In this document: piece after piece, positions 1 through 37,233 of the stretch | How positions within the stretch are numbered: position 1 is the first letter of the stretch | Layout of the letters: every line of letters begins with the position of its first letter | Origin: Candidatus Woesebacteria bacterium | GTDB taxonomy: Bacteria; Patescibacteriota; Microgenomatia; UBA8517 | DNA length: 37,233 nucleotides | Direction of reading: 5' to 3' | NCBI GenBank assembly: GCA_016926185.1 | Contig: JAFGPD010000050.1 | Span: forward strand, 1 to 37,233 | Made by a program: the position numbers and the translations under genes | Notes under the pieces: model-generated | Told to the model about the DNA's origin: nothing | Databases searched by the model: none | The model's input: only the letters and a program-made list of their open reading frames with translations

Positions 1-201
1 AAGAGGTTGCTTGCCATCAGACAATGGTATAAACCGCAGTGTCGGCTCGTTTCGCATGATCTGTGCCCAGCGGATATAAATAGCTTCATCCCCAAAAATA
101 GGAAGTTCGTTGAGATTATAAATTCTCAGAAATATCGCCAAAAGCAGTATAAAAATCCCTGAGATCATAAATACACCTCTTTTTTTTAATAATTTACCCA
201 T
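1..201 (-). CDS. GT-C family membrane glycosyltransferase, N-terminal part only (runs off the window)
   Basis: The visible 67 residues start at an ATG at 201 and stay open to base 1, so the C-terminal bulk is outside the window. A short basic N-terminus (MGKLLKKRG) leads into one hydrophobic segment. After it comes a loop with an acidic pair in the context FGDEAIYIRWA, where PMT/ArnT-type (GT39/GT83-like) enzymes keep their catalytic aspartate/glutamate. The loop motif (GDEAIY) differs from the DxxRD form of the five GT-C paralogs upstream, so it probably belongs to another subfamily. The start lies 3 bases after the stop of the preceding GT2 gene, so it is the last visible gene of that operon. 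Expected role by family: transfer of a sugar from a polyprenyl-phosphate donor on the outer face of the membrane. Acceptor unknown. Confidence 0.7.
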   Translation of the reverse strand, partial: MGKLLKKRGVFMISGIFILLLAIFLRIYNLNELPIFGDEAIYIRWAQIMRNEPTLRFIPLSDGKQPL

Positions 202-204
202 AGC

Positions 205-969
205 TTAATCGTAGTAACCGTTAATTTCATTTAATTTAACACGAAGTATCTGCATAAACATTTCTTTAGACTCCCTAAGATATCTGCTTATATTACCTCC
301 TTTGCTTCCGCTTTTATCTTCGTCGTTCCATTTCACCTTTACCTCTTTTATTTTACATCCCATCTTTTTAAGGATCTGTAAAAGCTCCACATCATAGGAA
401 GTAACTTTCCAGCCTTTCACTTTTTGCCTTCTTTTAAAAAATTCCAATTTGGGAAATGCTTTTTTAAGTTTAATGGACTCAAACAATTTAAATCCGCACT
501 GAGTATCGTTTATTTCCGGAAGTATCAGCGCCTTTCTGATACCCATAAACACAACCGCCCCCAGTCTCCGATAGATTGGAAAATTCTTCCTCTGAACACC
601 TCTGGAACCTATCACAACATCAAAATCCTTACTAATATAGGTGGTCAACTTATCAATCTGGTCAATTGGTGTTGACTGATCCATGTCGGTAAATAAAATA
701 AACTCAGCGTTTGCATTTTTAATTCCGTACAAAAGTGCAGATGGTTTACCACCATGGGGATTTTTTAAAAGTTTGAAATTCTTCCAATCCTTAATTTGCT
801 GGGTAATTAGATCACTGCTGTTATCAGTACTCCCATCATCTGAGACAATAACTTCATATAAATAATTTTGTTTTTTCAGATAATCATGTACGGATGAAAG
901 TGTTCCGTTTTTGATATTTTGCTCTTCGTTGTAGCAGGGAATAATTACTGATAGATAAGGCTTTTTCAT
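205..969 (-). CDS. GT2 glycosyltransferase, dolichyl-phosphate glucosyltransferase (ALG5)-like
   Basis: A 254-aa single-domain GT-A enzyme. The fold begins at once (SVIIPCYNEE, residues 7-16), followed by DDGSTDNS (44-51), the metal-binding DMDQS (95-99), GSR (121-123) and DTQCGFKLF (155-163). The DMDQSTP and DTQCGFK motifs are typical of the DPG/DPM synthase branch, which makes polyprenyl-phosphate-linked sugars from nucleotide sugars at the cytoplasmic face. I chose the ATG at 969 because it directly precedes the fold and lies 2 bases after the stop of the upstream gene. A longer start at 990 would overlap that gene and add seven uninformative residues. Its place among GT-C genes suggests that it makes lipid-linked donors for them (inference). 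The sugar is not known. Confidence 0.85.
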   Translation of the reverse strand: MKKPYLSVIIPCYNEEQNIKNGTLSSVHDYLKKQNYLYEVIVSDDGSTDNSSDLITQQIKDWKNFKLLKNPHGGKPSALLYGIKNANAEFILFTDMDQSTPIDQIDKLTTYISKDFDVVIGSRGVQRKNFPIYRRLGAVVFMGIRKALILPEINDTQCGFKLFESIKLKKAFPKLEFFKRRQKVKGWKVTSYDVELLQILKKMGCKIKEVKVKWNDEDKSGSKGGNISRYLRESKEMFMQILRVKLNEINGYYD

Positions 970-971
970 AT

Positions 972-2456
972 TTAAATAGGCATACCCCACATAGGCTCAC
1001 TTACGTTGACATTATCACCTTCGCAGGATTTTCCTATACCTTCTGTATTATAACTCGAATAATCGGGATAAATAAGCCCAATAGCACCTGCAGTTTCGTC
1101 AACAGCAATATCATCCCTGAGCGGATATACTATTGTGTATACAGGAGCCAAGGATGAAGGTTTTTTAATTTTTATCTTTTCCAGCCATAAAAAGTATCTA
1201 TACCCAAGATCGTAACCCGGACCCGTTATGTAAGATATTGCAACGCAGGGATAATTATTTGATCGTGCATCCTCATTCACTATTTTTACGATCTGCTTTC
1301 TCTCTATATAGCCGCTTCTATTAATAGTATGGGTAAAAAGCCTGTTGACGTTCAGAAAAACAAAAACACCTATTATTACAAATCCTAACAACCTAATCTT
1401 TTTGATCTTCATAAGCTGATATAAACCAACAGATAATATAACTAGCCATACGATCATCATTCCGTTGAGGTAATACTCAGATACTATCTTAGAGTAAGTT
1501 GAGAAAAACACCTGATAAATTGTGAGCCAGCCCAAAAAAATCAAATTGTGTCTTTTATCTATTTTTTTGTAAAAAGTTAATAAACCCGAAATAAGTAAAA
1601 ACAAAATAGGCAACAAAATCTGTGGAAGATTAAACGTATTGCCATAAAGAAAACCGCGCAAATTCACCGATGCAAGGCTGTAAACTCTTTGGAATTTTGC
1701 CCAACCGGTAACTACAGCAGCCTGATCTGTTGTTAATGCAGTTATGAAAGCTCTAACCTGCTGAAAATTATGTCGCAGCTCAAAAACAATAAGCGGTAAT
1801 GAAGAGATCCCTAAAACTATCAGCCCACGAAACATCGCATCAAAATCAGGTTTTTTCTTTGACAGAAACTCTGCCAAAAATACCAAAGGCAAAAGTAGTA
1901 TCAGTGCAAAATTAAGATGCCAAATTAGAGCGATCAAAACCCCTAAAAGCAAATACCCCTGTTTTTTGTAACCCTGAAGGACCAGGTAAAGAGTATAAAA
2001 AAACCAAACCGTCCAAGTAATCACCGGCATGGTCGGAACAACTTCACGATCGTTAAAAACCATATAATAAGAAGTTGCATATAGTAAGCTAGCTATTAAT
2101 CCGATATTTTTCTCATAAACTCGACTCAGTACATGATAAACACTCCAAATACTAAAAAGCCCCAATAAAGTTATCAAGATCACTCCGCCAATTGGATCAA
2201 AACCGGTTAAAAAATAAAAAGGTATCAGAAGATAGTAATAAAGCGGTCCTATATATATCCCGGCAGTTGATGTTTCCTGCCCGATAAGTCTTACGTGTCT
2301 ATTAAAGACAACATCTCTCACAAACCAGCCAGCTAAGTCTTGATCATGTCCGTACAAAAATAGCTCATCATATTTATAGACCCGCAAGAATAATCCAACA
2401 ATTAGTATTAACAAGAAATACTTATGTTTTATGATACTTTTTATTATTTTTCTCAT
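972..2456 (-). CDS. GT-C (PMT/ArnT-like) membrane glycosyltransferase, paralog 5 of the array
   Basis: A 494-aa polytopic protein with about ten hydrophobic segments and a soluble C-terminal tail of about 120 residues. After the first membrane segment there is an acidic loop HDQD (37-40), then LIGQETSTAG (57-66) and GPLYYYLLIPF (70-80), and later FELRH (225-229). The same landmarks at the same spacing occur in the genes starting at 4027, 5561, 7132 and 9824. This copy is the most divergent: the DxxRD motif reads DQDLA and LIGP reads LIGQ. By family it would use a polyprenyl-phosphate sugar outside the cell, with the loop aspartate as catalytic base. It is separated by 2 bases from both neighbours and is surely cotranscribed with them. 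Substrate and acceptor cannot be told from the sequence. Confidence 0.8.
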   Translation of the reverse strand: MRKIIKSIIKHKYFLLILIVGLFLRVYKYDELFLYGHDQDLAGWFVRDVVFNRHVRLIGQETSTAGIYIGPLYYYLLIPFYFLTGFDPIGGVILITLLGLFSIWSVYHVLSRVYEKNIGLIASLLYATSYYMVFNDREVVPTMPVITWTVWFFYTLYLVLQGYKKQGYLLLGVLIALIWHLNFALILLLPLVFLAEFLSKKKPDFDAMFRGLIVLGISSLPLIVFELRHNFQQVRAFITALTTDQAAVVTGWAKFQRVYSLASVNLRGFLYGNTFNLPQILLPILFLLISGLLTFYKKIDKRHNLIFLGWLTIYQVFFSTYSKIVSEYYLNGMMIVWLVILSVGLYQLMKIKKIRLLGFVIIGVFVFLNVNRLFTHTINRSGYIERKQIVKIVNEDARSNNYPCVAISYITGPGYDLGYRYFLWLEKIKIKKPSSLAPVYTIVYPLRDDIAVDETAGAIGLIYPDYSSYNTEGIGKSCEGDNVNVSEPMWGMPI

Positions 2457-2458
2457 TT

Positions 2459-4027
2459 TTATAGTTTATCTCTAAACTGGATCTTATTACCGTACAAGAC
2501 GACTTCATCAACTACTTTAGTGTGTGTGTTTTGATTGCTTATTTCCTGATCAATTATTGGCTTTGCTAAAAGTGTATCAATGTTTGATTCTATCAAAAGT
2601 ATATGAACCTTTTCAGGTTCTTGAGCTATTTCTAAAATATCCTCACCAGGATAACCATTTGCATGATAACCATACCACTTTGGTATTCGTTTTGAGTTAT
2701 TGCGAGAATAAATTTCAAAAACACTAGCCCAAACAGTTCTAACCCCATAGGGAGTGCCAATACTAACAAATGTAAAGTCTCGGCCGTCAGTATAGGTATA
2801 AATTCTATCAAGGATCTGCTCTTTGTGAGACAAAGTGCTACTTTCCTGAATGAAACCAAAGTGATCCAAAGGACGATTGTCAATAACAAACTTTTTATAA
2901 TTATTAAACTGAAGAATAACTATCAAACCAATTACAAGATAGGCAGTAAATTTCGACCTTTCAAAAAGTTTGGTTATCAGTAAAGAGAGAAGAAGTATCA
3001 GTAAAACTGCTATCTCCATATCTAAAAAAGGATTATTGACAAGACTTAAAAAAAATAGGCTCAAATGAGATAAAAGTATAGTTAAAATAAAAGTTAATAG
3101 AGTATTTCTTTTTATAGATGATAAGTTACTTAAAAATAACTTATAAAAACAAAGTGCCAAAACGAAAAGTACGCTATAAGCCATTAAATAATTAACTCCC
3201 CCAACGACCTGAGCTATAGTAAGACCGATATGCTCTAAATAAATGTTTAATATTACGTTTAGATCACTACCGACTGAAGGGTTCAATAAGATATCACCAA
3301 TAAAGCTTAACCCACGAAATTTAAACCTCAACTCCGATACCAAAAGCGGAAAGATACCAGTGGCTCCACCAACCCCATATAAAAATATTTGCTTAATACT
3401 TTTCTTATTTGCTATCAAAAACAAAAATATTATCCCTGCAAGTGACAGCAAGAAAAGCTCTCCCTGAGAGGCAAGTCCTACACTAATACCAAGTAAATAA
3501 TAATTTAATTTTGAATCGGTCTTAGATAAAACTTGATAATAAAAAAAGTATGTCCAGGCCAAAAAGGGGATTGCTACGGAAACGTTACTGATCCATCTCG
3601 CATATTCAATAAACTGATAACTAATCGAGAAAATTAATATAGTTAACAATATTGAAAGTTTATTTTTTGTGATTTTATAGGCAAGAAGCGACAGTGGGAT
3701 AATTGATGAGTAAGTTAATAAGGTCATTACTAAAACAGCCAAACCAACCTCCCCTTTGGATATATAAAGAAAGGGTCCAATTAAATAGTAAAAAAGCGGA
3801 CCGTGGAAAAGTCCATAAATTTCTGTCTGGGGACCTATCAGCTTAACATCCAAATTGGCAATCATCTCTCTCATGACAAAACTGTCCCTTGCCTGATCAT
3901 AGCTCCAAATGATCTCGTGTGTATCCGGCAGCAATCTCAGCATCAAGCCCAATACGATTGTGGCTAACAGAAATATAAAAAATTTATCTGTTTTAATACT
4001 TTTTAAATATTTAATTAAGGTTTTCAT
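2459..4027 (-). CDS. GT-C (PMT/ArnT-like) membrane glycosyltransferase, paralog 4 of the array
   Basis: A 522-aa multi-spanning protein. The conserved landmarks are DQARD (44-48), LIGPQT (63-68), GPLFYYLIGPF (76-86), an ARWISN stretch in the next loop and SELRFKF about 230 residues in. The soluble C-terminal region of about 130 residues may bind acceptor. The ATG at 4027 lies inside the last codons of the upstream gene, a 17-base overlap that points to translational coupling. The overall layout matches lipid-linked-sugar-dependent GT39/GT83-like transferases, with the first aspartate of DQARD as likely catalytic residue (family knowledge). Nothing shows which glycan it builds. Confidence 0.82.
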   Translation of the reverse strand: MKTLIKYLKSIKTDKFFIFLLATIVLGLMLRLLPDTHEIIWSYDQARDSFVMREMIANLDVKLIGPQTEIYGLFHGPLFYYLIGPFLYISKGEVGLAVLVMTLLTYSSIIPLSLLAYKITKNKLSILLTILIFSISYQFIEYARWISNVSVAIPFLAWTYFFYYQVLSKTDSKLNYYLLGISVGLASQGELFLLSLAGIIFLFLIANKKSIKQIFLYGVGGATGIFPLLVSELRFKFRGLSFIGDILLNPSVGSDLNVILNIYLEHIGLTIAQVVGGVNYLMAYSVLFVLALCFYKLFLSNLSSIKRNTLLTFILTILLSHLSLFFLSLVNNPFLDMEIAVLLILLLSLLITKLFERSKFTAYLVIGLIVILQFNNYKKFVIDNRPLDHFGFIQESSTLSHKEQILDRIYTYTDGRDFTFVSIGTPYGVRTVWASVFEIYSRNNSKRIPKWYGYHANGYPGEDILEIAQEPEKVHILLIESNIDTLLAKPIIDQEISNQNTHTKVVDEVVLYGNKIQFRDKL

Positions 4028-5561
4028 CTACCAATTTATATAGATCGATCTGCCCATTTACTTTGCACGTTTGGACAACTTTTTTACCCTGAGTGACATC
4101 ATTAAACCATCTATCATAAAGCTCCCACCTTTCGTCTTCCTCTACTATTAACATTGTGAAACTCGGTTGAACATTATCCCCTTTAAGTTTTTTAGTGATC
4201 ATGTATGGGGGAACATTCGGAGCATAAGCATAATCAACCGGAAACCTTTTTCCTTCAGAGGCCGAAAGATATTGGTAAATGAATTGATAAGTATAATCAT
4301 AAAGCTCAGGCACATAATGATAAGAAGAAAATGCTTCCCCCACACTAAGACCGTATACTTCCCTGACAGCTTTTAATTTGGGTTCAAAAAGGATCCTGCT
4401 TTCTTTTGATAAATTATTATAATTTATTAACATTGTCCGAAGATGAAAGATTGATATCCCCACAAAAATGAATACTACAAAAGTCTTTACAGCTTTCGGA
4501 TAAGTTTTTATAAGTTTAGAAAACAGAAATATCCAAAGGGGTGTATATGCAATCAAATAATAGAATTTGACAGGTAAAATAAGGTGTAAAATCATTGACC
4601 CCAATATTATTTGGATTATAACTTTTACAGATTTTTCTTTTCGAAACGTATCGAATCTTTTGATCGTTATGTACACAAATACTAAGATAAATATTGCCGG
4701 CAATATTTTGTTTGCAGATAAAGGATAAGGGGTTATACTTCCTATAAAATTGTTTGAATAATATTTTAATACTTCCAACACTCTTCCCAAGCCCTTAACG
4801 TTTTGTCCAATTTCCGCTGCTTCAGAACCGAAATTTCTGATAAATCTATAAACTGATCTTGTTTGCAAGAAATCATGCCTAAATTCAAAAATAAGTTGAG
4901 GCATAAAACCAAGCAAAAAACCGACTATCATTAATACAGCTTGCTTTTTGCTCGGTACGATCATGTTTAGCAAAAGTATTACCGGAACAAGAACAACAAA
5001 AAGTACTCCTATTGCAATCTGTGCATGAAACATTGTCGAGACCGAAATGGCGAGAAGCATTAAAAGAAGCGTGCTGGGTTTTTTTTTATTAAGTTTGGTG
5101 AAAATTATATAAACCCAAGTAACCGGGAAAAATGTCAGATACGGATACCAGGCAGTCTGCATTATTGTGATTACCGACAATGAAACCGTCATCATAAACG
5201 CTTCAAATTTCCCAATGTATCGCCACACCAGCCACAAAGTAATAATGCCAACAAGATTGACCGTTAAAACGCTTGCTATTGGATGAAAATTCAAAATAAG
5301 ATTAAGCGGAAAAAATATGTAATACCAAAGCGGCCCATTATAAAGCCCTTCCATACTTGTAACAGCACCCAAAAGAGCTGGTTTTCTAAAGGTCCACATT
5401 TGCATTATGGCAAGGCTGTCCTTTGCGTTGTCGTAATTAAAGGGAAATTTATCCATCCAAATCGGCAGAAGCCTCAAAATCAAAAACCACAAGCCCAAAA
5501 ATAAAAAACCTTTATCCACATTAAGTTCTTTTATTCTTAAACTCCTAAATTTACTTTTCAT
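4011..5561 (-). CDS. GT-C (PMT/ArnT-like) membrane glycosyltransferase, paralog 3 of the array
   Basis: A 516-aa polytopic membrane protein. Family landmarks are DNAKD (44-48, the conserved Arg replaced by Lys), LLGAVTS (63-69), GPLWYYIFFP (76-85) and FEFRHDF in the middle. The C-terminal approximately 120 residues are soluble. Its ATG overlaps the upstream stop by 4 bases (ATGA), and its 3' end overlaps the next gene by 17 bases, so the three genes are expressed together. Predicted to act on the outer face of the membrane with a polyprenyl-linked sugar donor (family inference). The DNAKD and LLGA variants suggest that the paralogs have diverged in specificity. Confidence 0.82.
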   Translation of the reverse strand: MKSKFRSLRIKELNVDKGFLFLGLWFLILRLLPIWMDKFPFNYDNAKDSLAIMQMWTFRKPALLGAVTSMEGLYNGPLWYYIFFPLNLILNFHPIASVLTVNLVGIITLWLVWRYIGKFEAFMMTVSLSVITIMQTAWYPYLTFFPVTWVYIIFTKLNKKKPSTLLLMLLAISVSTMFHAQIAIGVLFVVLVPVILLLNMIVPSKKQAVLMIVGFLLGFMPQLIFEFRHDFLQTRSVYRFIRNFGSEAAEIGQNVKGLGRVLEVLKYYSNNFIGSITPYPLSANKILPAIFILVFVYITIKRFDTFRKEKSVKVIIQIILGSMILHLILPVKFYYLIAYTPLWIFLFSKLIKTYPKAVKTFVVFIFVGISIFHLRTMLINYNNLSKESRILFEPKLKAVREVYGLSVGEAFSSYHYVPELYDYTYQFIYQYLSASEGKRFPVDYAYAPNVPPYMITKKLKGDNVQPSFTMLIVEEDERWELYDRWFNDVTQGKKVVQTCKVNGQIDLYKLVDENLN

Positions 5562-7132
5562 AACCTCTCCCTTTTTTGGACAGTAATACCTCCAAAACTC
5601 TCTTGTTTAACTACTTTACCAATTCCCTTTTGTCTTTCAAGCCATGCTTCCAATCTTTCCGGATGTGGCGGATCAGCTTCATAGAGAGTATATAAATCGC
5701 TTACAAGCTCATCACTCATGCCACAAGCACTGTCACTACAACGCTGATTTGCCTGCCACAGAAAAAGATATTTATATGAATGAGATATAACCGGAGGGAC
5801 GTAAAAGTCTGTATTAAATTTACCGAGCTCAAGTGCGTCTTCAAAAACCCAATTGACCGCATCCATTTGATTTCTGAAGGTGATATCAATAGGCCCCATT
5901 CTCTCGTCAATAAGAATTTTCCGAATGACACTGCCGTTTACAATTAGGAATAATGAAATGATGACAATAGTAGCTAACTTTCCCAGCTTACTTTTGAATA
6001 ATTCTCCCAATATTATTGATAAAAATAAAAGATAGGGCATAAAATAACCGCTCATATAATATCCATACAAAACAGCGTAATTGCCGCGAAAGTATGTATA
6101 TCCTACAACAGGGGTTATTATAAATATGCAAAAAAGCGGTAGTATTCCCTTTCTGAATTTCTTTGCAAAAAATATCGTAAAAACCATCAGTGATATCAAT
6201 ATAACTGTAGCTACCATTTGTCTTTCCGGAATAAATATATTTGTTGCAAGTCCCCAAAAATACTTTGACCTTTCCTCTATCAAAAATTTTGTGATTCCAA
6301 AACCTTTCTCCTCAACAAAATGACTACCAAAATTATTAAACAAAATGTTGTCGTTACGAAAGTTAAATATTAACTGCGGTACTAAGGTTAGAAAAAATGC
6401 AATAAACGAAAGCATTAGTATTTTTAAATTTGGCAAAAACTTTCTCCATTTGTTTTCTTTCAAACCCCTTAAAAATAGATATACAAAAAAGACCAGAAAT
6501 ACAGGAATGTAAAAAACAGCACTCGCCGCTTCAAAATGAAGCGATACTCCTATGAAAAATGCTGCAACTACCCAAAATACATTTTTTTCACTTTTCTTCT
6601 TACTATCAAGAATCTCCCACATTGACCAAATTAATATTAGTGAGGTCAAAAGAATTGGATTGGGATTGCTGAGCCACCTGCTATGATTAAAAATATAAGA
6701 AGAAAATCCACCCAATATTGCTGCGATTATCCCTGCAGCATTAGAATGCATTTTCTTACCCAAAAAATACATCATGAAAACAGCAACCACAGAAAGAGTT
6801 ACTAAAAAATAGGCAGGAATTAAAGGGTTCCCGCCACCTAAAAGATAAAAAGGTGCAATTAAATAATAATAAAAGGGGCCCAAAAATATTCCTTTAAGTC
6901 CAGTCACGGGTCCAATCAGGAAAAAATCGCCCTTATGCCAAAGATCCCAAATGACCAAAGCGTCCCTCCCCTGATCAAAATTAAACATCAAAAGATCATT
7001 TAATCGATAGATCCTTGTAAAAAATACCAATAAAAGTACACTTGATAAAATTAGGTATATATATCTATGTCCACCGACTTCTTTTTTGGTTTTTTTCTTC
7101 CAACTGACAATAATTTTTTTTATATACTCCAT
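5558..7132 (-). CDS. GT-C (PMT/ArnT-like) membrane glycosyltransferase, paralog 2 of the array
   Basis: A 524-aa polytopic protein with a basic cytoplasmic N-terminus of about 20 residues. It carries the canonical landmarks DQGRD (53-57), LIGPVT (72-77), GPFYYYLIAPF (85-95), SRWLSNPNP in the second large loop and FNFRND in mid-protein. The soluble tail holds two cysteines in the context QRCSDSACG, which could pair outside the cell. Upstream are 62 non-coding bases that include TAAAAT (7140-7145, minus strand) only 7 bases before the ATG, so the gene may also have its own leaderless promoter. It overlaps the next gene by 4 bases. Function by family: transfer of a lipid-linked sugar outside the membrane. 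Confidence 0.84.
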   Translation of the reverse strand: MEYIKKIIVSWKKKTKKEVGGHRYIYLILSSVLLLVFFTRIYRLNDLLMFNFDQGRDALVIWDLWHKGDFFLIGPVTGLKGIFLGPFYYYLIAPFYLLGGGNPLIPAYFLVTLSVVAVFMMYFLGKKMHSNAAGIIAAILGGFSSYIFNHSRWLSNPNPILLTSLILIWSMWEILDSKKKSEKNVFWVVAAFFIGVSLHFEAASAVFYIPVFLVFFVYLFLRGLKENKWRKFLPNLKILMLSFIAFFLTLVPQLIFNFRNDNILFNNFGSHFVEEKGFGITKFLIEERSKYFWGLATNIFIPERQMVATVILISLMVFTIFFAKKFRKGILPLFCIFIITPVVGYTYFRGNYAVLYGYYMSGYFMPYLLFLSIILGELFKSKLGKLATIVIISLFLIVNGSVIRKILIDERMGPIDITFRNQMDAVNWVFEDALELGKFNTDFYVPPVISHSYKYLFLWQANQRCSDSACGMSDELVSDLYTLYEADPPHPERLEAWLERQKGIGKVVKQESFGGITVQKRERL

Positions 7133-7139
7133 ACCACAA

Positions 7140-7145
7140 ATTTTA
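7140..7145 (-). promoter_or_regulatory. Candidate -10 box of a leaderless promoter for the GT-C gene starting at 7132
   Basis: TAAAAT on the minus strand, 7 bases before the ATG, in the only sizeable gap (62 bases) of this otherwise overlapping operon. No convincing -35 box was found at normal spacing. The same box-to-start distance recurs at several other genes in the window. Confidence 0.35.
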
Positions 7146-7194
7146 CCATCTAAAACACCTATGACTAAAGAATGTGATTTAAAAATATTTATTG

Positions 7195-8187
7195 TTATTC
7201 CCTTTTCATTACCACTTGTCTTGAGATCTGTAAGACTTTTTTCAAAGCACTCTCAAAATCTGCTTCAACTTTTGCACCCGATGCATAAACATGTCCGCCT
7301 CCACCTAATCTTGTAGCAATTCTCGTAGTATCAAAACCCGTTCTTGATCTAAAACTGACAGATAATATTCCCTTCTCCTGCTCAATTGCGATAAAACCAA
7401 AATCAGTTCCATCTATGATTTGTGCAAAATTCGTTGCAGTAACTTCCTTTCCTCCAACCGGTTTTCCATATTTTTGATAAATATCATATGGCACTGCAGA
7501 CCATATAAACCGGCGTTTTTTATCAATTTGCATTCTTGTTAGCACCTCACCCCAAAACTTAATCATATTAAAATTTTCATTTCTGTAAATATAGTGGATT
7601 GCTTTATTTTTATCAGCTCCCAAATCAATAAGTTCTTGTGCTGTTTTGAATGTTCTTGAATTAGCACTGGGAAAACGAAATGCACCTGTATCTCCAATAA
7701 TTCCAGCCATCAACGCATCAGCAGCTATTTTATTTAACTCAATACCCCAGTCTTTATATATCCAATAAAGAATTTCACAACAGGAACTGGATCCAGAATC
7801 GATCAAATTTATTGTCCCATATCCTTTATTTGATTTATGATGGTCAATTACAATTACTGTAATGTCTGGAATTGATATATCTTTATCATCTGTAGCCATT
7901 TCCCAAGTAGAGGTATCTAAAGTTATTAGTAGATCGTATTTAGAAAAATCAATATTTTTAAAGTTAATTGTTTCAATCTTTTCAAAATCTTTAAGGTAAT
8001 GGACATATTTCTCTATCTCATCAGATGGACACACTATACGTACTTTTTTACCCATTCTTTCAAGTACATTTTTCATAGATATTGCGCTTCCCACTGAATC
8101 GGGATCAGGAGATCTGTGGCAGTTGACTAATATTTTAGTTGCTTTATTAATCTTTTTGAAAATTAATGATGATTTTTTGTAATTCAT
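7195..8187 (-). CDS. nrnA: DHH/DHHA1 phosphoesterase, NrnA-like (nanoRNase / pAp phosphatase)
   Basis: A 330-aa cytoplasmic protein with full DHH-DHHA1 architecture. Metal-binding residues are visible as HRSPDPDS (H24, D28, D30), LDTS (D91), the DHH motif IDHH (114-117) and GDTGAF (D166). The C-terminal substrate-binding motif is GGGGH (295-299). By family it degrades 2-5 nt RNAs to nucleotides and/or dephosphorylates 3'-phosphoadenosine 5'-phosphate using Mn2+. The sequence does not separate these activities from c-di-AMP or pApA hydrolysis. It overlaps the upstream GT-C gene by 4 bases (ATGA), so a nucleotide-salvage enzyme is translated within a glycan operon. Length matches the usual 310-340 aa. 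Confidence 0.88.
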   Translation of the reverse strand: MNYKKSSLIFKKINKATKILVNCHRSPDPDSVGSAISMKNVLERMGKKVRIVCPSDEIEKYVHYLKDFEKIETINFKNIDFSKYDLLITLDTSTWEMATDDKDISIPDITVIVIDHHKSNKGYGTINLIDSGSSSCCEILYWIYKDWGIELNKIAADALMAGIIGDTGAFRFPSANSRTFKTAQELIDLGADKNKAIHYIYRNENFNMIKFWGEVLTRMQIDKKRRFIWSAVPYDIYQKYGKPVGGKEVTATNFAQIIDGTDFGFIAIEQEKGILSVSFRSRTGFDTTRIATRLGGGGHVYASGAKVEADFESALKKVLQISRQVVMKRE

Positions 8188-9824
8188 TCTGAATGTACTA
8201 ATTTATATAAAGTTACACCTGAAACTTCCCATTCCTGATCGACAGCACTCCACCCAAAGTTCGCAATTTCAGTCTTTGGATTGTGTGTCGGATCACATTC
8301 AGATCTATCTTCAAGTTCACAGATAACAAAAAGTTGGTCAGTTATTGTTACATCAGATTTTTGCGGGTCAATCATCACAATAGGTGCATTCCACCTTTCC
8401 AAGAAATATTGATAAGCTCCTTCATAATTTCTTTCAGCAATAACTGCAATGTTAAATTTCTGTGCACCCGACTCTTCAATAATCTTTTGAGATACATTAC
8501 GACTTCTTTGCAGTTGCTTGTTAGGAGGATACTTCATAGGATTTTCTTTCAGATTGGAAATTGTCAACAATAAACCAACAATGAGTAATAAGTAGTAAAG
8601 ATATTTCTTTTTCTTAAATTCTTCAACTGCTCCTCCAAAAATCAAAAATGGTGCTGCATAAATAATTCCGTAATAATGATCATAGATCTCCTGCTTATAT
8701 AAACCAAAACCTACCATCGCAGTAAAAACCCAAACTGAAATCAGTAAAAAAGCAGCAGGTTTTTTATCAAGCTGTCCTCTAGTAACCTTTTTTAACCCCT
8801 TTTCATAAATAAAATATTTAACCAAAACATAAATCATTAAAATTAACACAACGTACGAGATCACCTTCGCAAGTGTCAGGTCGAAACCTGTGAATACTCT
8901 TTCCAGAAATTCTTCCCAGATGGGCTGGATTTTGGGAAGAGCTTTCCAGGGAAGGGCTGATACTGTAGTTTGTCTTTGTGTAAAAAAAACTTTCACCGCT
9001 TCCATATTTCTCCAACCATGACGAGCATCAAAGATCAATAAAGGACTCATAAGCAGTGAAAAGACCACTACTGAGTATGTTGTATTTCGCATAAACAATT
9101 TAGCGTTTTTACTTTTCCTGGATCTTATAAAAGCAAGTGACCAAAACACTGCAATAGTCGGTGCTAATAAAAGACCAAGATAATGTGACTGGAGAACAAA
9201 AGCCATTGATACCCCTATGACTATCAGCCATTTATAACCACTGCTTAATGCTTGTCCTTCCGTAGCTTTAGCGTAGGGGGACCAAAAGTTCCACACAGCA
9301 TAGATGGTTAGAAGAGCAAAAAATGGCATGATATTGGGATTCCAGGAAGATCGGGAGTAAATAATTACAGTCGGTGATATTGCATAGAGAAAAGCTGCAA
9401 ATAGTGCTCCTAATGCAAGGGACGAACCCTTGTAAAACCACTCTCGGGCTATGTACCAAATAAAAAATATTGTAGCAACACCTAATAAAGCTATCATTAC
9501 TGCTGGCCCAACTGGAGAAAGGTTGAACAAAAGCAAAAATGGCGCCATCAGGTAGTAGTACAAAGGCCCAAGATACATATTCCCAATGGAGGTTCCCGGC
9601 CCAATGAGCATGATGTCTCCATCAACTAAAAATCTTCTTACTATAATTGCATCTCTGCCTTCGTCCCCCAAAAATGTCATATATTCCGAAATACGAAAAA
9701 GTCTCAAGAAACCACCAACTATAAGAATAAATAAAAGCAAAATGAACTCAGTACGGTTTTCTGCAATCCACTTTTTAATACTGCTAATAAAAGATTTTAA
9801 ATCATTGAGGTTTATTTTACTCAT
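8184..9824 (-). CDS. GT-C (PMT/ArnT-like) membrane glycosyltransferase, paralog 1 of the array, with an in-frame repeat insertion
   Basis: A 546-aa polytopic protein. Numbered from the chosen start, DEGRD lies at 54-58, LIGPGT at 73-78, GPLYYYLMAPF at 86-96, then SRSSWNPN in the next loop and FDARHGW in mid-protein. I chose the ATG at 9824 because it forms an ATGA overlap with the upstream GT2 stop. The frame is open to 9839, but that start would only add MAAIK. A hydrophilic peptide, SPYAKATEGQALSSG, interrupts two hydrophobic segments at about residues 181-195. It is encoded by a palindrome-like DNA element (9249-9283) absent from the four paralogs. The adjoining GT2 is a natural supplier of the lipid-linked donor (inference). 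Confidence 0.84.
   Translation of the reverse strand: MSKINLNDLKSFISSIKKWIAENRTEFILLLFILIVGGFLRLFRISEYMTFLGDEGRDAIIVRRFLVDGDIMLIGPGTSIGNMYLGPLYYYLMAPFLLLFNLSPVGPAVMIALLGVATIFFIWYIAREWFYKGSSLALGALFAAFLYAISPTVIIYSRSSWNPNIMPFFALLTIYAVWNFWSPYAKATEGQALSSGYKWLIVIGVSMAFVLQSHYLGLLLAPTIAVFWSLAFIRSRKSKNAKLFMRNTTYSVVVFSLLMSPLLIFDARHGWRNMEAVKVFFTQRQTTVSALPWKALPKIQPIWEEFLERVFTGFDLTLAKVISYVVLILMIYVLVKYFIYEKGLKKVTRGQLDKKPAAFLLISVWVFTAMVGFGLYKQEIYDHYYGIIYAAPFLIFGGAVEEFKKKKYLYYLLLIVGLLLTISNLKENPMKYPPNKQLQRSRNVSQKIIEESGAQKFNIAVIAERNYEGAYQYFLERWNAPIVMIDPQKSDVTITDQLFVICELEDRSECDPTHNPKTEIANFGWSAVDQEWEVSGVTLYKLVHSE
9249..9283. repeat. Palindrome-like repeat element inserted in frame in a GT-C gene
   Basis: On the plus strand the core is GTCCTTC, then a GC-TTTA-GC centre, then GGGGGAC, which gives an imperfect hairpin. 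It is richer in G+C than the flanking sequence. Read on the coding strand it gives YAKATEGQA, a hydrophilic stretch placed between membrane segments. I recall very similar AKATEG peptides scattered through unrelated CPR proteins, comparable in idea to Rickettsia palindromic elements. That recollection has not been checked by search. Confidence 0.5.
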
Positions 9825-10558
9825 CTTAATTGCTGCCACAGTTTAAGAAGATCTTTAAAACTTTTATATATTACTTTTATATCGGCACCTGTCTGATGTC
9901 CCACATCACGAGGATAATGGTGAACACCAACCTGCTTTATTATATAACCTTGCTTTTTCGCTTTTGCTAAAAGCTCGGGTGAGATCATTCCACCACGTGT
10001 AGACTCAAGGTGTGAGATATTTTCAATGACTTCCCTTTTGACTAGCTTAAAAGCACAATCTACATCCCGAACATTTATGCCCAATAAAATATTGGCAAGC
10101 ATTGTCCATCCCCGACCAAATACTTTCCTTACAAAAGGATCTTGTCTTTCAATTCTGTAACCTATCACAATATCAGCTCTTTCTGTCTTCTTCCAAAGCT
10201 TAGTAATTTCTGAGAAATCAAACTGGCCATCACCATCAACTGTCGTGACCCAGGTATATTTCGCATTATAAAAACCTGACTTTAACGCCTCACCATATCC
10301 TTTATTGGTTTTGTGGTTCACAACCTTTAATCTCTTGTCCGATTTTGCTAATTGCCTAGCAATTTTTAATGTATCATCACTAGATCCATCATTTATCATC
10401 AGTATTTCCCATTTGCTGGCTACTTTTTCAAGGACTTTTTTAGCCTTCATCACCGTTTTTTTAATATTGGCCTCCTCGTTATAAAAAGGGAAGAATACCG
10501 ATATCTCTTTGATCATTTTTGATATCTTTTTGTTTGCCATGTTCAATGATTTTATCAT
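9821..10558 (-). CDS. GT2 glycosyltransferase, polyprenyl-phosphate mannose synthase (DPM1)-like
   Basis: A single-domain GT-A enzyme of up to 245 aa without membrane segments. The motifs are SVFFPFYNEE (20-29), NDGSSDDT (56-63), the metal-binding DGDGQF (108-113), GYR (133-135) and DVDCAFKL further on. This pattern fits the DPM/DPG-synthase group that puts a hexose on polyprenyl phosphate. It is the first gene of the minus-strand GT operon and overlaps the next one by 4 bases. The start is uncertain: 10558, 10540 and 10516 are all ATG. The last is closest to the fold, and the one at 10540 has TAAAAT 8 bases upstream. The sugar is unknown. Confidence 0.85.
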   Translation of the reverse strand: MIKSLNMANKKISKMIKEISVFFPFYNEEANIKKTVMKAKKVLEKVASKWEILMINDGSSDDTLKIARQLAKSDKRLKVVNHKTNKGYGEALKSGFYNAKYTWVTTVDGDGQFDFSEITKLWKKTERADIVIGYRIERQDPFVRKVFGRGWTMLANILLGINVRDVDCAFKLVKREVIENISHLESTRGGMISPELLAKAKKQGYIIKQVGVHHYPRDVGHQTGADIKVIYKSFKDLLKLWQQLR

Positions 10559-10667
10559 GATATCAATATCTTTATAAAATCACAGCAGATAAAGCGTATA
10601 GTGTTTCTGAAATCCGGATTTAACTTTAAATTGTTTTTAACCACTAAAAGATATATCATTTTAGAAA
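10559..10667. promoter_or_regulatory. Divergent intergenic region between the GT operon (minus) and the PIG-V-like gene (plus)
   Basis: These 109 AT-rich bases separate two divergent start codons, so promoters for both sides should lie here. On the minus side a TATAAA-like box sits about 12 bases before the ATG at 10558. On the plus side TTGTTT (10631-10636) and TATATC (10652-10657) are spaced by only 15 bases. Neither pair is strong, so I do not assign exact boxes. Confidence 0.4.
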
Positions 10668-11828
10668 ATGAAGGATAAATTGCGAAATTTCACGCCGGTT
10701 TTACTATTTTCTTTACTGCCAACAATATTGGTCTGGATACCTTTTTACTTAAGACTCGACCAATTTTGGACGATACCGCTTCCCAAACAAGGGATGGAAA
10801 CAATAGTAGCAAACTATGACGGACCTTTATTTTTAGTTGTTGCAAAAACGCTTTATAATCCGGAACTGATCAATCAGCAATTCCAATTTTCCCTGCCTGA
10901 TATTTACTACTCAGCTCACTATCCACTTTTTCCTCTGCTGATCAGACTTGTCGGTCTTGTAATAAATTATCCTTACGCAATGCTGATCGTAACTTTAATA
11001 TCATCAATTGTTGCGACCAATTATTTTAGAAAGCTTGTCAGTATGTATGTTGATAAAAAACATATCAACTGGATGCTTTTAGTTTTTTCAATCCTTCCGG
11101 CACGCTGGTTAATTGTTCGGAGTGTAGGTTCTGCTGAACCTCTTTTTATTGCATCAATAATTGCCTCTTTATATTATTTCGTGAATAAAAAGTATATCCC
11201 TGCGGCATTTTGGGGAGTGCTGGCACAGTTGACAAAATCACCTGGGATTCTGCTTTTCATTTCATACTTTTTTGCTGTTCTATTTCCTTCACTTAAAAAC
11301 GTCGCTTTTTCTTCTTTAAGTGAATGGTTCAATAAATTAAACATTAGAAAAACATGGCCGATCATTTTAATACCAATATCACTTTTAGGATTATTTTATT
11401 TTTACGGAGTGAGATATGGTGATTTTTATGCCTACTTTAATTCAGGTGATAACATTCACCTTTTCTTTCCGCCATTTCAGATTTTCAACTATTCTGCTCC
11501 TTGGGTGGGAACATTCTGGCTGGAAGAGATAATCTTTGTTTATCTTATTGGATCACTAGGTTTTCTGAAATTAGTTGAGAAAAAATTGTATCCCTTCGCT
11601 TGGTTTGTTGGAATATATTTCTTTTCAATTCTTTTTGTATCCCACAGAGATATTATTCGCTATACCCTTCCTATTGTGCCATTCCTGCTAATTGGATGGT
11701 GTGATCTTATTTCCAAAAGGCATTTTAAGATCGCCTTTGCTGTGATAATTATCCCTGTATATTTATTTTCCCTTTCTTACATTTCCCAAAATGTAATGCC
11801 TATCTCCGATTGGGCACCATTTCTTTAA
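10668..11828 (+). CDS. PIG-V/Gpi18-like membrane mannosyltransferase (GT-C)
   Basis: A 386-aa polytopic protein. Its landmarks resemble the PIG-V family (second mannosyltransferase of GPI assembly) and its bacterial relatives: NYDGPLF in the first extracytoplasmic loop (the Asp being the candidate catalytic residue), YSAHYPLFPLLIRL, RSVGSAEPLFI and LAQLTKSPG. It differs from the five GT-C paralogs on the other strand, lacking the LIGP and GPxYYYL motifs. By family it would add a mannose or similar hexose from a polyprenyl-phosphate donor on the outer membrane face. It is transcribed alone, divergently from the GT operon. Confidence 0.75.
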   Translation: MKDKLRNFTPVLLFSLLPTILVWIPFYLRLDQFWTIPLPKQGMETIVANYDGPLFLVVAKTLYNPELINQQFQFSLPDIYYSAHYPLFPLLIRLVGLVINYPYAMLIVTLISSIVATNYFRKLVSMYVDKKHINWMLLVFSILPARWLIVRSVGSAEPLFIASIIASLYYFVNKKYIPAAFWGVLAQLTKSPGILLFISYFFAVLFPSLKNVAFSSLSEWFNKLNIRKTWPIILIPISLLGLFYFYGVRYGDFYAYFNSGDNIHLFFPPFQIFNYSAPWVGTFWLEEIIFVYLIGSLGFLKLVEKKLYPFAWFVGIYFFSILFVSHRDIIRYTLPIVPFLLIGWCDLISKRHFKIAFAVIIIPVYLFSLSYISQNVMPISDWAPFL

Positions 11829-11903
11829 AAACAAAAAAAATAGTATATTAAATTAATTATTACAAAACTTTCTCAATAAATATCTAATCTAAATAATATC
11901 TTC

Positions 11904-12083
11904 ATGAATAAAAAATTATCTAAAACGGAAAAGTTGAAAGATTTAAAAGAAAAACTGGATCATTATCAGAAAAAGCTAGACCACGAAATGAAAAGTTATA
12001 GAGGTGTAATTCATGAATCCGCAGCAAGTGAGATCAAACATTCAATGGTAATGGTCTATCAGAGTATGGTAATGGAACTCTAA
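11904..12083 (+). CDS. Small charged helical protein (59 aa), unknown function
   Basis: ATG to TAA frame of 59 codons, beginning MNKKLSKTEKLKDLKEKLDHY. The first half is a heptad-like run of leucines among lysines and glutamates, consistent with a coiled coil. The second half is methionine-rich (MVMVYQSMVMEL). Codon use and the lysine/glutamate-rich make-up look like the real genes around it. There is no recognisable family and no strong Shine-Dalgarno site. It lies 75 bases after the PIG-V-like gene on the same strand and could be its downstream partner. It is too short to be certain that it is translated. Confidence 0.45.
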   Translation: MNKKLSKTEKLKDLKEKLDHYQKKLDHEMKSYRGVIHESAASEIKHSMVMVYQSMVMEL

Positions 12084-12167
12084 AAAGAGATTCAAAACCT
12101 TCAAGACCAAGATTAACCTTGTCAATTTGAGAGTATTTGAGACAATTCTCATGCTCTAATCTTATAT

Positions 12168-12509
12168 ATGGGTTTTATTGAAGACTGGAGGCTTAGAAAT
12201 CAAAGACTCCGTTTGGTAGGATTGGAGCAAGGCCGACGAAGTTTATCAGCAATACCCGTAAACATTGAAAATATAGGGGAAATCGTATCTTTCTCCACTG
12301 TTAGAAATCCACATTCAGAAAACGGAGGAAACCACTCAGAGAGGATAGCTTTGGTTCGACTCGGCGGAAATACTATTACAACAAGACTTGTTGGTTATAA
12401 CGGAACAGATCCGGAAATTGGAAGTCGGGTGGAAAAAGTCACTCAAGAAGAAAATACCAAATATAAAGGGCGGACATTTAGACTTCTGGTTCCTGAAATT
12501 GTAGATTAG
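12168..12509 (+). CDS. Stand-alone OB-fold protein resembling the DUF35 C-terminal domain
   Basis: A 113-aa protein. From about residue 36 the pattern GEIVSFSTVRNP, then IALVRLGGNTITTRLVG, then IGSRVEKV matches the OB-fold half of DUF35 proteins, which partner thiolases or acyl-CoA enzymes. The usual N-terminal rubredoxin-like zinc ribbon is missing: there is no cysteine in the protein. The first 35 residues are charged and helical. No thiolase or acyl-CoA gene lies nearby, so the acyl-binding role may not apply. A generic OB-fold is the safer reading. TCTAAT (12155-12160) lies 7 bases before the ATG and could give a leaderless message. Its 3' end overlaps the convergent gene by 32 bases. Confidence 0.65.
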   Translation: MGFIEDWRLRNQRLRLVGLEQGRRSLSAIPVNIENIGEIVSFSTVRNPHSENGGNHSERIALVRLGGNTITTRLVGYNGTDPEIGSRVEKVTQEENTKYKGRTFRLLVPEIVD

Positions 12510-13368
12510 AGGAAAGCTGATAGTTTAATCTGGATTTTATATAAAGTGGGTTAGAAGTTAAATTTCTCTTTTTAAGCTCCAAATATTTTTTGTAACCCAT
12601 TGCTCCGCTGATAATTCCGGCTCTATACTTTCTTGTTTTTGTATCCCCTCTTAGTATCGTTTCCAAAGACATAAATCTGTGATCGTAAAGCTTAAAACTC
12701 GAAAAACATTTCGCATTTGAAAGTCTTTTAGGAAGCACAATATGAAAAACTTCCACCCTGACATCAGCAATATCCAGAAACATAAAAGGTTTTGCAGATT
12801 CCGGGATGATGTCAGGCATTTTTTGCTCGATCGCATTTTCTGCAAAAACCTCCTGCTGCAATACACGCAGTATCGCATCTTTTCTTAGATCTCTTATCCT
12901 CGAAAAACCAATCGGTATTGTCAACGCACCGTATGTTTTTCCATACTTATCTCTTGGTGTTGATCTGTCACTTCCCAAAAGAACCTTTGTTTCATTATCA
13001 TGCGGAGTTATTATCAAACCCGTCCCAACACGTCTTGTGATACCTTCCTTAATATAAGACAATACCCTGTACAAAGTTGCTGCCGAAGTTTTAAAGCTAG
13101 ACGGCATTTTGGTATACAAACTATCAAATGGAATATTGGTTTGCGCTAATTGGTACAAAAAATCCAACGATTCATTAAGTTTACTGTTTGGGCCAGCAGC
13201 CTTTATAATTCCCCATTTATCAAGAATTCTATGATAATTCGCATACGAAATTGGGATATCAAAATTATTTTTTTTCAATACTTCATCAACACTGCCATAT
13301 CTTAAGTACTGACCCACAAGAAATTCATTGAACTCCGATTCGTTCTTCCAACGAGGCTTTTTTCCCAT
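12478..13368 (-). CDS. HTH plus degenerate Nudix-like protein, CPR-type conserved hypothetical
   Basis: A 296-aa soluble protein. Residues 10-60 look like a helix-turn-helix unit (GSVDEVLKKNN, then YANYHRILDKWGI), and a second helical unit extends to about 110. From about residue 115 a Nudix-like domain follows (GTGLIITPHDNETKVLLGSD). Its Nudix box is degraded: G154-x5-D160-x7-R168 then VLQQEVF, where a true box has G-x5-E-x7-REUxEExGU. Pyrophosphohydrolase activity is therefore doubtful, and a ligand-sensing regulator is plausible (inference). I associate this protein type with Microgenomates. TAAAAT (13377-13382, minus strand) lies 8 bases before the ATG, suggesting a leaderless message. 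Confidence 0.65.
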   Translation of the reverse strand: MGKKPRWKNESEFNEFLVGQYLRYGSVDEVLKKNNFDIPISYANYHRILDKWGIIKAAGPNSKLNESLDFLYQLAQTNIPFDSLYTKMPSSFKTSAATLYRVLSYIKEGITRRVGTGLIITPHDNETKVLLGSDRSTPRDKYGKTYGALTIPIGFSRIRDLRKDAILRVLQQEVFAENAIEQKMPDIIPESAKPFMFLDIADVRVEVFHIVLPKRLSNAKCFSSFKLYDHRFMSLETILRGDTKTRKYRAGIISGAMGYKKYLELKKRNLTSNPLYIKSRLNYQLSSNLQFQEPEV

Positions 13369-13420
13369 GTTTTACAATTTTACACTATTTTTCTGTATAT
13401 ATATGATAATATAGGCCATA
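13369..13420. promoter_or_regulatory. Divergent leaderless promoters between the Nudix-like gene and def
   Basis: Only 52 bases separate the two start codons. On the minus strand TAAAAT (13377-13382) is 8 bases before the ATG. On the plus strand GATAAT (13405-13410) is 10 bases before the def ATG. Both would give messages with almost no 5' leader. No ribosome-binding site is visible on either side. No -35 box at normal spacing was identified. Confidence 0.45.
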
Positions 13421-14005
13421 ATGTCATCCAGAAAGATAGCTCAAATCGGAAATCCTGTGCTAAAAAGAAATAACAAATCCATCAGGGGATTGAAAACCGA
13501 TAGTACAAAAAAACTTATCAAGGCGCTGCAAGATACACTACGTAAAAATGACTTGGCAGGAATCTCCGGACCGCAAATATCGAAAAATTACAAGATCTTC
13601 TTAACCGAGATAAGAGAATCAAACGCACAATCAAATCAAAAAGATCCGCTACGAGTATTTATCAATCCTGTCATAACCTACTACTCAAAAACTCAAAATA
13701 TTATCTATGAAGGTTGTAGGAGTGTGGTCAACGGACAGCTTTTCGGACCTGTTAGGCGTTCAAACATAATAACGGTAGAGGCTTACGATGAAAACGGACA
13801 AAAGTATGAATTTAAATGCGATGGAATATTGGCGAGGACTATTCAGCACGAATATGATCATCTAAATGGAGTGTTATTTATCGAACTTGTCGAGGATTAC
13901 TCAAAATTAATCAGTGAAGATCTTTACAAAAAAAAAGTTAAAAACTCAAAAAAACAACTAGAAGCTGCAAGGATCACACAAAAAAGCTATAAACTCCTAA
14001 TCTAA
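13421..14005 (+). CDS. def: Peptide deformylase
   Basis: A 194-aa cytoplasmic metalloenzyme that removes the formyl group from the initiator methionine of new proteins. All three family motifs are present, two in variant form: motif 1 is GISGPQ (47-52) instead of GLAAPQ, motif 2 is EGCRSV (97-102) with metal ligand C99, and motif 3 is QHEYDHLNG (142-150) with H143, E144 and H147. An insertion rich in N, Q and K (about 67-75) precedes the FINP strand, and the last 30 residues form a basic helical tail. It is transcribed alone. Its stop codon abuts the stop of the convergent GT2-GtrA gene with no base between them. Confidence 0.93.
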   Translation: MSSRKIAQIGNPVLKRNNKSIRGLKTDSTKKLIKALQDTLRKNDLAGISGPQISKNYKIFLTEIRESNAQSNQKDPLRVFINPVITYYSKTQNIIYEGCRSVVNGQLFGPVRRSNIITVEAYDENGQKYEFKCDGILARTIQHEYDHLNGVLFIELVEDYSKLISEDLYKKKVKNSKKQLEAARITQKSYKLLI

Positions 14006-15166
14006 CTAAGAATTTTTCTTTTTACCCTTTAATTTCCATGCTTTCCAGATGACAACGTTATACATGAAATAGTTATAAGGAAGAACCAAGAACACAATTA
14101 TGAAAGGCAGCGCAAGCTGACGATACTGTGAACCGAATAGGTGATCAGAAAACGACCCAAATATCGTCTGTATTAAAAGCGCTCCTATCGAAGTTAAGTT
14201 AAATTGAAGGAACTTTGAGATCCATTTCTTGAGACCTGTGATCTTTTGTTCTTTGAAGGTCCAAAGATTGTTAATGATGAAATTACTGATTATCGCAAGC
14301 TCGGTAGAGCCAGCCCAGGCAAGCCAGCCTGGAGCTTCTGCCTTTGTAAAAAGAAAAAGACCAGAAGCATTTACCAAATAACCTATAAACCCAACCGTTC
14401 CAAATTTAATGAACTTTTGCTTATCTTTTATGCCCAAAATAATGGCTGTTTTGAAAGTGGCAATCATTTCCTTTTTGTTAAATTTTGATTTCTCCTCTAT
14501 TCTTGGAGCAAATTCCAAAGGCACTTCTTTTATTTTTTTAGCATTTTTTATTGACTGATACAAAAGGTCAACTTTGTAGGCAAATCTCTCAAGTTCTCTT
14601 AAGTTTTCCAGATCAATTTTATCCAATACTCCTTTCACTTTTGTCAATCTAAAACCAGTCGTAACATCATGAAGACTGAACTTTAGCCAAACCATACGAA
14701 TAAAGAGATTTCCAAAATAGCTCATTGCCTTTCTTGAAGCACCCCATTCCTTCGGGATTGACCCGCCGGGAATGTAACGGCTGCCGACAACATAATCAGC
14801 ACCATTAAGGTACGCATCAACCATGGGTTTAACAAATCTTGGTGGATGCTGACCATCCGCATCCATCTCCATTACTGCATCTGCTTGGAGTTTTTCAACC
14901 GCGTATTTCATTCCCCTAACATATGCCCAACCCAAGCCTTGCTTTTCGTGCTCAACCAAATGAAGATTCTCATACTTTCTCTGATAGTCTTTTACAATAT
15001 CTCCTGTTCCGTCATCTTTGCCATCAGGACCAAAGTCATTCATAACAAGAAGGTGCATCTGAGCTTTTTCGATCTTTGGGAAAATGTTATCAAAAAGCTC
15101 AGGAATCATCTTTTTGATATTCACTGCCTCTTTGTAAGCAGGCATTATTATTACAACTTTATCCAT
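14006..15166 (-). CDS. GT2-GtrA fusion, polyprenyl-phosphate glycosyltransferase
   Basis: A 386-aa protein. Residues 1-235 are a DPM-like GT-A domain: VIIMPAYKEA (5-14), the metal-binding MDADGQHPP (101-109), GSRY and DVTTGFRL. Residues about 245-380 are a GtrA domain with four membrane segments, a fusion common in polyprenyl-monophosphomannose synthases and flippase-linked GTs. By family it charges polyprenyl phosphate with a hexose and helps it cross the membrane. I chose the ATG at 15166, directly before the fold; another ATG at 15175 adds three residues. It lies 38-48 bases downstream of the macB-like genes on the same strand and may be read from their transcript. Confidence 0.88.
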   Translation of the reverse strand: MDKVVIIMPAYKEAVNIKKMIPELFDNIFPKIEKAQMHLLVMNDFGPDGKDDGTGDIVKDYQRKYENLHLVEHEKQGLGWAYVRGMKYAVEKLQADAVMEMDADGQHPPRFVKPMVDAYLNGADYVVGSRYIPGGSIPKEWGASRKAMSYFGNLFIRMVWLKFSLHDVTTGFRLTKVKGVLDKIDLENLRELERFAYKVDLLYQSIKNAKKIKEVPLEFAPRIEEKSKFNKKEMIATFKTAIILGIKDKQKFIKFGTVGFIGYLVNASGLFLFTKAEAPGWLAWAGSTELAIISNFIINNLWTFKEQKITGLKKWISKFLQFNLTSIGALLIQTIFGSFSDHLFGSQYRQLALPFIIVFLVLPYNYFMYNVVIWKAWKLKGKKKNS

Positions 15167-15213
15167 TAGAATCATTTTATCTTATTGTGAAAACTAAAAA
15201 CAAGAAGTATTTA

Positions 15214-16404
15214 CTATTCATATCTAATTGCCTCAATTGGCGGAAGTTTTGCGGCACGTTTTGCCGGAAATACTCCAAAAAATACTCCAATTATTGTCGA
15301 CACGCCCAATGCAAGACCCACTGATAATGCATTTATTCCCAATGGGAAAAATGGTCTAACGATCAAAACGATCAATAAAGATATTGCCAACCCAGATAGA
15401 CCACCAATAAGTGACAGCAATATGCTTTCCGTAAGAAATTGATTTAATATATCTTCTTCAGTTGCCCCAACAGCGCGTCTGATTCCTACCTCATTTGTTC
15501 TTTCATTAACAGTTGCGTACATGATGTTCATTATTCCGATACCACCTACCAAAAGAGAGATCGATCCGATCGCAACCACAACTGCATTCAAAATGACAAA
15601 GATCTGGTCTAAGCTTTCCAACAGATCAGATGGTTCAAATATCCCAAATTCATCATCCTCATAGTCTTTAAGCAGTTCCTTTTCAATCTCTTCTTTTGCT
15701 GTCGAGACTTTACCACTATCCGTTACTCCAGTATAGATAGCAAAAAATTCCTTTTTGGGATTCAGCGATGAGTATGTTGTGGTATAAGGAACGAACAAAG
15801 CATTATCACGCTCAGGAACTCCCGTGTTTTTAACTACACCTTTGATCCTTATTCTTGTGTTCCTAAACTTAACATATCTCCCAACAGCATCAGCGGGCAT
15901 ATCATACAGATCCCTTGCCAATGTTTCACTCATATAACCAACCTTTGCAGCAGTAGAAACATCGGTTTTATCAAAGAATTCGCCCCTTATAAGTTCCAAT
16001 GCAAAAAGTTGTCCGTAACTCTCAGAAGTTCCGATTATCGTTCCAGTTTTTTCCTCCTGTTTCGATTCGAACTTTAGATTAAATATGTATGCTGGTGCAA
16101 CGTAATCAACTTCATCAATTCTTTCAAGGATCCTTACGTCACTTTCATGAAACCGTGTTGAGCTTGCAAGCGCTGAGAATCCTCCCCCACCTGCTCCCTC
16201 CCCTGGTATCACTACAATAATATTTGCACCCAAATTTTCAAACTGCGATGAGATGTAATTTTTCATTCCAATACCAACCGCGATCAGCATTATTACAGAA
16301 AGCACCCCCACTGTGATCCCAAGAGCTGTTAGAAAAGTTCTTATTTTATTCCTTTTAAAATCAGTAAGTGCACTTTTGATTGTTGTTTGAGGTGAATATT
16401 TCAT
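15214..16404 (-). CDS. MacB-type ABC transporter permease, second tandem copy
   Basis: A 396-aa MacB/FtsX-type permease. One membrane segment follows a basic start (KRNKIRTFLTALGI). A large extracytoplasmic domain of about 200 residues comes next, then three C-terminal membrane segments with the conserved IGSISLLVGGIGIMNIMY and NEVGIRRAVGA stretches; the latter is the cytoplasmic coupling region. I chose the ATG at 16404 over a TTG at 16422, because the ATG precedes the conserved N-terminus. It is clearly homologous to its upstream neighbour along the whole length. The two probably form a heterodimer around the ATPase encoded upstream (inference). Cargo unknown. Confidence 0.88.
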   Translation of the reverse strand: MKYSPQTTIKSALTDFKRNKIRTFLTALGITVGVLSVIMLIAVGIGMKNYISSQFENLGANIIVVIPGEGAGGGGFSALASSTRFHESDVRILERIDEVDYVAPAYIFNLKFESKQEEKTGTIIGTSESYGQLFALELIRGEFFDKTDVSTAAKVGYMSETLARDLYDMPADAVGRYVKFRNTRIRIKGVVKNTGVPERDNALFVPYTTTYSSLNPKKEFFAIYTGVTDSGKVSTAKEEIEKELLKDYEDDEFGIFEPSDLLESLDQIFVILNAVVVAIGSISLLVGGIGIMNIMYATVNERTNEVGIRRAVGATEEDILNQFLTESILLSLIGGLSGLAISLLIVLIVRPFFPLGINALSVGLALGVSTIIGVFFGVFPAKRAAKLPPIEAIRYE

Positions 16405-16428
16405 GATTGATTCATTAAACAAATCTAA

Positions 16429-17634
16429 CTATTTGGAACGTATTGCCTCAATAGGTGTTAGGTTGGCAGCTTTTTTTGCAGGAAAGACCCCAAAGGTAAT
16501 TCCAATCAAACACGGAATTCCAAGAGATAAACTCACCGCTAGAATATTAATTTCTAACGGGAAAAATTGACTTACCAAAATAACAATTAAGCCTGCAATT
16601 GAAAGACCTGCAAGTCCTCCCAATAAAGATAGTATCGTGCTCTCTACAAGAAACTGAATTAAAATATTCTTTTCTGTCGCACCAATTGCACGTCTTATCC
16701 CCACCTCTTTTGTCCTTTCAGTAACAGTTGCGTACATAATATTCATTATCCCGATCCCGCCCACTATCAGCGATATCGAACCTATTGCGATCAAAACCGC
16801 ATTAACTGCATTTAATATTTGCGAAAAGGCATCTAGAAACTTCGATGGCTCGATGACTTCAAACTCATCCTCTTCGTATCTTTTTAGCAATACTTCTTCA
16901 ATTTCCTCTATCGATTCTTTGATCATTTCCTCATTTGATACTCCAATATAAAAGGCTAAGAATTCTTTATCAGGATTTAGGGTTAAGTATGTAGTTGTAT
17001 ATGGAACCATAATACTATTATCTTGTTCGGGATCTCCCATATTTTTTACAACTCCGACAACTCTTACTCTAAGAGACTTTGCATGAACAGTTTTTCCAAT
17101 AGCACTTTCAACATCACCAAAAAGATCTTTTGACAGATCTTCAGCTATTACACATACTTTTGCACTTGATGCAACATCAGAACTATCAAAAAATTCTCCT
17201 GAAATGACTTCCAAATTGAATACCTCATCAAAATCTTCACTAACGCCTTGAACTGAAGCAGTCTTAGTAGTACCTCCAGCCTCCAAAGTCATACTTTCAA
17301 TATGTCCAGGAACGACGTATCTGGCTGTGGACAATCTTTTTAAACTTCTGTAATCCCTATCATCAAATCTGATGGAACCCGCAAGTGAAGTAAACCCTTG
17401 TCCCAAGCTGCCTCCGCCGCCAAACCCTGAACCCGGGATTACCATAAGTAAATTAGTTCCCAGATCCTCAAACTGCTGTTTAAGGTAGTTTTTTAGACCG
17501 AGTCCAAGAGCAAGGAGCATGACAACAGACAAAACTCCGATCATTATCCCAAGTGATGTCAAAAAAGTCCTTATCTTATTTCTTTTAAAATCGGAAAAGG
17601 CTGTTTTAATTAAATGAATGACCCCATTTTGCAT
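16429..17634 (-). CDS. MacB-type ABC transporter permease, first tandem copy
   Basis: A 401-aa permease with the same order as the next gene: N-terminal segment (DFKRNKIRTFLTSLGI), an extracytoplasmic domain of about 200 residues, then three C-terminal segments with GSISLIVGGIGIMNIMYATV and KEVGIRRAIGATE. It has a glycine-rich loop (GSGFGGGGSLGQGF, about 68-81) after the first segment, matched by a shorter one in the other copy. It starts 5 bases after the ATPase stop. MacB-type systems use ATP hydrolysis to drive the extracytoplasmic domain mechanically, pushing peptides, antibiotics or lipoproteins outwards with a MacA-like adaptor, which is also present here. Confidence 0.88.
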   Translation of the reverse strand: MQNGVIHLIKTAFSDFKRNKIRTFLTSLGIMIGVLSVVMLLALGLGLKNYLKQQFEDLGTNLLMVIPGSGFGGGGSLGQGFTSLAGSIRFDDRDYRSLKRLSTARYVVPGHIESMTLEAGGTTKTASVQGVSEDFDEVFNLEVISGEFFDSSDVASSAKVCVIAEDLSKDLFGDVESAIGKTVHAKSLRVRVVGVVKNMGDPEQDNSIMVPYTTTYLTLNPDKEFLAFYIGVSNEEMIKESIEEIEEVLLKRYEEDEFEVIEPSKFLDAFSQILNAVNAVLIAIGSISLIVGGIGIMNIMYATVTERTKEVGIRRAIGATEKNILIQFLVESTILSLLGGLAGLSIAGLIVILVSQFFPLEINILAVSLSLGIPCLIGITFGVFPAKKAANLTPIEAIRSK

Positions 17635-17639
17635 TTACT

Positions 17640-18314
17640 TTAATACTTGTCCACAATTAAACCATCTTTTATGTAAATCTGTCTTCTTGTTCTTCTTGCA
17701 ACAGCTTTTTCGTGAGTTACTAATACTACTGTTACACCGAAGTCCTTGTTTAATCCTTCCATCAGGTCCAAGATCTCACTGCCGGTTTTACTATCCAAGT
17801 TGCCAGTAGGTTCATCCGCAAGGATTATTTTTGGATTCATAATTAATGCTCGTACCATCGCTACTCTTTGCTGCTGACCGCCAGAGATCTTATTGGGGAA
17901 AAAATGTTTCCTCTCGAGGATCCCAAATTTTTCTAAAAGATCCTCAGCTCGTTTTCGTGGATCAAAGTCCAACTGACCCTTTAAATAATGTGTCGGTAGA
18001 AGCACGTTCTCCAAAACTGTAAAACGATTGATCAGATTAAAAGATTGGAACACAAAACCGACAGTTCTATTTCTAATATGTGATAATTCTTCATCAGATA
18101 ATTTTGAGACATCCTGATCGTCCAGAAATATTTTTCCGCTAGTTGGTTGTTCTAAAAGACCAATCAAGTACATTAATGTAGATTTCCCCGATCCGGAAGT
18201 GCCTAATATGCTGACATACTCTTTTGCTTTAATCTCTAGAGTTGCATTGCAAACTGCTTTCACCTCTTCCTCTCCTAGATAGTAAGATTTACATACGTTT
18301 TGAAGTTTGATCAT
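17640..18314 (-). CDS. LolD/MacB-type ABC transporter ATPase
   Basis: A 224-aa stand-alone nucleotide-binding subunit. Motifs: Walker A GTSGSGKST (38-46), Q-loop (Q90), signature ISGGQ (143-147, with the usual leading Leu as Ile), Walker B IILADEP (163-169) followed by TGNLD, and H-loop H201. The family powers MacB, LolCE and BceB-type permeases. Its genetic partners are the two permease genes directly downstream and the adaptor gene upstream. Its ATG follows 137 non-coding bases that contain a long imperfect inverted repeat, so its expression relative to the adaptor may be controlled there. Confidence 0.92.
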   Translation of the reverse strand: MIKLQNVCKSYYLGEEEVKAVCNATLEIKAKEYVSILGTSGSGKSTLMYLIGLLEQPTSGKIFLDDQDVSKLSDEELSHIRNRTVGFVFQSFNLINRFTVLENVLLPTHYLKGQLDFDPRKRAEDLLEKFGILERKHFFPNKISGGQQQRVAMVRALIMNPKIILADEPTGNLDSKTGSEILDLMEGLNKDFGVTVVLVTHEKAVARRTRRQIYIKDGLIVDKY

Positions 18315-18451
18315 GTTTTAAGATGCTAATATACAAATTAATACAAATGATACGAATAAATACTAATTAAGTGTTCCCTGCTAAATACTTTTAGGATTCA
18401 TAATTTGCATCCATCCGTAGCATTCGCATGCATTAGTATATTAGTATCTCA
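18315..18451 (-). repeat. Long imperfect inverted repeat (47-bp arms) filling the hlyD-lolD gap
   Basis: The arms are 18322-18368 and 18402-18448 with a 33-base spacer. By direct comparison 35 of 47 positions pair. In the RNA of the operon strand six of the mismatches become G-U pairs, giving about 41 of 47 paired. Each arm is built of loosely repeated units of about 10 bases of the form ATACTAAT or ATGCGAAT. The spacer holds a further short self-complementary pair (AAGTGTT with AATACTT). It covers nearly the whole gap between two genes of one export system. It is not a typical terminator, since no T run follows on the minus strand. A transposable palindrome or an RNA-processing or stability element are the options. 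Confidence 0.75.
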
Positions 18452-19492
18452 TCAATCGTGAATTACTATTCCTTCATTGATCTCACCACTGATAACCTCA
18501 ATATAATCCTCACTTTCCAACCCTGTTTCAACATATACCTTATCTTCTCCTTTACCTAAGTAGAGATATTTACCATCTTTGTCAGAGTTGATGTAATTGA
18601 GTGGAATATACAAGGCATCCACTTTTTCTTCCAAGATGAATTTGGCATCCCCGGTCATTCCTATTTTGACCTTTGTTAGATCAAATTCCTTTCCAACAAA
18701 CTTCACTTTAACCTCATACAACGTACCAATCTCTCCAGCTATTGGTGCAAGACCAACGAAATCCACCATTCCAACAAATTCCTCATCAGAAAAAGAATCA
18801 AGTACGATCACTACTTTTTGACCTTCATGAATATCAACTACCTCGGACTGGTCCGCAGCTACCTGGAAAAATATTGTATCGGGATCAACAATCTCCACTT
18901 GTGTTTCGCTGAAAAGGACATATTCTCCAGGAGTTGAATTAGCAATACTTGTGACAACACCTGCAAAAGGAGCTCTGAGTGTCGCCTCGGCAAGGGTATA
19001 TTGTGCTTTGATATGAGAGAAAACAGTAACATCTTTGTTGGTTTCTGCAGCAGTTCTTGTTTCAATTTCAGAATAATCTTCAGTGTCTTGCTTATCTTTA
19101 AGATCATCATAAACCCTATCCAGTGTCGCAGCTTTTTGTCTTAAGTTTGCATCAGCAATTTTAAGATCTTGACTTATTGATGTTGTATCAAGCCGCATCA
19201 AAAAAGTATCTTCTTTAACACTCTCTCCCTCGCTAACACCCACCCAAGCCAGTTTTCCCGAATAAGGAAAACGCAGAGATGAATGTCTATCAGCCACAAT
19301 TTCTCCGGTAAGGATCAACTCCTGCGCAATACTTCCGCGCTTTACTTCTGTGGTATCATAATCACCATTCTTTTTGACAATAAAAAATTGACGGATTGCT
19401 ATTCCCACAATTACCACAATAATAATAGCAATCAGGCCTTTTCTTTTAAAAAGTCTTTTTACAGATCCAGTTTTTTCCTTTTTATCTTCCAT
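18452..19492 (-). CDS. HlyD/MacA-like membrane fusion (adaptor) protein
   Basis: A 346-aa protein. A basic N-terminus and one membrane anchor (about 18-36) precede the first barrel strand (VKRGSIAQELILTGEI). Two half-lipoyl motifs follow (SGKLAWVGVSEGESVKED, and LRAPFAGVVTSIANSTPGEYV), joined by a short helical hairpin of only about 60 residues. Then come beta-barrel and membrane-proximal domains. The adaptor would bridge the MacB-like permeases and the outside. The short hairpin suits a cell with no TolC-type outer membrane channel (inference). I chose the ATG at 19492. The frame extends to a GTG at 19501, which adds three residues. Confidence 0.88.
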   Translation of the reverse strand: MEDKKEKTGSVKRLFKRKGLIAIIIVVIVGIAIRQFFIVKKNGDYDTTEVKRGSIAQELILTGEIVADRHSSLRFPYSGKLAWVGVSEGESVKEDTFLMRLDTTSISQDLKIADANLRQKAATLDRVYDDLKDKQDTEDYSEIETRTAAETNKDVTVFSHIKAQYTLAEATLRAPFAGVVTSIANSTPGEYVLFSETQVEIVDPDTIFFQVAADQSEVVDIHEGQKVVIVLDSFSDEEFVGMVDFVGLAPIAGEIGTLYEVKVKFVGKEFDLTKVKIGMTGDAKFILEEKVDALYIPLNYINSDKDGKYLYLGKGEDKVYVETGLESEDYIEVISGEINEGIVIHD

Positions 19493-19541
19493 TTGTACCA
19501 CTATTCATTGTAACAAAAGTAAACAAAAAGGGTAATATCTA

Positions 19542-20300
19542 TCACTTTTGTAGTCCCACTACGCAAAAGTTCCTTCCTTTGTCACCTTCTTTTGACCGGA
19601 CATCTCTGTAGTGAGAGTAAAATCTTTCGTCTTCAAAAACGTCAATTTCTGAAAAATAAATATTTTCTTCATTTATCCTTGATCTAATAAGTTGACTGTA
19701 AATGTAGCCAGCCAGATCAACAGAGTAAATTCCTTTTCCTCTATCCTCAACAAAACCTCCCCATATCTTTTTTCTGCCTTCCGAAAAATTGTCCTTTAAA
19801 TAGTTATCTTTGCCAATACAAGGTCCAATTCCAATTATTAGATCTTCCGGTCTCGTTCCATACGATCGCGACATTTTGTAAATAGTTTTGACAACTATCT
19901 TTTTATCTACACCTTTCCATCCTGCATGCACAAGTCCGACGGCATGTTTTTTGGGATCATAAATGATAACTGGAACACAGTCGGCAATAGTTAAAGCAAG
20001 AAAAGTATTTTTCTGATCTGTGATTACTGCATCTGCTTTTGGTGGATCGATCTCACCCAAAACAGTTTTCCCTAACCACTTTTCTTTTGCTTCAACGATA
20101 TTATTGCCATGCTGTAACCACACTGTCATGACTCGATTAAAGTCAATTCCAATCTTTTTGAAGAATTTCTTTCTGTTATTTATTACATCACCGGCATCAA
20201 CCTTTTCTTGATTAACAACAAGCGACATATTCCCATCTTTAACAGTTGAAAACGCATGAAATAATTCCTTGAGGTTATCAAGTGAAGAAATTTTGTACAT
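19542..20300 (-). CDS. pgeF: Laccase-domain purine nucleoside phosphorylase family protein (YfiH/PgeF)
   Basis: A 252-aa cytoplasmic protein with the hallmark residues of the former DUF152 family: QHG (H64), DAVIT then IADC (C108), VHAGWKG (H125) and IGPCIG. H64, C108 and H125 are the conserved zinc ligands. Members phosphorolyse adenosine and inosine. E. coli YfiH also edits wrongly incorporated residues of peptidoglycan precursors. Length is normal for the family. TATACT (20309-20314, minus strand) lies 8 bases before the ATG, so the message is probably leaderless. The adaptor gene follows after about 49 bases, so pgeF may start the transcript of the export system. Confidence 0.9.
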   Translation of the reverse strand: MYKISSLDNLKELFHAFSTVKDGNMSLVVNQEKVDAGDVINNRKKFFKKIGIDFNRVMTVWLQHGNNIVEAKEKWLGKTVLGEIDPPKADAVITDQKNTFLALTIADCVPVIIYDPKKHAVGLVHAGWKGVDKKIVVKTIYKMSRSYGTRPEDLIIGIGPCIGKDNYLKDNFSEGRKKIWGGFVEDRGKGIYSVDLAGYIYSQLIRSRINEENIYFSEIDVFEDERFYSHYRDVRSKEGDKGRNFCVVGLQK

Positions 20301-20308
20301 ATATGGTC

Positions 20309-20314
20309 AGTATA
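20309..20314 (-). promoter_or_regulatory. Candidate -10 box of a leaderless promoter for pgeF
   Basis: TATACT on the minus strand ends 8 bases before the pgeF ATG, so transcription would begin at or within a few bases of the start codon. No convincing -35 box was found at 16-18 bases upstream. Confidence 0.4.
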
Positions 20315-20405
20315 CTATGCACGAAACAATGAGGATTTTGAATCAATACTTAAAAACAAATTTCCTTTTGAAGTCTAAACATAACTCAATCCGACCAAAT
20401 ACAGA

Positions 20406-20434
20406 AATATTAGTTACTTAAAGAAACTAATATT
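20406..20434. other. Perfect 10-bp inverted repeat (hairpin or operator)
   Basis: AATATTAGTT (20406-20415) and AACTAATATT (20425-20434) are exact reverse complements with a 9-base spacer. It lies between pgeF and the small gene ending at 20464. No T run follows on either strand, so an intrinsic terminator is unlikely. A protein-binding palindrome or an RNA 3'-end stabiliser is possible. Confidence 0.5.
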
Positions 20435-20448
20435 GTATGCACCAATCA

Positions 20449-20465
20449 AAGATCTAATAGATCTT
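20449..20465. other. Perfect 7-bp inverted repeat overlapping a stop codon
   Basis: AAGATCT (20449-20455) and AGATCTT (20459-20465) flank a 3-base loop. The right arm covers part of the TAA stop (20464-20466) of the small minus-strand gene. In that gene's RNA it would form a tight hairpin right at the end of the message. No proper T run follows, so it is at best a weak terminator. Confidence 0.4.
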
Positions 20466-20664
20466 ATTGCTGATTTTCAGATCCGGAATCTGCAGACATA
20501 CCTCTTGTTCCGGCCATTCGTTTGGCAAGACTTAATGCAGTTGAAACTGCCTTTTCTCCTGTTCGAACAAACGATCCATTACCCCCATTATCTCTCATTA
20601 ATTCATAAACGTCTCCTCCATCAGGATCAACTTGAATAATTCTTTTTATTTCTAAACCTGGCAT
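20464..20664 (-). CDS. Small protein (66 aa) with a very strong Shine-Dalgarno site, unknown function
   Basis: The ATG at 20664 is preceded by GGAGGT (20671-20676 on the minus strand) at 6-base spacing, a near-perfect Shine-Dalgarno site in a window where most genes show none. The protein begins MPGLEIKRIIQVDPDGGDVYE. It is polar, rich in G, D and S, has no cysteine or membrane segment, and ends in a flexible tail (SADSGSENQQ). I recognise no family. The frame is open to 20688, but that region is the ribosome-binding site. An intrinsic terminator with alternative pairings sits just upstream (20694-20760). Its base and amino-acid make-up is less AT-driven than that of its neighbours, which may mean recent gain. 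Confidence 0.65.
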   Translation of the reverse strand: MPGLEIKRIIQVDPDGGDVYELMRDNGGNGSFVRTGEKAVSTALSLAKRMAGTRGMSADSGSENQQ

Positions 20665-20693
20665 ATCACCACCTCCAGTCAGTAGCAATAATC

Positions 20694-20760
20694 AGTTTAA
20701 AGATTCTTTCGATAAAAAAACTTCGGGATCTCCGAAGTCTTTAAACTGTAATTGCCGAAG
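20694..20760 (-). terminator. Intrinsic terminator nested in a larger inverted repeat, possible attenuator
   Basis: On the minus strand CTTCGG (20737-20732), a 5-base loop and CCGAAG (20726-20721) are followed at once by seven Ts (20720-20714), a classic rho-independent terminator. It is enclosed by a perfect 10-bp outer pair, AGTTTAAAGA (20747-20738) with TCTTTAAACT (20703-20694). A second CTTCGG lies upstream (20760-20755) and could pair with CCGAAG instead. It follows the membrane-protein gene by about 90 bases and precedes the Shine-Dalgarno site of the small gene by 18 bases. It may simply end the upstream operon or may gate read-through into the small gene. Confidence 0.7.
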
Positions 20761-20835
20761 CTGTTATATCACCAGTTTTTCAATAATAAAATATTAAGAG
20801 GTGTTTGAAATAGAAAGTTTGTGTGAAGATGTTTC

Positions 20836-21249
20836 TTAATTTGTTTGCATTTTAAATACGTAGAAAAAAGTTAATAAACCTGTGAAAGCTAGCTGTAAAA
20901 GTGGAGTTATACCAACCTTGAGCATCACAGGCATTTTTTTTGAATATTCCCAACGCCCTTTTTTAAGAGAGGATCTTTCCCAAATGTAAGCCAAAAATAA
21001 ACTGACGATCAAAAAGAATACCAGCTGGTTAGTGTTCATTAAAATATTTGTGTTTTCAAAAAGTATTTTTGAAATCATATACAAAGTTGTTATGGTAATT
21101 GCATCACTAACAGAAGCTCTGACTATTAACTTTATATACTTTTTTAAAGGAGCATTTAAGCAAGTAGTATAAAGTTGACTATGCAATACCTCCCATACAA
21201 AGTTTATAAGAAAAGAAAATGTGAATATTCTAAGCATTAGTCTTATCAT
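20836..21249 (-). CDS. Conserved small integral membrane protein, unknown function
   Basis: A 137-aa protein with about four hydrophobic segments. Polar landmarks between them look selected: NFVWEVLHSQLY (16-27), RASVSDAIT (44-52) and a cytoplasmic or re-entrant ERSSLKKGRWEYSKKMP (91-107). I have a sense of similar sequences (NFxWExxHSxLY, ERxxLxxGRWxYxxxMP) as uncharacterised membrane proteins in archaea and candidate-phylum bacteria, but cannot name a family. It lies 35 bases after the DUF3795 gene on the same strand. No catalytic motif is recognisable. Confidence 0.65.
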   Translation of the reverse strand: MIRLMLRIFTFSFLINFVWEVLHSQLYTTCLNAPLKKYIKLIVRASVSDAITITTLYMISKILFENTNILMNTNQLVFFLIVSLFLAYIWERSSLKKGRWEYSKKMPVMLKVGITPLLQLAFTGLLTFFYVFKMQTN

Positions 21250-21284
21250 TGAACCGATCCATTATTTTGACGATCCCAGAATGA

Positions 21285-21695
21285 TCATCTTTTTGCACTA
21301 CAAAAAATGCAAAAATTCCTGTGAACACAAATAACCTTCTTGCAGTCATTACAATTCCATCTGAGCTTTTCATTCTTCACAAATTCTCTTATTCCTGACT
21401 TTTTAATATTTTCAAGATTTTTGATCATACTCATCCCGTATCTCTCTCGATACCTTTTATCAAGACTTTTGAGCCTTTTGCATGGATATTTATCACACTT
21501 ACTCGAGCAGAAATTCATTCCCTTTTTTTTGAGGATTGGGCAATTCCTGATAATACACTTTCTGCAATACCGAGATATTGTTTCATCCATCAGTCTGCAG
21601 CCCGGACATCTATTTTTCTCTCGCAGATGACCAATACAAATCCCACAATTCATCCCGCAAGGTGCAATCAGTTTTGTAGTTATTGCAGCTTTCAC
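21285..21695 (-). CDS. DUF3795-like cysteine-rich protein
   Basis: A 136-aa protein with sixteen cysteines, mostly in the first 70 residues and the last 25. The run CGMNCGIC, then CPGC, CRKC, KKGMNFCSSKC and YPCKRLK follows the DUF3795 layout, which probably binds zinc or an iron-sulfur cluster. A second cluster (CNDCKKVICVHRNFCIFC) closes the protein. The start is a GTG at 21695: an in-frame TAG lies just upstream, and AGGT is present about 7 bases before. The biochemical role of the family is unknown. It lies 19 bases downstream of the pyrophosphatase-like gene and is likely cotranscribed with it. Confidence 0.75.
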   Translation of the reverse strand: MKAAITTKLIAPCGMNCGICIGHLREKNRCPGCRLMDETISRYCRKCIIRNCPILKKKGMNFCSSKCDKYPCKRLKSLDKRYRERYGMSMIKNLENIKKSGIREFVKNEKLRWNCNDCKKVICVHRNFCIFCSAKR

Positions 21696-21714
21696 TTTGA
21701 TACCTGGTAACTAA

Positions 21715-22098
21715 TTAAATATCTTTACGATCTATTAATATTGCAGACGTGTATTTTGAATTATTCATAAACTTATAAAACTTATAGATCAATTCTTTCT
21801 CTTTCTCATTGCAACCGAAGAGAATTTTGATCTCGGAGTCCTTTTTTAATCTGTCAATATTGCAAACGATCGCATCAACAGCTTTTTTCTTTTTTGTCCT
21901 CACCCAAACATCTATCCCTCCCCCATCCATAGAGCTGGTGTTTTCTAAATAACCATAATCGACAGGATAGATCATATCTGGAAATCTCGGATGAGCAGAG
22001 TTTTTCGGTCTATCAACGACAATTTTCGACTCATCAACAAGCTCCTCTATCCCCTCCCAAAACTCTTTGGCAAATTTCTTCAATTCTTTTTCATCCAT
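21715..22098 (-). CDS. Short family-I inorganic pyrophosphatase-like protein, probably altered active site
   Basis: A 127-aa protein. The pyrophosphatase signature is visible in VDRPKNSAHP, YPVDYGYL and DGGGIDVWV. In the classic enzyme the last motif is DGDPxDV, so the middle Asp of the metal-binding set is a Gly here. The later catalytic Asp-Asp-Lys region is reduced to KKDSEIKI. At about 125 aa it is shorter than bacterial PPases (about 170-180 aa). I have seen similar short proteins annotated as pyrophosphatases in Firmicutes. The activity may be lost or changed. I chose the ATG at 22098, before MDEKELKKF; the frame is open to 22167, but that part reads like untranslated leader. Confidence 0.7.
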   Translation of the reverse strand: MDEKELKKFAKEFWEGIEELVDESKIVVDRPKNSAHPRFPDMIYPVDYGYLENTSSMDGGGIDVWVRTKKKKAVDAIVCNIDRLKKDSEIKILFGCNEKEKELIYKFYKFMNNSKYTSAILIDRKDI

Positions 22099-22171
22099 TA
22101 TTATTAACCCTGAAAAAATAATATGAAGTTGTGTTCTTTCTACAGTATTTACCCGCTTTATACACAAGCCT

Positions 22172-22585
22172 TCAATAATATTTTTTTATATCAGATAAAT
22201 ACTCTATAAGGTCATTATCAAACTTATAATCCCACGTAATTTCTTCTCCTGCTTCAATATCTCTGATTGCCCGAAAGATCATGTTTGTTTCTTTTTGATC
22301 ATTTTCATAGTCAATTTCGGAATTGGGACTAGAACTATGATTATACAAAGAACCATATCCCAACATAATACAATCCCTTTTTAGATCTGGCTGTTGGAGA
22401 TAATAATAATACAAAGTGTCGGACATACTTTTATCTTTAATAAATTTATCATCTTCCTTTCCTAATATTATTAAGGGGCATTTTTCGATCACCTCTCCTT
22501 TAAGAATTTTTTCAGTTGCAACGACACCTCTACCTTTGTTATTGATTTTTATTATTTTTATTTTTTTGGGTGGAAAAATAACCAT
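22172..22585 (-). CDS. SET-domain protein (lysine methyltransferase-like)
   Basis: A 137-aa single SET domain. The S-adenosylmethionine and active-site motifs are clear: GRGVVATEKILKGEVIE (18-34), GYGSLYNHSSSPN (76-88, with the NHS-x2-PN knot motif), FRAIRDIEAGEEITWDY (104-120) and the catalytic Tyr Y120. There is no pre-SET or zinc-binding post-SET part. Bacterial SET proteins are few and usually of unknown target; a ribosomal or other protein lysine is the likely substrate (family inference). It heads a same-strand group with the pyrophosphatase-like, DUF3795 and membrane-protein genes. Confidence 0.85.
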   Translation of the reverse strand: MVIFPPKKIKIIKINNKGRGVVATEKILKGEVIEKCPLIILGKEDDKFIKDKSMSDTLYYYYLQQPDLKRDCIMLGYGSLYNHSSSPNSEIDYENDQKETNMIFRAIRDIEAGEEITWDYKFDNDLIEYLSDIKKYY

Positions 22586-23124
22586 ATATTACTTAGTAAA
22601 TTTTGCAAAAATAATTCAGCACACTTAACCTAAGATATTTCTAATGATATTGTACTCTTTTCTAGCACTTCAGGAACATTCTCAGCTTATCGTTAGCCAT
22701 TGTTTCTCTGTAACCTTGCGCAATCGTCTGATGAAGTAAATTTCGATTATTATTAAATCTTGTGATTCTTAATTCAGACTTTGGAATAATAGTAAATATT
22801 TCTACATCTTTGGGTTTTTCAATAATTGACAATTATTTCTCAGTTTTGTGGCTACCACACTCAGGACAAGCAGCAAGAACTATCCCGAAAAGTCCATCTT
22901 TCTAACCTGATAAAAAACATCTCCTTCGAGCCTTGCAATAAACTTTTCACTGTTCTCGACATGACATATTCCTTATTTTTCCTGAGACCTAAACTATTCC
23001 AGTATAAATTTAAATACACTTTCAAACATTATGTTTTAGAAAAAATCAAACACTTAAATTAGATTTTATTGAAACTTAAATAAATCAAAACTTTAAAAGC
23101 TCAAGACAATTATTCTTAATCAAC
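22586..23124. other. Long stretch without an intact gene
   Basis: 539 bases between the SET gene and the next small gene. No convincing intact frame on either strand. The plus-strand frame at 22826-23062 shows no domain-like pattern. The minus strand carries what looks like broken coding sequence (listed separately). The left edge must also hold the promoter of the SET gene. The right part (22980-23120) is very AT-rich and shows nothing recognisable. Confidence 0.6.
22662..22960 (-). pseudogene. Possible decayed coding remnants
   Basis: On the minus strand three fragments read like protein. SEKFIARLEGDVFYQV (from about 22951) ends at a TAG (22880-22882). In another frame GIVLAACPECGSHKTEK, a zinc-ribbon-like end, runs to a TAA (22833-22835). 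In that same frame IIEKPKDVEIFTIIPKSE onward, to a TAG at 22662, resembles the C-terminal tail of patatin-like phospholipases (EVFxIxP then R then L then Y/QGY). Together they suggest at least one frameshift and one stop in former genes. The assignment is weak, and the fragments may come from different genes. Confidence 0.3.
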
Positions 23125-23355
23125 TTAATTACCTCTCTTATACCTAACTTTACCATCCACAACTTCAACTTTATTAATCGCAGCCAAGGTATTGACATAT
23201 GTTTCTCTGTCTATGCAAGGTGCTACACGCTGCCTCGCAACTTGATCGACTGGAACTCCATCTCCATGCAGTTCAGCATCAAACTGTTCGAAAACATCGG
23301 CGAAGGGAGCTAATACACCTTTTTTTTGTACTTGCGATCCTTTCTTCTCAACCAT
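23125..23355 (-). CDS. Small protein (76 aa) with a strong Shine-Dalgarno site, unknown function
   Basis: The ATG at 23355 follows AAGGGGGTGAG on the minus strand (within 23360-23370), a strong Shine-Dalgarno site. The protein begins MVEKKGSQVQKKGVLAPFAD. It is soluble, rich in V, D, Q and G, has one cysteine and no membrane segment. It ends KVEVVDGKVRYKRGN, a strand-turn-strand-like end. I recognise no family. Codon use is less AT-driven than around it. A TATAAT (23446-23451, minus strand) inside a palindrome shared with trmD would give it a leader of about 84 bases, in contrast to the leaderless genes. It resembles the small gene at 20464-20664 in these respects but not in sequence. Confidence 0.6.
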   Translation of the reverse strand: MVEKKGSQVQKKGVLAPFADVFEQFDAELHGDGVPVDQVARQRVAPCIDRETYVNTLAAINKVEVVDGKVRYKRGN

Positions 23356-23443
23356 TCTTACTCACCCCCTTCCGATGATATTGTTTTCTAGCTCTAGCAC
23401 TCGAAATCACTTCTGCCTCGCTACAAACATTCATAATTGGTCT

Positions 23444-23457
23444 GTATTATATAATAC
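23444..23457. promoter_or_regulatory. Palindromic divergent -10 element between the small gene and trmD
   Basis: GTATTATATAATAC is a perfect 14-bp palindrome, so TATAAT occurs on both strands: 23450-23455 plus and 23446-23451 minus. On the plus side it lies 6 bases before the trmD ATG, which implies leaderless trmD. On the minus side it would start a leader of about 84 bases. The two polymerases would compete for the same bases. No strong -35 box was seen. Confidence 0.55.
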
Positions 23458-23461
23458 TATT

Positions 23462-24130
23462 ATGTTTATTGATATTTTCACACTTTTTCCAGAAATGTTT
23501 GATGTACCTTTTGGAACTTCAATGATGAAAAAGGCAAAAGATATTGGCGCAGTTGAAATAAATGTGCATAATTTACGCGATTGGGCAGAAGATAAGCATA
23601 AAACGGTGGACGGAAGACCTTTTGGTGGAGGTAAGGGGATGGTGATAAGAGTTGATGTTTTAGATCTTGCTTTGCAAGATCTAGATTCAAGAATCAAGAA
23701 TCATGATTCAAGGAAGATCTTACTATCACCACAAGGGCCAGTGTTTACCCAAAATAAAGCCAGAAAACTTTCGAAACTTGAACACATCATTCTAATCGCA
23801 GGTCATTACGAAGGGTTTGATGAGCGTATCAGAAAACATCTGATCGACGAGGAACTCTCGATAGGTGAATATGTGCTAACAGGCGGAGAGATCCCGGCAA
23901 TGGTGGTAACTGATGCAGTAGTTCGTCTGTTGCCCGGTGTTTTGGATCCCGAAGCTACAGAAAATGAAAGCTTCTCTCAAAGTAACGAAGAAACTAATAA
24001 ACAAAGCTACGATTATCCCACATACACCAGACCTGATAAATACAAAGGGTGGAAAGTACCTGAAATATTGCTTTCCGGCAACCACGCTGAAATTGAAAAG
24101 TGGAGAAAAAAATCTTCAAAGAAATCTTAA
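23462..24130 (+). CDS. trmD: tRNA (guanine-N1)-methyltransferase TrmD
   Basis: A 222-aa SPOUT enzyme that makes m1G37 in tRNAs with a G36, preventing +1 frameshifting. All landmarks are present: GRPFGGGKGM (51-60), LLSPQG (87-92), the trefoil-knot AGHYEGFDERI (113-123), SIGEYVLTGGE (133-143), catalytic D151 in VVTDAVV, and YTRP, then LLSGNH, then IEKWR near the end. The ATG at 23462 is chosen because it starts the fold and has TATAAT just before it; the frame is open from 23375. Residues about 72-84 (LDSRIKNHDSR) are extra and encoded by palindromic repeats. A second small insertion lies near 171-183. It is not next to rpsP, rimM or rplS, its usual neighbours. Confidence 0.95.
   Translation: MFIDIFTLFPEMFDVPFGTSMMKKAKDIGAVEINVHNLRDWAEDKHKTVDGRPFGGGKGMVIRVDVLDLALQDLDSRIKNHDSRKILLSPQGPVFTQNKARKLSKLEHIILIAGHYEGFDERIRKHLIDEELSIGEYVLTGGEIPAMVVTDAVVRLLPGVLDPEATENESFSQSNEETNKQSYDYPTYTRPDKYKGWKVPEILLSGNHAEIEKWRKKSSKKS
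23661..23712. repeat. Palindromic repeat cluster inserted inside trmD
   Basis: A perfect 10-bp inverted repeat TAGATCTTGC (23661-23670) / GCAAGATCTA (23674-23683) with a TTT loop is followed directly by alternating GATTC and GAATC units (23684-23712), including the palindrome GAATCATGATTC. It keeps the frame and encodes the extra residues 67-84 of TrmD, between the GGGKGM strand and LLSPQG. The position is probably a surface loop that tolerates insertions. Confidence 0.65.
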
Positions 24131-25356
24131 TTATTTATAAAAGTCTTTACAAAAAACTTCCCAATTCTGAAAAAAATATTTTCTTTTTCCTTGATCAATA
24201 CAATTACCTGTCCTTCAGTTAAGTCTCCACTTTTAAAAGTCTGAGTTTTATAATTTTCTGAAGTGATGTCAACCAAATTATCATCGTCATAAAGTAAGAT
24301 ACTAATAATTCCATCCTCGTTTACTGAAAAAGTTTTTGCACCCAAACTTGCTCTTGCGTTTTTTATTACTTTACCCAATTCGTTTTCAACTTTAATAACT
24401 ATCTTTCTGGGTCTGAAGTATTTATCAACTACTTCTATAGCATGTTTTGCCCTATTACCCTCAGTCCAGATACCTGTCGAACTAGACGTGTAAGTCCAAT
24501 AGTTAACACCTACAACATCATCGTTAACCATCTCAGAAAGTGCAAGATCAATCCATTCAGATTGTTTTTCCTCACTCATAGATCCATGGATATCAGGAAT
24601 GGGAGCACCAAATTCACCAATAACGATATTTCCACCGCTTCTGGAAACCAACCTTTTAATATCGACACCGTACTTTTTTGGGTCTTTAATATAGTGATCA
24701 ACAGTGACCAGTCCATCCAAAGCATCCGTAGTATCCTCATCCATGACTAGATACGCCACATCAGCATTCATTGAAAAATAGTTCGCTTTAACATCTTTAT
24801 CAATGTCTTTAAAAGCCTTTTTAACTTCGGAATACTCCTTTACAATGAACGAGCGGAAATCCTCAACCGAAACCTCACTCCTTGGATCACCAATAACACC
24901 ATTTTCGCATTCCGGGCAGGATGAGAATATATCTCCGTCCTCAAAAAGCTCTGGATTTACTTTAATGAATTGAACTACCTTTCTGACATGCTCTTCCGGT
25001 GTTATCAAAGGATAATTGAACCATCCTTCCCAGCCGGAAATGTTACCCCGGTACCACACTTTCAAATTATTGGCTCTGGCTAATTCAACCCATACTTTTA
25101 TGTATGGCAGGAATTCAACATCGTATGGTGTACCAATTGCAACATGTGTAGCGCCAGTTTCCGCAATCTCTTCTACTTGTTCTTCGATTATTTCTTTGAA
25201 ATAAGGATCCTTGAGTTTTTCTCTCGCAAGATCCCGGGAATACTTCATCGTATCGATCGATTGCACTTCCCAAAACCTATCTTCACAGGCTTTGGCTACA
25301 TCAGCACTTACTAAAAAAAACAAGACAGTTAAGATTATGAATATCTTTATTTTCAT
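24127..25356 (-). CDS. Secreted TIM-barrel glycoside hydrolase-like protein with a C-terminal beta domain
   Basis: A 409-aa exported protein. Residues 1-22 form a signal peptide (MKIKIFIILTVLFFLVSA). Residues about 30-315 look like a GH-A-type (beta/alpha)8 barrel: GATHVAIGTPYD, LKVWYRGNISGW, the candidate acid/base in CPECENG (E149 or E151), candidate nucleophile E248 in VIGEFGAP, and the aromatic subsite VNYWTY (274-279). Residues about 318-395 resemble a carboxypeptidase-regulatory or Ig-like beta domain (KVENELGKVIKNARASLG). The exact GH family cannot be named. As last gene of the polysaccharide operon it may trim or release the polymer. Its ATG overlaps the upstream stop by one base, and its end overlaps trmD by 4 bases. 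Confidence 0.75.
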   Translation of the reverse strand: MKIKIFIILTVLFFLVSADVAKACEDRFWEVQSIDTMKYSRDLAREKLKDPYFKEIIEEQVEEIAETGATHVAIGTPYDVEFLPYIKVWVELARANNLKVWYRGNISGWEGWFNYPLITPEEHVRKVVQFIKVNPELFEDGDIFSSCPECENGVIGDPRSEVSVEDFRSFIVKEYSEVKKAFKDIDKDVKANYFSMNADVAYLVMDEDTTDALDGLVTVDHYIKDPKKYGVDIKRLVSRSGGNIVIGEFGAPIPDIHGSMSEEKQSEWIDLALSEMVNDDVVGVNYWTYTSSSTGIWTEGNRAKHAIEVVDKYFRPRKIVIKVENELGKVIKNARASLGAKTFSVNEDGIISILLYDDDNLVDITSENYKTQTFKSGDLTEGQVIVLIKEKENIFFRIGKFFVKTFINN

Positions 25357-26966
25357 TATTCGTTCATCTTTGTTCCCGGAGGAAGAACCGGATCCATTTC
25401 GTCCAAAAACTCATCTTTCAGCTGATAAATATCGGCAAATGGGTAATGATCAACCAGCTCGAATTTTGATAGTCCCGGTGCATCCACAATCTCCCTCCAA
25501 GTCCAATCGCTCATATCGTAAGTCCTAACCACTATCCATCTCACCCATTTTTCGGGGTTTTCAATGGCGAACTTCCAATACGGACCAGTCCCCTCATGAA
25601 CAAATCGGCTCATCGGAAGTCCCGAAGAAAAGATTATTGCATCGTGAGACGCTGCAGCGATAAGAACATATTCCTTTTCATTTGTGACGTTTTCTTTAAG
25701 CCATCCGCTTACCTCTGTCACGTTTTTACCACTTGCCCCCACAAGAGCATCGTCAATTGTTACAGCATCACGACCCAAAAAAGCAAATAACATTACAAAA
25801 AGATAAATTGCGATCACGGAGAATTTTATATTCTTCAGTCTATCAACAAGGTATGCGAAAAATATTGCGATCGACGGCATCAGCATTATTCCGTAACGTA
25901 CATTGAACCAAGTATCAGTCAAGACTCCCTGAACAAAAAGAACACTATGACCAAAATACAAAGCAAGAACATTGAAAATAAATGGCGATATAAGCGCAAG
26001 TGACGCTATCTTAACTTCAATTTTAAATATTTTATCTTTCAGCAAACCCAAAAAGCCTATCAATCCAAAAACTGCAGGAACTGAATATGAATTATACATC
26101 AGAGCATAAATATAGCTTATTGTTGAAATGAACCAATTTCCTTTTGTATAAAGCTCTCCTGCTGCATCGATCTGAGCCTGCTGGGCATGAGCAGAAAACG
26201 GACCCAAAATAAAATATAAAGGGTCGTTAAAGATAAGCCAGTTCCAGATAACCCACAAGAAAATTGCCAGACTTCCCAAAGTCAGAAAAAGGATGGTAAC
26301 CCCTTCAGCTTCTTCAAAACCTTTTTTGCGAAAGCTGATATAGCTTATTATCATTGCGGAAAAACCAAGCAAAAACCAGCCGTCATAGCGAATCGCAGTT
26401 GAGAGCATTATCCATAGTGCTGACTTTAAAATATCTACAAGCCTCTTTTTCCTGCTCCATAAAAGCAAGTAATAGGATCCGGCAGTCATCGTCGCAAGAA
26501 GTAAAAGTTCCGTCATGGCTGTAGACTGCATATACAAAACGTTGATATTCAAAACAAAGACCAAGACCCCAAAATATCTGGCAAGCACACCTACTCCCAA
26601 TGCTTTTAAATATTTATAGATCAATACACCTACAGCCACAAAAGATATCATCGAAACAATTGCGCCTGAAAGGCCTGAATGCCAGAAAAAATCATTCCAA
26701 ATTGTCGGAAGCATAAGTATGTGCGGAAGCGGCAGCCACACAGAGCCTAATTGAGCAGCGCCGGTCTTTAGTCCTTCAACAACCCTGCGCGCAATATCAA
26801 GATGAGAACGAGCATCATTGTATTTAAGGCCTAAACCATTTTGATAATAATAAATAAAAGTTACTACTGAAACAATTGAGAGAATTCCAGCAATTGTTTG
26901 CACTGGTTTTTTTTCAAACTTTTCAGCAAAATCTCTGATTGCTGTCTTTTTTATACTAAACTCCAT
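25356..26966 (-). CDS. GT-C (PMT-like) membrane glycosyltransferase
   Basis: A 536-aa polytopic protein. After the first membrane segment the loop carries YNDARSHLDIARRV, with an Asp-Ala-Arg motif in the usual catalytic place, followed by SVWLPLPHIL. About ten hydrophobic segments and a soluble C-terminal region of about 125 residues follow. It belongs to the same broad superfamily as the 1-10 kb array but not the same subfamily: the LIGP and GPxYYYL motifs are absent. I chose the ATG at 26966, which is 10 bases after the upstream stop; the open frame to 27029 would overlap that gene. By family it uses lipid-linked sugars outside the cell. Confidence 0.78.
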   Translation of the reverse strand: MEFSIKKTAIRDFAEKFEKKPVQTIAGILSIVSVVTFIYYYQNGLGLKYNDARSHLDIARRVVEGLKTGAAQLGSVWLPLPHILMLPTIWNDFFWHSGLSGAIVSMISFVAVGVLIYKYLKALGVGVLARYFGVLVFVLNINVLYMQSTAMTELLLLATMTAGSYYLLLWSRKKRLVDILKSALWIMLSTAIRYDGWFLLGFSAMIISYISFRKKGFEEAEGVTILFLTLGSLAIFLWVIWNWLIFNDPLYFILGPFSAHAQQAQIDAAGELYTKGNWFISTISYIYALMYNSYSVPAVFGLIGFLGLLKDKIFKIEVKIASLALISPFIFNVLALYFGHSVLFVQGVLTDTWFNVRYGIMLMPSIAIFFAYLVDRLKNIKFSVIAIYLFVMLFAFLGRDAVTIDDALVGASGKNVTEVSGWLKENVTNEKEYVLIAAASHDAIIFSSGLPMSRFVHEGTGPYWKFAIENPEKWVRWIVVRTYDMSDWTWREIVDAPGLSKFELVDHYPFADIYQLKDEFLDEMDPVLPPGTKMNE

Positions 26967-26976
26967 AACGATATTT

Positions 26977-28560
26977 TTAATTCTTAAGGTTAATTTTATT
27001 TTTATTGATGACTTTCTTACTAAGGTCAATATTAAAATAATTAAAATACTGACCTAGTATGAATACTATAAGTATAGTCGGAATGCTCAATGTGATAAAA
27101 AAGTATCCCCAAGCATTTATCGACTGCGGACCGGCAAGATTGTAAATAAATGCCTTGGATTTATCCTCATTGAGAAGGTCAATATTTCTGAAATAGGTAT
27201 ACTTTTGCTCCTTTCCCGATCTGAAAGTAAGTTCCTCGGCTTCTATTTTTGGCAAGTTGCTGTTTGAAGTTACAGCACCTAATGTATTAACGAAAATCGA
27301 ATAAACCAAAAAAATCATGAAAAATAACCGTAATGTCTTATTTGTCCTAATTTTACTCAAAGATATCCCAACCAATATTGCCATTAGAGAATAACTGGGA
27401 ATGAGATATCTGGACCCATACGCCCAACCGCCCCAGGGATCCCCCCACAATGAATAAAGAACTACATTCAGACCCACAGTTAAAACAAAAAACCATAGAT
27501 AACGATCTTTCTTATTGAAAAGCATATATCCTCCGATAAATGAAAAAAGAAGAACAGGAGCATATATTAAGATCCCTCTGTCAGGAGATATTGTGTGAGT
27601 ATATAAACCGTTTATCAAATTCCTTGTTTCAAAAAAACCTAATGCACTTTTATCTTCCTCCGGAGATTCTTCCACAAAACTGTCTTCTTTTTCACTTCCT
27701 TCGAAAAATGGCTTGCCATTTTTCACCTCAGCCACACTTTGCACAGTACCAGCCAACTGAAGATAATTACCATAGGTTACCTTGTTATATGCAAAAAAAA
27801 GCATTATCACAGGAATCACAGAAAGCGCGCTGATAAACATAAGTGGTCTTATCTTGAACTTGAAAATATTTTTTTTATTTTTAAACTTTACAATTTTTGA
27901 TAGTGCAAGAACACCTAAAGGGAATAGTATCACTGCGTTTGGATAATCTATTAAAACACCTGAGGATATCAACAGAAATACAATAGCCAGATCAATAAAA
28001 TTCACTCTCTCTTTCAGTAATATCAAAAAACTACTCAATAAAATAAAGGTCGTAATATGATGTTGGTATAAAGATCCAGCGTAAGAAAAAGCCGGTGTTG
28101 CGAATATAAATACTAGGGCAGCTGTAAATGATGCCATTGCTTTAGCCCCAAGCCTTCTTGTCAGTGAGCAAACCAAACATGTATTAAAAAGCGCAAAAAG
28201 TGCAACAACCAGATTGGCTCCAAATTGGTTATAACCTATTAATTTTCCAAAAATATATCCCGGCACTAATATATAAGACAAACCAGGTGCAAAAAGGGAT
28301 ACGAATTTTCCATCCTTATAACCCAGATCCGGTGCTGCAAAACCGGCAATAGATGTATCAAAAATCGTGGAATCGTTCTCTATAATTGAATAGGTCAAAG
28401 TGAACCTACCTCTTTCTGGCGATAATTCAAAAGGACCATTTTCTATCCAATAATTTGGTTTGTAATTACTTAGATCGATCGATCCGGGTTGTCCTTTAAT
28501 AGATAAAGATATTGCCAAAAACACCGACAGAAAAAAAATGATTTTTCCAATGATTTTCAT
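26977..28560 (-). CDS. Polytopic membrane protein, GT-C glycosyltransferase-like
   Basis: A 527-aa protein. The first membrane segment is followed by an extracytoplasmic stretch of about 75 residues (NYWIENGPFELSPERGRF, then FDTSIAGFAAPDLGYKDG), then many hydrophobic segments with SLYQHHITTF, an acidic loop (EKEDSFVEESPEEDKSA) and WGDPWGGWAYGSRYLIPSY near the last segments. WGDxxGGWxYGxRYLIPS is a pattern I know from bacterial GT39-like mannosyltransferase-type proteins. The ATG at 28560 is chosen: it starts a signal-anchor and lies 1 base after the stop of the acyltransferase remnant. The frame is open to 28611, which overlaps that gene. Donor and acceptor unknown. Confidence 0.72.
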   Translation of the reverse strand: MKIIGKIIFFLSVFLAISLSIKGQPGSIDLSNYKPNYWIENGPFELSPERGRFTLTYSIIENDSTIFDTSIAGFAAPDLGYKDGKFVSLFAPGLSYILVPGYIFGKLIGYNQFGANLVVALFALFNTCLVCSLTRRLGAKAMASFTAALVFIFATPAFSYAGSLYQHHITTFILLSSFLILLKERVNFIDLAIVFLLISSGVLIDYPNAVILFPLGVLALSKIVKFKNKKNIFKFKIRPLMFISALSVIPVIMLFFAYNKVTYGNYLQLAGTVQSVAEVKNGKPFFEGSEKEDSFVEESPEEDKSALGFFETRNLINGLYTHTISPDRGILIYAPVLLFSFIGGYMLFNKKDRYLWFFVLTVGLNVVLYSLWGDPWGGWAYGSRYLIPSYSLMAILVGISLSKIRTNKTLRLFFMIFLVYSIFVNTLGAVTSNSNLPKIEAEELTFRSGKEQKYTYFRNIDLLNEDKSKAFIYNLAGPQSINAWGYFFITLSIPTILIVFILGQYFNYFNIDLSKKVINKNKINLKN

Positions 28561-28561
28561 T

Positions 28562-29611
28562 TTATAACGTTTTAAACAAATATTGACTGTCGTAGCTGCT
28601 TTTGCTTCCAATTAACGATATGTGTAGCCTCCGCATGATATTTATTAATTTCAAATATATATAAATTGCTTGATTTTTAACAACATAGACATCATACTGA
28701 AAACTTTTCTTTTTCGTAAATTCCTTCTTAAGCAAACTATAACCTCGGGCAAAATCAAATTTCTTATAATTTTTTCTCTTCAGATCAATTAATAAATAGT
28801 GTAACAGTACTTTACCAGGAGAAAGTCTTGAGAATCTTTTATCAAAAGCTGTTTGATAAGCCAAATATGTACCCTTATATACAAGTCCCAATCCGTAGGT
28901 AACATATTCTTCCTTGTATTTTAATAGGTCTAGACGCAAACATCCTCCGGCGTATTTGATCATGTTTTAAAAGAGTCTGAAGTTAACATCATCGTTGAGA
29001 ACTGATCTTCCTTTCTTGTTCTTAAAACTATTTTTTTCTATTTCTTTTATGCTTTTCAGATCCTTAAGACCCACATTATTGATAGCTTCATGATTAAGCT
29101 TGTTGGCTTTTTTGATCTTACTGGCAATCTTACTTTTTTGTTTCCTGCTCAGATCACTGAAAACATCGCTTCTGATATCTATGTATGGATTCACCGAGAT
29201 CAAATACGCAAAGCTCATATATTTTTTTATACTTATATCTCTTGCAACTCCATCAGGCAATTCACGTAAAAGCAGATTTCCACATTTGGCTGCTTCGGAG
29301 ATCGCTTTTCTCAAAGAGAGAATATCAGAATTGTTTTTAAAAAGAAGCGAAGATTTTTCTGAAAAAAAATTATTTGCATCCGTTAGAAATTTGACTCCAA
29401 ACACTTTTTTTTCAACAAGAGGAATTATTCCAACAAGCTCATCATTATTATATGCAGCAAAAATACAATAATTTTTATAACCATATGTCTCCAAATTCAC
29501 TCTAAACCATTCAGGTGAATTAAAGAAATTTGCTTCCTTTGAGGCAATCCATAATTCTCTCCACTGGTCAGCAAAATCCTTTTCAAACTCGTTATATTTT
29601 ATAATTCTCAT
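28562..29611 (-). pseudogene. CelD/BcsL-like acyltransferase (GNAT fold) interrupted by an in-frame TAA
   Basis: Two frames, 28967-29611 (214 aa) and 28562-28963 (133 aa), lie in the same reading frame, separated only by TAA (28967-28969) and one AAC codon. Joined, they give one protein of about 349 aa of the CelD/BcsL (Acetyltransf_6) type: FFNSPEWFRV, LVGIIPLVEKK and RKQKSKIASKIKKA in the first half; YVTYGLGLVYKG, RFSRLSPGKVLLHYLL and KKFDFARGYSLLKKEF in the second. The SPG and DFARG motifs of the acyl-CoA site sit after the stop, so the first half alone should be inactive. A single T-to-A change would restore Lys. It overlaps the deacetylase gene by 4 bases. Options are real nonsense mutation, read-through, or assembly error. 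Confidence 0.8.
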
Positions 29612-30411
29612 TTTTGCAGTCTATCCTTGATATTCAGTAACTTTGTAAATAAATTGTTAAATTTCAAACCTTCAGAAGTAAAAAGAGTTTTAAAATCCGT
29701 AAAATAGAGGTGTTTATCAATTGTAACTCTAGGTATCCTGTACAGATCACTCTTATTTTTATATTCCGAACCCTCAATAGTGAAAGCTGCTTTATATCCT
29801 TCATTTTTTAAAACTTTTTTCGCTTTTTTACTATATCGGCCAAAAGGATAGGAGAAGTATCTGAAATTTAATGACAAATTTTTTTCAAGTTTGTTCTTAT
29901 CAATAACTAATGATTCAACTAGATCACTATCAGCTAAATCATTTAAGTTACTATGAATTTTTGAATGATAACCTATCTGCCAGCCAGCAGATCTTAGCTT
30001 TTTTATCTGTTTTTCATTTAGAAGCTCTGCCTCAGAAAGTAGATCTGTGTGTTTTCCCTTGCCTAAAATGAAAACAGTCGCCTTAACATTATATTTTTCC
30101 AGGATCGGAAAAGCGTTTTTATAGACACTTTCGTACCCATCATCAAATGTTATGGTAAATAATGATCTGTTTTCTTTACCGCTTCTTATGAGCTTATCCA
30201 ACCTCACAATTCTTCCGACTTTCAGCAGATATTTGATCTGATCTTCGAATTCAACAGGAGTAACTGACCAGTCCCACTCTTTTTCAGAGATGTCATGATA
30301 ACAAAGGATCGCAGAAATATTTAGATCTTTATTATTACAGAAAATCTTTTGCCACTTTTGAATGACTTTCAGTGATATTTTCCTTAAAGCTATTGACAGT
30401 TTTATTTTCAT
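29608..30411 (-). CDS. Polysaccharide deacetylase (NodB homology, CE4)
   Basis: A 267-aa protein. A basic and partly hydrophobic N-terminus may tether it to the membrane. CE4 motifs: ILCYHD (35-40), catalytic and metal motif TFDDG (88-92), metal-binding H149-x3-H153 in GYHSKIH, SYPFGRYS near 187 for motif 3, then AAFTIEGSE. The family removes N-acetyl groups from GlcNAc residues of polysaccharides or peptidoglycan. It sits between a membrane GT2 and the CelD-like gene, with a 3-base gap and a 4-base overlap, so it most likely modifies the polymer made by this operon. Length is typical for CE4. Confidence 0.88.
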   Translation of the reverse strand: MKIKLSIALRKISLKVIQKWQKIFCNNKDLNISAILCYHDISEKEWDWSVTPVEFEDQIKYLLKVGRIVRLDKLIRSGKENRSLFTITFDDGYESVYKNAFPILEKYNVKATVFILGKGKHTDLLSEAELLNEKQIKKLRSAGWQIGYHSKIHSNLNDLADSDLVESLVIDKNKLEKNLSLNFRYFSYPFGRYSKKAKKVLKNEGYKAAFTIEGSEYKNKSDLYRIPRVTIDKHLYFTDFKTLFTSEGLKFNNLFTKLLNIKDRLQK

Positions 30412-30414
30412 AAA

Positions 30415-31320
30415 TTATTTTGTTGAAGTCGCTGTGAACCATTTGCCTTTATACTTTGCAGAAAATATTGGAAAGAAAGGGATACAAGCCAACTTAATTG
30501 CTATCATTGTAAGTGTATTAACCGGCTGCTCGACCAATACATCCATCACATTTTTCAGATAGAAACTTTTTGGCCTCCTATATTCTTCTCTGACAGCATT
30601 CCCAAAATACTTATCAAACATAAATTTAAGAGATTCGGGATGAGAACGGAAAACCTGTCTTAAAAAATCTTTTAAATTCCCAGCCATCTTAAAATAAACA
30701 ACTGCATCCTTCGCATGCCTGAACTTAAATCCGTATTTTTTATTAAGAAAGTAAATGAATGTATCCTCGACGATCAATTCCTTCGGTAATTTTATCCTTC
30801 TAGCAAAATCCTTTTTCATAGCAAGAATGGCACCAGTGCATCCAAAAACATTGTGTCCATTATTAATTCTTGCTCTTGAGCGGTAATAGACCTCATACGA
30901 AGTGTTTATTGACCTTTGAAAGAAATTTTTTGGAGGGAATACTTTACTGTTCCCCCCGACTAATTTAACCTCAGGGTTCACTCTGAACTCCTTAACTAAA
31001 TTAGTGATAACTGAATCGTCTTTGAGTGTTATGTCGGCATCCAACTGAACTAATAGATCTCCCTTGAACAATTTAACCACCTGATTTACCCTGGCAACCT
31101 TGCCTAGATTACTTTTACCCTGAACTACCCTTAATTTTCTGTTTTTTATTGATATTGCCTCAGCATATGTTTTGTCACTGCTTCCATCACAAATCACAAT
31201 GATCTCTTTGAGTCTCCAATACTTTTGCTTTTGATCCAACACCTGCTGAATTATATTTTTGATATTCCTTTCTTCGTTATATGCAGGAATGAATACCGAT
31301 ACCGTGACCGTCCTTTTCAT
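30415..31320 (-). CDS. Membrane-associated GT2 glycosyltransferase
   Basis: A 301-aa GT-A enzyme: SVFIPAYNEE (8-17), CDGSSDKT (44-51), the metal-binding LDADI (93-97), GCTGAI (160-165), catalytic-base VEDTF (184-188) and RQVFRSH (221-227) in place of the QxxRW motif of processive synthases. A hydrophobic C-terminal segment (TMIAIKLACIPFFPIF) suggests membrane anchoring. The closest type is the COG1215-like group, which includes chitin, hyaluronan and PNAG synthases, but this protein lacks the multiple membrane spans and an exact QxxRW. Its start overlaps the stop of the GT4 gene by 4 bases. Sugar unknown. Confidence 0.83.
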   Translation of the reverse strand: MKRTVTVSVFIPAYNEERNIKNIIQQVLDQKQKYWRLKEIIVICDGSSDKTYAEAISIKNRKLRVVQGKSNLGKVARVNQVVKLFKGDLLVQLDADITLKDDSVITNLVKEFRVNPEVKLVGGNSKVFPPKNFFQRSINTSYEVYYRSRARINNGHNVFGCTGAILAMKKDFARRIKLPKELIVEDTFIYFLNKKYGFKFRHAKDAVVYFKMAGNLKDFLRQVFRSHPESLKFMFDKYFGNAVREEYRRPKSFYLKNVMDVLVEQPVNTLTMIAIKLACIPFFPIFSAKYKGKWFTATSTK

Positions 31321-32429
31321 GATCTTGCCTCTCTTTCTAAGATCTTATAAAAGAAATCTTCATAGTTTTGTGCCACCTTGTCCCAAGTGAATTTACTTGC
31401 AAACTTGCGTAGTTTTTCGCACTTTTCTTCACGGATTTTAGAATTTGCCAGCTCCAAAAGCTTTTCAGAATATTTATTAATATTGAACGCTTCTACTTTG
31501 CCAATAACTTTTTCATCCAGCCAGCATAGTCCGGGAATATCAAAACAGGCAACTGGAAGCCCGGCTGCGAGGGCTTCCAGACAGAGAATGCAAAAACCTT
31601 CATGTCTGGAAGGCACTGCACAAAAAACAGATCTGGAAAAATAATCATATTTCTTTTTTCCAAAAGCAGGACCGACCAGTCTCACCTTTTTACTTAGTCC
31701 CAAATCCCTTACAATTTTTTTAATTTTATATTCATCAGGTCCATTGCCAACGATAATAAGAGGGTATCCGATCTTGTCTTTTACTTTCGAATATGCTTTT
31801 AGCAATATGTCTATACCCTTCTGCCCCATATCAAGCCTTCCCAAAAATAGGATATGTTCCGGTCTATTGTGCTTTATGCCAAAGTAGATATCTTCAACCC
31901 CTTGATATACTATCTTTGATATGACTTTTTTATTATATTTTTCAATCTTTTCTTTAAAATATTTGGATGATGGAAGAAAATATCTATAAAATCTCAGGCC
32001 GAATCTTTCGATCTTGTCAAATGGAAGATGATAAAGCTTTGCGAACCTGTCAGCCTCAAAAGAAGTAGATAATGCTACTACCGGAATTTTTGTAAATACT
32101 GGGCTAAAAAGAGTACTGATAGGTGAAGTGAAACATTCAACAATAATATCTGACTTAAGACTTAAAACATAGAATGGTAATAATAATATATAGATGATGT
32201 TATTTAGCCTGATATTTCCAGTTGGCAAACCTATATGTTTATAGCTTATTCCATCCTCTATCCTGTCCTTATATCCCGGGTACTTTGAACAAATTACTTT
32301 GATCCTGTGTCCTTTATTTGTTAATCGGCTGCAAACCTCATAAGTGGCACGAGCCTGACCTGCCCCTAAAAGTGGATTTTTCATATCGTCAAAATCCAAG
32401 TATGTAATACTAAGTTTTTTATTTTTCAT
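31317..32429 (-). CDS. GT4 glycosyltransferase (GT-B fold)
   Basis: A 370-aa protein. The N-terminal half starts TYLDFDDMKNPLLGAGQARA, a glycine-rich acceptor-side loop. The C-terminal half has ILFLGRLDMGQKGIDILLKA, the nucleotide-sugar side IIVGNGPDEYK, and the family signature E-x7-E in RHEGFCILCLEALAAGLP. GT4 enzymes are retaining and use NDP-sugars in the cytoplasm. No membrane span is obvious, though one hydrophobic stretch (IIYILLLPFYVLSL) near residue 80-95 may touch the membrane. It lies 6 bases after the triple-glycosyltransferase gene and overlaps the GT2 gene, so it is part of one polysaccharide operon. Confidence 0.9.
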   Translation of the reverse strand: MKNKKLSITYLDFDDMKNPLLGAGQARATYEVCSRLTNKGHRIKVICSKYPGYKDRIEDGISYKHIGLPTGNIRLNNIIYILLLPFYVLSLKSDIIVECFTSPISTLFSPVFTKIPVVALSTSFEADRFAKLYHLPFDKIERFGLRFYRYFLPSSKYFKEKIEKYNKKVISKIVYQGVEDIYFGIKHNRPEHILFLGRLDMGQKGIDILLKAYSKVKDKIGYPLIIVGNGPDEYKIKKIVRDLGLSKKVRLVGPAFGKKKYDYFSRSVFCAVPSRHEGFCILCLEALAAGLPVACFDIPGLCWLDEKVIGKVEAFNINKYSEKLLELANSKIREEKCEKLRKFASKFTWDKVAQNYEDFFYKILEREARS

Positions 32430-32435
32430 TTTTAT

Positions 32436-35400
32436 CTATTTTCTATCAATTTCATCATATGCATACGAATGCTCAATAACAATATCATCGGCAAATACAC
32501 CGCTTTCTTCCTCAGATACCTTCTCAATCTCATATAGAAATCGCTCAGATGATCTCTCCCAGCTGAAACCTTTAGACCACTCATAAGCCTGTTTTGTCAG
32601 TAAAGACAGAGAATCACTGTTTTCAATTAAATAGATCATTTTGTTCTTAAGATCCTTAATATTCCTATCCTCAAATAAAAGTCCGGTTTTACCGTCAAGA
32701 ACCGAGTCGCTCAGACCATTGACGTTTGATGCAATTACAGGTGTACTACAAGAGTTGGCTTCAATTACAGTAATTCCCCATCCTTCAAAAGATGATGGTT
32801 GGACACATGCCCAAGAGCGTGAAAGCAGCTCGATCTTCTTGTCTTCATCAACAAACCCAAGAAGTTTCACATTTTCCTCAAGACCTAAGTCAGTAACCAA
32901 TTTTTCGATCTTTACAGCATAATCTCCCTTACCCGCTATATAAAATAAAGCATTAGGATAACTCACAACTACTTTTGAAAATGCTTTTACTGCAATATCA
33001 ATATTTTTATAAGCCTTCAATCTCCCCAAATAAGAAAATAAGGGATAAGTTGTTTTCTTGTAACTTTTCGTTGTCACCTTTTTCACACCTGGATTGACTA
33101 TTGATATGTCGTCATAATCAGCCCAGCCCCTTTTAACGATATCCTTTTCAGAAGACCCAGATATCGTTACTATCTTCTTGCCTTTATAAAGAGAGGGCAT
33201 TATATACGCTTCCATAAACTGTGCAATGTTGGATAAAGGGAATATCAGATTTTCTCTAAATACATTTTGATGAACATGGTGTATCAATAAAATCACAGGA
33301 ACTTCTGCGTACAGGGGGCTAAAAAAGGGTATCCCGTTGGCACTGTCTACAATAACGTCAAACTTATTTCTAAATTTAAAAATGTAATACAAAAATGCGT
33401 ATAGATATACTGTATAAAATCCACCCCTGCGTATCATTCTCACACCATCAACAAACTCCTCACGTTTTGATATACCGTCCCAGCCGCAAAAGACAGTAAC
33501 TTCATTTCCTGACCTTACCCACCTCTTTGCAATTTCATGCAAATATATTTCCGCCCCGCCGGACCAAATATGTTTAGTGTCCCTCCAGTTGAAAATTAAG
33601 ATATTCCTTCCATTCTTGGCCCGAGTCTGCGGATAATCCTGCAAAAGGCTCAAAATATCCTCAACATTTTTTAAAATAACCTTAAGAGCAGATCCGATTT
33701 TTCTTAGAATGTTTGAGATCACTGTCGGATCAAAGTAGATGATCTCAAGATCGATCTTTTGGTTGAATAGTTTTCTACTGTTATTTATACCCAGATGCAA
33801 ACCGTGCTTTGTTTTCTCCCAATGATGAGGTTTAAAAAGAAGCTGATAAAAAGCAATTCCGGCAGCGACTGATGTCATTGCCCAATAGACTGGCACCAAA
33901 AAAGTGTATTTCATAACCTTCCATTGCCTTCTTTTTGCCAAACCTATCATATAGTTATAAAAGTAGATAAAATTACCAAACACTAGAGTTAAGGTGGCAA
34001 GATAGAAAACCGGCGCTGGGTAAAGTGACTCGATAACTTCTGCAAAATGGCCATCAAGAATGAAATAAAGCGCAGTAACTGTCCAGAGAATTGGATTTAT
34101 TAATATGAAAGTCATACGCAGACCTATTGTCAGTTGGAATACCAGCGCTTGATAGCCATGTTTTCGAAAAAAGCTAATGGGGTCCCTCATGTGTACCAAA
34201 TATGTTTGCCAATATCCCTTTATCCAGCGCGACCGTTGTTTCAGCCAACTTTTTAGTTTGCTATTAGCTTCTTCATAAGTGGTTGAATCAATTATCGCAG
34301 TTTTAAATCCTTCCTTAAAAAGCCTTGCCCCGAGATCACAATCCTCCGTAACATTAAAAGGATCCCAGCCGTCAAGATAACGAAGAGCATTTACTTTGAA
34401 ATGATTGCTAGTGCCACCTAACGGGATCGTTGCTTCAATTGATTGAAGACCAGGTAAAATAAGATCAAACCAGAGAGAATACTCAGCCGTGAACAATCTC
34501 GTTATTATATTTTGATCTGTATTATAATAATTAAGCTTAGACTGCAGACAAACGACTTTCGAATTGGATTTTTTAAAAGCAATGTAGGCTTTTTTCAACT
34601 GCAGAGGGTCAGGTCTGTCTTCCGCATCATATATTACAAGATATTCACCTTTCGCCAACCCAAAACCATAATTACAAGCTTTTGGCTTTGTTTTTGGCTG
34701 TGAGTCGGGAACAATCACTATCCTGAAATACTTCGGCAGGTTTAAGTTTATTGCAGCCTCCTGGGTCTCTTTGTCGTCCTCCTCTAAAAGAAGCTGAACA
34801 TCGAGTTTGTCTTTTGGCCAATCCATCTTTTTAATTGCTTCTACAAACTGAACCAATACCTCCTTCTCTTTATAAAGGGGGGATAGAATTGTATATATAG
34901 GCAGTTTACTTTCATCAATTCTTTCAATTTCCTTTCTATTGAATTTTATCTCTGGAGGAAAGTTCAAGCTTTTGATAAGCAATCTTAACCCGAATATCAG
35001 ATCAGCAGAATAAACTAGTGTTAATAGAGTTATAACTGTGATTATAATTAATTTGGGATTGAACAATAAAAATGTAAAAAACACCAGCAAAATCTCCAGG
35101 ATCAAGATCTTTTGCCAGAAGTAAAACGTTTTTAAGGCAGACTTGCTTTCAGGTAACTTTGAATGGGTCTTGTAGTTTTTACCATTATTACTGACACCCG
35201 AGCCGATATAACTGCCTCCGTTAGTCGATATTTCCTGAAGTACAGGTCTATTCCTTAACTTAAGCCTAATTGCAGAAAGAGCGATCTCAACTGAAGCAGT
35301 GAAGATATTAACCTTTGAACTCCCGCTCTTTCTTTCAGAAAATTCAATATCATACGTTCCAATTTTATATCCCATATCTTTGGCTTTTAGAAGAAGCGGC

Positions 35401-35993
35401 ATATCAAGAGTCCATGGTGTAATATCATTTTTATCGTTCTTTAAACCAATATCTCTTTTGAACACCTTCAGACCTGATTGAGTGTCACAATTCAATCCCA
35501 AAAGAACTTTTTCAAATATCCAGATGTTTATTTTTGAAAGTGTTTTGCGAATAGCACCAATGTTTTGTATTTTTCTGTCAGCAACCGCAATTCCATTTCT
35601 TTGTGCGATTTTGAAAAGCTCTGGGATCGCTTCCGGGGGGTACTGAAGATCACCATCGATCATGGCAACATACTCAGATTCCGAATGTTTAACACCTTCC
35701 AATATCGAATATGCCTTACCTTTCTTTCCTCTTTTGCTGAACAGTTTTATCCTTGAGGATCTCGGTATTTTATTGCCAATGTTATTAGAATCAAAAAGCA
35801 CTTTATTAGCGTCGATATAACGTCTGGATGCTTCTTTTACTTTTTGAACAGTAGAATCGGTCGAATGATCATCAACAAATATTACGTTGTAGTCGATATC
35901 CGCCCCTGACAGACTTCTGTCGATCCTTTCAAGAAGCTCATTAATATTTCCTGCTTCGTTATAAACTGGTATTATAATGTCTAGTTCACTCAT
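32436..35993 (-). CDS. Triple glycosyltransferase fusion: GT2 (DPM-like) + membrane GT2 (processive-type) + GT4
   Basis: A 1185-aa protein of three catalytic modules. Residues 1-250: a GT-A domain with IIIPVYNEAG, VDDHSTDS (40-47), IDGDLQ (112-117) and DTQSGLKVF (170-178). Residues 293-343: two membrane segments. Residues 360-600: a second GT-A domain with YDAEDRPDP (455-463), TED (549-551) and QRSRW (586-590, the QxxRW motif), then membrane segments at about 612-720 and KPHHWEKTKHG (721-731). Residues 795-1160: a GT-B domain of family GT4 with SGGAEIYLHE, GRLKAYKN and E1070-x7-E1078. The middle module is of the COG1215 type. It heads an eight-gene operon, with a structured leader upstream. 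No stop or frameshift lies at the joints. Confidence 0.92.
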   Translation of the reverse strand: MSELDIIIPVYNEAGNINELLERIDRSLSGADIDYNVIFVDDHSTDSTVQKVKEASRRYIDANKVLFDSNNIGNKIPRSSRIKLFSKRGKKGKAYSILEGVKHSESEYVAMIDGDLQYPPEAIPELFKIAQRNGIAVADRKIQNIGAIRKTLSKINIWIFEKVLLGLNCDTQSGLKVFKRDIGLKNDKNDITPWTLDMPLLLKAKDMGYKIGTYDIEFSERKSGSSKVNIFTASVEIALSAIRLKLRNRPVLQEISTNGGSYIGSGVSNNGKNYKTHSKLPESKSALKTFYFWQKILILEILLVFFTFLLFNPKLIIITVITLLTLVYSADLIFGLRLLIKSLNFPPEIKFNRKEIERIDESKLPIYTILSPLYKEKEVLVQFVEAIKKMDWPKDKLDVQLLLEEDDKETQEAAINLNLPKYFRIVIVPDSQPKTKPKACNYGFGLAKGEYLVIYDAEDRPDPLQLKKAYIAFKKSNSKVVCLQSKLNYYNTDQNIITRLFTAEYSLWFDLILPGLQSIEATIPLGGTSNHFKVNALRYLDGWDPFNVTEDCDLGARLFKEGFKTAIIDSTTYEEANSKLKSWLKQRSRWIKGYWQTYLVHMRDPISFFRKHGYQALVFQLTIGLRMTFILINPILWTVTALYFILDGHFAEVIESLYPAPVFYLATLTLVFGNFIYFYNYMIGLAKRRQWKVMKYTFLVPVYWAMTSVAAGIAFYQLLFKPHHWEKTKHGLHLGINNSRKLFNQKIDLEIIYFDPTVISNILRKIGSALKVILKNVEDILSLLQDYPQTRAKNGRNILIFNWRDTKHIWSGGAEIYLHEIAKRWVRSGNEVTVFCGWDGISKREEFVDGVRMIRRGGFYTVYLYAFLYYIFKFRNKFDVIVDSANGIPFFSPLYAEVPVILLIHHVHQNVFRENLIFPLSNIAQFMEAYIMPSLYKGKKIVTISGSSEKDIVKRGWADYDDISIVNPGVKKVTTKSYKKTTYPLFSYLGRLKAYKNIDIAVKAFSKVVVSYPNALFYIAGKGDYAVKIEKLVTDLGLEENVKLLGFVDEDKKIELLSRSWACVQPSSFEGWGITVIEANSCSTPVIASNVNGLSDSVLDGKTGLLFEDRNIKDLKNKMIYLIENSDSLSLLTKQAYEWSKGFSWERSSERFLYEIEKVSEEESGVFADDIVIEHSYAYDEIDRK

Positions 35994-36062
35994 GTAATTT
36001 CTCTCTAAATAAAACCGCTTTTTTATAAAGTGGGTGCAGTTCGTTTTAAGTTAGAAACAAAA

Positions 36063-36088
36063 TGCCTTGGACTTTAAGGTCCGAGGCA
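36063..36088 (-). terminator. Second of two tandem intrinsic terminators in the leader of the triple-glycosyltransferase gene
   Basis: On the minus strand TGCCTCGGAC (36088-36079), a 6-base loop and GTCCAAGGCA (36072-36063) form a 10-bp stem with one non-Watson-Crick position, followed by TTTTGTTT. It lies 70 bases before the ATG at 35993. On the plus strand no T run follows, so it acts on minus-strand transcripts only. Confidence 0.6.
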
Positions 36089-36092
36089 GTTC

Positions 36093-36161
36093 ATTAAACA
36101 AAAAATCCAGCCTGGCAGTCTAGCTAACTTTTGTTTAATTGACTAAACTAGACAGGCTGGA
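36093..36161 (-). terminator. First tandem terminator, with crossing complementarity (possible attenuator)
   Basis: On the minus strand TCCAGCCTGTCTAG (36161-36148) pairs with CTAGACTGCCAGGCTGGA (36123-36106), leaving a 4-base bulge, and six Ts follow at once (36105-36100). The loop contains ATTAAACAAAA (36139-36129), an exact 11-base complement of TTTTGTTTAAT (36103-36093) at and beyond the T run. The two pairings interleave, so they form a pseudoknot or exclude each other; the second would hide the T run. This is the geometry expected of a switchable terminator. Confidence 0.65.
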
Positions 36162-36199
36162 CAGCTTTTAAAAATACTTAAATCAATACATTTTTACGT

Positions 36200-36237
36200 A
36201 TTATAGGTATTATACCTCTAAAAAGGACTTTTAACAA
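36200..36237 (-). promoter_or_regulatory. Promoter TTGTTA-17-TATAAT ahead of the triple-glycosyltransferase operon
   Basis: On the minus strand TTGTTA (36237-36232) and TATAAT (36214-36209) are separated by exactly 17 bases, the best vegetative-type promoter in the window. A second TATAAT follows at 36205-36200. The first -10 box lies in the short palindrome GGTATAATACC. Transcription would start near 36202, upstream of both terminators, giving a leader of about 210 bases before the ATG at 35993. Confidence 0.65.
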
Positions 36238-36257
36238 AGATTTGAAGGTTCTGGAAG

Positions 36258-37163
36258 CTAAACCGTACTCTGTCCTGTGATCTTATCGATTATTTGCTTC
36301 CAGGTGCTAAATTTCATTCCTAATGTCTTTTCTGTCTGCCTAACCTTCAAGCCTCCATATTTTGGCCATCTTACTTTACTTCCGACCGACCTGACATATT
36401 CATCAAAAGATGATCGTTCAACTACATTTTTCTTTCCTCTCGCTTTTTCTATTATATAGCTACCCAGTTCGTAAGGAGTAGAAATATCTCTGGAGCTTGC
36501 GTGAAAAGTGCCAAAAACATTCCCTTCGATCATTCTCAAGATCGCCTCGCAGGCTTCATCAACATCAGTTATTGAGATATATTGATCGTGAAAAAGAGGA
36601 TAAAGCTTGCCTTCATCATACATCTTCAGCCTGCCCAAAACCTGGGGGTCCAATTTTTTCTTATATCCAGTGCGTACAGGATAAATCAGTCTCAAAATAC
36701 TACATTTATCCCCCAAAACAGCCTTAACGGCATTCTCTGCACATTTTTTGGTATATCCATACCAAGTAAGCTTCTCAGGATCATTTTCAGGCTCATGGGC
36801 TTCCTCATAGGGTCCTGTATCATCTTTTCTTCCTGAAAAAACCATATCAGTAGATATGTGAATAAAATGAGTTTGCTCAGGATCGATAACATTTGCCAAG
36901 TTCCTGGTCCCTTCGACATTAACCTGCCAACAGAGGCTAAATCTATCTCCTCTTTGCTTTTCAGCCTCACTAACATCAGTATAAGCTGCAAAATGGACAA
37001 TAACATCAGGTTTATTATTGATGATATATTTACTAACTGCGTCTTTTTCCGTCAGATCAAGTTTGTTAATTCCAGGAGTCAAGAGTCTGTATCTATCTTT
37101 AAAGATTTCTACAAACTTTGAACCAACCATTCCACTTGAGCCAGTGACAAGGATTTTTTTCAT
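36258..37163 (-). CDS. NAD(P)-dependent sugar reductase, RmlD-like (dTDP-4-dehydrorhamnose reductase family)
   Basis: A 301-aa short-chain dehydrogenase of the extended type. Nucleotide-binding G8-x2-G11-x2-G14 (TGSSGMVGS), VIVHFAAYTDVSEAE (55-69), HISTDMVFSG (102-111) with catalytic Thr, and the catalytic pair Y135-x3-K139 are all in place. HFAAYTDVSEAE and STDMVFSG are typical of RmlD, which reduces dTDP-4-keto-rhamnose to dTDP-rhamnose. An assignment to another NDP-sugar epimerase or reductase cannot be excluded. It overlaps the preceding partial gene by 4 bases. That gene looks like the end of RmlC, which strengthens the rhamnose-pathway reading. Confidence 0.8.
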   Translation of the reverse strand: MKKILVTGSSGMVGSKFVEIFKDRYRLLTPGINKLDLTEKDAVSKYIINNKPDVIVHFAAYTDVSEAEKQRGDRFSLCWQVNVEGTRNLANVIDPEQTHFIHISTDMVFSGRKDDTGPYEEAHEPENDPEKLTWYGYTKKCAENAVKAVLGDKCSILRLIYPVRTGYKKKLDPQVLGRLKMYDEGKLYPLFHDQYISITDVDEACEAILRMIEGNVFGTFHASSRDISTPYELGSYIIEKARGKKNVVERSSFDEYVRSVGSKVRWPKYGGLKVRQTEKTLGMKFSTWKQIIDKITGQSTV

Positions 37164-37233
37164 TGATACTTTTCAGGAAAGAGCTGACGCATTGTGGGAT
37201 TATCTTTATCCCTTTTAGAAACTATTGGATCTT
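37160..37233 (-). CDS. C-terminal end of a gene, probably dTDP-4-dehydrorhamnose 3,5-epimerase (RmlC)
   Basis: Only the last 23-24 codons are inside the window: DPIVSKRDKDNPTMRQLF then PEKYQ and TGA. The pattern P-I-V-S-x-R/K-D-x4-P resembles the tail of RmlC proteins (NPILSxRDxxxP). Its stop overlaps the ATG of the RmlD-like gene (ATGA). The call rests on this short tail and on the neighbour, so it is tentative. Confidence 0.45.
   Translation of the reverse strand, partial: DPIVSKRDKDNPTMRQLFPEKYQ

Follow-up and report, generated by a model that had tools for sequence, protein, structure and literature searches.

A predicted intrinsic transcription attenuator ahead of a long glycan operon in a Patescibacteria genome

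Between the predicted promoter and the first gene of a presumed glycan operon in the 1.11-Mb genome of an uncultured Patescibacterium (G000) that has Candidatus Woesebacteria as its nearest named relatives, we found two predicted intrinsic terminators in series, so that the minus strand reads promoter, terminator 1, terminator 2 and glycosyltransferase ATG. The sequence elements themselves, and the order of promoter, hairpin, T tract and gene across genera with stems that have changed in sequence yet still pair, are directly observed. We read this leader as a promoter-proximal intrinsic transcription attenuator, a reading to which the sequence gives about an even chance of being correct, and by which the operon is probably throttled through early termination. 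Coordinates refer to the window, the whole stretch of 37,233 nucleotides that was analyzed, and are collected in Table 1.

Results

Operon and predicted promoter

The minus-strand open reading frames are tightly packed and almost gapless from 35993 to 24127, about 11.9 kb, and the first of them encodes a protein with three glycosyltransferase parts, in agreement with the earlier note, which had described a triple-glycosyltransferase gene at the head of an operon of some 12 kb. Many orthologues of this fusion are longer (~1550 aa): between their second GT2 and GT4 parts they carry a segment of ~400 aa that is missing from the window protein.

The TTGTTA-17-TATAAT motif that had been called as a promoter is present, although as a motif alone it is unremarkable, with 52 sites of this type in the region versus 59.6 in shuffled sequence. 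The TATAAT aligns with the -10 element of seven same-family orthologues, most of them with AGTATAATACTAT, and in most same-family orthologues AGTATAATACTAT or a close variant lies 54-73 nt before the ATG. AGTATAAT occurs in 8 of 42 glycosyltransferase leaders, compared with 9 of 524 other leaders. The window -10 is also covered by a perfect 13-base dyad, and in several relatives the alignment places a different perfect dyad at the -10, TAGTAT-A-ATACTA (TAGTATAATACTA), with the changes matched on both sides. This dyad could be a repressor site.

Table 1. Features of the leader and its surroundings, with positions in the window
Feature	Position	Strand	Remarks
rmlD-like gene, upstream neighbour	36258..37163	-	stop 21 bases before promoter
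Sigma-70-type promoter TTGTTA-17-TATAAT	36209..36237	-	10/12 consensus positions; predicted transcription start near 36202
Perfect 13-base dyad AGGTAT-A-ATACCT (AGGTATAATACCT) over the -10	36205..36217	.	read directly
Terminator 1, long hairpin GTCCAGCCTG...CAGGCTGGAT + TTTTTT	36099..36162	-	stem 36162-36105, T run to ~36099
Loop arm ATTAAACAAAA of crossing complement	36129..36139	-	not conserved
Tail arm TTTTGTTTAAT of crossing complement	36093..36103	-	alternative fold -17.8 versus -27.8 kcal/mol
Terminator 2, TGCCTCGGAC-CTTAAA-GTCCAAGGCA + TTTTGTTT	36055..36088	-	stem 36088-36063, tract to 36055
Weak third hairpin AACTGC...GCGGTT	36012..36042	-	-5.2 kcal/mol, marginal; ends ~18 nt before ATG
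Alternative -10 TATAAA, below both terminators	36022..36027	-	read directly; poor -35 (CTTAAA); absent from consensus-scan list
GT2-GT2-GT4 glycosyltransferase, 1185 aa, operon gene 1	32436..35993	-	ATG at 35993; three glycosyltransferase parts
Remainder of presumed operon: glycosyltransferases, polysaccharide deacetylase, weakly FemAB-like and other proteins	24127..32429	-

Two predicted terminators in the leader

Terminator 1 is the strongest among the leader hairpins listed in our hairpin scan, with a predicted energy of -27.3 kcal/mol alone and -31.5 kcal/mol together with its 5' flank (the first 103 nt), a value that compares with -16.6 for shuffled sequences (z -5.1) and that none of 200 shuffles equaled. 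Its strong stem and T run are as the earlier note described them, but the 4-base bulge given there is only one of two possible registers, the minimum-energy fold having a 2x1 internal loop instead. Terminator 2 (-12.7 kcal/mol) likewise has the hairpin and T-rich tract ascribed to it, with a stem of 9 bp containing one C.A mismatch rather than a clean 10 bp. Both have a stable G+C-rich hairpin directly before a U-rich tract (TTTTTTGT and TTTTGTTT, respectively), which is the sequence definition of an intrinsic terminator, and both lie between the predicted promoter and the first controlled gene, as leader terminators do and as is repeated in relatives. The hairpin of terminator 1 stops 111 nt short of the ATG and that of terminator 2 stops 69 nt short of it. 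The weak third hairpin, which had gone unnoticed, sits near the place of the single hairpin of the relatives.

If the promoter fires as predicted, RNA polymerase would start near 36202 and meet terminator 1 and then terminator 2 within ~100 nt, where most transcripts would end as RNAs of ~100-150 nt, while a read-through fraction would yield the 12-kb glycan operon mRNA. The terminators would in this way set a low output, and they could also stop transcripts arriving from rmlD. Read-through may depend on polymerase speed, NusA/NusG and the UTP level, or on help from an unnamed factor.

The crossing complement and candidate regulators

The earlier note had proposed a terminator/anti-terminator switch, pointing to an 11-base complement between the loop of terminator 1 and the sequence over its T run. 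That complement is exact (36139-36129 with 36103-36093), and a match of this length is expected in about 4 of 10,000 cases with a shuffled loop, a post hoc figure. The switch built on it, in which the loop and the T-run region would form an anti-terminator under ligand or protein control, is nonetheless very improbable. When the crossing pairing is forced, the resulting fold is 10 kcal/mol weaker than the terminator fold (Table 1), its 3' half is made during transcription only after the terminator hairpin can form, and all but one of its pairs are A/U. The conserved pairing that had been suggested as a check is not seen, the loop/tail complement of the relatives being 3-4 nt against 11 in the window. 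The complement is most likely a matter of chance, aided by an A-rich loop lying opposite a T tract.

As the earlier note had recognized, the leader fits no known riboswitch class: searches against Rfam at gathering and relaxed thresholds gave no credible match and no family at or above its gathering score. A weak similarity to the PyrR-binding attenuator (RF00515) over 36178-36055 reaches 20.4 bits against a gathering score of 54 (E 1.1) and was treated as chance; unlike the loci of that attenuator, this one is not a pyrimidine operon. No leader peptide was found before terminator 1, where the sole ATG-started reading frame is ATG-TAT-TGA (36191-36183). A second NusG of the RfaH or LoaP type was not found either, a single NusG N-terminal domain having turned up in G000 (94% complete) and more than one in 0 of the 38 genomes searched; control of the RfaH or LoaP type is disfavored because the genome has one NusG. 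Partial, constitutive read-through is the likeliest case, given that the searches turned up neither a competitive fold nor a leader peptide, a known riboswitch or a NusG paralogue. Cold-shock protein was considered as a general antiterminator and rejected, as it is present in G000 and was not found in five glycosyltransferase-bearing relatives, four of which have a leader hairpin.

The leader in related genomes

Of 374 genomes in the class, 58 have strong relatives of the glycosyltransferase (E <= 1e-150), and 41 glycosyltransferase leaders were drawn from this class-wide set. A hairpin with a T tract lies between the upstream gene and the glycosyltransferase in five genomes of the same family (G031, G015, G020, G009 and G014) and in single members of other families. 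The full arrangement of TATAAT promoter, hairpin with T tract and glycosyltransferase start is found in G031, G015, G020, G009 and G051, so that it recurs in other genera. In G015, G020 and G009 the hairpin is clean, is followed by T5-T8 and ends 14-16 nt before the ATG, and the G031 leader runs from TATAGTATAATACTT through TCCAGC...GGCTGGATTTTT and AAGGAG to the ATG. In G014 the gap from rmlD to the glycosyltransferase reading frame contains ATATAGCC...GGCTATAT followed by a T tract, with a weaker promoter candidate. Outside the family, where hairpins and promoters are too diverged for sequence alignment, clean hairpin-T elements were found in G051 and G311 and weaker ones in G380 and G299. 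Several orthologues (G017, G021 and G069) have the promoter without a clear hairpin, and most leaders across the class are without a clear hairpin.

The base of the terminator 1 stem, TCCAGC/GCTGGA, is common to G031 and nearly so to G015; the remaining stems differ in sequence. Among eleven stems, 76 of 88 positions pair, compared with a mean of 44.7 and a maximum of 68 in 5000 trials in which the 3' arms were dealt to other rows, a count that describes covariation among chosen stems and is not independent proof, because the hairpins were found by a hairpin search. Searching the relatives with the whole leader DNA gave short chance-level matches only. The distance from -10 to ATG varies from ~60 to >200 nt, and although relatives keep the promoter and a hairpin, they do not keep the RNA sequence of the leader. 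This weakens the idea, raised in the earlier note, that the terminated RNA of ~100 nt is itself a small RNA product: a promoter followed by a terminator is also the layout of a small RNA gene, but such a product is extremely unlikely because its sequence is not kept. We also found no second copy of the leader sequence in its own genome.

The best rival to an attenuator is an insulator, in which terminators 1 and 2 only end transcripts from rmlD (and, if it is active, from the promoter at 36237), and the operon starts from the previously unnoticed TATAAA at 36027-36022 with a leader of ~22 nt. Two tandem terminators look the part, rmlD is the immediate upstream neighbor in the window as well as in G015, G017, G031 and G014, and the -10-like TATAAA stands below terminator 2. 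This arrangement fits the window, although the alternative promoter has a poor -35. It does not fit several relatives in which only 10-16 nt separate the hairpin from the ATG, too little for a promoter below it, and in which a conserved TATAAT stands above the hairpin. In G009, G020 and G051, moreover, the upstream gene is unrelated or distant, and because the layout stays where rmlD is not the neighbor, the hairpin travels with the glycosyltransferase gene and is not simply the terminator of rmlD. Terminators right after stop codons are also rare in these genomes, clean ones being found at 10 of 323 3' ends and at 3 of 118 convergent ones (L121-L180 sample). We therefore consider the insulator unlikely and assign the leader, promoter and terminators together, to the downstream operon, as the earlier note had done. 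The genome encodes Rho, with a nearly full-length match at G000:C57, and Rho as the reason for the few 3' terminators is compatible with these counts, which are not proof of it.

As a separate observation, CTGCC occurs in 12 of the 41 glycosyltransferase leaders against 1.6 expected, and CTGCCC is present in 8 of these 41, compared with 13 of 560 leaders of other genes. The CTGCC(C) sites are in L021, L078, L081, L087, L088, L091, L093, L098, L101 and L102 and in the terminator 2 (36088) and 36042 regions of the window. They are mostly in glycosyltransferase leaders without a clean hairpin, and certain rho leaders contain TTGCCC, which resembles them.

Genome background and gyrA leaders

As background we used the window together with ~1.2 Mb of sequence stretches, drawn from a sample of genomes belonging to the family and the class. 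A loose genome-wide hairpin scan was discarded, as chance hairpins dominate it and sense and antisense counts are similar, and stricter hairpin definitions were used after it. With these, a clean hairpin-T tract no more than 70 nt from the start was found in 6 of 41 glycosyltransferase leaders and 15 of 524 others (Fisher 0.0024), a comparison that uses open reading frame calls, not annotated starts, and related genomes that are not independent samples. The Markov expectation for the 41 leaders is 0.42, and the antisense count for the 524 others is 10. Counted separately, hairpin-T elements were present in 7 of 41 glycosyltransferase leaders and in 10 of 524 others (Fisher 7e-5). The gyrA leader of G000 was one of the other leaders.

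Seven of 22 gyrA leaders also have a clean hairpin-T tract (7e-6), a count that includes the genome of the window (L185, at G000:C42:5598) with L186, L188, L190, L195, L207 and L208, and in which only the relatives count as evidence, because gyrA was chosen for having the element in G000. Their layout, seen in the same family, runs from the -10 to a hairpin a few bases on, mostly AGGCT...AGCCT, then a T run and the ATG. No clean hairpin-T tract was found in the rho and nusG leaders of relatives, and a hairpin in the nusG leader of G000 was dropped, as it seems to fall within the coding region of the preceding gene and relatives lack it. From the glycosyltransferase, gyrA, rho, nusG and background counts, hairpin-T leaders are therefore rare overall but kept at certain genes. 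Other hairpin-T elements close before a start codon were seen at L160 (murD-like), L161 (a small membrane protein, atpI-like) and L166 (radical SAM-like), all putative names read off the translations, and at L150, L147 and L137.

In the relatives and the gyrA leaders, little sequence separates the promoter from the hairpin, and the U tract adjoins the ATG with no clear Shine-Dalgarno sequence, an arrangement that would also suit a 5' mRNA stabilizer with a U-rich ribosome landing site, lacking a Shine-Dalgarno sequence, before the start codon, rather than a terminator. This fits the window poorly, since its terminator hairpins end 111 and 69 nt upstream of the ATG, and in G031 the hairpin and T tract stay adjacent even though AAGGAG follows the tract. 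Leader hairpins are, in addition, followed by 7 T in 8 more often than expected (6 of 65, versus 0.6% of background 8-mers), and we regard this alternative as quite improbable.

Extending the attenuator reading beyond the glycan operon is more tentative. It is possible, though we think it doubtful, that the Microgenomatia, including Woesebacteria, have a class of promoter-proximal terminators at a limited set of operons, among them those for glycan assembly and gyrA and a small number more, amounting to a conserved factor- or rate-controlled attenuation of ultrasmall bacteria that is none of the known switch types. In that class the hairpin would start close to where transcription begins, with the U tract reaching nearly to the start codon.

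Discussion

Control by attenuators in the leader has long been established, and the leader as we read it is a new example of known leader attenuation, in a lineage with almost no experimental transcription data. Our literature search found little on the regulation of transcription in Patescibacteria, and none of the papers it covered dealt with Patescibacteria, riboswitch and promoter together. If one glycan operon retains a leader terminator in different genera, and gyrA has a similar one, this would suggest that organisms with small genomes exert control during elongation, and the glycosyltransferase and gyrA leaders are named loci where RNA 3'-end mapping would answer directly. Because the testable defining features of the named switch families were not found in it, we do not file the leader under any of them.

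The nearest systems differ from this one in distinct ways. RfaH, acting with ops, controls enterobacterial polysaccharide operons, which have in common with the present case a long surface-polysaccharide operon and control of elongation; here no RfaH-type second NusG was found. LoaP, a paralogue of NusG whose action requires an RNA hairpin of the UNCG type, controls the leader terminators of dfn and mln in Bacillus velezensis (PMC12691694), where a leader terminator likewise precedes a very long biosynthetic operon, whereas only one NusG gene was found here. In Escherichia coli, premature termination in 5' UTRs is common, as in ispU with its 6-bp stem and eight U, and the leader terminators of that species share with ours the succession of promoter, short leader, hairpin with U run, and gene (PMC7815308). 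The present leader differs from them in that no sensed signal or competitive fold was identified and two terminators stand in series, and in that different genera of Patescibacteria retain its layout at one glycan operon, with a similar one at gyrA.
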